The notes under the pieces were generated by a model. The model was not told the origin of the DNA. It did no database searches and worked only from the letters and a program-made list of their open reading frames with translations. A program made the translations under genes and the position numbers. Below are positions 1 through 64,000 of a DNA stretch of 64,000 bases, piece by piece (position 1 is the stretch's first letter; the number at the start of each line of letters is the position of its first letter). Source of the stretch: Bacteroides sp. Its GTDB lineage: Bacteria > Bacteroidota > Bacteroidia > Bacteroidales > Bacteroidaceae. Location of the stretch: contig NZ_JAQVBV010000002.1 in NCBI RefSeq assembly GCF_028690125.1, forward strand, positions 62,001 to 126,000. The letters are read 5' to 3'.

Positions 1-488
1 GAGATCATATAATCTGAAACAGAAGCAACTCTTAACGGAAGGAAATAGTTATCCTCCGGTTCCAGCCCATTCACATCCACCCGGATCGGAAATAATGTAT
101 AAGGAGTATCCTCACTCGGAAACAATTTAACTGACCAGCCATCTACAGTATAACGTGACTCCGGTAATTCCTTTGCATATTGATCATAGGACTCTCCGTA
201 TCTTTTTTTATTATATTCTTGTAATGCGGTCGCATCTATTTCCAGTTCTACCGCTACCTCTTTCTCAACCGGAGTAGTGCCACCGGCATAAACAGAGACA
301 TATCCTACTATATCTTCACCGAAAGAAAACTCTTGTTGAAAGATGTTATCTTCTCCGCTAACAATATAAATTTCCTTTCGGTATTGTTCATCTTGATAAA
401 ATTCCTGTTCACAAGCAGTAAAGACACCAACAGTTGCTATGCTTATTGCTCCGAGAATGAATCTATTTAATCTATTTATATGTTTCAT
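1..488 (-). CDS. DUF1735/BT_3987-like N-terminal domain surface lipoprotein (partial, C-terminus outside window)
   Basis: Reverse-strand reading from ATG at 488: MKHINRLNRFILGAISIATVGVFTACEQEFYQ..., lipoprotein signal with Cys, directly downstream of susD; typical DUF1735-like sequence. Confidence 0.75.
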   Translation of the reverse strand, partial: MKHINRLNRFILGAISIATVGVFTACEQEFYQDEQYRKEIYIVSGEDNIFQQEFSFGEDIVGYVSVYAGGTTPVEKEVAVELEIDATALQEYNKKRYGESYDQYAKELPESRYTVDGWSVKLFPSEDTPYTLFPIRVDVNGLEPEDNYFLPLRVASVSDYMI

Positions 489-508
489 AACTTATTTCTT
501 TTTAAATT

Positions 509-2530
509 TTACTTCTCCCAACCCGGATTCTGATCAAGAACAGAAACCTTGCTTATCTCATCTAAATGAATAGGCAATAAAATCATTTTAGATTTAAAAT
601 CACGTTGAAGTACAGATGGATGCTGAATTATAGTAGGTTGATAAAAGCCTTCCCACTCCGTTTGATCCACATTCAATCCCATCAGAGGTTCTCTTTCCAA
701 TTTATCGACAATACCCAATCGCCGAATGTCATAATAACGTTGTCCCTCCCAGAATAACTCAATCATACGTTCCCGCTGAACAATTTCATTAAACGTTTCG
801 GTTGTTGCCAAATCGTCATCAGTTATCCCCGGCAGACCTGCACGATAACGGACCTGATTAAAATAATATTTAATAGCTTCCTTGTCACGACTGTAGGACT
901 TTCCATCAACTTCATATGCTTGATTTAGATTATTCAAAGCCTCTGCATAAGCAAGTAGTATTTCTGCATAGCGGATAATCGGGAATGCTTTACTTGTAGT
1001 ACGTGCACTGCTACCAGTCAATGCATCCATCGGATTTACATACTTCCGACAAGTATAACCGGTTACATTATAAAGAATACCATTACTAGCTGCATGAGTT
1101 TTACCGGCATTCCCTCCCTTCCAATATTGAATATTCACATTTTTTTTATTATTATCAGTTGTAGAACTCATCGACCACCATGCATTTGAATAACCAATAT
1201 TTATGTAGAAGCGAGGTTCACGATTAGTATAGGATAAATAAGTACCATTACTGATTTTATAGTTGTCCGACAATATTTTATCGCCTGTTGTCACACAAGC
1301 TTTATCATACGGTCGATTAACATATGCATATTCTGCACTGGAATTTTTAATATCACGTCCATCTGCCATATAGTATTGGTCTACTATATGTTGCGGAACA
1401 CTAATAGCTGAGGTTCCACCGAAATCCAAGGGAAATATATGGCTTATCGAACCGCCAACGCCACTTGAATAACTGATCCAAATAAATTCCGGATTGTTAC
1501 TAATTGCCGTTTCTCCATTGAACATCTCAGAATAAGAACGATACGGATCTAATTTAAAAGCCCCAAGTCCTACGCCTTCCGGAAACTCCTTTGTTGAAAC
1601 ATTTGCAGGAAATGTAACCTGTCCTTTTTCATCTGCAATCGTATGTAGCTGATATCTTCCTAAATCAATGACTCTCTTAGCAGCAGCGGCAGCAATCGCC
1701 CATTTACGTTCATCATACTTTTGAGAGATATAATGTACATTATCTGTACAACGAGTAAAATCTCCAAAAAATCGATGAGCAGCATCTCCACCATTATACA
1801 ATGGACTGGCAGCTTGCAATCTGACCCGAGCAACGAGGGCTAAAGCAGCACCCTGAGTGGGGATATATGGCTCCATAACAGTGAATTTTAGAGGTAAATT
1901 CGCAGCAGCTTCTTCAAACTCCTGACAAATATAATCCACACATTCGTCATACGTATTACGTGTTCTTGCATAGTAATCGGATTCCCCATTATTATTCAAG
2001 ATTTCATCACCCAACAAAATCATCGGACCGTTTTGCTGCAGAATCAAATAATAAGCATAAGCACGCAAAAAACGACATTTGGAACGAAACTCCATTTTTT
2101 CGAAACTATTCATGTCAGGCACGTCTTCGATATGCGGCAAAATAGTACTCACCTTACGAATCACTTTATAACATTTAGGCCAAAGGTTGAAATCCCAACC
2201 CCAGCCTCCCAATGAACTGGCAGTAATTTCATTATTTAGAAATTTGGTTCCGGAATATTGCACTGCTCCAAACATAGTGCTCCACTCTCCACAACTTACT
2301 CCCTCGTCAGATCCTGTGATTCCCGGTGTATTTCCTGCTTCACACAACTTATCCACTTCCGGAAGTAAAGCGGCCGCCCCATTGAAATAGCGCTCAATAT
2401 TGAGTTTATTAGCATAGACCGAATCTTCCTGGAAAGTATCCTCGAAATAATCATCTACATTCAAATAATTACAAGAACCGAAGAAACCGGATAGCAACAA
2501 TATAACCGGTAATATAAAATATTTTTTCAT
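509..2530 (-). CDS. susD-like: SusD-like outer-membrane glycan-binding lipoprotein (RagB/SusD)
   Basis: MKKYFILPVILLLSGFFGSC lipobox, TPR-like SusD body, C-terminal 'ERMIELFWEGQRYYDIRRLG' motif; ORF track start is 27 nt upstream. Confidence 0.95.
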   Translation of the reverse strand: MKKYFILPVILLLSGFFGSCNYLNVDDYFEDTFQEDSVYANKLNIERYFNGAAALLPEVDKLCEAGNTPGITGSDEGVSCGEWSTMFGAVQYSGTKFLNNEITASSLGGWGWDFNLWPKCYKVIRKVSTILPHIEDVPDMNSFEKMEFRSKCRFLRAYAYYLILQQNGPMILLGDEILNNNGESDYYARTRNTYDECVDYICQEFEEAAANLPLKFTVMEPYIPTQGAALALVARVRLQAASPLYNGGDAAHRFFGDFTRCTDNVHYISQKYDERKWAIAAAAAKRVIDLGRYQLHTIADEKGQVTFPANVSTKEFPEGVGLGAFKLDPYRSYSEMFNGETAISNNPEFIWISYSSGVGGSISHIFPLDFGGTSAISVPQHIVDQYYMADGRDIKNSSAEYAYVNRPYDKACVTTGDKILSDNYKISNGTYLSYTNREPRFYINIGYSNAWWSMSSTTDNNKKNVNIQYWKGGNAGKTHAASNGILYNVTGYTCRKYVNPMDALTGSSARTTSKAFPIIRYAEILLAYAEALNNLNQAYEVDGKSYSRDKEAIKYYFNQVRYRAGLPGITDDDLATTETFNEIVQRERMIELFWEGQRYYDIRRLGIVDKLEREPLMGLNVDQTEWEGFYQPTIIQHPSVLQRDFKSKMILLPIHLDEISKVSVLDQNPGWEK

Positions 2531-2561
2531 GAATTGTCCTCCATTAAATTTATACATCGTA

Positions 2562-5500
2562 TTAGAAATTCAGGTAAAGTTGAAAAGAGTAACGTGCAGG
2601 TAATGGATAAGCCTGCCCGCAAGCATTAGCCTGTTCCGGATCGAACAACTTTACAGAGTCCCATACAGCTAAGTTTTCACACATTAACTGGATATTCATG
2701 GATTGAACTCCAAGAACACGCTGTAATGCAGGTACTTTCAGAGCATAACTTAAACTCAATTCCTGCAAACGCAAATAGCGTGCATCTCCCATCCAGAATG
2801 TAGAAGGTTTCGTATTATTTTGGCTTTTACCATAGTATAAGCGTGGGAAACGGGCATTTGGATTTTCCGTAGCTGGGTCACCGGAATATTCGGCCGAAAT
2901 CCAACGATTTGCCTGATTATAAGCAATATCCATTACATTTCCCTTGTCGCCTTGATTAAATGGGATATATCCATCGAATTTACTGCCATCCGATCCACCA
3001 TACAAGAACTTGTTACGTCCTGTTCCTTTAAGCAATACATTTAATGTCCATTTCTTATAGTGTAATTCAGCACCGATACCATACATTAATTGTGGCACTC
3101 CTGAATATGCAAACAAAGGTACTTTATCGTCATCCGTAATTTTACCATCACCGTTTACATCTTTATATTTAATATCACCGGGACGTACCGTACCAAATTG
3201 AGCGGGGCTCATATCTACATCCTGTTGGTCTTTAAACAAACCTAAAGCCACAAATCCACGTTGCACATTATTAGCAAAACCATTATTCTCCAAATAAGCA
3301 TAAGGCTTCTTTGTATCTTCCCAATTCAGGATTTTATTCTTACTCAATGTAAAATTACCACGCAAAATTACATGAAAGTCTTTGCCTATAGGCTGGTAAA
3401 ATTCCAAATTACCATCACCACCCCAGCTCTTCATACGTCCCACATTACCATAAGGCATCTGAATCAAACCTACATAATCAGGTATCTGTTTACGTTCTTG
3501 GAAAATACCATCACGTGTATCTTTAAAATAATCTACTGTCAATGTAATTTTATCACTAAACAAGTGAAGGTCCATACCTACATCAAACTTCTTAGCTTTT
3601 TCCCACATCAGGTTGTCACCGCCTACTTGTTGTTCGGTCAAACTGCCTGTTCCTCCCCAAGGATTAGAAGTATCAGTCTTTTCTTCAATAAGAGTCAGAT
3701 AAGGGAAGCGTCTGCTACCAATACGGTCATTACCTACTACACCATAAGATACACGAAATTTCAAAAAGTTCAACCAGCTTGCATTTTCTTGCATAAAGTG
3801 ATAAGAAGTTGGTACCCAAGCCAATGCTCCTGCGGGGAAGAATCCGTACTGTTTACCCGGTTTAAAATTCTCGGAACCATTCAGACCGAAGTTCAAATCG
3901 ATAAAATAAGTATCTTTTAAACCATAGGTAAAACGTCCTGAAAGACTTTGATATCGCTTAGGAATAGCTCCCATACTATTGCTTGCACCAGTTTCCGATG
4001 TGTCTTCAAGATAGTAAAATAATAAACCACCTATCCGATGATCACCAAAAGTACGATCATAATTAACACTAGCATCCATATATAACTTTCTCCATACCCA
4101 TGAAGCACTATTATACTGTGCAGTCTTTGCGTCAGATATTTTTTCAAAACTCAATGTCCCGTTATAGTTACGCTCTTTAGCCGCTTCATACAATGCCGGC
4201 ATTTTATAACGTGCTTCTCCAAACAAACTTTGAGTATCCCAAGACCCTTGTACCTTAGCTGTAAGTCCCTTGGTGATCATAGATAAGTCCTGTGTAATTC
4301 CTAAGGTAACTAAGTTTCTTGTATTTTGTTCTTTGGCATTACCTGTATAATTGAGCAATACATAAGGAGATATTTCATCTTTGGTTCCCACTGCCGGGTA
4401 ATATCCGTTAGAATAACGCAAAGGATAACTAATCGGAGTAGTCTTTGCCTGCGAACTCCATAACCAGTCTGTAAGGCTGACGCCTCTCGAATATTCACCC
4501 ATACTTGGACGGTTATTCACAGACAGATATCCGGTTGCACCGATATAAACCTTCGTTGTTTTAGTTAAATCAATATCCAGGTTCAAACGGTAATTATACG
4601 TATTATAACCGACCCCTTTATTATACTTACTATCTTTTGACGCATTATAAGCAGAAGATTCTTGCGACATACCTAAACTAGCAAAATAACGGGCTACACT
4701 ACTTCCTCCCTGAGCGCTGACATAATAGGTCTGTTGAAAAGAATTAGGATTCAATATGACATCTTGCCAATCAATATTCGGATAAACATCAGGGTCTAGT
4801 CCATATTTAATAATATCCATTTCCGTCGAATTATAAATAGGTTCCATCCCTGTAGCAACAGCAGCTTCATTTGCCATTCCGGCATATTGAGTAGCATCAA
4901 TATAATTAGGCAAACGTTTTAAATGAGAAATTGTAATGTTGGCACGGCCATTAATCCTCAATTTAGATTCTAAGCCTCGTTTTGTGGTTACTAAAACTAC
5001 TCCATTTGCACCACGACTACCATATACTGCTGTAGCGGCTGCATCCTTCAATACCGAAAAACTTTCAACATCAGCAGCATCTATCTGACTTAAACTACCT
5101 TCCAGACCATCAATTAACACCAAAGCTCCACTATTGGCACCAAAAGTTCCGATACCACGCACCCAGAATTCGGAAATATTCTTACCGGGTTCACCACTGG
5201 ATTGTACACCAATCACACCGGCAACGCGCCCTGCTAATGTATTGACTATATTTGTAGCCGGAACTTCCAATTGTGCCGGTTCTATTGTTGTAATGGCACC
5301 AGCAACACTCACCTTGCGCTGAGTACCCATACCAACAACAACGACTTCATCAATTTTCTCAGTAGCGGGTTTCAAAGTAACTTTAATATCTTCCTGTTTT
5401 TTAGTCAGACGTAGTTCACAATTCTCATATCCTAAAAACGATACGACTATCATATCATAGAGATTAACCCCCAACCGAAACTTACCATCTATGTTAGTAG

Positions 5501-5666
5501 TTACTCCTACTCCCGGTTTATCTTTCACATATACATTTGCTCCCGGAACAGGTTCGTTAAATTCGTCGAAGACTGTACCCGTCAATATAAAACTCTGTTC
5601 CTTCTGTGCATGAAGTTGTATCACAAATGAAAGAAGCAAAGCAAAAATTACAAATATTCGATTCAT
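2562..5666 (-). CDS. susC-like: SusC/RagA family TonB-linked outer membrane protein
   Basis: CarboxypepD_reg-like N-terminus, plug 'DEVVVVGMGTQRKVSVAGAITTIEP', 'VLIDGLEG', 'SVLKDAAATAVYGSRGANGVVLVTTK'; adjacent to susD. Confidence 0.97.
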   Translation of the reverse strand: MNRIFVIFALLLSFVIQLHAQKEQSFILTGTVFDEFNEPVPGANVYVKDKPGVGVTTNIDGKFRLGVNLYDMIVVSFLGYENCELRLTKKQEDIKVTLKPATEKIDEVVVVGMGTQRKVSVAGAITTIEPAQLEVPATNIVNTLAGRVAGVIGVQSSGEPGKNISEFWVRGIGTFGANSGALVLIDGLEGSLSQIDAADVESFSVLKDAAATAVYGSRGANGVVLVTTKRGLESKLRINGRANITISHLKRLPNYIDATQYAGMANEAAVATGMEPIYNSTEMDIIKYGLDPDVYPNIDWQDVILNPNSFQQTYYVSAQGGSSVARYFASLGMSQESSAYNASKDSKYNKGVGYNTYNYRLNLDIDLTKTTKVYIGATGYLSVNNRPSMGEYSRGVSLTDWLWSSQAKTTPISYPLRYSNGYYPAVGTKDEISPYVLLNYTGNAKEQNTRNLVTLGITQDLSMITKGLTAKVQGSWDTQSLFGEARYKMPALYEAAKERNYNGTLSFEKISDAKTAQYNSASWVWRKLYMDASVNYDRTFGDHRIGGLLFYYLEDTSETGASNSMGAIPKRYQSLSGRFTYGLKDTYFIDLNFGLNGSENFKPGKQYGFFPAGALAWVPTSYHFMQENASWLNFLKFRVSYGVVGNDRIGSRRFPYLTLIEEKTDTSNPWGGTGSLTEQQVGGDNLMWEKAKKFDVGMDLHLFSDKITLTVDYFKDTRDGIFQERKQIPDYVGLIQMPYGNVGRMKSWGGDGNLEFYQPIGKDFHVILRGNFTLSKNKILNWEDTKKPYAYLENNGFANNVQRGFVALGLFKDQQDVDMSPAQFGTVRPGDIKYKDVNGDGKITDDDKVPLFAYSGVPQLMYGIGAELHYKKWTLNVLLKGTGRNKFLYGGSDGSKFDGYIPFNQGDKGNVMDIAYNQANRWISAEYSGDPATENPNARFPRLYYGKSQNNTKPSTFWMGDARYLRLQELSLSYALKVPALQRVLGVQSMNIQLMCENLAVWDSVKLFDPEQANACGQAYPLPARYSFQLYLNF

Positions 5667-5702
5667 AATTATATTAAATATAAAGTTATTAAGACAGATT
5701 CT

Positions 5703-7073
5703 TTATTCAATAGCTAACCGACGAATCGCACGATTTTCGGCATCTCCGATATACATCACATCGTCATTGTCAATACATATACCTAATGGTTTTTTAAATT
5801 GAGCATCTTCTGCATTACCATTCACATAACCTGATTTTTGTGGCTTTCCTGCCAATGTGGATACGTAACCCGTACTCATGGTAATCTTACGAATACAATG
5901 ATTCTCTGTATCAGTCAAAATAAGATTCCCTTCCGAATCTACACAAATCTGTCCGGGTTTATTAAACATAGCTTGTCCTATTGGTCCATCCAAATATCCA
6001 CTTTTACCTTCCTGTCCAGCCCAACAGTTCCATTCTTTAGTACGCAAATCGTATTTATAAATACAATGTTTATCATTAACAGAGAAGTAAAATATATTAT
6101 CGTCATTAGGATCAAAAACAAGGCCGTAAGAAGAACCATCTTTAGTTCCAACCAAATCTCCATTTGTAAGATTTTCCCCTTTAGCTTTATCTACATCTAT
6201 CCGAACAAGGTTTCCGCCTAACATTCTTGAGTACATCTTACCATCTGGTCCCATTGAAAAGTTATTTTTGGCTGCCCAAACTCCAAAACCTTCAATATTA
6301 GGAAAGTTGGAATCGTCCCATACCACTGCATTAATAAGTGTAGTTGGTGCATAGTTTGATTTTGGATCAAATTGAAGAACTTCATGCGTGTCTCTATTAG
6401 CCCAAAACTGATATACTATTCCATCTTTTTTATTATATCCTAAAATCGGAGAATTAAACATTGCATTAATATCTTCCTTCAGACACACTAGCTTATCAGC
6501 CTCCTCATTCAGCATGAATGCCGCAAACTTGCCATTATTATCCACTAAAAAGAATACATTTTTATCTTTATCCACACAAATACATCTGTCTATATTTGCT
6601 CTAAATTGTGCTTCAGACAGTTGCACAATTCCTTTAGGGTTCTCTGTTGCACTTGTTGCTCCTCCCACTAACGTAGTTACAGTAGTTTGGATATGATAAT
6701 CAAATGTCTTATTATACTGTCCAGTCTTATCTTCAACTTGCACTTTAATGTCACAGGCCGGTTCTTCTATCGTTGAAGCTCGTTTAGGAGCCAGAACCAG
6801 CATTCTATTATTTTTTACAGAAATCACAGCAGCCTCTTTATCGTTGAAAAAGACTTTTACCTTATCCTTACTATTCCCGAAATTAGATCCATTTAAAATA
6901 ACTTGAGTAGCAAGTTTTCCTTCAGCCGGGTAAAAATCAGTCAACTCTATCGGTTTATTGGGATCATACCCTGAAGTTGATTCATCATCGTCTTTGCAAG
7001 ACGAAAAACAACAGCCTACTGCCAAGCATACAAGCCATTGCCATTTAAAACATTTTTGTAATAAGTTTCTCAT
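5703..7073 (-). CDS. IPT/TIG domain plus NHL-repeat lipoprotein
   Basis: Lipobox 'VGCCFSSCKDDD', IPT/TIG 'TDFYPAEGKLATQVILNGSNFG', C-terminal NHL-like repeats ('GQICVDSEGNLILTDTENHCIRKI'); SusE/F-like position in PUL. Confidence 0.85.
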   Translation of the reverse strand: MRNLLQKCFKWQWLVCLAVGCCFSSCKDDDESTSGYDPNKPIELTDFYPAEGKLATQVILNGSNFGNSKDKVKVFFNDKEAAVISVKNNRMLVLAPKRASTIEEPACDIKVQVEDKTGQYNKTFDYHIQTTVTTLVGGATSATENPKGIVQLSEAQFRANIDRCICVDKDKNVFFLVDNNGKFAAFMLNEEADKLVCLKEDINAMFNSPILGYNKKDGIVYQFWANRDTHEVLQFDPKSNYAPTTLINAVVWDDSNFPNIEGFGVWAAKNNFSMGPDGKMYSRMLGGNLVRIDVDKAKGENLTNGDLVGTKDGSSYGLVFDPNDDNIFYFSVNDKHCIYKYDLRTKEWNCWAGQEGKSGYLDGPIGQAMFNKPGQICVDSEGNLILTDTENHCIRKITMSTGYVSTLAGKPQKSGYVNGNAEDAQFKKPLGICIDNDDVMYIGDAENRAIRRLAIE

Positions 7074-7379
7074 AGAATACCATTTTTAGAGTTTATAGTA
7101 TGTTAATAACCACATTTTCTGTTTTAGTTATTTTATCTTTATTTGCTATTATTCTATTTGTATATATAGTATGTCGAATAGCTAGACATAAACCACTAAA
7201 GAAAATCTATTATTTTTTTATATTCTACAACATAGTTGTTGTCAATCACTTTTAATATCGGCTGAAGGATTGCCCGGACTATCTATTATCCGGAAGTTTC
7301 GGGGAATAGACATACAAGAAGCAAGGATAAGAAGTAGTTCACTTCTTGTCCTATTCATTTTTTAGGGTTATCAATCCTC

Positions 7380-8717
7380 CTATTTTTTCTTTATTTCTTT
7401 TGGAAGAGACTTTTCATATTGCTCCCTAAGCACCAAGAGTTCCTTGACTTTTTCGGGATATTTATCCTTTAGATTTTCGGACTCAGCAGGATTTTCTTTC
7501 AGGTTGGTGAGATATAATCCTTCGATTACTTTGTTTTTATCGTTTGGAAACACATCTATAGCATTGTTTATCAATTTCCAATCACCGTTACGGACGGCCC
7601 ACTGGTTATCAAAATCAAAATGAAGCGTTTCGTGAGGCGATTGCAACATACTGCCTTTTATCAAAGGAACCAAACTTTTTCCGTCCAGTTCTAGTCCTTC
7701 CGTATCCATCTCACAGATTTCGGCTATCGTGGGGAACCAATCGATATTCATGGCAATCTGATCTCTGACTTCGCCTTGCGGGAAATGCCCGGGCCACGAA
7801 ACGATGGCGGGAACACGAATTCCTCCTTCAAACAACGAAAACTTACCTCCTCGATAATCTCCGCAATAACCACCTCCACCAAAGGTACGAACTTCGGTGC
7901 TATGTCCGTTATCCGACTGAAAGATCAAAATAGTATTTTTATCCAATCCCTGAGAAGCCAGGAATGTACGAAGCTCGCCCAGATAGTCATCGAATGTAGA
8001 TACAAAAGCAGCATACATCCGGCGTGGATTGGGTAACTTAGAATAGTATTCCAGCCACTTTTCACTGGGTTGCAAGGGGTAATGTGGAATATTGACAGCC
8101 CAGTACAGGAAGAAGGGACGCTCTTTATCACGATCTTTAATAAAGCCTTTCGCCTCTTTCAGGGTTTCGGCAGTGAAGAATTTGCCCGGTTCATAGATTT
8201 CCTGTTCGTTCCTCCACAGATCGTGCATATTGGGACCACCCCAGTAGTAAAAATGAGAATAACTATCGACACATCCTCCCCGAAATCCCCAGAAGTAGTC
8301 GAATCCACGGGAATTGGGAGCATATTCCTTCCATGAACCCAAATGCCACTTTCCGATACAAGCAGTTTGATATCCGTTCTTCCGCATACGTTCGGCAAGT
8401 GTTTCTTTATGGAGTGGCAGACCTGTCCATCCGGCATTACCGGTCAATCCGGCTCGTTTAGTATATTGTCCGGTGAGCAAGCTGGCACGGGAAGCAGAAC
8501 TGACCGGAGCTGCATAAAATTGAGTAAACCGCACGCCATGTGCCGCCAGCGAATCGATGTTTGGTGTGCACAAATCCGGCGCACCAAAGCAATTGGCATC
8601 CAGTGTACCGTGATCATCGGTATAAATAATGATCACATTAGGTTTTGTTTGCTTAGCTTCTATCATTCCTGCCAGTAAGCAACCTCCTCCTATAAGAATG
8701 AAAGTTTTTTTCTTCAT
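7380..8717 (-). CDS. Sulfatase (Ser-type active site)
   Basis: 'PNVIIIYTDDHG' N-terminal metal motif, 'SSASRASLLTGQY' = S-x-A-x-R formylglycine motif, 'GKWHLG'. Confidence 0.93.
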   Translation of the reverse strand: MKKKTFILIGGGCLLAGMIEAKQTKPNVIIIYTDDHGTLDANCFGAPDLCTPNIDSLAAHGVRFTQFYAAPVSSASRASLLTGQYTKRAGLTGNAGWTGLPLHKETLAERMRKNGYQTACIGKWHLGSWKEYAPNSRGFDYFWGFRGGCVDSYSHFYYWGGPNMHDLWRNEQEIYEPGKFFTAETLKEAKGFIKDRDKERPFFLYWAVNIPHYPLQPSEKWLEYYSKLPNPRRMYAAFVSTFDDYLGELRTFLASQGLDKNTILIFQSDNGHSTEVRTFGGGGYCGDYRGGKFSLFEGGIRVPAIVSWPGHFPQGEVRDQIAMNIDWFPTIAEICEMDTEGLELDGKSLVPLIKGSMLQSPHETLHFDFDNQWAVRNGDWKLINNAIDVFPNDKNKVIEGLYLTNLKENPAESENLKDKYPEKVKELLVLREQYEKSLPKEIKKK

Positions 8718-9214
8718 CTGTTTCCCTTGTCCCGTTAATATTCTGCTTTACGTTATCCTTTTTCAGAAAACAGGTTCCTTTTACCTTAAAAAAAACATCA
8801 AACCTATCCAAAACGTATTCCATCCATTCCTCCGGTCATCAAACAAAGACTAACAATCTGACCGAAACATGATTCTGGAAATTCAAACACCTATTCTAAC
8901 CTTTTATCTTAACCTTAATAATCTATTGAACTTTATATTAAAACGAATAAGAATGAAAGTACCACTAAAAGAATGAAAGAAATAATGATATAAAGTTGAA
9001 TAATAATATTTCTATCATCTGGGCTGTTAGTTCCATGTTCAAATTCTGCACAAAATCCCTCCGGGAATTATCCCCAGAAGGTATTTCATCTCCGACAAGG
9101 AGCATAGCGAGTAATATAGTAAAAGACGGGATATTAACTCAAAGAAAGAAGGTAGGGAACTTTAATGGAAGACTTGACGCAGAAGATTAATAGATAAGTT
9201 CCTCGTGCCCCTTA

Positions 9215-9422
9215 CTTAAGTTGTTCTTCCTTAAGAGATAAGTTTCTTTTAATTGGAACAAATCTATAAACCAAACTTGCGTTTTTACAAATGAAACTTT
9301 CGTTTTTATAAATGCAAATTGCATTTGTACAAACGCAAGTTGCATTTATAGATTTCAATTAATTAAAAGGAAGTTTACTATTAGAGCAAAGGAAGTTTAT
9401 CTCTAATAGAATGGAACTTAAG
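9215..9422. repeat. 208-bp imperfect palindromic (hairpin/MITE-like) intergenic element flanked by CTTAAG
   Basis: CTTAAGTT...AGAGATAAGTTTC..TTTTAATT..AAATCTATAAAccAAACTTGCGTTTTTACAAATG pairs with CATTTGTACAAACGCAAGTTGCATTTATAGATTT..AATTAAAAGGAAGTTT..TATCTCT..AACTTAAG; centre AAATGCAA-A-TTGCATTT at 9318. Confidence 0.75.
9273..9356. repeat. Four head-to-tail 21-bp degenerate repeats forming the core of the palindrome
   Basis: AAACTTGCGTTTTTACAAATG / AAACTTTCGTTTTTATAAATG / CAAATTGCATTTGTACAAACG / CAAGTTGCATTTATAGATTTC at exact 21-nt spacing. Confidence 0.75.
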
Positions 9423-9499
9423 TATTAATACTCTGCAAGGAGAGAATGGATAGGGAACAAAGTAGCAAATAAGATTGGTTGTAGACCTTTACGGAATAT

Positions 9500-9601
9500 C
9501 GGTGATAGGTGATAGAGGGTGATAGATAAAAAACAACCTATCACCGCATGAAAGTACCATCAACAGCGAGTTTCGGAGTATGCGGTGATAGGTGATAGAG
9601 G
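9500..9601. repeat. TGATAG-rich direct repeat pair with inverted copy
   Basis: CGGTGATAGGTGATAGAGG at 9500-9518 and 9583-9601; inverted CCTATCACCGCAT at 9537-9549 against ATGCGGTGATAGG at 9580-9592. Confidence 0.75.
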
Positions 9602-9613
9602 AAATGCGTTTTT

Positions 9614-12298
9614 TTATTGTGGGGAGAGTTCAAAAACAAAATCAGATTGTCCCCCGGCTACCATAATCGTTTTCTCTTTGAGAGCAACCTTCTTCTTACC
9701 TTGTCTGCACGACGTAGCATGATGGGGGATGGAAAGCGTAGCGGTAGTTCCTGCCGGAATGGTAAGTTGAAGGTTCAATTGGTTATCTTTCAGTTGCCAA
9801 CTGACAGCAATAGTACCATAAGGAGATTCTTTCGTAGCTTTCGCCCAAGTCAGACCGACGGGTATTTGCGGATCAATGTATACATGACGATATCCGGGGA
9901 CCGTTTCGTCTTGTCGGATTCCGACTATTGCTTGGTAGAACCAGGTTCCAATGCCATTGTAACAGTTGTGTACCCGGCTGCGCTCCCCACTCCAGTATTC
10001 CCACGTAGCGGTAGCTCCATGATCTATCATATACAGATAACCGGGATAATCGCGTTTTTTCATCATCCGGCAAAGAAAATCTACTTCCTTATTCCGGGTA
10101 GCCCATTCGGTCAGGATAGGTACTCCCACCAAGCCAACTGCAATATGTCCTTTATGTTTATCTTCGGTGATTGCCATCATGTTTTTCTTTACTTTATCAT
10201 ACAACGTATCGGGCACTACACCTACCAACATCGGATAGCACATATCCAACTGTGAACCTGTGGAGTAGATTCCTTCATCTGCACGATAAAAGGTCTGATG
10301 GATCAATCGGTTCAGTTTCTCTTTGCGGGCAGTGAATTCATGTGCTTCTTCTGTCCGTCCCAATGTGGAGGCGATCTTATTCATTGTGCCCAGACACTCG
10401 CTGATAAAGCAGTTGTTCACCAGATCGACAGATGATTGCGCGCCGGCATCGACCCCCATCGGCGCCAGCCAATCGCCCAGATACCAATTACGGTATTCGG
10501 TATCCGGCCAACGCTTCAATAAACCGTCTACCGTATACCGGTCCACATACTTGAACCATTCTTTCATTTGGGCATAATACTTTTCAATCAGCCGTGGGTC
10601 GTTATAATTGATATAGGTACGCCAGGGAGCTTGCACAATAAATCCACACCAATAAGGTCCGCCACCATCGGCGCCCCGATTGGGTCCTACATGAGGCAGA
10701 CTTCCTCCTTCACGCATGGCGTCTCCCCAGCCCTGAAGCCAATTCACGTAAGTTGGTGCTACATCGTACATGGTTTGCAGACTCATGGTGGACGAGTTTC
10801 CGTCGCCACCGTATCCGGCACGTTCGAGATGCGGGCAATCTACCATGTATCCACTAAATGTGAGGCACTTCATCGTGTACTGAATCATATCATGAATAGC
10901 ATTCAAGTCGGGGTCGGAACATTCGAAAGTAGACGTTTGCCGATAATCTCCATGAATTTGCAGAGACTTCATCGATCCGGTTTCTGGTTTCACCGGAAGA
11001 TTGGAGATACGTACGTACCGATAAGAATGGTGATTGAATTTATTTCTGAAACTCTCTCCTTTCTTACCACCGGATATATAAATATCACTTTCACCCTGTG
11101 AGTCAAATTCTCCTTCTTTGGTCAGATTATCGCTGTACTCCATAGTGATTTCGTGTCCGGGAGGCAATATAGGCATTGTCATTTCAAACCATCCGGTTTG
11201 TACTTTTCCCATGTCTACGAGCCAGGTGTTTCCGTTCAGGTTTTTGATAGAAACAGGTTGCAAGACTTGAAAGACTTTGTTTGGCTCACACATTTGAGGT
11301 GAGGCAAGATGTTCCGGCACTTCGACTACTTCTACCGGAATCCACTTCATTTTATCGAGAGTTTGAGAGGACAGATCTGTCGGCAGGATACTTCCATCAA
11401 CCCGTTCGCCCCCGAATTGCAACGCGCACCAGTTACCCGTATCCGAGTAACCACTCTCGCGTCCGCTCCACGAACGATCTGTTTCAGCCAATACTTCCCA
11501 CTGACCGTTTCTTAGTATATCCAGTTCGGCTTTCACCAACGGTCCGTCATAGGCGGCGCCGAAAGTTGTTTTCTTATACCATCCCTGTCCAAGCCAAATC
11601 AGCAGGTCGTTTTCACCCGTTTTGAGGTAAGGGGTAACATCATAAGTGACGATGAGCGAACGTTTGCCTAATTGCGACACGGCAGGGGCAAGGACATTCT
11701 CACTTACTTTCTTTCCATTGATGTATACTTCGTGATATCCCAGTGAGTTCACATGAAGGAAGGCTGTCCCTTCCTCTTCCACCTTCACTTTCTTACGGAG
11801 TATGGGAGCGCAGACTTTACCTCCTTCCGCAGAGGAGCCGATATAGGAACCGTGAAATTGGTCTTTCGCCAGAAGTCCGACAGAAAAGCGTGCCACGGGA
11901 CTCCATTCGGAAACTTGTCTTTTCCGGTCCCACACACGTACTCTCCAGTAACACAGGGACCGGGAAGTCAGGGGCGATCCTTGATAGGGTACCATTACCG
12001 AAAGGTCAGACTTGAGCTTTCCCGACTTCCACAAGTCGGCTTTATCACGAACGAGCAACAGACTGTCCGTTGCTACCTGAATCTCATAGCAGGCTTGTCC
12101 CTGCTTCCATCCATTCCCTTTCAACTTCCAACTGAAGTGAGGGGTGATGTTGTCGATTCCCAAAGGATTGACCAAATTCTCACACTTTAGTTCTTCCAAT
12201 GAGAAAGAACTGTTTTTATCTTTTCCATACATCACCGCCGATACGGTGCAAAAGTAGTATATCAATGTGATGCCTAACAGATACTTTATGTTTCTCAT
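9614..12298 (-). CDS. Alpha-L-rhamnosidase (GH78)
   Basis: 'LKCENLVNPLGIDNITPHFSWKL' GH78 N-terminus, 'YMVDCPHLERAGYGGDG' catalytic-region motif, 'GATATWEYWSGERSRVHNCYNGIGTWFYQAIVGI'. Confidence 0.93.
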   Translation of the reverse strand: MRNIKYLLGITLIYYFCTVSAVMYGKDKNSSFSLEELKCENLVNPLGIDNITPHFSWKLKGNGWKQGQACYEIQVATDSLLLVRDKADLWKSGKLKSDLSVMVPYQGSPLTSRSLCYWRVRVWDRKRQVSEWSPVARFSVGLLAKDQFHGSYIGSSAEGGKVCAPILRKKVKVEEEGTAFLHVNSLGYHEVYINGKKVSENVLAPAVSQLGKRSLIVTYDVTPYLKTGENDLLIWLGQGWYKKTTFGAAYDGPLVKAELDILRNGQWEVLAETDRSWSGRESGYSDTGNWCALQFGGERVDGSILPTDLSSQTLDKMKWIPVEVVEVPEHLASPQMCEPNKVFQVLQPVSIKNLNGNTWLVDMGKVQTGWFEMTMPILPPGHEITMEYSDNLTKEGEFDSQGESDIYISGGKKGESFRNKFNHHSYRYVRISNLPVKPETGSMKSLQIHGDYRQTSTFECSDPDLNAIHDMIQYTMKCLTFSGYMVDCPHLERAGYGGDGNSSTMSLQTMYDVAPTYVNWLQGWGDAMREGGSLPHVGPNRGADGGGPYWCGFIVQAPWRTYINYNDPRLIEKYYAQMKEWFKYVDRYTVDGLLKRWPDTEYRNWYLGDWLAPMGVDAGAQSSVDLVNNCFISECLGTMNKIASTLGRTEEAHEFTARKEKLNRLIHQTFYRADEGIYSTGSQLDMCYPMLVGVVPDTLYDKVKKNMMAITEDKHKGHIAVGLVGVPILTEWATRNKEVDFLCRMMKKRDYPGYLYMIDHGATATWEYWSGERSRVHNCYNGIGTWFYQAIVGIRQDETVPGYRHVYIDPQIPVGLTWAKATKESPYGTIAVSWQLKDNQLNLQLTIPAGTTATLSIPHHATSCRQGKKKVALKEKTIMVAGGQSDFVFELSPQ

Positions 12299-12376
12299 AA
12301 AAAATAGGATAAAAGAAGTAATATCCTCAAAAATAACTTATAAATGAATACTACGCAACATTTAAAACAAGTTCTT

Positions 12377-13786
12377 TTAGATTTTATCTATTTTCGTTAG
12401 TTTCACCCGATGCTTGACAGGTTTATTTATTTTATAAATCCGATTTACTATCGTATTCATATAGTTATTCCATACTTCGCGTATTTCAGGATACATGGCT
12501 TTGGTGTACCATTCGTAACTAGCCCTGAGAAATGGATCTTTGGGCAAGTGTTCCCGAAGTTTGTTTGTTGCCTCCTGATTATTGGCAAACAGCAGACCTT
12601 CTTTTTTCAGGAAGGTGTATTCAGTCCATAAGTATTCTCTGAAACGCTTCTCCACTTCAAAACGTTCTTCGTTCAGATACATAATCTTCATCGCCTGTTG
12701 ATATTGTGGAGTGGTCGGATATTCAGCTAAGTTTATTCCGCCGGTCAGTTGTTCAGACGAAATGTCGTCAATGAATTGTTCATCAATGGTCAATCGATAG
12801 ATTCCTTTCTCCAGATGGGTAACCCGCAAACGTTCCTGATTGAATTCTTCCATAAACGGAACCAGTTGCATGGCGTCGCGTTGCGACCTTTGATTTCCCC
12901 AGCCTTGTCGTGGTATCGAATCCAAAGGATAAGGAAGCGCGTTGGCGAGATAGTCAAAGCTCAAACTACCTTCTTCTTGCTTTAGCTTTGAGATCTTGCA
13001 ATTCTTATGGGTGATTACACTCGACAGCTTCGCATCAATGGCAATTTCCGCCACTTCGTTTCCTGCCTGCCCCTGAGCTTTCAGAAACAGATAAGCCATC
13101 ACCATCTGACCGTCATTATCGGGATGAATTCTGTCCAACCTACAGAAACTAAATGTAGAATCTTTCTTCTGTTCTTTCAGGCTTATTTCTCTCATCGGTT
13201 GGTTGAAATCGACAAAGCCCCAACTATTCTTTTGAGCCGATACACGTTGAGCGTCGATGATCTTCAGAATAGCATTGTTTTTGTTCTGAAAAAGAAGACT
13301 GCTAAACTTGGCTGTTTCGTCATACGGCGAACCGCCTATCAGTACTTTCGTCACTTTATCTGCGGCTAATAACCGTTTTTCTATCTCCTTGTAACTAGTC
13401 AGCGATTTCTCTATCTGCCGTTCAGACAGCTCCTTTGCATTGTCTTTCCAGTAGATATCATACCCTGTATCATTCATTCCGAAAGTGAGGGTTACATAAG
13501 TCGGTTTTCTGTTGAACACGTCATTTTCGAGGCGATCTTTCATGTCCCACGCACTCTCTCCGCCAATCCCGGCATTCATAATGGTGATGGGCTTATTGGG
13601 AAAACGGGTCATGTAGTACAACCATACAAACGAATGATAATGTCCGCCATGCGTGATACTGTTCCCTACAAATACCACCCGTTCGCCTTTCCGAAAAGGG
13701 GGTATCCCCGATTGTGCCCACAGACTGCCGTAGCAAATACAAGCCAACAACAGAAAGAATACCTTACTGCTTATTTTGTGATTCAT
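12377..13786 (-). CDS. SGNH/GDSL-family hydrolase (probable carbohydrate esterase)
   Basis: Signal peptide; block I 'VVFVGNSITHGGHYHSF', 'IMNAGIGGESAWDM', 'FGMNDTGYD', 'DRIHPDNDGQMVMAY'. Confidence 0.85.
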   Translation of the reverse strand: MNHKISSKVFFLLLACICYGSLWAQSGIPPFRKGERVVFVGNSITHGGHYHSFVWLYYMTRFPNKPITIMNAGIGGESAWDMKDRLENDVFNRKPTYVTLTFGMNDTGYDIYWKDNAKELSERQIEKSLTSYKEIEKRLLAADKVTKVLIGGSPYDETAKFSSLLFQNKNNAILKIIDAQRVSAQKNSWGFVDFNQPMREISLKEQKKDSTFSFCRLDRIHPDNDGQMVMAYLFLKAQGQAGNEVAEIAIDAKLSSVITHKNCKISKLKQEEGSLSFDYLANALPYPLDSIPRQGWGNQRSQRDAMQLVPFMEEFNQERLRVTHLEKGIYRLTIDEQFIDDISSEQLTGGINLAEYPTTPQYQQAMKIMYLNEERFEVEKRFREYLWTEYTFLKKEGLLFANNQEATNKLREHLPKDPFLRASYEWYTKAMYPEIREVWNNYMNTIVNRIYKINKPVKHRVKLTKIDKI

Positions 13787-13848
13787 CTTAATTTATACAC
13801 TTTATCACTACACCCGAAGCTTAATCATTCAATCGGGACAATAGTTTT

Positions 13849-14712
13849 TTAAAATTGAGTAAACGATTTCGATACAAACTCCATAACTTCGGGTAGTTCC
13901 ATACGCCAGTAGCTCCAGGAATGTCCACCATCTTTCACGCGATATTCATGACCAATCTCATTCTGTTTCAGCAAAATGTGTAACAGACTATTTTCTATCG
14001 TCAGAAAGTCATCATCTCCGCAACTGATGTACCAGCGTATCCATTTAATCGTATTTAATTTGTCTTTTGAAGAGTTTAAAAGACTTTGTATATCAAACTG
14101 TTTAGAGTATTCTTCGGCTTTATCAGCAGGAATCTTAGACATATCTACCATACCTTTCATCTGCTCTACAGTCCAACGACCCGAAACTGCGCTCAAAGGG
14201 GCTGCTGCCGCAAACATTTCCGGATGGTGGAGTGTGTAAAATAAGGCTCCACCGCCTCCCATCGAAAGTCCGGATACGGCACGATAGCGTTTTTCCGGAC
14301 GCGCTCTGTATGTTTTCTCTATATGGGGAATGAGTTCTTTCATAAAGAAGTCTTCATAATTGTAGCTTCCGTCCGGCAGATTAAAGTATCCTTTATGTAC
14401 CGTGTCAGCATCGGGCATCACGATGATCATCGGTGTTGCTTTTCCTTCGGCTATTGCCTTATCGGCAATTCGTTGTACTTGTCCGAACTGCACCCAACCC
14501 GTATGGTTGTCTCCATGCCCGTGCAAGAGATATAATACCGGATAACTACAATCGTTCTCGTCATAACCGGCCGGTAAGTATACGGAATAATGGCGTTCCA
14601 TACCTAATATCTTACTTTTCACCGTATGAGTCTCATACACTTTGCTACTTTGAGCAGATGAAGTAGTAGCTAAACTTATAAATGCTAGTGCAAATAATAA
14701 AATCTTTTTCAT
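13849..14712 (-). CDS. Esterase D/CE1-like alpha/beta hydrolase
   Basis: Signal peptide, 'YPVLYLLHGHGDNHTGW', nucleophile elbow 'AVSGLSMGGGGALF', 'DGGHSWSYWR' catalytic His. Confidence 0.9.
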   Translation of the reverse strand: MKKILLFALAFISLATTSSAQSSKVYETHTVKSKILGMERHYSVYLPAGYDENDCSYPVLYLLHGHGDNHTGWVQFGQVQRIADKAIAEGKATPMIIVMPDADTVHKGYFNLPDGSYNYEDFFMKELIPHIEKTYRARPEKRYRAVSGLSMGGGGALFYTLHHPEMFAAAAPLSAVSGRWTVEQMKGMVDMSKIPADKAEEYSKQFDIQSLLNSSKDKLNTIKWIRWYISCGDDDFLTIENSLLHILLKQNEIGHEYRVKDGGHSWSYWRMELPEVMEFVSKSFTQF

Positions 14713-15038
14713 GGTAAGTTTACATTTATGTATTCATTGTCATTCAAACACAACTAAACTAGAAGACGATTAAAATGAATTAAACCACTAAATCAATCTT
14801 TTTATTTTTTTTCGAACACGGATAAAAGCCCATAAACATTCCTCCCCTCTTTAATTATTTATCTATAGCAACTTCTTTATTATTTCTCATTTATAGCTAG
14901 TTTATTCTCCAAAACCAACGAAAAAAGGTAATATTTGCAAATAAAAACCAGCATTCGGATAAAATATACAACTTTTTTTGTTAGTATCACTTAATATTTG
15001 TTTCTTTGTACCAAACAAACAAATAATGCTATATTTTC

Positions 15039-16253
15039 ATGAAAAAGCTAGCTCTAATTTTTACTGCAACCATTTGTTTTCTGAGTTCATGCCAAAAAGA
15101 TCTCTACGATCCTGAACAGGCAAAGCAAAATCAGAAAATGACAGACCTAGTCATTCCTGCTGATTTTAATTGGGAAATGACTCAAAATGTCACAAGTAAT
15201 TTAACCTCGCGCGCGAATACCAGAGTTTCTGTATTCACTGACAGTGAATGTACCAATAAAATTGGTGAATATACAGTATATTCTGAAGCCAATGAGGTCC
15301 CAATTGTATTCAATGTGCCATCTGCTTTAAAGGAATTGTATGTACAGCCACAAGGACAATCTGCACAGGCCGTTAAGATAGAAAATGGAAGTATCAACCA
15401 AGAACTTATCCAAACAACTACAATCAGAGGAGGAAAGAATGACGATACAGAAGATATAGAAGAATACGATACTTTTGAACGTCAATGGTATACAGTTATG
15501 TTTGAGGATATGTTCCCTAAATTAGGGGATTATGATTTCAATGACTTTGTTGCCAATTATAAGTATTCTACTAAATGGTCATCCAAGAACAATCCAAAGC
15601 TGGAAAGCATCACTATAGACGTTAGAATCAATGCTATTGGTGGAAATTTACCTTACTCACCTTATCTGCGTATTGAAGGCCTTAACTCAGCTAATAACAT
15701 ATCATCCATTACTCCTTCAGAATATGTAGAACGCATTCGTCAAGGTACAGACAATGGAAATGGTGCTGGAAATAAAAGCATTACACTTAAGTTAAAGAAC
15801 TTGGATTTTACCCCTAAACCTTACGAGTTTATTAATACTCAAACTGATCAATCTATAAAAGATCCGGAAACTATTACTATTACTATCGACTTTAAAAACG
15901 GGGGAAATAATGAGAATCAAGTAGGAGCTTTAGATTTTGATTTCTTCTTGGCAAATGACAATGGAATTGAAATCCATAAAAAAGGAAAGAAACCTGTTTT
16001 AAAAGGTAATACATATCCAACAAATATTGAAGGTGGTGAAGGAAACGACTTCTATAGCAATGAAAAAAACTATATTTGGGCTATTGAAATTCCCGGAGAA
16101 GTTCATCATGCTATCGAAAAAGCAGATTTTTTAAAAGCATATACAGGTTTTGCTAAATGGGCTGAAACGGGAGGTGTTTCAAATCCAGAATGGTATACCG
16201 GATCAGTAAATACTGATCTTATCATTGACTTATCTAATAAGTGGAACGAGTAA
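15039..16253 (+). CDS. LruC domain-containing (DUF4842-like) lipoprotein
   Basis: Lipobox 'ICFLSSCQKD', 'MFEDMFPKLGDYDFNDFVANYKY' LruC-type motif. Confidence 0.8.
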   Translation: MKKLALIFTATICFLSSCQKDLYDPEQAKQNQKMTDLVIPADFNWEMTQNVTSNLTSRANTRVSVFTDSECTNKIGEYTVYSEANEVPIVFNVPSALKELYVQPQGQSAQAVKIENGSINQELIQTTTIRGGKNDDTEDIEEYDTFERQWYTVMFEDMFPKLGDYDFNDFVANYKYSTKWSSKNNPKLESITIDVRINAIGGNLPYSPYLRIEGLNSANNISSITPSEYVERIRQGTDNGNGAGNKSITLKLKNLDFTPKPYEFINTQTDQSIKDPETITITIDFKNGGNNENQVGALDFDFFLANDNGIEIHKKGKKPVLKGNTYPTNIEGGEGNDFYSNEKNYIWAIEIPGEVHHAIEKADFLKAYTGFAKWAETGGVSNPEWYTGSVNTDLIIDLSNKWNE

Positions 16254-16283
16254 AAATAAAGAGGCTTTATTATATATTTAAGA

Positions 16284-16319
16284 AAAAGAGGGCATAATTG
16301 ACATTATGCTCTCTTTTTT
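16284..16319 (+). terminator. Rho-independent terminator downstream of the LruC gene
   Basis: AAGAGGGCATAAT-TGAC-ATTATGCTCTCTTTTTT hairpin with T-run. Confidence 0.8.
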
Positions 16320-16393
16320 ATGTACTTACAAAACTTAACGGTCCACAACACTCTATATACAAAACGATGCACAGTACCGTTATAATAATTATA

Positions 16394-19300
16394 TTATATA
16401 TCTAGTTTATTCTGTTCCGCTTTCCCATATTGTTTCACTAATACACTTACTCCACCTTTCAGTAATTCAGGTTGGGCTTCCACGCTGATAATTTTTTCCT
16501 CACCCGGCATCAAAGTTATATAATTGTCAGACATAATCACTGGAAGTACACGCTCCTGAGTTTCTTTATTGATCAGTCTCACACGATTGGCAAAAGCCAC
16601 AGTCTTAGAATTGTTTTTCAATGCAATCTTCATCTTTCCATCAGACATAGACTTTTCTACCAACTTACATGACAGTTCAGCTTCCGGCAACGTATTCAAC
16701 AACCTATAATCAAGATCATCCACTCCATTTCTCCAATAAAAGTTTTCTGATAACAAATCACCCTTCGCATCTGTCAATTCTAATTTTATGAAATGAACTG
16801 GTGTCAGCTCATCTATCTTTTTTGACTTATCACCGTATACCTCCAATTCAAACAGTGAATATCCGAATTGCGAAGCACGCTTGATACCTGCCAGTTTCAC
16901 ATAACGCGCAGTAACCGGTTCTAATTCTATTTTCTCCGTACCACCTTTTCCCGCTTTATTCGTATAAACCGTTTTCCACTCTTTCGCATCGTTAGAAACT
17001 TGCAAATCATACTCTTTGGCACAAGCAGCTTCCCACTTCAGAACAACATTTTCAATCTTTTCCTCTTTTCCAAGATCAATGTAAATCCACTGAGGATCAT
17101 TGTATTCACTTTCCCAACGGCTTCCGGCTCCTCCGTCGGCAACCATCGAAGCATTTTTGGAAGTACCTGTCGATGAAGAAGCTACCGCATTCTTTCCAAA
17201 AGCCAGATTAGAAGGATTAAAGTTCAATGTAAAGGCTTCTGCAATATTACTGGCAGCTACATCTATCTGTTTCGTCTGTCCGTACGTTGATACTTCTTTC
17301 CCATTGAAATCGTAAATTGTAGCCTTGGCAACTGCACCTTTCAGATCTTTAGCAGTAGTATTTACGGCTTTTATACTATTGTTGGAAGCATTCCACTGAA
17401 TATGCAAATGCTCACAAGCTTTCTTCGCTCCCCAATAAGCTCCCGTAGGATCATAGTAATAATCGTAAGTCTGCCATACAAACGAAGGATAGGCAGGATG
17501 ACTCATCCAAATTAAAATACCTGCGGCATCATTCCACATTTTGTCATTCCATGCTTCATACATTCCTTTCATTACTTCAATATTCAGCAATTGAGCCTTT
17601 TCGCAGAACTCTTCAAGACCGGACGACTCTCCGTATTGAGTATTCACTGAATTCTTATAATTGATCGGATTAGCATTCGAAGCCTCTTTTCCGAAGAAAT
17701 GTTTGTTCCAGACATTATCATCATCGTTCTTTAACTGCTCATCGGTAGGCAAAGGCCACCATGACTCTTCGGGAATAAATAACTTCACACTTTCGAACGT
17801 GGGGAAAGTGGCTGTACCTATCTCTGTACGCATACCGTAACCATGATCAATACCATACGGATATGCCGGTGTATTAAATGCCAGATTACTGCCCGAAGTT
17901 TCAAAATGATGTCTTGGAGGTTGATTTCCCCACCAACCACTTCCGGATAGACCGTCCTGATTGGAGCAGGATTTATACATTCGGTCGTTATTATCTTCTT
18001 TAGCAACCATTTCCCGCAAATAATTATCTAGTTCCGGTTTCGGACTTGTCTCATTAGCTCCGCACCAGATTGCAATGGAAGGATGATTTCTAAGACGTTT
18101 GACTTTATCAAGAGCATTCACCTTAAAGGCTTCCGGCTCCGCAACATCATTATAGGCAACGTATAACCAAAAATCATTCCATACCATGATACCATATCGG
18201 TCACAATAATCATAAAAAGCATCGTCCGTCACACATCCTGTCCACAGACGAATCATATTGTAATTCATCTCTTTATGTAGTCTGATCTTCGTCTCATACT
18301 CTTTGCCCTGACAACGAAGCAGATATTCGCTCATCCCCCAGTTTCCACCTTTTACAAAGACTTTTTGCCCATTGACAAAGAATGTCATAACAGGATATCC
18401 GACGGCATTATCAACCATCTTATACTCATACTTCTTAATACCAAACGAAATTTCTTTTTCATCCGATACTTCACCGTCTACGGAACAAGTCAGTTTGCAA
18501 GTATAAAGATTCGGTTCACCGTAACCATTCGGCCACCAAAGTTTCGGGTTATCGATGACTAACTGAGTAAATTCGTCCTTATTAATAGCAACTTTGGAAG
18601 TAGTTCCCCCCTCTATCTGAAAATCTTTAGAGAAAGAAATATTTCCCGGCTGAATAACACCCGAAACTACTACTTTCTTTGGAGAAGAAGAGGCGTTTCT
18701 CATATCTGTTGAAATAGAAATCTCTGCTTTTTCCAATGTAGGTAGTTCAGAACGTACCCAAGGATCTTCCATTACTACATCTCCGGTAATGGCGAGATAC
18801 GTGTTACCCGTGATACCGGCCAAGCGTCCCGGAATATATGGAATCCAATCCCAACCTGCACCTGCCAGATAACTGGGACTACAAGCAACTCCATAAGGGT
18901 CTGTAGCTTTTCGTGTCTTTTTCTGGTCAGGATCGGTAATCAAAACTGCAATCGCATTTTTACCTGACTTCTTTATCAGATCGGTCACATCAAATTTTGA
19001 ACGTATCATGTGACCACTTACATCTTTGGTAGATGTCTTTGTTCCGGATATCTTCTCCCCATTAAAATAGAAGTCTGCATAACGGTTGGTATTGTCGAAA
19101 TGAAGCCATACACGTTTGCCTTTTGAATAAGAAGCCGGAAGTTCAAATTCGGTCCGATACCAGAAAGGACGGTTATAATAGGTCTCGTCTACTTTGTAAA
19201 TATTATCGGAGTAGTCCGGATCAGGAACAATTCCCGCTTCAACGTAAGCAGTAAATACAGCTCCCGGAACTATACCCTTGACAGATTCGGTCATTTCATA

Positions 19301-19477
19301 GCCGGGCGTAGAGATCTGCTCACCGGTAGCAGTTCCCAAATCGGCCTGTGGTTTCACCTGCCAGACGATTTGAGGATTTGAACTGTTTAATGACATCGTT
19401 GAGGTTTGTGGAATACATCCCGAATGGGTAAAAACAACCACCCCCAACAATAAAAGAAGCTTAAACTTATTTATCAT
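16394..19477 (-). CDS. GH2 family glycosidase (beta-mannosidase/exo-beta-glucosaminidase-like) with F5/8-type C (CBM32-like) domain
   Basis: GH2 sugar-binding and TIM-barrel motifs ('NYNMIRLWTGCVTDDAFYDYCDRYGIMVWNDFW', 'HPSIAIWCGANE'); discoidin-like 'GAGSRWESEYNDPQWIYIDLGKEEKIENVVLKWE'. Confidence 0.85.
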   Translation of the reverse strand: MINKFKLLLLLGVVVFTHSGCIPQTSTMSLNSSNPQIVWQVKPQADLGTATGEQISTPGYEMTESVKGIVPGAVFTAYVEAGIVPDPDYSDNIYKVDETYYNRPFWYRTEFELPASYSKGKRVWLHFDNTNRYADFYFNGEKISGTKTSTKDVSGHMIRSKFDVTDLIKKSGKNAIAVLITDPDQKKTRKATDPYGVACSPSYLAGAGWDWIPYIPGRLAGITGNTYLAITGDVVMEDPWVRSELPTLEKAEISISTDMRNASSSPKKVVVSGVIQPGNISFSKDFQIEGGTTSKVAINKDEFTQLVIDNPKLWWPNGYGEPNLYTCKLTCSVDGEVSDEKEISFGIKKYEYKMVDNAVGYPVMTFFVNGQKVFVKGGNWGMSEYLLRCQGKEYETKIRLHKEMNYNMIRLWTGCVTDDAFYDYCDRYGIMVWNDFWLYVAYNDVAEPEAFKVNALDKVKRLRNHPSIAIWCGANETSPKPELDNYLREMVAKEDNNDRMYKSCSNQDGLSGSGWWGNQPPRHHFETSGSNLAFNTPAYPYGIDHGYGMRTEIGTATFPTFESVKLFIPEESWWPLPTDEQLKNDDDNVWNKHFFGKEASNANPINYKNSVNTQYGESSGLEEFCEKAQLLNIEVMKGMYEAWNDKMWNDAAGILIWMSHPAYPSFVWQTYDYYYDPTGAYWGAKKACEHLHIQWNASNNSIKAVNTTAKDLKGAVAKATIYDFNGKEVSTYGQTKQIDVAASNIAEAFTLNFNPSNLAFGKNAVASSSTGTSKNASMVADGGAGSRWESEYNDPQWIYIDLGKEEKIENVVLKWEAACAKEYDLQVSNDAKEWKTVYTNKAGKGGTEKIELEPVTARYVKLAGIKRASQFGYSLFELEVYGDKSKKIDELTPVHFIKLELTDAKGDLLSENFYWRNGVDDLDYRLLNTLPEAELSCKLVEKSMSDGKMKIALKNNSKTVAFANRVRLINKETQERVLPVIMSDNYITLMPGEEKIISVEAQPELLKGGVSVLVKQYGKAEQNKLDI

Positions 19478-19525
19478 GTTGGTAAAAAATTTAAAATACT
19501 ACTTATTATGCTAATTGTCCGTAGG

Positions 19526-21868
19526 TCAGATTCCCCAATTCATATTAGGTTGATCGCCCATATATAGTTCCAGAGTTCCTCCTGTTGCAATATCAGTGAA
19601 ATCCAGATAACATTTATTATATTCTTTGCCGTTTAGTAGAGCTTTTTGTATATAGATATTATTTGCATTGTTATTGTGGGTGATTACCGTAAAGGTCTTT
19701 CCCTGATAATAATCAGGATCGAGACGGAATTCTACTTTACTGAAAACCGGACTTGTTATTTCCATCCGCGTATCACCCGGACAGGAAGGATGAATGCCGG
19801 AAGCCGACAAAATATACCAAGCTGACATTTGACCTACATCTTCGTTACCAACAATACCTTCTACTTTATTGGCATAAGCCTTCTCGCAAGTATAACGTGT
19901 CCACTTTTGTGTAAGCCAAGGCACATTAAGCCGATTGAAAAGAAAAGGAACAAAATGAACCGGCTCATTCGCATGATTAAAATACTTGTTCCAAAGCATA
20001 TTGGACGGTGTCTTATTAAAGAAATCAGTCAGATCAGCAATTACCTTGTCTCTTCCTCCCATCAATTCGACCATTCCCTGAACATCATGCGGCACAAACC
20101 AACCTTGCTGATAGGCATTTGCCTCGATACAACCATACCATTCTTTAGTACGCGCATCTTCCGGCCATGCCACCCATGTACCGTCTGCATTACGCGGACG
20201 GAACCATCCTTTCTCTTTATCAAAGACATTATGATAAGCTTGTCCTTTTTCATGAAAACGTTTGGAATCTTCTTCTTTTCCCAAAGCTTTAGCCAATTGA
20301 GAAACACACCAGTCAGTATAAGCATATTCCAAAGTATGTGAGATACTCAATGATTCAGGAGAATAGCCTAACAAATCATTCCCAAATTTACGCGAAGTAT
20401 TGACTGCATATTGATAAGCTTTTTCTGCGTCATAAGTTCGGATTCCTTTTAAATAAGCGTCAGCCAATACAGACAGTGCAGGATTTCCCAACATACAGCC
20501 GGAATATGAATTCAGAAACTCCCAACGCTCATAATATTCACGCCCGCTCTGATCTGCCATCGTTATCAATGAATTCAACTGATCACTTACCAGACGAGGG
20601 TTAATAATTGTTTGCAAAGGGAATTGACTGCGGAATACATCCCAACCGCTAAATATGGTACGCTTGGTAAACTTACCGTCACTCGTATATACCTTCTTAT
20701 CTCCGCCAACATAGCGTCCGTCTACATCCGTATAGATACGGGGGTCTATCATTGTATGATACAGAGCTGTATAGAAAACGGCTTTCTCATCTTCGGTTCC
20801 ACCGGATATCTTTATGCGGCTAAGTTCTTTATTCCACAAAACATCTGCTTCCCGTCGCACTTGTTCAAAATTTTTAGAAGCTATTTCCTGCTTGAAGTTA
20901 TTGGCAGCACCTTCCATATCGACAAAAGAAATACCTACTTTCAATTCTACGTTTTCCCCTTCTTTAGTGGGAAATTCAGTAAAGAATCCAAGGTGCTTAC
21001 CTTCCAATTCTTTTTTATCACGGATCACGGGAGATTCGGATACGCGAGTAAGATAAGGGATGCTTACCACTTCGTCGCGTTTACGTACCCAGTCATCGGG
21101 TATATCGGCACTCCAAAAGCCGTAATTGCTGATAGGCTTATCGAACCGAGCATAATAGTAAACAGTATAATCGGCATTTCCTTCGCCGTTTCCCCATCCA
21201 CCACCGTCAGGCGTACACTTCATCCAACCTTGAATGGTATAATCATCTACTACTTTAATATATTGAGCAATAGATGTCCCCCCTACTCTACGCGCCAAAT
21301 CAATTTGTATGCGTGATTGTTCGTTAGCAGGAAAAGTAAACCGTAAAATCCCGCAATGAGGAGTTGCACTACTCTCCGCTTTTATTTTATAATCTGTCAG
21401 TTCGACAGAATAGTATCCGGCTTTAGCTGTTTCTGTAGCTTTATTATAAGCAGAACGATAGCCTTTAATACTACCATCTTCTTTACCCGCTATTTTCTGT
21501 AATTCACCGGTTGTCGGCATCACAAGAAAATTACCCAGATCACCGCCCCAGCCAACTCCACTCATCTGTGTAAAGGCGAATCCTTCAATCGTTTTATGTT
21601 CATCACTATATCCTGATCCATTATCACCACCAGTTATTGTGTTGGGACTAACCTGAACCATCCCATAAGGAGTGGTAACACCTGGAAAAGTCTTACCTAA
21701 TCCATGATAAACACCCGCAGCTCCAACACTAGTACTGGCTCCAATAAATGGATTCACATAGTCAGTAGGAGTAAAATCAGTTGTCACCTTATTTACAGAC
21801 GAACATGATATCATCCATAGAAAGGAGCAAGCGACCAGAAGATTTGTAGTAATTTTACACATACACAC
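19526..21868 (-). CDS. GH92 alpha-1,2-mannosidase-like
   Basis: 'VNPFIGASTSVGAAGVYHGLGKTFPGVTTPYGMVQVSPNT', 'TIFSGWDVFRSQFPL', 'GNEDVGQMSAWYILSASGIHPSCPG' are GH92 hallmarks. Confidence 0.95.
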   Translation of the reverse strand: MCMCKITTNLLVACSFLWMISCSSVNKVTTDFTPTDYVNPFIGASTSVGAAGVYHGLGKTFPGVTTPYGMVQVSPNTITGGDNGSGYSDEHKTIEGFAFTQMSGVGWGGDLGNFLVMPTTGELQKIAGKEDGSIKGYRSAYNKATETAKAGYYSVELTDYKIKAESSATPHCGILRFTFPANEQSRIQIDLARRVGGTSIAQYIKVVDDYTIQGWMKCTPDGGGWGNGEGNADYTVYYYARFDKPISNYGFWSADIPDDWVRKRDEVVSIPYLTRVSESPVIRDKKELEGKHLGFFTEFPTKEGENVELKVGISFVDMEGAANNFKQEIASKNFEQVRREADVLWNKELSRIKISGGTEDEKAVFYTALYHTMIDPRIYTDVDGRYVGGDKKVYTSDGKFTKRTIFSGWDVFRSQFPLQTIINPRLVSDQLNSLITMADQSGREYYERWEFLNSYSGCMLGNPALSVLADAYLKGIRTYDAEKAYQYAVNTSRKFGNDLLGYSPESLSISHTLEYAYTDWCVSQLAKALGKEEDSKRFHEKGQAYHNVFDKEKGWFRPRNADGTWVAWPEDARTKEWYGCIEANAYQQGWFVPHDVQGMVELMGGRDKVIADLTDFFNKTPSNMLWNKYFNHANEPVHFVPFLFNRLNVPWLTQKWTRYTCEKAYANKVEGIVGNEDVGQMSAWYILSASGIHPSCPGDTRMEITSPVFSKVEFRLDPDYYQGKTFTVITHNNNANNIYIQKALLNGKEYNKCYLDFTDIATGGTLELYMGDQPNMNWGI

Positions 21869-21895
21869 AATTACGATTTTCTATATTTCAAATAT

Positions 21896-24457
21896 TTAAT
21901 TTATGCTCAAAAAGAAAGTCCTGATACCAAAGCGAGGCATTGAAACACTGATTTCGGATTTCCCGTTGCGTGTACTTATCTTCTTTCTTTCAATACATCT
22001 TCCATTCAAATCGACTTCTTCAACACCGGATAATGGCATAGTAAATGTGATTTTCCGAGAAGCATTATCGCCTTCCGCATTAAACAGACGCATCATTATC
22101 TTTCCATTTTGTAGGTTAGCAGCACTTAATTGATAACCGGTATCCTGTAAATCAATGAAAGTTTTCGATTCCAAATTTGCGGAAGAATGAAAAGCGGATA
22201 ACAACGGCTCATTCCAACAGTCACTATTAGCAGAGATCGAGGCTTCATCCCATTTTCCGCGATGAGGAATAATGGCATAGTTGATTTTCATAGGTTGGGT
22301 AATCTTATAATCAGGTCCCCAAAGCCCCCCACCGGAATATTGCGCAGTCAATCCTAACGGGTAATCTTCTCCGTAAGAATATGAGGTGGTATGATCTGAT
22401 AATAACGCCAACGCATAATCTCCTTTCTGCTCTGCCAGATCTACCCAATTAAGAATGATATTGTGCTTGATCTGGTCCCAGGAATTAAAGAAAGTGTTGT
22501 CCAACTTGCTTTCACAAACGTCAAACGGAGCATTCTTATAGACACGGGGAGAGTGAAGGTCTACCGGAAATAATACGCTTAGTTTAAACCGGTCATCACA
22601 ATAAGCCCTGCGATTATCACGCCAGCTCTTTTCTTCGTACTCTCCGATACCTACGTTCTTCTTCCAATGAACGGTAAGATCAAAGTCAATCCGTTTTTGT
22701 CCACGAACAAGAGTAATGATCTGCGTAAAAGGATGTGTGGCGATTTCACCCTCTACCTGTAGTTTAGTTTCGTAATCATTATCACTCAATATAGTCATCC
22801 GGGCAGGAGCTTCCGTAGAAGAATGGAATTTACCTTCTTCATAAAAATATCCCCTCAATTCACCTAATGAATATTCTCCTTTACCTTTGGCAAACTCTTT
22901 ATTCCCTTCTTTCTTATCAATCAAACTTTTAATAATTCCTCCCTTCGATAAATCAAAAATGATCTTATACATATCATTTTCAACCACATATTCCTGTCCG
23001 TCTACTTTTCTATCTCCTTTATTTCCTGAAAACATTCTTTTACCGGATTTGTTTTTCCGAACACGATAGGTGGAGTAACCGAAGGGAGGAACTTTTGCCA
23101 TAAATAACAATTTTACTTCATCTCCTTCTCTTTCTAAAGAGTAACCTATTGATTTCTTTTTCCAATTACAAATTTCTAAATCCGAACCTGTATATTCACG
23201 AGGTAGTACGATACTTACCATTTCATTTCTGGGGGTACCGAGAGTGTTGTAAACTCGTATATAACCTTCGTCAGAAACAATCTTTTTATCCTGAATCTGC
23301 ACCTTTTCATAACTCTGCATAGCCGCCGCTGTTATTCCGTCTGCAATTCCATTCGTACAGTCCGTCCAACGCTTAATTGCATCTGCCCATGTTCCCTTTT
23401 TGTCCAGCCCATTATAAGGTACAATCCATGAATCGTGGTGTTGAGAGAGCATCAAAGTACGCCATGCTTCATCCAAATCTGCTTGAATATAACTATACTT
23501 ATTGTCCAAATGAGCCATTACGGATACTTTTTCAGCCATTACAATTTTATTCTCTGATGTACGGACTTCCCGCGCTATTCTTTGCAGCACCTGGCTCCCC
23601 CACATCAGATTCACCCGCATATCTTCTTGCGAAAAATGCCAATTGTCATCGGTTTTACCCGTGGAGATATTTTCAATATAGTCTCTCCACCTTACATATA
23701 TAGAGTTATTTTTTGTATTGTCTCCGCTTCCTAGCCATGGACCATTCTTCCAACCTGCATCCTGATAGCACATACCTACCGGATGCTTGATCCCGGCATC
23801 TCTACAATCTTTTAAATAAGAGATCTCGTTACACCAGGCAGTCGTCTGCCAGGTAGAATTCTCTTCCAGTTTCTCACAGGCATATCGAGGAACGGTCAGT
23901 ATGGAGGTTCCATCTTGGCCAACCCAGTTTACTAGTTCTCCACCATAAGCACTAGTATATCCTCCCCAACAAGTATTCGGACATTTTAATACTGCATACT
24001 TAAAGCCAAACTGCTTAAGTATCTGAGGCAAGCAGCTTGTGAAACAAGGTTCTTCCACCGAATAAGTAACAAAATCGACTTCCGGAAAATGCTTGTTTAT
24101 CTTGTTAATACCATATTGAAACTGTCGTATTATGCTTTCTCCGGATATATTGTAGCAATAGGGTTGCGCATAAGTGGGATTGGTAAACTCCACCTGTTTA
24201 CTTGTAGCTATATGTTTAAAACGAGCATATGCCTCAGGAGTCCTTACCTGCACCGTATCCCAGGTTTCAGGTTCTATCTCCAAGCCTATTCTCCATTCCG
24301 GATGACGGGATAATTGATCGACTATAAATTGCGTCTTCCATTCTACAGGATAATGACCATAAATTCCCCCATGATATCCATCCGCAAAATAAACTTGCTG
24401 TGAATGAACATAGGTACAAAACAATCCTGCTAATAATATAATATAAAACTTGTTCAT
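21896..24457 (-). CDS. Divergent GH38-like alpha-mannosidase
   Basis: 'HPEWRIGLEIEPETWDTV', 'LMLSQHHDSWIVPYNG', beta-sandwich C-terminus; signal peptide. Canonical HxHxD start motif not seen. Confidence 0.7.
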   Translation of the reverse strand: MNKFYIILLAGLFCTYVHSQQVYFADGYHGGIYGHYPVEWKTQFIVDQLSRHPEWRIGLEIEPETWDTVQVRTPEAYARFKHIATSKQVEFTNPTYAQPYCYNISGESIIRQFQYGINKINKHFPEVDFVTYSVEEPCFTSCLPQILKQFGFKYAVLKCPNTCWGGYTSAYGGELVNWVGQDGTSILTVPRYACEKLEENSTWQTTAWCNEISYLKDCRDAGIKHPVGMCYQDAGWKNGPWLGSGDNTKNNSIYVRWRDYIENISTGKTDDNWHFSQEDMRVNLMWGSQVLQRIAREVRTSENKIVMAEKVSVMAHLDNKYSYIQADLDEAWRTLMLSQHHDSWIVPYNGLDKKGTWADAIKRWTDCTNGIADGITAAAMQSYEKVQIQDKKIVSDEGYIRVYNTLGTPRNEMVSIVLPREYTGSDLEICNWKKKSIGYSLEREGDEVKLLFMAKVPPFGYSTYRVRKNKSGKRMFSGNKGDRKVDGQEYVVENDMYKIIFDLSKGGIIKSLIDKKEGNKEFAKGKGEYSLGELRGYFYEEGKFHSSTEAPARMTILSDNDYETKLQVEGEIATHPFTQIITLVRGQKRIDFDLTVHWKKNVGIGEYEEKSWRDNRRAYCDDRFKLSVLFPVDLHSPRVYKNAPFDVCESKLDNTFFNSWDQIKHNIILNWVDLAEQKGDYALALLSDHTTSYSYGEDYPLGLTAQYSGGGLWGPDYKITQPMKINYAIIPHRGKWDEASISANSDCWNEPLLSAFHSSANLESKTFIDLQDTGYQLSAANLQNGKIMMRLFNAEGDNASRKITFTMPLSGVEEVDLNGRCIERKKISTRNGKSEISVSMPRFGIRTFFLSIN

Positions 24458-24472
24458 GGTATTTTAATCAGG

Positions 24473-24697
24473 CTATGTATTTCTGCGTTCCTCTTTATCA
24501 CGCATAAATTCAGATAATTTTCGCTGAGCAAGTTCTTCATCACCTTCCAAAAGTATCCAATCTAAGAGTGACACCATATTCTGATTCTTAAGAAACTCTT
24601 CTCGCAATTCTTCATTCCCATTAATCTCAGATAACATTGCTTGCTTCTCTTCAAGAGAAAGCTCATCTGTGAAATATTTAGTTAGATCCATTCCCAT
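24473..24697 (-). CDS. 74-aa mini anti-sigma-like protein (resembles the cytoplasmic N-terminal domain of FecR anti-sigma factors, no TM segment)
   Basis: 'LTKYFTDELSLEEKQAMLSEINGNEELREEFLKNQNMVSLLDWI' resembles FecR-N sigma-binding helices; adjacent to ECF sigma gene; ends in a stop 15 nt before GH38 start. Confidence 0.55.
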   Translation of the reverse strand: MGMDLTKYFTDELSLEEKQAMLSEINGNEELREEFLKNQNMVSLLDWILLEGDEELAQRKLSEFMRDKEERRNT

Positions 24698-24774
24698 TCT
24701 TAATCTTCCTTTTTATCAAAGAACGATTATCACAGGAAATACCCCTAAAAACAACTAATAATTTTCCAAAAAAA

Positions 24775-25299
24775 TTATGCGGCAAGACATATTCTCAGTT
24801 TTCCCCTTAACTTTTTCAACGCTATACTCATCTGGCACTCAACCGTATTTACCGAAATACCCAGACGTTCGGAGATTTCCCGATATTTTAATCCTTCCAC
24901 ACGGCTCAACATAAATATATCACGGCATCGTTTCGGCAAACTATTAACTGCCTTACGAACTAAAACTTCGGTTTCATTGCTCTCTGAAATATTGCATACA
25001 TCGAAACGATCTAAAGATTGCAATTTCAAATTTAGTTCTATTTCAAAAGAAGTTTGTATATGTTCAATGTACCTCTGTTCAAAGGCTTTGTGTTTCAAGT
25101 GATCCAGACATCTGTTTCTCACAAGTCTGAAAAGATAAGCATTCATGTTTTCTATAAGATCTATTGAACCTCGTTTCTCCCACATATCAGTAAAGACATC
25201 TTGAGTTATATTTTCTGCATCTTCTTCCAAGATCACATATTCTCTTGCAAACCGAACCAGTTTAGAATAATAAGTAATATACATTTCAGAAAATTCCAT
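24775..25299 (-). CDS. ECF RNA polymerase sigma-70 factor
   Basis: Region 2 'AENITQDVFTDMWEKRGSIDLIENMNAYLFRLVRNRCLDHLKH', region 4 'LPKRCRDIFMLSRVEGLKYREISERLGISVNTVECQMSIALKKLR'. Confidence 0.95.
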   Translation of the reverse strand: MEFSEMYITYYSKLVRFAREYVILEEDAENITQDVFTDMWEKRGSIDLIENMNAYLFRLVRNRCLDHLKHKAFEQRYIEHIQTSFEIELNLKLQSLDRFDVCNISESNETEVLVRKAVNSLPKRCRDIFMLSRVEGLKYREISERLGISVNTVECQMSIALKKLRGKLRICLAA

Positions 25300-25350
25300 A
25301 TTTGTTTTTCATTTAGATTAAGCACTCAATTACCAAAAATCTTATGCTGC

Positions 25351-25358
25351 AAATATAG
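25351..25358 (-). promoter_or_regulatory. Putative Bacteroides -7 element (TATATTTG) upstream of the ECF sigma gene
   Basis: Minus strand reads TATATTTGCAG, 52 nt from start codon; -33 element not clear. Confidence 0.35.
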
Positions 25359-25497
25359 AAATGGAAAAAGCATATTTCTTATGCGTGGTAGGCTTTAAAG
25401 TAGATGATTTTACATCTTCATATTACTTAAACATTTATTAAACAGATAAATACATAAAATCATTTAAAACAGTTTGGTAAACTAGATAGAATTACTT

Positions 25498-27096
25498 TTA
25501 AGACAGAGAACCTAGCTTTTTGACCTCTTCTTCGAAATGATTTCCTTCAAGAATAGACATTCTCTTCACCTTGCTCTTATAATTATAAATCGTCTGGACA
25601 GAATAATGCAGAAACACAGCAATCTGTGCGACGTCTGTAATTCCCAATCTCATCAAAGCAAAAATACGCAATTCAGTGTTCAATCGTTCTTTTTCCGGTT
25701 GATATTGTTCTTCCGGTATGAGAAGAGCATTAAATTCCTCAACAAAGTTTGGATACAACTTCAAAAAGGCCTTATCAAAATTAAGATATAGTTCTTCAAG
25801 CTCTTTTTCGAAAGGACGGGAAGAAGTTTTATGTAATTCATCAATCTGTCCGGTTTTTATTTTCCGATTGACATTCTTTCTATATTCATCAAGCTTATTT
25901 ATGTAAACGGCACATTGATTCATAAAGTACCCAATATACTTCTCCTTAATCAAGTTAGCCTCATCCAGATTTCTATTCAAATCGACCAACTCCTCATTCA
26001 TCGCTTTAAGATTCTTTCTAGCTTTTGAAACTGCCTTCGTCTGTTTATAAGTGAAATATAGAGTGATGGCAAGAGCAACTGCAAACAAACTGACCAATAA
26101 AATATAAAAACGAAGATTTTGTTTCTGTTGTTCCAACCGATATAGATAAGTATTCTCTATAATAGGATGAATACGGGCAATCACAGTATTCTTAAAACGG
26201 GAATTATAGAAAATAGCATCATCTAAAGCTACTTTTATATAATTGTAAGCTCTATTTATATCTCCTTTATGATAAAGTTTTACCGCCAAACTTAATAATG
26301 CCTCATTCTCCTTTACAGCCAATTTTGTATCTGTTATGGCAGCTAAAATCAAATACTTCTCTTCCACATCAAGATTACCAATTAATCGGTTGGCACTTGA
26401 AAGCCCCATAGACATCATTGCATATCCATGAGTATCCGGTTTTTCTTTATCATAAATTCTGGTTAATATTGGAATGGCTTCTTTCACATGTCCGCTCTCT
26501 TGAAGTTTTATAGCCTTTTCCTTCAAATATTCATCTGATTTTTCATACAGGATACTCATTACTGTATCTCTGTATGCTTCCTTCTTTGCTATATATTCAT
26601 TTGAAAACCTTTCGTCATCAGTATATTTAATCAGGTTTTCATAATACCGGATACTATTCCAGCAATACATAGCTTTCAAATAATCGGGTAGATTATTACA
26701 TTGAATTGATTTATAAATATCATTCGCCTGAACAAAAAGTCCGGATAAAGAGTAAACAAAAGCTAACTGAAGCCTGCTTTCCAACCAATGCTCTTTGTCT
26801 CCAAGACTCTTAGCTATTTCTAAATTCTCCTGTATGTATTGTTCAGCAGAATCGCAAACAAACGTACCATAATGCTGAATAATTTCGGCATTCAAACGAT
26901 ACATATCTACTAAAGTTCCTTGCTGAGTTTTCTTTAATTTCAAATCTTTTATGACAGCCTTTTTTTTATCGGTATAAATCTGACGATCGGATATTACTTT
27001 ATCTAAAACAGTCAATAATGAATCATTCTCATTACCAGCATAGAGACGAAAAAAAGGAGTTGTTAATAATATTATAAACCAAAGTGTGCATTTCAT
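25498..27096 (-). CDS. DUF6377-like membrane protein: periplasmic TPR region, one TM helix, cytoplasmic coiled coil, C-terminal LuxR-like HTH
   Basis: Signal-like N-terminus MKCTLWFIILL, TM 'FYILLVSLFAVALAITLYFTY', HTH-like 'TELRIFALMRLGITDVAQIAVFLHYSVQTIYNYKSKVKRM'; ORF track start is 54 nt upstream. Confidence 0.75.
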   Translation of the reverse strand: MKCTLWFIILLTTPFFRLYAGNENDSLLTVLDKVISDRQIYTDKKKAVIKDLKLKKTQQGTLVDMYRLNAEIIQHYGTFVCDSAEQYIQENLEIAKSLGDKEHWLESRLQLAFVYSLSGLFVQANDIYKSIQCNNLPDYLKAMYCWNSIRYYENLIKYTDDERFSNEYIAKKEAYRDTVMSILYEKSDEYLKEKAIKLQESGHVKEAIPILTRIYDKEKPDTHGYAMMSMGLSSANRLIGNLDVEEKYLILAAITDTKLAVKENEALLSLAVKLYHKGDINRAYNYIKVALDDAIFYNSRFKNTVIARIHPIIENTYLYRLEQQKQNLRFYILLVSLFAVALAITLYFTYKQTKAVSKARKNLKAMNEELVDLNRNLDEANLIKEKYIGYFMNQCAVYINKLDEYRKNVNRKIKTGQIDELHKTSSRPFEKELEELYLNFDKAFLKLYPNFVEEFNALLIPEEQYQPEKERLNTELRIFALMRLGITDVAQIAVFLHYSVQTIYNYKSKVKRMSILEGNHFEEEVKKLGSLS

Positions 27097-27302
27097 ACCA
27101 TATAATCTTAATATTGCAAAAAAATATATTTTCTTTGGGTATTCAATCAAAAAGAGCGTAAATCATTGCTTTTATTACATTCTTTAACTATTACTAAAAA
27201 TATCTTTATATAATAAGAATATATATTTCCAGCAACCATAAGCTAGGGAAAAGTATATTTCGCCACAAGGTACGTTAAAAAAAACTTTTTTGTAACATGG
27301 AG

Positions 27303-27336
27303 TTTGCAAAAAGTCTGAATATTAATTCTATATTTG
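27303..27336 (+). promoter_or_regulatory. Bacteroides sigma-ABfr type promoter
   Basis: TTTG at 27303-27306, 22-nt spacer, TATATTTG at 27329-27336; upstream of the 27356 ORF and nuo operon. Confidence 0.6.
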
Positions 27337-27355
27337 CGGTCATTATAAGAGAAAG

Positions 27356-27733
27356 ATGAAACAAAGCTTAAAATATGGATTACTCTTGGTACTAGCTTTG
27401 CTAATCCACTCTGTCGCCAACGAGAAAGTGGAAAATATGTGCAAAGCGCCCTTCCCGACTTACAGTCAGGAGGAGTGTTATTTATCCCAAGAGTCACCAG
27501 TTGAAAATGCACTTGGACGACTTTTTCATCTCTATTCTATCCAATCATGCGATATGAGCCATGTAGATGTGGTGCACATTCCGGCAGATAAAAGTATTTT
27601 ATTACCCATTACTTATCTCCGTGAACACCAAAAACAAGTAACCACATCTTTTTCTCATCTATCCTACATTCCAAACTATTTTTATGACCCTATAACTCAT
27701 TATATATATGGTCTGAGGAAAATTGTCATTTAG
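27356..27733 (+). CDS. Small secreted/periplasmic hypothetical protein upstream of nuo
   Basis: ATG 20 nt after a good -7 element, signal-like MKQSLKYGLLLVLALLIHSVA; no recognised domain. Confidence 0.45.
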   Translation: MKQSLKYGLLLVLALLIHSVANEKVENMCKAPFPTYSQEECYLSQESPVENALGRLFHLYSIQSCDMSHVDVVHIPADKSILLPITYLREHQKQVTTSFSHLSYIPNYFYDPITHYIYGLRKIVI

Positions 27734-27848
27734 CAGACTACTTTTCACTTATTCGAATTTATCGTTCAGTTTATTTCTTATCCGGTGGGAATAAGAAGTT
27801 TATTGCTTATCTTTTATATAATATTCAATCTAAACAGCTATTGAAGTT

Positions 27849-28199
27849 ATGAATTTTACATTATTAGTTGTTGTTTTACTGACGGCGATTGCTTTTGTTG
27901 GTGTGGTTATAGCCCTTTCACGAGCTATCTCTCCCCGTTCGTATAACATACAAAAGTTCGAAGCCTATGAGTGTGGTATACCGACACGTGGTAAATCATG
28001 GATGCAATTCCGTGTAGGCTATTACTTGTTTGCCATCCTGTTCTTAATGTTCGACGTTGAAACAGCTCTCCTGTTTCCATGGGCAGTGGTCATGCACGAT
28101 TTAGGTCCACAAGGACTTGTCAGTATTCTTTTCTTCTTTATTATTTTGGTTCTGGGACTTGCGTATGCCTGGAGGAAAGGAGCTTTGGAATGGAAATAA
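27849..28199 (+). CDS. nuoA: NADH-quinone oxidoreductase subunit A
   Basis: '[48 protein letters not shown]'. Confidence 0.97.
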
Positions 28200-28792
28200 C
28201 AAAAAAACCAAAAATAAAATCAATTCCTTATGAGGAGTTCATTGACAATGAATCATTGGAAAAACTGGTCCAAGAACTCAATGCAGGGGGAACAAACGTT
28301 GTTCTCGGAGTTTTGGATGACTTTATCAACTGGGGGCGCAGTAATTCACTTTGGCCGCTTACCTTTGCCACTAGTTGTTGCGGTATCGAATTTATGGCAT
28401 TGGGTGCTGCTCGTTATGATATGGCCCGGTTCGGGTTTGAAGTAGCACGTGCCAGTCCGCGTCAGGCAGACATGATCATGGTTTGTGGAACAATCACTAA
28501 CAAAATGGCTCCGGTATTAAAGCGTCTATATGATCAGATGCCCGATCCGAAATATGTGATTGCAGTAGGAGGCTGTGCCGTGAGTGGCGGACCTTTCAAA
28601 AAATCCTACCATGTAGTGAATGGAGTAGATAAAATTCTCCCAGTAGATGTATTTATCCCCGGATGCCCACCACGTCCCGAAGCTTTCTATTATGGAATGA
28701 TGCAGCTACAACGCAAAGTGAAAATAGAGAAATTCTTTGGTGGAACAAACAGAAAAGAGAAGAAACCTGATTACATAAAAAATGAGGAATGA
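28190..28792 (+). CDS. nuoB: NADH-quinone oxidoreductase subunit B
   Basis: '[48 protein letters not shown]', '[16 protein letters not shown]'; start MEITKKPK at 28190 overlaps nuoA by 10 nt. Confidence 0.97.
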
Positions 28793-28807
28793 AAAATGGA
28801 GAATTTA

Positions 28808-28842
28808 GAATTAACTGCAGTTTCAAAACTGCACTGTAATTC
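28808..28842. repeat. Hairpin in the nuoB-nuoCD intergenic region
   Basis: GAATTAaCTGCAGTTTtcaAAACTGCAcTGTAATTC; nested in outer arms AATGAGGAAT (28781-28790)/ATTCCTCATT (28839-28848). Confidence 0.6.
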
Positions 28843-28872
28843 CTCATTCTACATTCTTAATTTAAAAGATTT

Positions 28873-30465
28873 ATGCAAGAAATACAATTTATAGAACCAG
28901 CAGCACTACACGACGAAATGCTGCGCTTGCGCAATGAGAAACAGATGGATTTCCTCGAAAGTCTCACTGGTATGGATTGGGGAACAGCAGACGAAAAAGA
29001 TACACCGGAAACTCTTCGTGGTCTTGGAGTAGTCTATCATCTCGAATCGACAACAACCGGAGAGCGGATTTCTATCAAAACTGCGACCCTAAACCGGGAA
29101 AAACCAGAAATTCCTTCAGTAAGCAATATATGGAAAATAGCCGATTTTTACGAACGTGAAATATTCGACTATTACGGAATTGTCTTCATTGGACATCCTG
29201 ATATGCGCCGTCTGTATTTGCGTAACGATTGGGTAGGTTACCCGATGCGCAAAGATAATGACCCGGAGAAAGATAATCCACTTCGTATGGACAATGAAGA
29301 AACTTATGATACGACGCAGGAAATAGAACTCAAGCCGGACGGAACCATCAAAAACAAGGAAATATTATTGTTTGGAGATGAAGAATACGTTGTCAATATC
29401 GGGCCTCAGCATCCTGCGACTCACGGAGTTATGCGTTTTCGCGTTTCTTTGGAGGGCGAGATTATTCGTAAAATCGATGCTAACTGTGGTTATATCCATC
29501 GTGGTATTGAAAAGATGAACGAAAGTCTTACCTATCCGCAAACATTGGCATTAACAGATCGTCTGGATTATTTGGGAGCTCATCAGAATCGTCATGCACT
29601 CTGTATGTGTATTGAGAAAGCGATGGGCATTGAAGTCAGTGACCGTGTGCAATACATCCGTACCATTATGGATGAATTGCAACGTATCGATTCTCACTTA
29701 TTATTCTACTCTTGTCTTGCTATGGACTTGGGAGCATTGACTGCTTTCTTCTACGGTTTTCGTGATCGTGAAAAGATTCTCGATATTTTCGAAGAAACCA
29801 CCGGAGGACGATTGATTCAGAACTATAACACCATCGGTGGTGTGCAAGCAGACCTTCACCCGAACTTTGTAAAACGAGTAAAAGAATTTATCCCTTATTT
29901 GAGGGGGATCATCCACGAATATCACGATATCTTCACGGGAAATATCATTGCACAAAGCCGTCTGAAAGGTGTCGGCATATTGAGTCGAGAGGATGCTATT
30001 TCATTTGGTTGTACCGGAGGTACAGGACGCGCTTCCGGATGGTCATGCGATGTACGTAAGCGAATACCATATGGAGTATATGATAAGGTCGATTTTAAAG
30101 AAATCATTTATACAGAAGGAGATTCATTCGCTCGTTACTTAGTACGTATGGACGAAATCATGGAAAGTCTGAACATTATTGAACAACTGATAGACAATAT
30201 CCCTGAAGGACCTTATCAAGAAAAGATGAAGCCTATTATCCGTGTTCCTGAAGGTAGCTATTATGCAGCTGTAGAAGGTAGTCGCGGAGAGTTCGGTGTA
30301 TTCTTGGAAAGCCATGGAGATAAGGTTCCTTACCGTCTGCATTATCGTTCCACGGGATTACCACTCGTTGCAGCTATTGACACGATATGCCGCGGAGCCA
30401 AGATTGCCGACCTCATTGCAATCGGTGGAACAATAGATTATGTAGTTCCGGATATTGATAGATGA
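28873..30465 (+). CDS. nuoCD: NADH-quinone oxidoreductase fused subunit C/D
   Basis: NuoC-like N-terminus ('[27 protein letters not shown]') continuous with NuoD ('[22 protein letters not shown]...[13 protein letters not shown]'). Confidence 0.97.
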
Positions 30466-30494
30466 TAATAAACAAAATTCTTAATTTAAGAAAT

Positions 30495-31571
30495 ATGTTC
30501 GACTTTAGTATTGTAACAAACTGGATACACGAGCTACTCATCTCCGTCATGCCGGAGGGACTGGCTGTTTTTATAGAATGCGTAGTCATTGGCGTATGTA
30601 TCATTATGATGTATGCCATTCTTGCCATCTTATTGATTTACATGGAACGTAAAGTCTGTGGTTTCTTCCAATGCCGTCTCGGTCCGAACCGAGTTGGTAA
30701 ATGGGGATCAATCCAGGTACTCTGCGACGTTCTGAAAATGCTAACCAAGGAAATTTTCACCCCGAAAGATGCTGACCGCTTCCTTTATAACCTTGCTCCA
30801 TTCATGGTTATTATTGCCTCGTTCCTGACTTTTGCTTGTCTTCCTTTTAATAAAGGAGCAGAAATTCTAAACTTCAACGTAGGCGCATTTTTCCTATTGG
30901 CAGCCTCTAGTATTGGAGTTGTAGGTATTTTGCTTGCAGGTTGGGGTAGTAATAACAAGTTCTCACTTATCGGAGCCATGCGAAGTGGAGCCCAAATTAT
31001 CAGTTATGAACTTTCAGTAGGGATGAGTATCATGACAATGGTAGTATTAATGGGAACCATGCAATTCTCTGAGATTGTAGAAAACCAAGCCGATGGTTGG
31101 TTTATTTTTAAAGGGCATATTCCTGCCATCATCGCTTTCATCATCTACCTGATTGCAGGAAATGCAGAGTGCAACCGGGGTCCGTTCGACCTTCCCGAAG
31201 CAGAAAGTGAATTAACAGCCGGGTATCACACTGAATATTCGGGTATGCATTTCGGTTTCTTTTATTTGGCCGAATATTTGAATCTGTTTATCGTTGCCGG
31301 TGTTGCAGCCACTATCTTCCTCGGAGGTTGGATGCCTTTACACATTGCCGGTTTAGATGGATTCAACCAAGTAATGGATTATATCCCCGGTTTTATCTGG
31401 TTTTTCGGTAAAGCATTTTTTGTCGTATTCCTGTTAATGTGGATCAAATGGACATTTCCACGCTTGCGTATCGATCAGATTTTGAATCTGGAATGGAAAT
31501 ATCTGGTTCCCATTTCTATGGTAAACCTATTACTAATGGCATGCTGTGTGGCTTTCGGCTTTCATTTTTAA
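30495..31571 (+). CDS. nuoH: NADH-quinone oxidoreductase subunit H
   Basis: '[36 protein letters not shown]', '[23 protein letters not shown]'. Confidence 0.96.
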
Positions 31572-31624
31572 GTAATAAGACACACTTATTTGTCATTCGA
31601 AGTAATTAATGTAAAAAGAGAATT

Positions 31625-32113
31625 ATGGAATATAAAGATCAAAAATATACGTACCTAGGAGGTCTGATGCGTGGCATCAGCACCCTAGCGACGGGTATGA
31701 AAACCAGTATCAAAGTTTACTTCCGTAAGAAAGTAACCGAACAATACCCCGAAAACAGGAAAGAACGGACAATGTTCGACCGTTTCCGCGGAACGCTCAT
31801 CATGCCCCACAATGAAAACAACGAGCATCACTGTATTGCCTGCGGATTATGCCAAACAGCGTGTCCGAATGACACTATTCAGGTGGTAAGTGAAATGATT
31901 GAGACAGAAGATGGTAAAAAGAAGAAAATCTTAGCAAGATATGAATATGATCTGGGATCATGTATCTTCTGCCAACTGTGTGTGAACGCTTGTCCACACG
32001 ATGCAATCACGTTTGACCAGAACTTTGAGCATGCAGTATTCGACCGTACGAAGCTCGTTCTGCAACTTAACCATAAAGGTAGTAAAGTAATAGAAAAGAA
32101 AAAAGAAGTTTAA
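31625..32113 (+). CDS. nuoI: NADH-quinone oxidoreductase subunit I (2x[4Fe-4S])
   Basis: 'CIACGLCQTACP' and 'CIFCQLCVNACP' ferredoxin motifs. Confidence 0.96.
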   Translation: MEYKDQKYTYLGGLMRGISTLATGMKTSIKVYFRKKVTEQYPENRKERTMFDRFRGTLIMPHNENNEHHCIACGLCQTACPNDTIQVVSEMIETEDGKKKKILARYEYDLGSCIFCQLCVNACPHDAITFDQNFEHAVFDRTKLVLQLNHKGSKVIEKKKEV

Positions 32114-32115
32114 AT

Positions 32116-32628
32116 ATGGGATCAACACTTGAAACAGTAGTATTCTACTTTTTGGCAGTATTTATTATTGCAATGTCTATCATGACAGTGACCACCCAAC
32201 GTATCGTACGCTCGGCTACCTACCTGCTTTTCACACTTTTTGGTACAGCAGGTATCTATTTTCTGCTAGGCTATACATTTTTGGGATCTGTTCAGATTAT
32301 GGTTTATGCCGGTGGTATTGTCGTACTTTATGTATTCTCCATTTTATTGACCAGTGGAGAAGGTGACCGTGCCGAGAAAGTCAAACGAAGCCGATTTCTG
32401 GCAGGACTCTTTACAATGATTGCCGGTGCAGCCATTATTCTGTTTATCACTTTGAAGCACAACTTCCTACAAACCGGAAATCTGGCTCCTCAAGAGATAG
32501 ACATTCATGCCATTGGTTATGCTTTGCTAAGTAGCGACAAATATGGCTATATATTACCTTTCGAAGCTATCAGCGTCTTATTGTTGGCCTGTATTATCGG
32601 AGGTATCATGATTGCACGTAAGAGATAA
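32116..32628 (+). CDS. nuoJ: NADH-quinone oxidoreductase subunit J
   Basis: 'FTLFGTAGIYFLLGYTFLGSVQIMVYAGGIVVLYVFSILL'. Confidence 0.95.
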   Translation: MGSTLETVVFYFLAVFIIAMSIMTVTTQRIVRSATYLLFTLFGTAGIYFLLGYTFLGSVQIMVYAGGIVVLYVFSILLTSGEGDRAEKVKRSRFLAGLFTMIAGAAIILFITLKHNFLQTGNLAPQEIDIHAIGYALLSSDKYGYILPFEAISVLLLACIIGGIMIARKR

Positions 32629-32661
32629 AAAAGTATTAACTATCAAATAGTAAGTTTGAAT

Positions 32662-32970
32662 ATGATACACATGGAATATTATCTGGTAGTATCGACTATC
32701 ATGATGTTTGCAGGAATTTATGGATTCTTTACTCGCCGGAACACACTGGCTATCCTGATTTCTGTCGAGTTAATGCTGAACGCTACGGATATCAACTTCG
32801 CCGTGTTCAACCGCTTTCTATTTCCGGATGGAATGGAAGGGTACTTCTTTGCTTTATTCTCTATTGCAATCTCGGCTGCGGAAACTGCTATAGCAATTGC
32901 AATCATGATTAATATTTACCGGAACCTCAGAAGCATCCAAGTCCGCAACCTGGATGACTTGAAATGGTAA
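32662..32970 (+). CDS. nuoK: NADH-quinone oxidoreductase subunit K
   Basis: 'RRNTLAILISVELMLNATDINFAVFNRF', 'ISAAETAIAIAIMINIYR'; ORF track start 32656 is TTG. Confidence 0.95.
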   Translation: MIHMEYYLVVSTIMMFAGIYGFFTRRNTLAILISVELMLNATDINFAVFNRFLFPDGMEGYFFALFSIAISAAETAIAIAIMINIYRNLRSIQVRNLDDLKW

Positions 32971-33019
32971 GGATAGACTCAATTAATAATAATAAAATAA
33001 AGTAATTAAAATAATTTGT

Positions 33020-34909
33020 ATGGAACTAACAATTCTAATACTCCTTCTTCCTTTTCTCTCCTTCTTATTATTAGGAATCGGAGGTAAATGGATGTCTCAC
33101 CGGACAGCGGGCATCATCGGTACGCTGGTATTGGGAGCCGTAACAGTACTATCGTACGTCACAGCTTTTCAATATTTCTCCGCACCACGCTTGGAAGACG
33201 GAACGTTTGCCACTTTAATGCCTTACAATTTCACGTGGCTTCCTTTCACTGAGACTTTACACTTTGATCTGGGCATTTTGCTCGATCCTATATCTGTGAT
33301 GATGCTGATCGTCATCTCAACCGTATCGCTGATGGTACATATCTACTCATTCGGCTATATGAAAGGAGAAACAGGATTCCAACGTTATTACGCTTTCCTG
33401 TCATTGTTTACTATGTCAATGTTGGGACTGGTAGTCGCAACAAATATTTTCCAGATGTATCTGTTCTGGGAATTAGTAGGTGTCAGTTCTTACTTACTTA
33501 TAGGCTTCTATTACACCAAGCCAGCAGCTATCGCAGCATCCAAAAAAGCATTTATCGTAACACGATTTGCCGATTTGGGTTTCCTTATCGGTATTCTGAT
33601 ATACGGTTATTACGGTGGTACGTTCGGATTTACTCCTGACACGGTATCAATAATTAGCGGTGGTGCTTCGATGTTGCCTTTAGCACTAGGATTGATGTTT
33701 ATCGGAGGCGCCGGAAAAAGTGCCATGTTCCCATTACACATCTGGTTACCGGATGCAATGGAAGGCCCGACCCCAGTGAGCGCATTGATCCATGCAGCAA
33801 CAATGGTTGTGGCCGGTGTTTATTTGGTAGCGCGAATGTTTCCATTATTCATTGCTTATGCACCTGATACATTACATATGATTGCCTGGGTAGGAGCTTT
33901 CACTGCTTTCTATGCGGCAAGTGTGGCTTGTGTACAATCAGATATCAAACGCGTACTCGCCTTTTCTACGATCTCGCAGATTGGCTTTATGATGGTAGCA
34001 TTAGGTGTTTGTACTTCAATGGACCCCCATCATGGAGGATTAGGATACATGGCTTCTATGTTCCACCTATTTACACACGCTATGTTCAAAGCACTGCTAT
34101 TCTTAGGTGCGGGCAGCATTATTCATGCTGTACATTCTAATGAGATGTCTGCCATGGGGGGACTTCGTAAATATATGCCAATCACTCACTGGACTTTCCT
34201 GATCGCTTGTTTGGCTATTGCAGGTATTCCCCCTTTCTCCGGTTTCTTCTCCAAAGATGAGATTCTGGCAGCCTGTTTCCAATACAGCCCTGCTATGGGG
34301 TGGGTGATGACGGTTATTGCAGCAATGACAGCTTTCTATATGTTCCGTTTGTATTATGGCATTTTTTGGGGAAAAGAAAACAAAGAGCTTCATGCTCACC
34401 ACGTTCCTCATGAAAGTCCGTTAGCCATGACCTTCCCGCTTATGTTCCTGGCGGTTGTGACTTGTGGAGCCGGATTTATTCCTTTCGGACATTTCATCAG
34501 TTCAAATGGGAAATCGTACTCAATACACCTTGATCCCTCTGTTGCCATTACCAGTGTAGTAATTGCAATCATTTCCATCGCTATTGCAACCTGGATGTAT
34601 AAGAATGCAAAGCAACCAGTTGCAGATGCATTGGGAAATCGTTTCAAGACATTGCACAAAGCTGCCTATAACCGTTTCTACATCGATGATATATACCAGT
34701 TTATCACCCATAAGATCATTTTCCGCTGCATCTCTACCCCTATCGCATGGTGGGATCGTCATGTAGTAGATGGATTTTTCGATTTTCTGGAATGGGCAAC
34801 TCATACAACAAGCGACGAAATACGCGGTTTACAGAGTGGTCAAGTACAGCAATATGCCTATGTGTTCTTTTGCGGAGCGCTGGTGTTAATCCTGTTACTG
34901 GTTCTCTAA
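33020..34909 (+). CDS. nuoL: NADH-quinone oxidoreductase subunit L
   Basis: Proton-antiporter family, 'FWELVGVSSYLLIGFYY', 'WLPDAMEGPTPVSALIHAATMVVAGVYLV'. Confidence 0.97.
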   Translation: MELTILILLLPFLSFLLLGIGGKWMSHRTAGIIGTLVLGAVTVLSYVTAFQYFSAPRLEDGTFATLMPYNFTWLPFTETLHFDLGILLDPISVMMLIVISTVSLMVHIYSFGYMKGETGFQRYYAFLSLFTMSMLGLVVATNIFQMYLFWELVGVSSYLLIGFYYTKPAAIAASKKAFIVTRFADLGFLIGILIYGYYGGTFGFTPDTVSIISGGASMLPLALGLMFIGGAGKSAMFPLHIWLPDAMEGPTPVSALIHAATMVVAGVYLVARMFPLFIAYAPDTLHMIAWVGAFTAFYAASVACVQSDIKRVLAFSTISQIGFMMVALGVCTSMDPHHGGLGYMASMFHLFTHAMFKALLFLGAGSIIHAVHSNEMSAMGGLRKYMPITHWTFLIACLAIAGIPPFSGFFSKDEILAACFQYSPAMGWVMTVIAAMTAFYMFRLYYGIFWGKENKELHAHHVPHESPLAMTFPLMFLAVVTCGAGFIPFGHFISSNGKSYSIHLDPSVAITSVVIAIISIAIATWMYKNAKQPVADALGNRFKTLHKAAYNRFYIDDIYQFITHKIIFRCISTPIAWWDRHVVDGFFDFLEWATHTTSDEIRGLQSGQVQQYAYVFFCGALVLILLLVL

Positions 34910-34945
34910 TTTATAATTAATAATCTATAATTCATAATTATACAA

Positions 34946-36430
34946 ATGAATTTCTTATCAATCTTCGTACTTATTCCTCTATTGATGTTGGCCGGACTAT
35001 GGGCTGCAAGAGGGATTAAAGCGATTCGGGGAGTTATGGTCATCGGAGCATCGGCACTTCTGATAGCTTCAGTTGTACTCACCTTCCTGTATCTGGGAGA
35101 ACGTAATGCCGGAAACACAGAAGAGATGTTATTCCGTGCCGACACAGTCTGGTATGCCCCCCTACACATTGCTTATTCGGTAGGTGTCGATGGTATCTCA
35201 GTAGCTATGTTATTATTATCTGCTGTTATTGTATTTACCGGTACATTTGCTTCCTGGCGTTTACAACCTTTGACAAAAGAATATTTCCTTTGGTTCACTC
35301 TCTTGTCGATGGGAGTTTTCGGATTTTTCATATCCATTGACTTATTCACCATGTTCATGTTCTACGAGATTGCACTTATCCCTATGTATCTTTTAATTGG
35401 GGTATGGGGTTCCGGTCGCAAAGAGTATGCAGCCATGAAACTGACTTTGATGCTAATGGGAGGTTCAGCCTTCTTGTTGATCGGTATTCTCGGTATCTAT
35501 TTCGGTTCGGGAGCAACTAGTATGAATATACTGGATATTGCGCAACTGCATAACATACCATTTGCTCAACAATGTATCTGGTTCCCTCTGACCTTCCTCG
35601 GTTTCGGAGTATTAGGAGCACTTTTTCCGTTCCATACATGGAGCCCCGACGGTCATGCATCTGCACCGACAGCAGTATCTATGTTACATGCCGGAGTTTT
35701 GATGAAATTAGGAGGTTACGGATGTTTTCGCATCGCCATATATCTAATGCCGGAAGCCGCCAATGAGCTTTCCTGGATCTTCCTGATATTAACCGGTATT
35801 TCTGTTGTATATGGCGCTTTCTCTGCTTGTGTACAAACTGACCTGAAATACATCAACGCTTATTCATCGGTATCGCACTGCGGTCTGGTACTTTTTGCAA
35901 TTTTAATGCTGAACCAGACAGCAGCAACCGGAGCTGTTCTTCAAATGCTTTCTCACGGTTTGATGACAGCATTGTTCTTCGCCCTCATCGGTATGATTTA
36001 CGGACGTACCCACACACGTGACGTCCGGGAACTTTCGGGACTGATGAAAGTCATGCCATTCCTTAGTGTATGTTACGTGATCGCAGGTCTTGCCAATTTA
36101 GGTTTACCGGGATTAAGCGGATTTATTGCAGAAATGACCATCTTCGTCGGCTCCTTCCAGAATCCGGATGCATTCCATCGCACTTTGACTATTATCGCTT
36201 GTTCGTCCATAGTCATCACAGCAGTTTATATCCTCCGCCTGGTTGGTAAGATTTTATATGGTACCTGTACAAACAAACACCATCTTGAACTGACAGATGC
36301 AACTTGGGACGAACGTGTTGCTGTTATCTGCTTGATTGTTTGTGTAGCCGGACTAGGTATGGCTCCTTTCTGGGTCAGCCATATGATTGGTGAAAGTGTA
36401 TTACCTGTTGTTTCTCAACTAGTCCCTTAA
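34946..36430 (+). CDS. nuoM: NADH-quinone oxidoreductase subunit M
   Basis: 'FYEIALIPMYLLIGVWGS', 'PFHTWSPDGHASAPTAVSMLHAGVLMKLGGYG'. Confidence 0.97.
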   Translation: MNFLSIFVLIPLLMLAGLWAARGIKAIRGVMVIGASALLIASVVLTFLYLGERNAGNTEEMLFRADTVWYAPLHIAYSVGVDGISVAMLLLSAVIVFTGTFASWRLQPLTKEYFLWFTLLSMGVFGFFISIDLFTMFMFYEIALIPMYLLIGVWGSGRKEYAAMKLTLMLMGGSAFLLIGILGIYFGSGATSMNILDIAQLHNIPFAQQCIWFPLTFLGFGVLGALFPFHTWSPDGHASAPTAVSMLHAGVLMKLGGYGCFRIAIYLMPEAANELSWIFLILTGISVVYGAFSACVQTDLKYINAYSSVSHCGLVLFAILMLNQTAATGAVLQMLSHGLMTALFFALIGMIYGRTHTRDVRELSGLMKVMPFLSVCYVIAGLANLGLPGLSGFIAEMTIFVGSFQNPDAFHRTLTIIACSSIVITAVYILRLVGKILYGTCTNKHHLELTDATWDERVAVICLIVCVAGLGMAPFWVSHMIGESVLPVVSQLVP

Positions 36431-36461
36431 TTCATAATTCTTAATTAATAAATCAGACAAA

Positions 36462-37901
36462 ATGGATTATTCACAATTTTTACATATGCGAGAAGAGTTG
36501 TCACTCATAGCCGTACTGCTGATTTTATTTCTGGCTGACCTCTTCATGAGTCCGGACGCACACAAAAGAGACGGCAAAGCACAGCTAAACACAATGCTTC
36601 CTGTTATATTGATGACTATTCATACAGTTATCAACTTTTTCCCAGGCACTGCTGCCGACATTTTTGGTGGTATGTACCATTATGTACCGATGCACACAGT
36701 CATCAAATCAATTCTGAATGTCGGTACATTGATTGTATTCCTGATGGCACATGAGTGGATGAAACGCGACGATACTTCTTTCAAACAAGGTGAATTCTAT
36801 GTACTTATACTTTCCACCTTGTTTGGTATGTACCTCATGATCTCTGCCGGACACTTCCTGATGTTCTTTATCGGATTAGAGACAGCTTCTATCCCCATGG
36901 CTGCATTGATCGCTTTCGACAAATATCGCCATAACTCAGCAGAAGCCGGTGCTAAGTACATTCTTACAGCTCTTTTCTCTAGTGCTCTGTTATTATTTGG
37001 GTTATCCATGATCTACGGTTCTGCAGGAACTCTCTATTTCGATGATTTGCCTGCTCATATCAACGGAAATCCACTGCAAATAATGGCTTTTGTTTTCTTC
37101 TTCACAGGTATGGCATTTAAGCTATCATTAGTTCCATTCCACCTTTGGACAGCCGATGTATATGAAGGAGCACCAAGTACTGTTACTGCTTACCTGAGTG
37201 TCGTTTCAAAAGGTTCAGCTGCATTTGTGTTATTGACTATCCTGATTAAAGTATTCGCACCAATGATCAATGATTGGCAAGAAGTGTTATACTGGGTAAC
37301 TATTGCAACAATAACTATTGCCAATATCTTTGCTATCCGGCAGCAAAACCTGAAACGATTGATGGCTTTCTCCAGTATCTCACAAGCTGGATATATCATG
37401 TTAGGCATAATTGGGGGTACAGCACAAGGAATGACTGCTTTGGTTTACTATGTATTAGTTTATGTTGCTGCCAACCTCGGTGTGTTTGCGGTAATTACAA
37501 TTGTAGCATTACGTAGCCAAAAGTTTACATTAGAAGACTATCAAGGATTATATAAAACAAATCCAAAGATTGCTTTCCTGATGACCATGTCTCTGTTTTC
37601 TCTGGCAGGAATTCCTCCATTTGCAGGCTTCTTCTCGAAGTTCTTCATATTTATGGCGGCCTTCGATGCAGGTTTCCATCTGCTGGTATTCATTGCATTA
37701 GTTAATACAGTTATATCTTTATATTATTACTTATTAATCGTGAAGGCAATGTACATTTCTCCTTCCGAGAATCCTATTCCAACTTTCCGTAGTGACCGTT
37801 GCACCAAATTGGGATTGGCACTTTGCACTTTAGGTATCATCGGTTTAGGTATTGCAAGTATTGTATACCAGTCTATTGATAAATTATCTTTTGGAATATA
37901 A
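36462..37901 (+). CDS. nuoN: NADH-quinone oxidoreductase subunit N
   Basis: '[35 protein letters not shown]', last gene of the nuo operon. Confidence 0.97.
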
Positions 37902-37915
37902 TAACAAATAATCAT

Positions 37916-37970
37916 CTTATTAAAAGGAAGGGGCTTGGTCAATAAAACCAAGCCCCTTCCTTTTAATAAG
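37916..37970. terminator. Strong bidirectional terminator between nuoN and the convergent histidine kinase gene
   Basis: Perfect 24-bp inverted repeat CTTATTAAAAGGAAGGGGCTTGGT-caataaa-ACCAAGCCCCTTCCTTTTAATAAG. Confidence 0.9.
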
Positions 37971-37982
37971 ATATATATAACT

Positions 37983-40793
37983 TTATACCATTTCTAAATC
38001 TGCTATATAAGGATGAGTAAACCAGAAACGAGATCCTTTACCTAATTCAGAATCTACCCCAATTTGCCCGCCTAATTGCTCTACAATACTTTGGCAGATA
38101 GAAAGTCCCAGTCCTGTACCATGTACAAAAGAATCAAGTTTTACAAAACGTTCGAAGACAGCCTTCTGATGTTCTTTATCTATACCTACTCCTGTATCTT
38201 GGACATAAAATTCAAGTTCTTCTCCCTTCAACTCATAACCGACACAAATGCTTCCCTTCGAAGTAAATTTGATCGCATTATTTACAAAATTAGATATAAC
38301 CTGATGTAAACGATTCCGGTCACTAGTGATATGATAATGGGGAAGTTCTGAATCAAAAATCAGTTTCACATCCCCTTTCACTTTCATTTGCATAGAAAGC
38401 ACAATATCTTCGCACATCATATTTACATCCACATCACCATTGGTAAATTCAAAAGTACCAGCTTCAATCTTCGATAAGTCAAGTATATCAGAGATCAACT
38501 GTAGAAGCAAATCATTATTTTCACGTACTATTTTTATATATTCCTTTCTTTCTTCCAAATTCTCTGAATCAACCAACAAATCAGAAAAACCTACAATAGC
38601 ATTCAACGGAGTACGAATTTCATGACTCATATTAGCTAGAAAAGCACTTTTGAGGCGATCCATCATTTCTGCTTTATCACGTGCTTGAATAAGCTCCTTT
38701 TCCGTCTCCTTCAATTCTGTAATATCATAATTGATGCCTATAATCTCAATTTCATTTTCTTCGGGCTTATAAGTAGTAACCACAACATTCATCCTCACCC
38801 AATTCCATTGATCCTTCGTTCCGGGACGACGAACCCGCATTTCTTCTTTAAAGTCCTTTGCATTTCCTTTTTTAACTTCCTCATAAAAGTTAAGAATAAG
38901 TTTACGATCTTCAGGATGCATCTTGCTGTAAATACCTACAACATCACTTAAAGATATTTCCTCTTCCTCACCCATATTCTTATACCACTGCTTGATAGCA
39001 TATCCTTTCCGATTGATAAGGTTCAATTTGGCATACCCGACTTTAGCATAGTCAGAAATCATCAAAAAGAAATTCTCAAAATCACGGATACGTTTCATAG
39101 CATCCATACGTTCGGTATTATCAATACTAATCAAGATATATCCATTAAAATTCCCATCACTATCGTATAGTTTACTAACTTTAGTATATAAATCGATAAT
39201 ATTACAACGATTTGTCTGATAATATCCACCAACCTGACCGAACGAATAATTCAAACGAAACTCTACCAGATCTTCATTTCGTACTCGTTCGCGGATATCC
39301 TGAGGAACATTAGGGTTATCAAAGAAGTTTACGCCCAATGCATCCATCTTGTCATTCAGCCCAAATATCTCGACATCCTTGTTGTTCATATCAATCAAGA
39401 CTCCATCTTTATCATAAATTTCTACGCCAGCCGGAATATTGACAAAGATATTTTTGAAAAGTTTTTCACTACGGTCTAATGCCCGGTTGGTTTTCACAGT
39501 TTCCGTAGAATCAAGAAATAGTCCTACTATCTCATCTTTTTCAGGAGAATAAACAATCCAGTGTGTATAAATTCCTGTTTTCGGTAAATATTCATCAAAC
39601 TCTTTATGTATGTTCGATTCCTGAATATTCAATAAATCATCCAATTTCTTACTATAATCAGTATATATTTCCGAAGCCCGTAATCCCACAAACTTATCAC
39701 AGGGAACTCCAAAAATCTTCGAACAGATTTCATTTGCATCTGTTATCTGGTAATCACAAGGGATATCATCCTCGTTGCGAATAATAGACAACCTCAAATA
39801 TCCCATCGGCATATAAGAAAACAGATTACGTAAGAAAGATTGTTCACGGGTAATATTATCTTTTGCTTTTCGCAATTCCATGCAGATACTTACGATATTA
39901 GCTAAAGAGGCGAACCATTGATAATCTTCATTACTCCACTCCCTATAAGAATTGACAAGATCTATACCCATATATCCCCAAATATGATCACTTGCCATTA
40001 ATGGAGTGGCCATTAATGAACAGATACCTTGTTTAGAGAGAATATTATACTCATCTACTGCCTCTTCAGGCAATTGCCGCAAAGAATTCAGAATAATCGG
40101 CTTAGATGATAGTATTTGTTCAGTCCACCATTTAGTTTGATTACTGGGAATAGAGTTTAGATACTCTTTTTCTGTTGATATACCTTCAGAAACGACTTCG
40201 TATGTGCAGCTATGATGATTATTCGTTTCATTATATTCAAAAATATAGACACGCCCACCACCATAAAGTTCTAATATATCTCTCAGAATCTCCATAATAC
40301 AAGATTCCACTTCTTCATCCTGAAGAAAACTAAATAAAGATCGTGAAATAGAATTCTGCTGACGCACCAAATTATTAACACGTCGTAAGGTCTCTTTTTC
40401 ATCTGCCTTCTCCGGTGCTTCTACCCTCTGAATTACTCCAAAAGATTTATCACCTCCATTCGTACCGGTTCCTTTCTCACGCTCAGCGAGACGTGTATGT
40501 AACCAAATTTCACCGTATTTGGAAGAAATAGGGAACGTCTGTTCATAGAAATTTTTATGAATAGATATATTCTCTTGAAACTCACGAATAACTTGTTCAC
40601 GGTAATCCTCACGTATCAGTTTTTGGAAATCAATAAAAGATATAGTATCTCCTTCTAAACCTAAAAGATCACATAAAAATTCAGAACATAAATAGTGTCC
40701 TGCCACAAAATCTGCTTCCCACCATCCAATCTGGGCTAAGGAAGACATTTTACGATATCGTTTGTTGTCTGTTTGCATAAAAATATCCTTCAT
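37983..40793 (-). CDS. Multi-PAS/GAF sensor histidine kinase (no receiver domain)
   Basis: HisKA '[23 protein letters not shown]', HATPase '[23 protein letters not shown]', '[11 protein letters not shown]', 'GTGLGLSI'; upstream PAS/GAF modules. Confidence 0.95.
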
Positions 40794-40882
40794 TAAATTA
40801 ACCAGGAAGTCAGCAAATATACATATAATATCTCAAAATATATACTATTCTTAGGGAAAACAAAACCTTCATTTTTTTACTG

Positions 40883-40924
40883 TAAAAAAAATGGTAGAAA
40901 TCACATAAATGACTTCTACCATTT
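40883..40924 (-). terminator. Terminator of the TonB receptor/beta-helix lipoprotein operon
   Basis: Minus strand AAATGGTAGAAGTCA-tttatg-TGATTTCTACCATTT followed by T-run. Confidence 0.8.
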
Positions 40925-40972
40925 CATTCAAAACTATTTTAATAGTTTAATATACTACTGGTCTTTTTAGAG

Positions 40973-42163
40973 TCAATGAGCTAAAGTTGGAAAAGCATAA
41001 TTTGTCCAGTCAAACACAGAAATAGTGGCACCGGTAGAAGAATTATTTGACATCACATTAGCTGTACCGTTAAGTGTTTTATCATGTATTGTAAAAGTTG
41101 AAGCTAAAGTATAAGTAATAGATGATGTCATATTTCCTTCCCCTTTACTATCAGTCATATCAATCAAATCTTGCGTGCCTCCCGTTCCGGCAATCAGCGC
41201 ATTCAGAATAGTAGCTTTTGCTCCACGGCGGATTTTAATCACATCCACCATACGGTCTATTTTATTCTGTGTATCCGCTGCATTGTTTACGATTGTCATA
41301 TTTTCGACTGTGAAATCCGCTTGCCTAAGGTGGTCTTCACCATCACCATCAAGATTTCCATCAGCCTCAATTCCACGAGGATCATCTTCTGTACTGGTAT
41401 AACGATTCTCCCAAATTCCATAGCAGTTACTCAATTTGCCACTATATCCTTGTGTAAAGTCGAACATATCATCATCCGGATTCACTGCCAAAAGATTAGT
41501 AACATTAACCGTACCACCAAAAAATTCGATAGCATCATCTGCACTTTCCAGAATATAAATATTATCAATTTTTGTTCCGTTGCCAACACCATTCAAAGTC
41601 AATCCATTATGCTCGATATTTTCAGTAGAACGTGCACCGGCATAGCAGATTTTGACATAAGTCATTGAACCGGAATTGTCGTTAGTAATGCTACCACCAT
41701 ACTTATAGTCATTATTAATCTCAGTTAATCCCATATCACTGCCATTTTGACTAATGCCGGAAATTGGAGCCTTACCATTAATAATCACTCCTCCCCAATA
41801 ACCGGAAGTTGGCTGAGTGGCGTTTGCAGTAAAAGTAATTGGTTTTTCTTTTGTACCATTTGCATAAATTCTACCACCCTGTGCAACCAATAAATAGTTA
41901 CCGAAACCTTGTTTGGCTTTAATTGTCGTTCCTGCCGGAACAGTCAAGACTCCTCCGTCTGCAACAATAAGAGAACCATCCAAATAGTATTCTTTAGCTT
42001 CCAGAGTTTCACTTCCTGTCAGTGTTCCTCGCAATGTATTACCATTGACAACAATTGAACTGGCAGGTTTATCACTATTACTTTCATCACTTCCACAAGA
42101 AGTCAATGTTAAAATCATTGCTACAACAGCAATTGACATAAAATTTAAAAATAGCCTTTTCAT
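40973..42163 (-). CDS. Beta-helix-like surface lipoprotein paired with TonB-dependent receptor
   Basis: Lipobox 'LTLTSCGSDES'; repeated parallel beta-helix-like strands ('GGVLTVPAGTTIKAKQGFGNYLLVAQGGRIYANGTKEKPITFTA'). Confidence 0.7.
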   Translation of the reverse strand: MKRLFLNFMSIAVVAMILTLTSCGSDESNSDKPASSIVVNGNTLRGTLTGSETLEAKEYYLDGSLIVADGGVLTVPAGTTIKAKQGFGNYLLVAQGGRIYANGTKEKPITFTANATQPTSGYWGGVIINGKAPISGISQNGSDMGLTEINNDYKYGGSITNDNSGSMTYVKICYAGARSTENIEHNGLTLNGVGNGTKIDNIYILESADDAIEFFGGTVNVTNLLAVNPDDDMFDFTQGYSGKLSNCYGIWENRYTSTEDDPRGIEADGNLDGDGEDHLRQADFTVENMTIVNNAADTQNKIDRMVDVIKIRRGAKATILNALIAGTGGTQDLIDMTDSKGEGNMTSSITYTLASTFTIHDKTLNGTANVMSNNSSTGATISVFDWTNYAFPTLAH

Positions 42164-42199
42164 TTCCTTAAAAATCAAATTAGTTATTACTGATACAAC

Positions 42200-44914
42200 T
42201 TAGAATGTGCACGACAATCCCAAGCTAATATTTATTCCTTTTTTATAATCACCCAATACAATCCTCTCTCCACCTTCATTTGCCTTACGAACTAATTTAT
42301 GTGCAGGATTCAACAAATTTCGTGCTTTCAGATTAAGGGAAAGGTGCTTATTCAGTTTTGCCTGTGATACAAAATCAAGTGTAACCAAACTATTCTCCAT
42401 AATATCCTGAAAGCCTTGAGTACCTATAGTATATACTTTCTCACCAATATAGTTCAGGATTAAAGTATTTACAAAACTACAGTTACCATTTGTATAATTA
42501 TAAGATAAATCGAAGTTAGCAATCCACGGGGCAGCACCCTCTAATTGAGAACCTGTAGTAACGGTAGCCAAAGGCATTTTGGCATTCGTATAAATATAAG
42601 AACCGTTCAGCCCAAAAGAAAGACGATTCCCCCCATTAGCATTCGAACCTACCGGACGAGTAAAGATATTCTTACGTACTTCTATTTCCGCTCCTGCTAC
42701 AGTTGCGTGGTCTGCAATATTTTCATACGAAAGATATCCACCAGCACTGGCTACCTCTATTCGTGAAATAGGATTCTTAATAAATTTATAAAAAGCAGTT
42801 AATGATATCAATTCAGTAGGTGTCGGATTAAAATCCCACTTCAAATCTATATTATAATTATCCGAAGGCTTTAGTTTTGCATTACCCTGACTACTAAAAT
42901 TAACCCCGACATAGCGATAAGGCGAAATTTCTTTCGACTGTGGCAATGTATATGTCTTGCTTGCTCCCAGACGCAGGGAATTCTTCGCATTCAGATTATA
43001 TTTCAGATTCAGGCTCGGCAAGAAATAATTCTTCTCAATCTTATTAGAACCTTTCGAGCCACCTTTATTTACATCATAGTCTACCTGTATGTCAATATTG
43101 TCATATTTGATTCCTACATTAGCCATCCAGAGAGAAGAAAATTGATAAGTTGCTTCGGTATATAATGAATGAATATACTTTTTCACATCATATTTATCAA
43201 TATTCTTTTGTAATCCGAACATTCCATTCGAATAATTTTCCTGTGTATAGTAATCATCCAACATAATATCTGTCAGCGAAGAAAAATGACCGGGGGTATA
43301 TGTCGGCATATTATATTCCGTCGATTCAAAATTATCATCTACTATTCTTCCTACATATCCTAAACGGATATTAGAAATTTCCTCTTCATTATCCTTCAGG
43401 CGATATACAAATCCTGTTTTTACATTCAGATCTCCTTCATTCAAAGAAGAGAAATAACGTTGCTGTGAATTTCCGCGAAGTAATGAATAACCATCTGCTG
43501 ACTTTGTTATATTGTTGATACGTCGATCGGGTTCATTACCATTTACCAAGTTATAAGATATTCCGGCATCAAAGCTCAAATCTTTTGTCAGCCCCCAATT
43601 CGTCATCAGTTGATTGACAAGCAACCAATTATCATTTGTTTGTTGCCGACGGGTAAAGCCAATATTTCCCTGATCATCATCAAAAATAGAGTTCTTACCG
43701 TCATAATCTCCTACTGATTGTGTATTGGCATGTATCATCATAAAATTATAACTTATGTGATGTCGGTTCTGCATATCATAGTCCACATTTGCTAATGCTA
43801 ATTGGCTTATATTCTCAGCATACTTTTTACCAACCATATCTTTATAAATCGTACCACTGGTAGTTGTATTACGTATGGCTTCTTCTGTGTACTGATAAAC
43901 CGTTGTATGTCCAGCAGTAACAAAGAACGAAAGAGGATTTTTATCTTTTCCCATATAAAAGCGTTTTCCTCCCGATACACTATAACTCCGGTTTATCTGA
44001 AGATTTTGTTTTGAGGGGTCTAGCTTATTCTTAAAATCCCAACTATTTTCATTAACAGGTTGTTTATTGTCAGCCAATCCCATAAAATTAACACCATCCA
44101 TCTTAAAGAAATCAGCTGCTACAGTTTGTGTATTTAAGCCACCGGAAACACCTATGTTTATATTCCGACTGCCAATCAGCTCTTTAGAAACGATATCAAT
44201 AGTTGCTCCCCCCACATCACTACTACTAGCAGCACTAAAAACTTTATTGACCCCTACGGACTGAATAATATCCGTACCAAAAAAATCGAGAGAAATATTT
44301 TTGTATTCCGGATCTTCCGAAGGGACGGCAAAACCATTGAAAGTAGTTGAATTATAGCGGTCTCCCAAGCCCCGTACAAATACGTTTTTTACACCTTCCT
44401 GTTTGGATATCCCGGAAACTTTCGTAACTGCTCCTTCCGCATCTGCAATTCCTTTACGTGAAAGCTCCTTAACTCCGACAGATTGCACAGCAATTACTGC
44501 TTTTTGTTGTTCAAGTAATAACATATTTTCATTTTCACGGTTCTTTTTAGCTACTACTACTACGTCAGAAAGTTCTAGTGCATCCGTTTCCAATTCCAGA
44601 TTCAGAATGACTAACTTTCCATTCTCAACACGTACTTTACTGCGCACTTCAGTTTTGTATCCTACATATTTTATTTCAACATCATACATACCTTCCAGAA
44701 CTCCCATTCCATTCAGTTCAAAATTGCCTTCTGTATCTGTAACAGTTCCTGCATGAGTACCAACCAATCGTATGGTAGCTCCAATCAGAGGTTCTTTAGA
44801 AAGTTTATCCTTTACGGCTCCTTTAATCTTGATATTAGCAGCTAAAGCAGGAATTGCACACAATAGGCAAAACAAAGCTGCAACGGAAAGTCTAATAAGA
44901 AATAGTTTTTTCAT
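42200..44914 (-). CDS. TonB-dependent receptor with N-terminal carboxypeptidase regulatory-like domain
   Basis: 'GAVKDKLSKEPLIGATIRLVGTHAGTVTDTEGNFEL', plug domain, C-terminal barrel ending '...GLSCTF'. Confidence 0.92.
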   Translation of the reverse strand: MKKLFLIRLSVAALFCLLCAIPALAANIKIKGAVKDKLSKEPLIGATIRLVGTHAGTVTDTEGNFELNGMGVLEGMYDVEIKYVGYKTEVRSKVRVENGKLVILNLELETDALELSDVVVVAKKNRENENMLLLEQQKAVIAVQSVGVKELSRKGIADAEGAVTKVSGISKQEGVKNVFVRGLGDRYNSTTFNGFAVPSEDPEYKNISLDFFGTDIIQSVGVNKVFSAASSSDVGGATIDIVSKELIGSRNINIGVSGGLNTQTVAADFFKMDGVNFMGLADNKQPVNENSWDFKNKLDPSKQNLQINRSYSVSGGKRFYMGKDKNPLSFFVTAGHTTVYQYTEEAIRNTTTSGTIYKDMVGKKYAENISQLALANVDYDMQNRHHISYNFMMIHANTQSVGDYDGKNSIFDDDQGNIGFTRRQQTNDNWLLVNQLMTNWGLTKDLSFDAGISYNLVNGNEPDRRINNITKSADGYSLLRGNSQQRYFSSLNEGDLNVKTGFVYRLKDNEEEISNIRLGYVGRIVDDNFESTEYNMPTYTPGHFSSLTDIMLDDYYTQENYSNGMFGLQKNIDKYDVKKYIHSLYTEATYQFSSLWMANVGIKYDNIDIQVDYDVNKGGSKGSNKIEKNYFLPSLNLKYNLNAKNSLRLGASKTYTLPQSKEISPYRYVGVNFSSQGNAKLKPSDNYNIDLKWDFNPTPTELISLTAFYKFIKNPISRIEVASAGGYLSYENIADHATVAGAEIEVRKNIFTRPVGSNANGGNRLSFGLNGSYIYTNAKMPLATVTTGSQLEGAAPWIANFDLSYNYTNGNCSFVNTLILNYIGEKVYTIGTQGFQDIMENSLVTLDFVSQAKLNKHLSLNLKARNLLNPAHKLVRKANEGGERIVLGDYKKGINISLGLSCTF

Positions 44915-45000
44915 CGAACTTTACTATACGTTTTAATTACGGCAGCAAAGGTATGGGGGTGGCATTACAGAAATAATACAAATAAAATACAATAAATTGA

Positions 45001-45053
45001 AATAGCTGTTTCAGGTTTGTTGCATACTTGCCAAAAAACTTGAAACAGCTATT
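45001..45053. repeat. 18-bp inverted repeat between the MscS gene and the TonB receptor gene
   Basis: AATAGCTGTTTCAgGTTT / AAAcTTGAAACAGCTATT, one mismatch, 17-nt loop. Confidence 0.65.
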
Positions 45054-45111
45054 ATATTATAAATCAGCTATAAATATATATACTATATATAAATAAGAAG
45101 TTAAGGTCTTT

Positions 45112-46443
45112 TCAGTCTGAATTATTGATCCTTAATTGCCTCAAGTCTTCACCAGAAGGATTTTGAAAGACTCTTAAACCAAATTCAGGAATAATAGCCA
45201 GTACATGGTCGAATACATCAGCTTGCACTCCTTCATAAGGAACCCAGTCCTTAATAGCAGAGAAGAAATATAGTTCCAACGGAATTCCGGTCGAGGTTGG
45301 TTGCAGTTGGCGAACCATACAAGTCAGCTCCTGATTAATAGTAGGCAAACTTTTCAGATAGCTGACCAGATAAGCGCGAAAAACCCCCAAATTAGTTTGG
45401 CGTCGTCCATTCACTAATATAGAATTATCTATATGATGCTCCGCATTATACTCTTTCACTACTTTCTCCGTCTCGTCAATATAATCTTTCAATAACTGGA
45501 TTTTCCGGCATTTTTCCAACATCTCCGGCGTACAGAAACGTACACTACTCATATCTATATTAATAGAACGCTTCACACGTCGTCCACCTGATTCACGCAT
45601 TCCTTGCCAATTCTGAAAAGAATCACTAACCAACAAGTAAGGAGGAATTGTTGTGATTGTATTATCCCAGTTACGTACTTTAACAGTATTCAATGTTACT
45701 TCAATCACTGTACCATCCGCACCATATTTCGGCATAGCAATCCAGTCACCTACTTTCAGCATATTGTTAGCGGAGAGCTGAATACCTGAGACAAATCCCA
45801 GAATTGTATCTCTAAAGACTAACATCAGGATAGCAGCGGAAGCTCCCAAACCTGTCAGTAATACTGTCGGGCTTTTATCAATTAGAACACTCACAATCAC
45901 AATAGCCCCAATAAAGAAAATAGTCACCTGAGCTGTCTGCAATAATCCTTTCAACGGCCGATCCTTAAATTGTTCCCGTTCACTATATACATGGTAAACA
46001 GCTGCCAGAAACACACTGATAAAACGAAGAAAGACAGCTATGATATAAATCAGGCAAATACGTCGCAAGAAATCAAGTAGTTCTGATTCGGTATGCTCGG
46101 GGAATGCTAAAGGAATCGCTAAATAAATGAATATCGGTGCTACCATACGGCTAATATGTATCATCACTTTATGGTCAAATACAACATCATCCCAGGTTGC
46201 TTTAGTTCGTTTCACCAATTTGGCCACTGCCCGCAAAATAACATGGCGACAAATTACGTTGGATAATAATGCTACACCGATAATTAACAATAATAAAATC
46301 CAATTATCTACTTTATTTGCCCAAGCAGTATCTACTCCGATAGAAACCAGACTATGATTTACCTCCTGCATCATCGCATTAGTGGTTTCTTGTATACCTT
46401 CATTTTTTGTAACCACAGTCAATGTATCTACTATCACTTTCAT
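45112..46443 (-). CDS. MscS-family mechanosensitive channel (YbdG-like)
   Basis: 'LLTGLGASAAILMLVFRDTILGFVSGIQLSANNMLKVGDWIAMPKYGADGTVIEVTLNTVKVRNWDNTITTIPPYLLVSDSFQNW'. Confidence 0.93.
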   Translation of the reverse strand: MKVIVDTLTVVTKNEGIQETTNAMMQEVNHSLVSIGVDTAWANKVDNWILLLLIIGVALLSNVICRHVILRAVAKLVKRTKATWDDVVFDHKVMIHISRMVAPIFIYLAIPLAFPEHTESELLDFLRRICLIYIIAVFLRFISVFLAAVYHVYSEREQFKDRPLKGLLQTAQVTIFFIGAIVIVSVLIDKSPTVLLTGLGASAAILMLVFRDTILGFVSGIQLSANNMLKVGDWIAMPKYGADGTVIEVTLNTVKVRNWDNTITTIPPYLLVSDSFQNWQGMRESGGRRVKRSINIDMSSVRFCTPEMLEKCRKIQLLKDYIDETEKVVKEYNAEHHIDNSILVNGRRQTNLGVFRAYLVSYLKSLPTINQELTCMVRQLQPTSTGIPLELYFFSAIKDWVPYEGVQADVFDHVLAIIPEFGLRVFQNPSGEDLRQLRINNSD

Positions 46444-47555
46444 ATATTACTCTTATCTTCTTTTGATAAATAACCCTGGATATCCTGTCTCAGCCACTCA
46501 TAATGGAGCAATCTCTTATAAGCAACATTCTTTTTCAACATTATCTCCACACTGATCTGGCTGTTCTGATAACAAGTCAATTCGTTTCTGAATTGTTCAT
46601 CATGTCCTGCCAGACGTTTAATTTCCTGTTCCCGCTCCCGACGTAGCACTGTGCAGACGGGAATCAATAATTTCATCACCACATTGTCCATCACATGATG
46701 TCCCTGCATATACAAATAAGTCGTCTCGGGAACTAATCCCAAATTTTTCAGTTCAGTCTGAAGTCCGTTTACATCGTTTATATTAAGAGAAAAACGTTTT
46801 TTCAGTTCAAAAAGTTTCTGATCTACTCTGCGTTGCAATGCTTCTAAACTATTCTCCGGATGTCTGAGACTAATCTCACGCAAAGAAGTACAGGTATGAA
46901 AATCGTACATTGGAAATGTATAAGTATCCTTTTCACGATAGAACCATACATTCCATAAAAAAAGCGGATAAACAATTTCGGAATACCGTTTCAGATAAGC
47001 ATTGAAATCAAATATAAAACGGTCATTGAGCGTTGCTTGCACACATACCTCATGCAAACTTTCTGCAAAGCAATGGTAGTTTTCAATAGCATACGTATAT
47101 GTCTGGAAAATATATTTGTTACGGTTAATTTTACGTGAAGTATTGGTTGCTCCTTGTAGCAAGAAATCATAATCGCTATCCACACACGCAATCAGACTTT
47201 TCCCTAGTTCTGATGTATTCAGAGTATTCATAAGTACCATTTTTTTCCCTTTAGCCAATGAGGTTGCCGATGGAAGCATCACTTGAAAATAATGCTCATC
47301 ATCTTCAAATTCCTCTAAAAGAGTACGCCAGAAGGCAACATCGTCATAACTTTCCACATAGGCAATAATGCGGCGACGTGCTTTCTTTGAATAAAGTTTA
47401 TGCGCTGCACTGAAATAGGAAGAAGTCAAAGAATCAACAAGCCTAGCAGGATGCTGAGGTTTATTTCTATCCGATCTTACTTCATCTTTCCGCAAAGAAG
47501 AGTAAGCAGAATAATACTTACGGTCTGTGTTACTTTTTACACTATTGCTATTCAT
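46440..47555 (-). CDS. DUF4435 domain protein, TOPRIM-like (AriB-like candidate)
   Basis: 'RRIIAYVESYDDVAFWRTLLEEF' and 'KSLIACVDSDYDFLLQG' = Glu and DxD TOPRIM-type signature of DUF4435; downstream of AAA ATPase. Confidence 0.75.
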   Translation of the reverse strand: MNSNSVKSNTDRKYYSAYSSLRKDEVRSDRNKPQHPARLVDSLTSSYFSAAHKLYSKKARRRIIAYVESYDDVAFWRTLLEEFEDDEHYFQVMLPSATSLAKGKKMVLMNTLNTSELGKSLIACVDSDYDFLLQGATNTSRKINRNKYIFQTYTYAIENYHCFAESLHEVCVQATLNDRFIFDFNAYLKRYSEIVYPLFLWNVWFYREKDTYTFPMYDFHTCTSLREISLRHPENSLEALQRRVDQKLFELKKRFSLNINDVNGLQTELKNLGLVPETTYLYMQGHHVMDNVVMKLLIPVCTVLRREREQEIKRLAGHDEQFRNELTCYQNSQISVEIMLKKNVAYKRLLHYEWLRQDIQGYLSKEDKSNI

Positions 47556-47588
47556 ATTCTATATGTGTTCTATACAGAAAAGATTAGT

Positions 47589-48446
47589 TCATCCCTTTTT
47601 CTTATGAAGAGGAGACATTGAGTCCGCCATCTCAGCAATGTCACTCACTTCCGTCACAGCATCCAACCAACCTTCCATAACAACAGCAGGTGAATGAGTT
47701 GTCAAAATAATCTGTACATTGGGATTCAGTTCTCGAATCATTGAAATCAGTTTCTGCTGCCACTCAATGTGCAACGAAGCTTCCGGCTCGTCCATGAAAA
47801 GTACACAGTGACTATTATCTTGCACAAGCACTGTCAGCAAGATTACCAGCATTTGTTTTTCTCCGGAAGATAATTTATAAGGAAATAGCAATTCGCTATC
47901 CTGATAAAAAGCGATATCATTCCGTTTACGATCTATTTTTTTACGGGTATAACTGAAAAGGTCATCAATCATATCCTGAAAACGACGCTTCGCAACAGAT
48001 AACGTGGTTGCCCTCCGGCGTTGTTCTTCATCATCGCTGGAAAGGAGTTCAATCATTTCATTCCCTATATTGACTTGATAATCAAGATAGCGACGCTGTA
48101 ACAGATAAAGTTGCCAATCCAATTCGGATTTCACATTCTTGTCTGCCATCTTTGCAGTAAAGTCACCCATTATCAGGGGACGGTCATAGCTGCGGATTAC
48201 ATCATAAGGGATGTATGTTGCATCAGGATTATCAAAGAATAGATGTACTCCGTTTTTTTCATCACTCTTTATCTCTCCTGAAAGCTGATCCAGATAATCT
48301 ACCGAACGATTGAGAATCGTTGTTTTCCCGACACCATTGATACCGGAAAGGATATTCACATCGGGACGTAGGTCCCAGGCTATATCAAATCTCCCCCAGA
48401 GACCCTGTATCTCAATACGACGGATATAGTTGGCTTGTTGTTCCAT
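47589..48446 (-). CDS. AAA (SMC/OLD-like, AAA_15/21) ATPase (AriA-like candidate)
   Basis: Walker A 'GINGVGKTT', ABC-type signature 'LSSGEKQML', Walker B 'CVLFMDEPEASLH', 'TTHSP' switch. Confidence 0.88.
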   Translation of the reverse strand: MEQQANYIRRIEIQGLWGRFDIAWDLRPDVNILSGINGVGKTTILNRSVDYLDQLSGEIKSDEKNGVHLFFDNPDATYIPYDVIRSYDRPLIMGDFTAKMADKNVKSELDWQLYLLQRRYLDYQVNIGNEMIELLSSDDEEQRRRATTLSVAKRRFQDMIDDLFSYTRKKIDRKRNDIAFYQDSELLFPYKLSSGEKQMLVILLTVLVQDNSHCVLFMDEPEASLHIEWQQKLISMIRELNPNVQIILTTHSPAVVMEGWLDAVTEVSDIAEMADSMSPLHKKKG

Positions 48447-48540
48447 AATATTCCACTTTAATCAAGGCAAATATAAACAAATCAAATGATAAATTGGTTA
48501 CCTTTGCAGCAGTTTTCAATAAAGGTAACAATTAGACGTT

Positions 48541-49458
48541 ATGAATAATAACAAGAATCTGCAAGGCCATCTGTTTGCACTCACGGCAAATGTTATGTGG
48601 GGATTGATGTCTCCTATCGGAAAATCGGCACTACAAGAGTTTTCGCCCATTTCAGTAACTACTTTCCGCATGGTAGGTGCGGCGGCTGCATTCTGGATTC
48701 TTTCTATCTTTTGCAAACGGGAGCATGTAAGTCATCGTGATATGCTGAAGATATTCTTTGCTTCTTTATTTGCCTTGGTGTTCAATCAGGGAGTTTTCAT
48801 TTTCGGACTTTCTCTGACATCCCCCATCGACGCTTCAATTGTTACCACGACTTTACCGATTGTGACGATGATTGTAGCTGCTGTTTATTTAAAAGAGCCA
48901 ATTACGAATAAGAAGGTTTTGGGTATTTTCGTAGGAGCAATGGGAGCTCTTATTCTTATTATGAGTAGCCAGGCTGCAAGTAATGAAGGCGGAAGTATTA
49001 TCGGTGATTTACTCTGTCTGGTGGCACAGATAAGTTTTTCCATTTACCTTACCGTATTCAAAGGATTAAGCCAGCAATATTCAGCAGTAACGATTAATAA
49101 ATGGATGTTTGTCTATGCTTCCATATGTTACATCCCCTTCTCATATTATGATATTTCCACTATCCAATGGGCTATTATTCCGACTATTGCCATCTTTCAA
49201 GTACTCTATGTGGTATTAGGCGGTAGTTTCCTGGCCTATCTCTGTATCATGACTGCTCAAAAATTACTCCGCCCAACAGTAGTCAGTATGTATAATTATA
49301 TGCAACCTATTGTAGCTACTATTGCCGCCATCATTATGGGGATTGGAAGCTTCGGTTGGCAGAAAGGAATTGCAATAGCACTTGTATTCTTGGGAGTATA
49401 CATCGTTACACAGAGTAAGTCAAGAGCCGATTTCGAAAAGGCAGGAAAAGAATTGTAA
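48541..49458 (+). CDS. DMT-superfamily (EamA) transporter
   Basis: Ten hydrophobic segments, two EamA repeats ('HLFALTANVMWGLMSPIGKSALQEFSPISVTTFRM...'). Confidence 0.92.
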   Translation: MNNNKNLQGHLFALTANVMWGLMSPIGKSALQEFSPISVTTFRMVGAAAAFWILSIFCKREHVSHRDMLKIFFASLFALVFNQGVFIFGLSLTSPIDASIVTTTLPIVTMIVAAVYLKEPITNKKVLGIFVGAMGALILIMSSQAASNEGGSIIGDLLCLVAQISFSIYLTVFKGLSQQYSAVTINKWMFVYASICYIPFSYYDISTIQWAIIPTIAIFQVLYVVLGGSFLAYLCIMTAQKLLRPTVVSMYNYMQPIVATIAAIIMGIGSFGWQKGIAIALVFLGVYIVTQSKSRADFEKAGKEL

Positions 49459-49556
49459 CTTCACCATCGTGCAAAATCTATTTTCCAAAGGAAAATTTCT
49501 CTCATAAATTCATAAAAATCTCTAGATAATAAAAATCTTACCGTACATTTCTATTT

Positions 49557-49610
49557 AAAATAATACCGGTGAAAAGAGAGATATTATTCTCTTTTCACCG
49601 GTATTATTTT
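49557..49610. terminator. Bidirectional terminator between DMT transporter and acyltransferase genes
   Basis: 23-bp perfect stem AAAATAATACCGGTGAAAAGAGA / TCTCTTTTCACCGGTATTATTTT, 8-nt loop. Confidence 0.88.
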
Positions 49611-49640
49611 ATTAATTATTTCCGTTCCGGATATTTATAT

Positions 49641-50729
49641 TTATCCTATAATCCATTTACTACCCGGTATAAATGAGATAATCTTCGTCGTTACATAACA
49701 GCTGACGAATGTACTCACTGCAATGCAAGGTATAGCGGCAACTGTAGGAAACGCCAGTGTTTGCTTAAACACAGTTACCCAGAATCCGAGCCAGAATATG
49801 TGCATAAGATACATACCATAACTGAGTTTGGACATATCTGTTACGAGTCCTGGCGCCTTAGGAAGATTTATACATGAGAACATCAGAAAGGTACCCGCTG
49901 TCAAAATTACACAGTTGATAGTACAAAAAGCCCATCCTATTTCTATTACGGGTGTAGAATGAGTTACTCCGGGTATAGCCTGAACATAGAATGAGTAGAT
50001 AGTCCATACAGCACCAACGACCATTGCAATAAGCCCTATAGTGAAACGTTTGGAACGGTCCCATGTAAGATGTACACGTATATAATGTGCTAATACAAGA
50101 TATCCTAAGTAACCAGAGAAGTACCACAACATATGATATTCGTTCCAAAAACATTGTCCCCACACTTCACCGCACCACCGATTGAGATATGGCATACACG
50201 TTGATATCAGAAACAGTGCTATGAAAAAACGTTCCTCTTTGGCCGTGGCCTTACTCAACCATGGAGATATTATAGGTATGAATAGATAAAGACTTATTAA
50301 AGGATACATGAACCATAGATGTCCGGCCTGTGAGGGAAAGTTCAGAAATATTCGCGATAAATCCGTAAATGATGTTTCTCCATCTATCTGTCCCCATAAC
50401 AGTGGTAGGGTGCTATATAGTATCATGAATATGAAAAATGGTGGCAGAATGCGGATACACCGCTGACGATAGAATTGCCATGAGGTCTGTCCCTCCTTCA
50501 TCGGCACAAGAAGATAAGCAGAGACAATCATGAACAATGGTACTGCCATACGTGAGAAACCATCGTACACAGCCACCCACAGACGTTCAGCTTCACTTGC
50601 CAGATAAGATTGCGGTCCCGCCATATCTGTAGATCCGGCAGCACCGTAAAAGTTTTCACTGGCGTGAACAACTATGACGAGGAAACATGCAAACACGCGT
50701 ACATAATCTAAAAAAACAATACGTTTCAT
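49641..50729 (-). CDS. Acyltransferase family 3 membrane protein
   Basis: 'FLDYVRVFACFLVIVVHASENF' N-terminal motif, multi-TM. Confidence 0.88.
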   Translation of the reverse strand: MKRIVFLDYVRVFACFLVIVVHASENFYGAAGSTDMAGPQSYLASEAERLWVAVYDGFSRMAVPLFMIVSAYLLVPMKEGQTSWQFYRQRCIRILPPFFIFMILYSTLPLLWGQIDGETSFTDLSRIFLNFPSQAGHLWFMYPLISLYLFIPIISPWLSKATAKEERFFIALFLISTCMPYLNRWCGEVWGQCFWNEYHMLWYFSGYLGYLVLAHYIRVHLTWDRSKRFTIGLIAMVVGAVWTIYSFYVQAIPGVTHSTPVIEIGWAFCTINCVILTAGTFLMFSCINLPKAPGLVTDMSKLSYGMYLMHIFWLGFWVTVFKQTLAFPTVAAIPCIAVSTFVSCYVTTKIISFIPGSKWIIG

Positions 50730-50989
50730 TTTTTGAGTTTTCTAGTTGGTAATTAGTAATAGTAAAATTATTTAGTTTTGTCCTTTTTATACATTTATGA
50801 CGAAAATATTTTGTGGATTTTTCCAGTTACTGCATTATTTTGAGTACAAAGATAAAGAAATATTTTATTTTTTGATAGATTTAGTTTCTTGATACAAAAA
50901 TAAAACTTCCTGATTTAAAATTGTATCAATAAAGTGGGGTAAGCAAAATAATAGAAAGCTACCGAATTTTGCTATCATTCGTAATAACT

Positions 50990-51647
50990 TTAATTCAAAC
51001 TTTTATATTCATCATTAGGAGTTATGCCTGCAACTTTCTTGAAAAGACGGCTAAGATGACGTGGATATTTAAAGCCCAGTATATATGCGATTTCACTTAC
51101 TGAACGGTTACCTTCAGTGAGTGTTTTTTTTGCCCGTCCAATAATAACTAACTGGATATATTCCTGTACCGATTTTCCAGTTTCTTTGTTGATCAGATCA
51201 CCAAAATAATTTGCAGATAAATCCAACTCTCCTGAGCACCAAGCCACAGAAGGTAAACCAAATTGTTGAGGTTTCTCCGAATCGAAATAGTTGTTTAACA
51301 AATTCTCAAAGCGGCTCAAAAGATCATGGTTTACAATCTCACGCCTCACAAACTGGCGGTCATAAAAACGTACGCAATGATTTAACAAAACTTCTATATT
51401 AGCTGCAATTATCTGTTTACTGTGCTTGTCGATGGCATGCTCTAATTCCTCTTTAATTTCATGAAAACAGTTGACGACTATTTGACGTTCGCGTTCTGAT
51501 ATATGTAAAGCTTCGTTTGACTCATATGAAAAGAATGTATATTCTTTCATATGTCTATCAAGTGATGTTCCACCAAACAAATCAGGGTGAAACATTTAAA
51601 AGTTCGTTGTAATCTTGAATCGAATTTAGTGTAATAATATCTCTCAT
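50990..51647 (-). pseudogene. AraC-family regulator with internal deletion of most of the N-terminal sensor domain and frameshifted junction
   Basis: 51647->: MRDIITLNSIQDYNELLNVSP* runs in another frame directly into (M)FHPDLFGGTSLDRHMKEYTFFSYE...; C-terminal AraC HTH intact (ORF 50990..51595). Confidence 0.6.
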
Positions 51648-51901
51648 ATATTCCTTTTTTATTGTTGAATTAACTTTTTGCAAATATAAAAAAGGGTTCA
51701 ATATAAACTTATAGACCCATAAAATCAGTAATATGGGTTAGCAAATCCGCAACTTGTGTTAATACATTGAATTATAATATATTGAAATCAGTAATATTGG
51801 TGTTTGAAACAGTAATTCATCTATGGTCAGAAACTTTTATATGCTCTATCTTTGCAAAACAATTTATGAATGTAGTTGGAATATTATAAAAAATAAAGCC
51901 A

Positions 51902-53566
51902 ATGAAAAAGATAATTTTACTAATGCTTACGACTTTCCTCACATTGTCCGTATCCGCAGAAGCAGACCAAGGGATGGATAAGAAACAACCAAACATCATT
52001 GCTATCGCCTCACTAACGGGCAAAGGTGAACTTGACAAATTAAAAACGGCATTGGAAGAAGGTCTTGATATCGGAATGACTGTCAATGATATAAAAGAAG
52101 TATTGGTTCACACTTATACATATTGCGGTTTTCCACAAACCTTGCGTGGATTACAAACATTTGTTGCTATACTTGAAGAACGCAACACAAGAGGTATCGA
52201 AGATGTGCAAGGACGAGAAGCATCCTCTATAACGGACACCCGCACAAAACATGAGCGTGGGCGGGATATTCTCTCTAAAATATCTGGCGTGCCGGCTAAT
52301 GCTCCCAAAGCCAACTATGCAGTACTGGCATCCGAAATAGAAGTATTCCTTAAAGAACACCTGTTTACCGATGTCTTCGAACGCGACGTACTTACTTATT
52401 CCGAGCGAGAGATTGCTACGGTATCTGTATTGGTTGCCATCGGTAGGGTTGAACCAATGATGCGTTGGCACATAAATATCTCTCTGCATATAGGGGTTAC
52501 TCCCGACCAACTGCGACATCTATTTTCTATCGTAGAGAAACAGATTGGTTGTAGTGAAGCGGATGCCAGACGCATAATATTAAACGAAATACTACAAAAT
52601 AACGATCTGGTCATAAAACCGGAAACACCTGTAACTAAGATGGAAAATAGCGTAAAAACACAGAAAGTAATTTTTCAGAACCGCTTCCTGATCGATCTAG
52701 TTGGCGGCCTCTATTTCCCTGTCTATTTTGATTCCTCGAAAAAATGTGCAGCTATTATCTGCGGTCACCCCTTCGGTGGTGTTAAAGAGCAGACAGCAGG
52801 TTTTCATGCCCGCAAACTGGCTGAATTAGGTTATGTTACATTGGCTTTCGATGCATCTTATTATGGAGAAAGTGGAGGCTATCCCCGTCATATCGAATCA
52901 CCAGAAGTACATATAGAGGATTTCAGTACAGCAGTCGATTTTTTATCTAATCATCCCGCAGTATACACTGAGCAGATTGGTGTATTAGGTATTTGTGGTG
53001 GTGGCTATTCCGTCAGTGCAGTGCAAATTGACCACCGTATAAAAGCCGTAGCCACAATCAGTATGTATGATATAAGGCCTGCCAGACGTCAAGGAGTGGG
53101 CAATGCCACCACTTACGAACAACGAATGGCAATACTCGATCAAATAGGACTTCAGCGTACAACCGAGTTCGGTGAAGGGGCACGACGTGATATTCGAGCT
53201 CTACCGGAGAAAGTAGACACTTCCACCCCACAGTATGCGCTCGACTTGCTCGACTATTACGATAATCCCGCACGTGGCAAACATTCAAACTCTACAGCTT
53301 ATTATTCTTATACAAGCCTCGGTCCGATGATGAATTTCTTGCCATTTGCACAGATTGAAACCATTTCGCCACGTCCGTTACTCTTTACTGTCGGAGAAAA
53401 AGCTGTATCTGCTTATTGCAGTAAAGATGTTTACCAAAAGGCAGCGGAACTCAAAGAACTGCTTGTTATACCAGGAGCAACGTATATCAATTTATACGAC
53501 CGCCCAGAATATTCAAAGATTACGCATCCGAAACAGGATATTTTTTTCAGACAAAATCTTAAATAA
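51902..53566 (+). CDS. Secreted fusion protein: carboxymuconolactone decarboxylase-like double domain plus alpha/beta hydrolase
   Basis: Signal peptide; CMD repeats ('TVNDIKEVLVHTYTYCGFPQTLRGLQTF', 'EREIATVSVLVAIGRVEPMMRWHINISLHIGVT'); hydrolase 'CAAIICGHPFGGVKEQTAGFHARKLAELGYVTLAFDASYYGESGG', elbow 'GICGGGYS'. Confidence 0.85.
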   Translation: MKKIILLMLTTFLTLSVSAEADQGMDKKQPNIIAIASLTGKGELDKLKTALEEGLDIGMTVNDIKEVLVHTYTYCGFPQTLRGLQTFVAILEERNTRGIEDVQGREASSITDTRTKHERGRDILSKISGVPANAPKANYAVLASEIEVFLKEHLFTDVFERDVLTYSEREIATVSVLVAIGRVEPMMRWHINISLHIGVTPDQLRHLFSIVEKQIGCSEADARRIILNEILQNNDLVIKPETPVTKMENSVKTQKVIFQNRFLIDLVGGLYFPVYFDSSKKCAAIICGHPFGGVKEQTAGFHARKLAELGYVTLAFDASYYGESGGYPRHIESPEVHIEDFSTAVDFLSNHPAVYTEQIGVLGICGGGYSVSAVQIDHRIKAVATISMYDIRPARRQGVGNATTYEQRMAILDQIGLQRTTEFGEGARRDIRALPEKVDTSTPQYALDLLDYYDNPARGKHSNSTAYYSYTSLGPMMNFLPFAQIETISPRPLLFTVGEKAVSAYCSKDVYQKAAELKELLVIPGATYINLYDRPEYSKITHPKQDIFFRQNLK

Positions 53567-54063
53567 TGAGGAATATGAAAAGGAGAGGAATATTATTATT
53601 GCTGACAGTAGCTTCACTCGGAGCTTGCTGTAACCAAAAAACGAAAACAGTGCAAACAGCAACACCTGAAGACGAATTTGCCAAAGGCAAACTAATAGCT
53701 AATAAGCCCAACTTCACAGGCGATGCATGGCTGCCAATGTTTGTCACGGTAGGCGATTCGATGGACTACACCATCAGCAACGTGACTTTTACACCGGACG
53801 TACGAAATAGTTGGCATTCGCACCCCAGCGGTCAGGTATTATTCTGTACCTCCGTCAAAGGGTCTTATCAAGAAAAAGGGTATTCAATTCAATTACTCAT
53901 GCCAGGTGACGTAGTAAAGATAGCACCGAATGTGTTTCATTGGCATGGAGCAACTCCCGATAGCGAGTTTACACATATAGCCGTAGGCACACAAATATCG
54001 AAGGGTCCCACCCTATGGTTGGATACAGTGACCGATGAAGAGTATAATAACTTTATTCAATAA
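53566..54063 (+). CDS. Cupin-domain lipoprotein
   Basis: Lipobox 'SLGACC', cupin 'NSWHSHPSGQVLFCTSVKGSYQEKGYSIQLLMPGDVVKIAPNVFHWHGATP'; ATG overlaps previous TAA by 1 nt (alternative start 53575). Confidence 0.88.
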   Translation: MRNMKRRGILLLLTVASLGACCNQKTKTVQTATPEDEFAKGKLIANKPNFTGDAWLPMFVTVGDSMDYTISNVTFTPDVRNSWHSHPSGQVLFCTSVKGSYQEKGYSIQLLMPGDVVKIAPNVFHWHGATPDSEFTHIAVGTQISKGPTLWLDTVTDEEYNNFIQ

Positions 54064-54069
54064 ATAAAA

Positions 54070-55317
54070 ATGGAACAAAATAAGATTATTTCAGCCCCTC
54101 AAAACCGAATTTATGTGCTCGATGCATTGAGAGGATTTGCATTATTAGGAGTAATTCTCATGCATATGCTGCAACATTTTGGAGTTTTTACCGGTATGCC
54201 TGTCGCAGAACCTCAGTTTCCAATGTTGAATACAGCTATTCAATGGCTCTCGCAGCATATAATAATGGGCAAATTTATTAATATTTTCGCATTCCTTTTC
54301 GGATTAAGTTTTTTCATACAAATGGACCGTGGAGCTAGAAAAGGAATTGATTTTCGTAAACGATTTGTCTGGCGTATGGTAATTCTTTTTGCGATAGGAA
54401 TCGTTGGAAATAGTTTTTTTACTGCCGATATTCTACCCATATATGCTGCTTTTGGAGTGATTATGGTATTGTTGTTCCCGCTTAAAAACTGGATATTAAT
54501 TGTTATTGCTATGCTTTTTCTGATAGGTACCCCTCGTATAATCTCGACAACTTATAGCCGTATGGTAAAAACAGAGCAAACGGTTAATACTCCGCAAATA
54601 CCGACATTTAATGACTCGAACAGTAACAGAGGAGTCCCTACTACGGCAGAAATGAAAAAACCTTCGTTTTTTAAATCCGCAAAAACCAATTTAACCACCG
54701 GATTTGTAAGAAAACTAAATTATCAATTTGGATTAAATGGACGTGGATACATAACGTTGGCTCTTTTTATTTTGGGCTTGGTTGTAGGACGTTTGCGTTT
54801 TTTCGAAGGAGTCGAAATAAATAAAAAACGAAACGTACTGCTTTTTACGTTTTTCTCTCTCACAGCCTTTATTCTCAGTTTAATTCCGCTGCAAGAAGTT
54901 TCTTTTAGGATGCTTATATCGGGAACGGAGTTATCTCCTGCTATGTTAGCATCTATGGCGCTTAAAGATATACAAACAGTCTTGTTTTCAGGTGCTTTAG
55001 CACTGGGATTCATAAGTTTATGCCAGGTAAAGAACATTGGAAAACATCTAAAGACTATCATCCCTTACGGGCGTATGGGATTGACAAACTATGTAACTCA
55101 AAGTATCGTAGGTGGAATTATGTTTTCGATGTGGGGATTAGGCAGTATTTTCGGCAGTTGGGGAACAACTGAAGTATTTGTTTTGGGGTTGGTAGTATAT
55201 ATTATGCAAGCCATATTTAGTACCTATTGGTTGAAACATTTCTTATATGGCCCGCTAGAGTGGCTCTGGCGTTCAGCTACCTATCTGAAGATACAACCTT
55301 TTAAAAAGAAACAATAA
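54070..55317 (+). CDS. DUF418 (YeiB-like) membrane protein
   Basis: 'RIYVLDALRGFALLGVILMHM' start and C-terminal 'GRMGLTNYVTQSIVGGIMFSMWGLG...GPLEWLWRSATY' DUF418 motif. Confidence 0.9.
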   Translation: MEQNKIISAPQNRIYVLDALRGFALLGVILMHMLQHFGVFTGMPVAEPQFPMLNTAIQWLSQHIIMGKFINIFAFLFGLSFFIQMDRGARKGIDFRKRFVWRMVILFAIGIVGNSFFTADILPIYAAFGVIMVLLFPLKNWILIVIAMLFLIGTPRIISTTYSRMVKTEQTVNTPQIPTFNDSNSNRGVPTTAEMKKPSFFKSAKTNLTTGFVRKLNYQFGLNGRGYITLALFILGLVVGRLRFFEGVEINKKRNVLLFTFFSLTAFILSLIPLQEVSFRMLISGTELSPAMLASMALKDIQTVLFSGALALGFISLCQVKNIGKHLKTIIPYGRMGLTNYVTQSIVGGIMFSMWGLGSIFGSWGTTEVFVLGLVVYIMQAIFSTYWLKHFLYGPLEWLWRSATYLKIQPFKKKQ

Positions 55318-55355
55318 TCATCAATGATACAACCTGATTTATACAAAACAATAAT

Positions 55356-56068
55356 ATGAAATACAGGATAATAGTAGCATTATCCATTCTGACAGTCCTC
55401 ACAGAATGTAAGACGCAATGGAATAAACGCGATATGAGCGAATTACTTATAATTAAAGAACAAGGTAGTTTTACTGTTGGAGGTACCATAATACAAAACC
55501 CAGAAACTAATGATGCCCTTAAGTTTGATAATTTCAAGCCTCAACCGGAAGGGCAAACATTTCATGGTGACCACGATTATGTGTTCTATCAAATGCCGGA
55601 TAAAGCTTAGTACCTATTGGGTAGATCAACCCCGCAGAGGAAAAGCAGGGCGAAGTTCTGTTGCTATCATGACGGAACCAATATCTGACGAACAGATGTG
55701 GCATGAAATATTCCGTATCGGTATATATCCGAATTACTTCGAAAATGTCCAATTTCCAAAGGGTAAAGTTAGTCTGGAATTTTTTTCCCGTCAAATGACT
55801 CCTAACACAAGTCCTTTTGATACAAATGTGGTAACAAGTAGCATGGCAGGACTTTTTGATAAAATAGATTCTGGGATTCTTATTACTCATTCACAAGGAG
55901 GCTTGCCGAGTTGGCTTACAGCAGTAAAGAGCTGTAACGTAAAAGCTGTTGTATCCTATGAACCGAGCACATATTTATTTTATTTCCCGAAGGGGACTTC
56001 CTGATCCTATAATCGGACGAAACTGTGTGTTAGAGAGAGTGGAAGTATCCATAACATGTAATATGTAA
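55356..56068 (+). pseudogene. Degraded alpha/beta hydrolase (esterase) gene
   Basis: Frame 1 '...FHGDHDYVFYQMPDKA*', frame 2 'STYWVDQPRRGKAGRSSVAIMTEP...ILITHSQGGLPSWLTAVKSCNVKAVVSYEPS...FPKGTS*', frame 3 'LPDPIIGRNCVLERVEVSITCNM*'; reads as one protein with missing internal and C-terminal segments. Confidence 0.8.
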
Positions 56069-56217
56069 CGGTTACTTTTTCTGATAGTGATTTCTTTGAT
56101 TGATGAAACTATCAGAACAATTAGTTTCTAATATTTAATATTTTGTAATTGCATGTTTTTATTACATCAGCCGTTGTGTAAAATAAAAAGCTTGACTGTA
56201 CTTCAAGAATAAAATCC

Positions 56218-56264
56218 AAAAACGGTACTTAAACAGCTATAAAGCTGGTTTAAATACCGTTTTT
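56218..56264. terminator. Bidirectional terminator
   Basis: AAAAACGGTActTAAACAGCTataaAGCTGgTTTAAaTACCGTTTTT. Confidence 0.85.
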
Positions 56265-56301
56265 CCATTTGCAAAAATCGTTATTATATCTTTTTCCTTA
56301 T

Positions 56302-57531
56302 TTAATTTTCCCTTCCACAACACTTTTTATACTTCTTCCCACTTCCGCAAGGACAAGGATCGTTTCTACCTGTTTTCTGTTCGGAAAACGTATCACCAAG
56401 CATACTGTCTAACATAGTCTGTAGTTCAGGAGTGATATCCATACCAGCGGCTTTAATATAGGGACCGGCAACAATACGGGGAGTTTTTTTTCCCAGTTTA
56501 TCTTTCACTGATGATGCAAATATCTCTTCAGAGGAGTAACCTCTCAAAAACCAACGAGGACATTCATTGCAATAACTTGTAAATAATTCAATCGCCTTTT
56601 GCAGTTCTTTAATAGAAGAAAGTGTATTATGTATCATCGAAGTAATAATATTCATCATATTATCTTCTAATTGAGCATAATACCATAATAATAGTAGCTT
56701 AAATTCTGCCAAACTCTCTGTATATCCCAACTTATTTATCATAAATTGTTTAATTTCATCAAAGCAGGAATTAGAAATACATACGACCGGCATCGCACCC
56801 GCCAAGAAAACTTCTTCTTTGGTAAATGTTTTCAAACCTATGATATCACGATGCTCATACAGTTTATTATCCAAATCTTCAATCTCCCACAATAATGGAG
56901 AATGTATGTAAAGAACGGAGCTATATTTATCTACGATTTCAAAGGTTAAACGTCGTATCAATACCGAATTTGTCAAACTTTCGTTTATTTCATGATCCGT
57001 CACAGAATTTCGCAAATGTCCTTTCAATAGTTCCAACATTTTATTATAAGTCATAAGACCATATAAATTCAATATCCCACAAGCATGCTGCTCTACCAAA
57101 AAGCGGATTTCTTGTTCTTTCGAGGACAAATATTTAGCGATATCATATGAAATAGCTTCACGCAATTCATCACATATCATATAACGAACTTTACCCCCCT
57201 GGCTAAAGTTCCGCTCTACTACAACCAATGACATTACCTCCAATGTCGTTAGCATAAGTCCATCCAGTTCCTCTATATAAGTATCAGGCCCTGCCTTCAC
57301 TAATTTTTGAAGTAAAATCAATTCATATTGGGTCAATTGAGTTAGCCAAATATTTGGGTTATTCAAAACCGCTTCAGCAAAATACGTTGCATACTCTTCT
57401 TTTCGTAGCTTAGAGGGAATAGAAATAAAGAAATTTTTCGCCATATTCTTTAAATCCTCTTTCGTGTTCATCCTTAAACTATCCACCAACTTTATTGATG
57501 AGCGAAACTGCTCCGACTTACAACCTATCAT
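56302..57531 (-). CDS. SEC-C motif-containing hypothetical protein
   Basis: C-terminal '[22 protein letters not shown]' zinc-binding SEC-C motif; remaining ~380 aa unrecognised; MNTKEDLKN at 57471 is an alternative start. Confidence 0.8.
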
Positions 57532-57627
57532 AATATCTTATTATTTTATTATCCATCAAATATAAATAAATTTTCTATATTTGTATCGATATTACTAAAA
57601 AATAAATTACCACTATTCCAGATCATA

Positions 57628-58512
57628 ATGAAAAAATTTCTTTTTACTCTTATCTTGTCTGGCATAATTTTATCTATATATGCAAAGAACTTAAGTCTTG
57701 AGATGCAACTAAAAAAAGCTATTGAAGGAAAAAACGCAGAAATAGGGATTGCCGTCATTATTGATGGGAAAGACACAATAACTGTCAATAATCATACACA
57801 TTATCCAATGATGAGTGTGTTTAAGTTTCATCAAGCATTGGCTCTGGCTGATTACATGGACAAAAAAGGGCTTTCACTGGAAACACAAATACCAATTGCT
57901 AAATCGGATTTGCAGCCGAATACTTATAGCCCACTACGAGATAAGTATCCGCAGGGAGGAATTAAAATGAGTATTGCCGACTTATTACGATACACGCTAC
58001 AACAAAGTGACAACAATGCTTGCGACATTCTTTTCAACTATCAACAAGGAGGTCCAAAAGCTTTAAACGATTATATTCACTCGTTGGGAATCAAAGATTG
58101 CGCCATTGTTGCTACGGAAAATGAGATGCATCAGGATTTAGATTTGTGCTATCAAAATTGGAGTACCCCTCTCGCTGCTGCCGAATTATTGGAGATATTT
58201 CGCCGCAAAGCATTATTTGCCCCAAAATATAAAGAATTTATTTATCAAACTTTGATAGAATGTAAAACAGGGCAGGATCGTTTAGTTGCACCCTTAACAA
58301 ACAAGGGAGTAATGATAGGACATAAAACAGGAACAGGAGACCGTAATGCCAAAGGGCAACAAATTGGCTGTAATGACATCGGCTTTGTACTTTTACCTAA
58401 CGGACGGTCTTATAGTATAGCTGTTTTTGTGAAAGACTCAAAAGAAAGTAATCAGGCAAACAGTAAGATTATAGCAGATATTTCACATATTGTTTATGAA
58501 TACATGAAGTAA
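57628..58512 (+). CDS. Class A (subclass A2-like, CblA/CepA/CfxA relatives) beta-lactamase
   Basis: 'SVFK' (SxxK), 'SDNNACD' (SDN), 'ENEMHQD' omega-loop Glu region, 'HKTGTGDR' (KTG); signal peptide. Confidence 0.92.
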   Translation: MKKFLFTLILSGIILSIYAKNLSLEMQLKKAIEGKNAEIGIAVIIDGKDTITVNNHTHYPMMSVFKFHQALALADYMDKKGLSLETQIPIAKSDLQPNTYSPLRDKYPQGGIKMSIADLLRYTLQQSDNNACDILFNYQQGGPKALNDYIHSLGIKDCAIVATENEMHQDLDLCYQNWSTPLAAAELLEIFRRKALFAPKYKEFIYQTLIECKTGQDRLVAPLTNKGVMIGHKTGTGDRNAKGQQIGCNDIGFVLLPNGRSYSIAVFVKDSKESNQANSKIIADISHIVYEYMK

Positions 58513-58543
58513 TAATAACCCCAAAAAACAAAAACTCAAAAAA

Positions 58544-59086
58544 ATGAAATCAGAGAATATTGAATCACCTACTCTTCATACAGAACGTTTATTACTCCGT
58601 CCTTTTGTTGAAAACGATGCAGAACAAGTTTTCATTTGCTGCCAAAATCCGAATTTAGGAAATAATGCAGGATGGAAGCCACATGAAACGTTTGAAGAAT
58701 CGAAAGAGATTCTTCAAACAGTCTTTATCGGACAAGAAAATATATGGGCAATCATACTGAAAGAAAAACAGCAGTTGATTGGCTCTATCGGAATTGTCCC
58801 CGATCCGAAACGAGAAAACCCACAGGCTCGTATGCTGGGTTATTGGCTCGACGAATTGCATTGGGGACACGGATATATGACAGAAGCAGTACAGACCGTT
58901 CTTGAATATAGTTTTACAAAAATAAAAATCAGTCTAATTACAGCAAATTGTTATCCGCATAATGAGCGTTCACAGAATGTTCTTCAAAAAAACGGTTTTA
59001 TCTATGAGGGAATACTTCATCAGGCAGAACTGATATATAATGGACAAATTTATGACCACCAATGTTATTATTTACTCGCCCGATAA
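58544..59086 (+). CDS. GNAT family N-acetyltransferase (RimJ/RimL-like)
   Basis: 'LHTERLLLRPFVENDAEQVF', 'LGYWLDELHWGHGYMTEAVQTVLEYSF', 'SQNVLQKNGFIYEG'. Confidence 0.9.
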   Translation: MKSENIESPTLHTERLLLRPFVENDAEQVFICCQNPNLGNNAGWKPHETFEESKEILQTVFIGQENIWAIILKEKQQLIGSIGIVPDPKRENPQARMLGYWLDELHWGHGYMTEAVQTVLEYSFTKIKISLITANCYPHNERSQNVLQKNGFIYEGILHQAELIYNGQIYDHQCYYLLAR

Positions 59087-60337
59087 CAAAGTATTCTTGT
59101 AAATCTGCCCGTTTTTCATTATCATAAGGATATTCTTTTCCGGATTTACCAAGAGGGTAATATCGTCCAAAGGATTACCCTCTACCAGAATCATGTCCGC
59201 CCATGCTCCTTCTTCAAGTACCCCTAATTTACCCGGATAAGGATTTCGTGCACCTGAAAGAGCTAGTAACTTTGCATTATTATGAGTAATCATTTTTAAA
59301 ATTTCAAAATTACTGAACCACTTCTGTAATTTTGAAATTCCCTGATTCTCATTCACTGTATTAGCTGGATTAAACAGCAAATCCGTCCCCCAAGCAAGGT
59401 TCACCTTATATTTTTTAGCTAATTGATAAGTCTTGTCCGTACCTTGAACTACCATCTCATGTTTCGCCTGTTGCTCTTTTGTCGGATATGTATTATCTTC
59501 CAACGTAAAGGGTTGCATACTCAACCACACTTTTTTTTCTGCAATTAGCTGCATAGTCGGTTCATCAATCAAATGACCATGCTCGATACTTTTCACTCCG
59601 GCATGGATAGCACGGGAAATTGCCCTTGGTACATATACATGAACCATCACATAAGTACCGACATCTTCTGCTGCCTTTACTGCCGCATGGATTTCTTCTT
59701 CAAAATACTGGGTATCTTCCAAATGGTCGTAAAGCGAAGCTACTCCCCCACCTGTCATTAATTTAATCTGACTGGCTCCCAAACGCAGATTGTTGCGGGC
59801 AGCTACCGTAACGGCATCTACTCCATCTGCAATAATCGCAGCACCAATTTCTTCCGTATGTGTCAATCCGCAACAATCGAATGGACGAGGTTCCTCATAA
59901 ACTGCTCTAAAGTCACCATGACCTCCGGTTTGTGAAATGATACAACCGCTCGGATAGATTCTTGGTCCCAAAAGTATTCCTTCATCAATCGCACGTTTCA
60001 ATCCGAAAACCGGACCGCCCGCATCCCGAATGGTAGTAAATCCGCGCAACAATGTCCTTCCGGCTTCATGCCCGGCTTTAAACTGCGTATAAGCGTTGTC
60101 TGCCGTTAGCAAATCCATCATAGTATTGCATGACATATATGAATGCCAATGAGCGTCAATCAGTCCCGGCATAAGAAACTTACCTTTTCCATCTATCACC
60201 ATTGCTCCTTCGGGAGAAATCGAAAATTCGGAAATTTTCTGTATATGGCTTCCTTCCACTAAAACATTTCCTTTTGTAATTTTCTCATTTATTCCATCGA
60301 AGATTAATACTCCATTAATTAATACAGAGTGATCCAT
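59072..60337 (-). CDS. Amidohydrolase family (imidazolonepropionase-like) metal-dependent hydrolase
   Basis: 'GKGKFLMPGLIDAHWHSY', 'TTIRDAGG', 'SIEHGHLID', 'WGTDLLF', 'GVLEEGAWADMILVEGNPL'. Confidence 0.92.
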   Translation of the reverse strand: MDHSVLINGVLIFDGINEKITKGNVLVEGSHIQKISEFSISPEGAMVIDGKGKFLMPGLIDAHWHSYMSCNTMMDLLTADNAYTQFKAGHEAGRTLLRGFTTIRDAGGPVFGLKRAIDEGILLGPRIYPSGCIISQTGGHGDFRAVYEEPRPFDCCGLTHTEEIGAAIIADGVDAVTVAARNNLRLGASQIKLMTGGGVASLYDHLEDTQYFEEEIHAAVKAAEDVGTYVMVHVYVPRAISRAIHAGVKSIEHGHLIDEPTMQLIAEKKVWLSMQPFTLEDNTYPTKEQQAKHEMVVQGTDKTYQLAKKYKVNLAWGTDLLFNPANTVNENQGISKLQKWFSNFEILKMITHNNAKLLALSGARNPYPGKLGVLEEGAWADMILVEGNPLDDITLLVNPEKNILMIMKNGQIYKNTLLSGE

Positions 60338-60526
60338 AACTTTTTAATATTGATTTCAGGCAATTAAAACCTATTCATTCTAATTTTGTTCGTCTCTTTA
60401 AGGATGATTGACAAATCCAGATATTAAATATCCCTACAAAAAACTATCTTTGCAAAACCAAACAACAAATACTTTATACGGTCACACGAGTTGAACTATA
60501 ATCCCCCAAAACAAAAAGAAAAGGAT

Positions 60527-61477
60527 ATGATTTCCCAACCAACTACACAAGATTATGACGAACTGATTCTGTTATGGGAAGCTTCAGTCCGCAGCACTCA
60601 TCATTTCCTGACGGAAGAAGATATTCAATATTACAAGCCATTGGTGCGAAAACAATATCTACCGGTCGTAGATTTGTATATCATACGCTGCAAAGATAAC
60701 CGGATAGTTGCTTTCATGGGACTTAGTGATGAATTAATTGAAATGTTGTTTGTTCACCCAGAGTCACAAGGAAATGGATATGGGAAACTGTTGATTGACT
60801 TCGCCGTAAACACAAAACAGATAACAAAGGTCGATGTAAATGAACAAAACGAAAAGGCATTGCAATTTTATCTGAACAGAGGATTTGATGTTATCGGACG
60901 TGATGCAACAGACCCTTCCGGTAAGCCTTTCCCAATTCTGCATATGGCTCGCACAACTCCATTCGCTAACCAGCTAAGTAAACGTTTTCATATAGAAGAT
61001 ATCCATTCCTTGATCTATCAGATCAAATATAACAACTCACGTAAAGAAGAACTTTATCAACTGATCTTTGATAAAGACAATTATATATCTTATCAGGCTC
61101 TTTGGACATGTAGCCACTTTCCCCCTTCCGAAAGAAAATGGCTGGAAGGTAAACAGGAAGAGCTTATCAATGAAGTTCTACGTTGTCCGCATTCCGGGAA
61201 ACGGCGAATTCTTTTGCAACTCTTGGAAAAGCAATCTTTTAAAGACGCTTCTAGAGTAGATTTTCTGGATTTCTGCCTGAATCATATGCTTTCCAAACAA
61301 GAACCACCGGGTATACAAAGTTTATGTATCAAACTGGCCTATAAACTTTGCCAACCAATTCCGGAACTATTGAAGGAGTTTTGGATGACGATAGAAATAG
61401 CTAAAGAAGAACGAATGTCTCCTGCAATTGCCTCTGTTATACGAAACATCTCTAAAAAAATAAAGCTAAAAGATTAG
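60527..61477 (+). CDS. GNAT N-acetyltransferase fused to a HEAT-like C-terminal domain
   Basis: YjaB-type GNAT 'MLFVHPESQGNGYGKLLIDFAVN...VDVNEQNEKALQFYLNRGFDVIGR' then ~160-aa helical region 'YISYQALWTCSHFPPSERKWLEGKQEELINEVLRCPHSGKRRILLQLLEKQ'; track start 60491 is TTG. Confidence 0.85.
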   Translation: MISQPTTQDYDELILLWEASVRSTHHFLTEEDIQYYKPLVRKQYLPVVDLYIIRCKDNRIVAFMGLSDELIEMLFVHPESQGNGYGKLLIDFAVNTKQITKVDVNEQNEKALQFYLNRGFDVIGRDATDPSGKPFPILHMARTTPFANQLSKRFHIEDIHSLIYQIKYNNSRKEELYQLIFDKDNYISYQALWTCSHFPPSERKWLEGKQEELINEVLRCPHSGKRRILLQLLEKQSFKDASRVDFLDFCLNHMLSKQEPPGIQSLCIKLAYKLCQPIPELLKEFWMTIEIAKEERMSPAIASVIRNISKKIKLKD

Positions 61478-61514
61478 ACTACGAAAAGAATATTCTAAAA
61501 TCTACCTTAAAAAT

Positions 61515-61557
61515 ACCCCATTGATATATCTACATGGGTCACATATATCATTGGGGT
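61515..61557 (+). terminator. Terminator downstream of GNAT-HEAT gene
   Basis: ACCCCAtTGATATAT...ATATATCAtTGGGGT then GTTTTC. Confidence 0.6.
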
Positions 61558-61585
61558 GTTTTCTAGATGATATGATACTGTTTGT

Positions 61586-64000
61586 TTATTGTAATTCTTT
61601 CAGCGCCTCATTTGCCAGTTTCAACCCCTTCCCTCCTACCGGTCTACGGGCTTCCACCAGTAATTCTTTTCCTCGTTTAAGGTCCCTACTACACCCGAAC
61701 GCCCCGTAAGCATAAATCATGCCAGCATTATAAAGAGCATACATTCTGTAATCACCATTTTTCTGTAACATCCCGATTTCTTCAAACTCCTTAAGTGCAT
61801 AATCCACATCTCGTCTTAACCCATATTTTCCTTCTGCATACAAGCAAGCCATATAAAATCTTGCAGGTAAGAAATTCGCCTCCGCTGCATTTTTCATATA
61901 AATCAACGCGTTTTTCACAACCTGATCATCCTTGGGATGCTCCAATCCAACACGTCCTGCCATATATCCGCAAACCTTCTTTTTATCACTTGTATACTCA
62001 CCGATCTTATCCGCAACTCGTACAAAATGGACATAAGCACTGTCTGTTTCCTGCTGTTCCAAATAACAAAAGCCTAATAAATAATTTATATCTTCATCAT
62101 TTAAGTCTGTTTTATAGTTTGATTTCAAAACCTCTATCGTTTTCTGTCTGTCAGGTTGAACCCCAATCCCTCTAAAGTACATCCAGGCTAATCTTAAACG
62201 GTCAGTTGAATAAGAATACTTCGCCTCGTTACGTTTTAATGCATATTGATAAGCAGATATACTATCTTTTTGTGTCATTGCCAACTGGGAAAGAACAGTA
62301 AAAATATCTTCGTCACTTTTCCTCAATATATGTATTTTTCCATCCACAATCTCTTTCAACATACAGTATACAGATGCAAAATTCTTTGTCTTGTTCAAGT
62401 ATTCTCTAATTCCATAGATAAAACCTTGTTGTGCAGAAGCCAACCAATAGGACTTAGCCTTATCCTCATCATTCTTAAGTTTCTGACACAGTCGTCCACA
62501 AATATATGAAGCCTTTCCGTCACCTAGTTTTGAAGCCTTGTCCAATGTTGTTAAGACTTCATCTACTTCTGAGTAATCATCTTTATAAGCATATTGAGAT
62601 AGAACGAGTTCCGTAATAGCCAACGGAAAATTCATCTTTACAGCTTCTTTCATCCAATAAGTATATTCTTTGTTTTCCGTATTTCTTGAATAATTCATAA
62701 TAGCCCAATTATACATGGCTATGGGATTCCTTTTCTCTTTAAAAACTGTCTTGTACAATGACTTCTGAAATGAAGCATTTGCCGTTTCAATACGTTCGTC
62801 AAACCAAGGCGTATCTTTACTGGAAATAACATTTCCCCAAGCCCCCCCATCAGGATATGCTCCCAACCAATTCGCATATCCACCGCCTCCATAAATCTCA
62901 TAAACTAAAAAAGACTCCCTGAAGTTTTCGGTACAGGCTGGATATTCACTGGTAAGCAGATTTACCGTAACTTTGCTTCTCTGGTATGTATATACCTTCC
63001 AAATACCCACAACAAGGAGCAGAATTAGCAGAGATGCACCCACAACCAACTTACGACGTTTCATTTGCCGGGACACTAATTCATCCACCTTACGGTTCAC
63101 TTCTTCTATATGAAGTTGGTAACCTTTGCTAATGTAATCACGATAAGCCTCAATTGACCCGTTCTTCTTAGCTTTTCTAAACATGAGATTATCAAGCTGT
63201 TCCTCTTTCTGCTTTAACTCAGCCAATTTACAACTCACCTTATTGATTTCTTTGGCAAAGTCCTCTTTCATAGGATGAATAGTAGTCAAGAACTGTTCGA
63301 GCGAGCGCGTATCATTTCCAGCTACTAATTGCGGGACTTGCTCCTTTATAATCTTTTTCAGTCTCTCCTTTACAGAATCATACTTTTTCGAATCCGGAAA
63401 ATCTGTCAGGAAGTGAATGTAATGGATGATATGTTCATCGTCTAAGGCATCATAAGCCCTGTTATGCAACATCTCCAATTCACTATCCACTTCAATCCTG
63501 TTTCTTTCTCTTACACTCCTCTTCAAGAACTGTCTCAATTCGTGCGGAGTAGGCTTTCCTTCCATGAGTTGTCTGAATTCCCGGTCATCCCTCAATTCTT
63601 CTAATCTGTGTACTACTTTACTTCTCCATCTACCGTTCTCATATTTGTCTAAATAACGACAGCACAAGTCTTCCACCAGATTTCCCGATATTATTTGGTT
63701 ATATAGTCCCTCTTCCTCTGCATAGACACCAATCATTTGACTCAACTCATTGATGATTCTCAACCGTTGCTGATCAAAAAGATATTTCCCATCCTGTCTT
63801 TCGAAATTTTCTCTATGATTGCCTACCCCGTCTATTCCCGATCCTTGATTCAGCTTTGAAGAAACCTTATAATAAATATCTTCTAATGAAACCTGTTGTG
63901 CCAACTTTTCAAAAATTTCCCGTGGAAGTGCTCCTTCCAAAGCTTTCAAGCCGGGCTTTGACACATTCGAAATATAAACCGGATAAATGCCCAATAGACC
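61586..64000 (-). CDS. Membrane-anchored Sel1/TPR-repeat protein (5' end outside window)
   Basis: TM 'LVVGASLLILLLVVGIWKVYTY'; C-terminal Sel1-like repeats ('ARFYMACLYAEGKYGLRRDVDYALKEFEE', 'ALYNAGMIYAYGAFGCSRDLKRGKELL'). Track start 63994 is TTG and the frame stays open to the window edge. Confidence 0.8.
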   Translation of the reverse strand, partial: GLLGIYPVYISNVSKPGLKALEGALPREIFEKLAQQVSLEDIYYKVSSKLNQGSGIDGVGNHRENFERQDGKYLFDQQRLRIINELSQMIGVYAEEEGLYNQIISGNLVEDLCCRYLDKYENGRWRSKVVHRLEELRDDREFRQLMEGKPTPHELRQFLKRSVRERNRIEVDSELEMLHNRAYDALDDEHIIHYIHFLTDFPDSKKYDSVKERLKKIIKEQVPQLVAGNDTRSLEQFLTTIHPMKEDFAKEINKVSCKLAELKQKEEQLDNLMFRKAKKNGSIEAYRDYISKGYQLHIEEVNRKVDELVSRQMKRRKLVVGASLLILLLVVGIWKVYTYQRSKVTVNLLTSEYPACTENFRESFLVYEIYGGGGYANWLGAYPDGGAWGNVISSKDTPWFDERIETANASFQKSLYKTVFKEKRNPIAMYNWAIMNYSRNTENKEYTYWMKEAVKMNFPLAITELVLSQYAYKDDYSEVDEVLTTLDKASKLGDGKASYICGRLCQKLKNDEDKAKSYWLASAQQGFIYGIREYLNKTKNFASVYCMLKEIVDGKIHILRKSDEDIFTVLSQLAMTQKDSISAYQYALKRNEAKYSYSTDRLRLAWMYFRGIGVQPDRQKTIEVLKSNYKTDLNDEDINYLLGFCYLEQQETDSAYVHFVRVADKIGEYTSDKKKVCGYMAGRVGLEHPKDDQVVKNALIYMKNAAEANFLPARFYMACLYAEGKYGLRRDVDYALKEFEEIGMLQKNGDYRMYALYNAGMIYAYGAFGCSRDLKRGKELLVEARRPVGGKGLKLANEALKELQ

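Follow-up and report, generated by a model that had tools for sequence, protein, structure and literature searches.

The window analysed here, 64,000 nucleotides of a Bacteroides sp. genome, contains, between a sulfatase gene (7380-8717, minus strand) and a rhamnosidase gene (9614-12298, minus strand), an intergenic gap in which we located a repeat element at 9186-9432. An earlier note on this DNA had described a near-perfectly centred palindromic element framed by CTTAAG ends at 9215-9422 and centred at 9318. The gap between the two genes does harbor a strongly palindromic stretch, but its extent and centre differ from this description. Compared position by position, the CTTAAG-to-CTTAAG frame is merely 40% complementary, and 9318 corresponds to the dyad of an internal unit, AAATGCAAATTGCATTT (9310-9326). 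The dyad of the element itself is located at 9307/9308, where 65 of 103 pairs are complementary for an arm of 103 bases; no other centre in the 64 kb exceeds 50 pairs with the same arm. A repeat search of the window returned the best inverted-repeat arms at 9232-9305 and 9310-9383 (76% complementary), and TRF revealed a 21-bp period at 9273-9347 (3.6 copies, 81% matches). Thus, the palindromic symmetry of the stretch results from this 21-bp tandem array. Searches of the window copy for a promoter or a terminator yielded nothing beyond the expectation from shuffled sequences.

When positions 9130-9500 were used as query, the genome of origin (5.95 Mb, 149 contigs) yielded 11 further copies, a number far above chance. 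Over about 247 bp, the identity of most of them is 70-80%. The search for dispersed copies suggested by the earlier note hence uncovered a multi-copy family, with 12 members in this genome, and not a single-copy sequence. Because the element is palindromic, the copies match on both strands. Five of 60 relatives, all of the same genus (G001, G009, G012, G021 and G030), likewise carry the element; it is missing from the other 55, save for one marginal match in G031, and absent from all 24 searched genomes of other families. With the respective own copy as query, we counted about 22 copies in G030 and about 13 in G021, including some that belong to the b-subfamily described below. The copies are short, non-coding, intergenic and multi-copy, as is typical of a MITE. 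Their flanking genes are diverse, and no preference for a gene orientation was seen among 52 copies (30 tandem, 11 convergent, 10 divergent and 1 unclear). Two partial second copies (L077:5066-5178 and L096:5766-5847) lie about 2-2.5 kb from a full copy. Sampling of the GC skew in G030 and G021 did not indicate a clear or consistent placement relative to ori, ter or macrodomains; 9 of 11 copies in G021 lie on one arc (p 0.04), a bias that is not mirrored in G030.

The boundaries of the element (about 9186-9432) were set by family-wide conservation. Delimited in this way from the 12 copies in the same genome and the 52 copies in six genomes, the whole dispersed element comprises ~247 bp, is nearly palindromic, has no assigned strand and lacks coding capacity. 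An alignment of the 52 copies indicates that each arm consists of about three ~22-bp units with one AAGTT or AACTT core per unit, and that the termini are degenerate inverted repeats with the consensus TATTAATAGATAAGTTC. In the window, the left arm with its degenerate units and a terminal inverted repeat of this type extends from 9186 to 9263, and the right arm (9352-9432) is its inverted counterpart, ending in ...GGAACTTAAGTATTAATACT. The left arm of the window copy contains no TAnnTTTG promoter box. Between the arms lies a central block, CTATAA...TTATAG (9264-9351), with the dyad at 9307/9308 and four 21-bp units, as defined by its fixed length and by the TRF period. The sequence and the family unit consensus place unit 1, AAACCAAACTTGCGTTT, at 9268-9284, unit 2, AAATGAAACTTTCGTTT, at 9289-9305, unit 3 at the position given above, with its dyad at 9318, and unit 4, AAACGCAAGTTGCATTT, at 9331-9347. 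Including two trailing bases, the block measures exactly 90 nt in 51 of the 52 copies; the odd copy, L041 (G000 C3 about 9651-9876), has a block of 69 nt and hence exactly one 21-bp unit fewer. According to the family consensus, the unit is an imperfect palindrome, a 17-mer close to AAAYRNAA-S-TTNYRTTT followed by a 4-nt nTAn linker. Positions 4-5 of the half-site nearly always hold the step TG, CG or CA, and the two steps of one unit are 9 bp apart. DNABII proteins kink DNA at a spacing of 9 bp, a correspondence that is suggestive only.

Many copies are adjoined by a separate dispersed repeat of the GGTGATAGGTGATAGAGG type, about 120 bp in length and with an internal hairpin, which we termed rep2 and which lies at 9498-9614 (plus strand) in the window. 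In G030, 9 of the 18 listed rep2 copies are located at most 115 bp from an array element, towards which they all point the same end, as compared to an expectation of about 0.5 even if both repeats were confined to intergenic DNA. A motif initially considered as the defining repeat of the element, GGTGATAGG, was rejected, as it belongs to this second family. One G030 copy of rep2 is found just downstream of the gene described in the following paragraph.

Only one flanking gene is common to all six element-bearing genomes, an orthologous HU-HIG gene here designated HU-HIG-a; in each genome, one copy of the element lies upstream of it, with 7-34 bp between the copy and the start codon. The protein, 208-226 aa in length, matches PF18291 HU-HIG with 66.5 bits (cut-off 26.2) and TIGR01201 HU_rel with 94.1 (cut-off 68.6). 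Orthologs with at least 70% identity over the full length are present in exactly the six element-bearing genomes of the 61 and in none of the other 55 (Fisher p 4e-7 for co-occurrence within the genus), so that gene linkage and phyletic co-occurrence, as looked for in a cognate array, were both found. Moreover, a TAnnTTTG box, the Bacteroides-type -7 box, directly precedes the core in 6/6 gene-adjacent copies as compared to 2/45 others (p 2e-6). A structure model of HU-HIG-a comprises an HU/IHF-like (DNABII-like) N-terminal part and a winged-helix-like C-terminal part; the best Foldseek match is weak (E 0.0017), the top matches include HU and IHF chains at E values of at least 0.003, and with a pTM of 0.52 the relative placement of the two domains is not confident. 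In classical HU a proline intercalates in the DNA. In HU-HIG-a, an alanine apparently occupies the position of the classical DNABII intercalating proline (RNAQS). Since one copy fronts its gene in every carrier genome, the element is most likely a docking array of HU-HIG-a; the weak fold matches and this alanine count against such a reading.

A paralog of this gene, termed b (64-68% identical to HU-HIG-a), is present in G000 (the genome of the window), G030 and G021, and has its own array directly upstream. Using the b-array of G030 as query, we found eight further copies in the same genome with 72-87% identity, and comparison of the 88-nt core divides the G030 copies into two groups, nearer to the a-array or to the b-array, respectively, with L208 and L076 as near-ties. 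Therefore, two paralogs, each with a dispersed array subfamily, coexist in one chromosome. For a 54%-identical paralog in G031, one or perhaps two additional copies of the array were seen. The b gene of the window's genome (L127, G000 C115:92414-93037) contains an in-frame TAG relative to its relatives, and its product may therefore be truncated at the C-terminus. Upstream of L118 (G031) and at L119 (G018), an additional inverted repeat (GTTGCAACGCAATCT... in G031), which the window family lacks, surrounds the array.

The generality of this arrangement was surveyed in the 330 bp upstream of 54 such HU-HIG genes (about 49 distinct) from this and other families, including loci of the GTDB collection. 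The 21-bp periodicity exceeded the 99th percentile of the controls for 53 of the 54 genes (about 48 of the 49 distinct ones; mean 0.69), a count in which the earlier loci do not represent an independent test, because the pattern was first noticed in them. The 553 control upstream regions had a mean of 0.39 and a maximum of 0.60. About 16 loci of the GTDB collection were new, and all of them except L194 possess a 21-bp array. The unit sequences vary widely from paralog to paralog, and the units are palindromic beyond the column-shuffled expectation in 31 of 50 cases. The pairing of such a protein gene with an array, though not the array sequence, is thus seen again across the order Bacteroidales. 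Shorter HU_rel proteins mostly lack an upstream array, L268 being an exception. Arrays with a period of 22 bp were observed upstream of a second long HU_rel clade (L260, L265 and L271; MAAxYDFRENPN... type), and an array with a 23-bp period precedes an HU_rel gene of the window's own genome (L273, contig C96).

The earlier note had listed a large RNA hairpin among its readings, and a structured RNA or attenuator, in which the arms form a long hairpin acting in transcripts, has to be weighed against a function at the level of DNA. Folding of both strands, as proposed in that note, indeed predicts very stable structures (about -62 kcal/mol for 208 nt), and the arrays beside the gene are probably transcribed, since they are located 3' of the promoter-like box. 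However, if the RNA of one strand were active, mismatches in the stem should mainly be G.U on this strand and A.C on the opposite one. Across the copies, G.T and A.C mismatches are balanced without bias towards a transcribed strand, and the arms of one copy do not pair better with each other than with those of other copies (z = -2). There is hence no covariation of the arms in this register; of seven tests, one gave a weak signal, in a different register (c=108, p 0.008). In addition, the copies are found in every gene orientation, and searches of Rfam returned only sub-threshold matches of the microRNA type, none of them above the gathering score. On the grounds of the strand-symmetric mismatches and the lack of covariation we rejected the RNA hairpin, which we regard as highly improbable; the hairpin is thus best regarded as a by-product of the tandem palindromic units, a result that points to a predicted protein-binding array.

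The MITE-like element envisaged in the earlier note is borne out insofar as the copies are dispersed, non-coding, intergenic and AT-rich and have degenerate terminal inverted repeats. One site, moreover, is occupied in G000 and G030, whereas G012 and G021 have the same two neighbouring genes with no copy between them; this implies the gain of at least one site in the lineage of G000 and G030, or a loss elsewhere. The frequent pairing with rep2 in a fixed orientation is also in line with a non-autonomous transposable element (MITE) that descends from one which took up sequence upstream of an HU-HIG gene, and whose dispersed copies serve no function for the host. A target-site duplication was not resolved, the empty sites being too diverged to define the junctions. 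The state of the copies speaks against this explanation. At seven orthologous sites in G000 and G030 the arms are 87% identical, the remaining core positions 68% and the flanks 70%, as compared to 99% for the skeleton, a figure that is partly circular because the skeleton columns were picked from the same family alignment; this circularity does not affect the value for the arms or the lack of indels in the core. The copies thus look maintained and not decaying: old copies, with flanks of about 70% identity, have retained both the skeleton and the exact core length, which unused copies would lose. For this reason we consider a MITE without host function unlikely. As a further alternative, a different regulator could bind the array, the HU-HIG gene being merely one of its targets, and gene linkage alone cannot distinguish a regulator's own site from that of a target. 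Yet the array sequence shifts by paralog, even within one genome, and always fronts an HU-HIG gene, and the six genomes with the HU-HIG-a ortholog are those with the array family, which renders this option decidedly improbable. The linkage of the gene-adjacent copy may also stem from a single locus that the six related species inherited from a common ancestor, although the second paralog, like the wider family, speaks against this as the full explanation.

Taken together, we consider it likely that the element is a DNA-level array of predicted binding sites for HU-HIG-a, of which the gene-adjacent copy would be autoregulatory and the dispersed copies would be architectural or sink sites. HU-HIG-a would combine a histone-like domain of DNABII fold with a winged-helix-like domain at its C-terminus, and each 21-bp unit, spanning two helical turns, could accommodate one HU-HIG-a dimer on its 17-bp imperfect palindrome. 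Since the units are evenly phased, they may load a nucleoprotein complex that forms cooperatively along a single face of the DNA. Located between the TAnnTTTG box and the start codon, the gene-adjacent copy would serve as an operator for autoregulation. Within one clade of Bacteroides, the unit would have spread to about 12-22 intergenic sites, which mostly lack the promoter box and keep the putative binding skeleton; these dispersed copies are most likely architectural sites or sinks, which would bend, bridge or locally silence the DNA and titrate HU-HIG-a. The chromosome-structuring repeat also mentioned in the earlier note comes closest to this reading, since the linked gene in every genome encodes an HU-family DNA-binding protein, although a clear ori/ter or macrodomain pattern was not seen.

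On a broader scale, we tentatively propose that Bacteroidales possess sequence-specific histone-like proteins with a private 21-bp-phased array per paralog, that at least two of these pairs have colonised sites in Bacteroides, and that they might form parallel, orthogonal organising or silencing systems with a rapidly diverging code. A gene-linked phased array for each paralog provides a ready predicted target, and a recognition code could be read from pairs of protein and array. Likewise, the dispersed copies offer a set of chromosomal sites at which roles in nucleoid structure, silencing or titration could be tested in dominant gut bacteria. Moreover, reading these sequences as arrays would explain a class of long palindromic intergenic repeats that would otherwise be classified as MITEs or RNA hairpins.

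The linked protein clearly belongs to the HU-HIG/TIGR01201 HU_rel proteins of Bacteroidetes (PF18291). Proteins of the HU family are commonly viewed as DNA benders that are tolerant of sequence. In the limited literature that could be searched, we found neither a description of cognate phased upstream arrays or dispersed sites for HU-HIG proteins nor known target sites for the expanded HU-HIG families of gut Bacteroidales. Autoregulated multi-site operators and dispersed parS-type sites are familiar examples of cooperative tandem sites close to the gene of the protein, together with further sites on the chromosome. The proteins of those systems have a fold unrelated to the combination of DNABII and wHTH seen here, and the window element differs by its ~250-bp arrays, for which clustering at ori or ter is not established. 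BrickBuilt, a MITE of Porphyromonas gingivalis with about 19 dispersed intergenic copies, 23-nt tandem units and inverted-repeat ends (PMC4596501), resembles the window element in being dispersed and intergenic, with internal tandem units and inverted-repeat ends. However, BrickBuilt has IS5-type ends and a 23-nt unit, AGAYCATARTATCCTCTCRTRTG, in non-palindromic direct repeats of varying number (PMC4596501), whereas the element described here comprises 21-bp palindromic units of different sequence and fixed number and is tied to an HU-family gene. As judged by inspection, the unit and the ends both differ from those of BrickBuilt. A 77-bp inverted repeat at the capsule locus of P. gingivalis has been discussed together with the HU protein PG0121 (PMC3969353). 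This system likewise combines a large palindromic region with an HU-family protein; it involves a classical HU at one locus, and neither a dispersed family nor a 21-bp phased array was described (PMC3969353). Dispersed repeats with tandem internal units are thus already known, as is an HU protein discussed with a large inverted repeat, whereas a cognate HU-HIG array and its dispersal were not described in the literature that could be searched.
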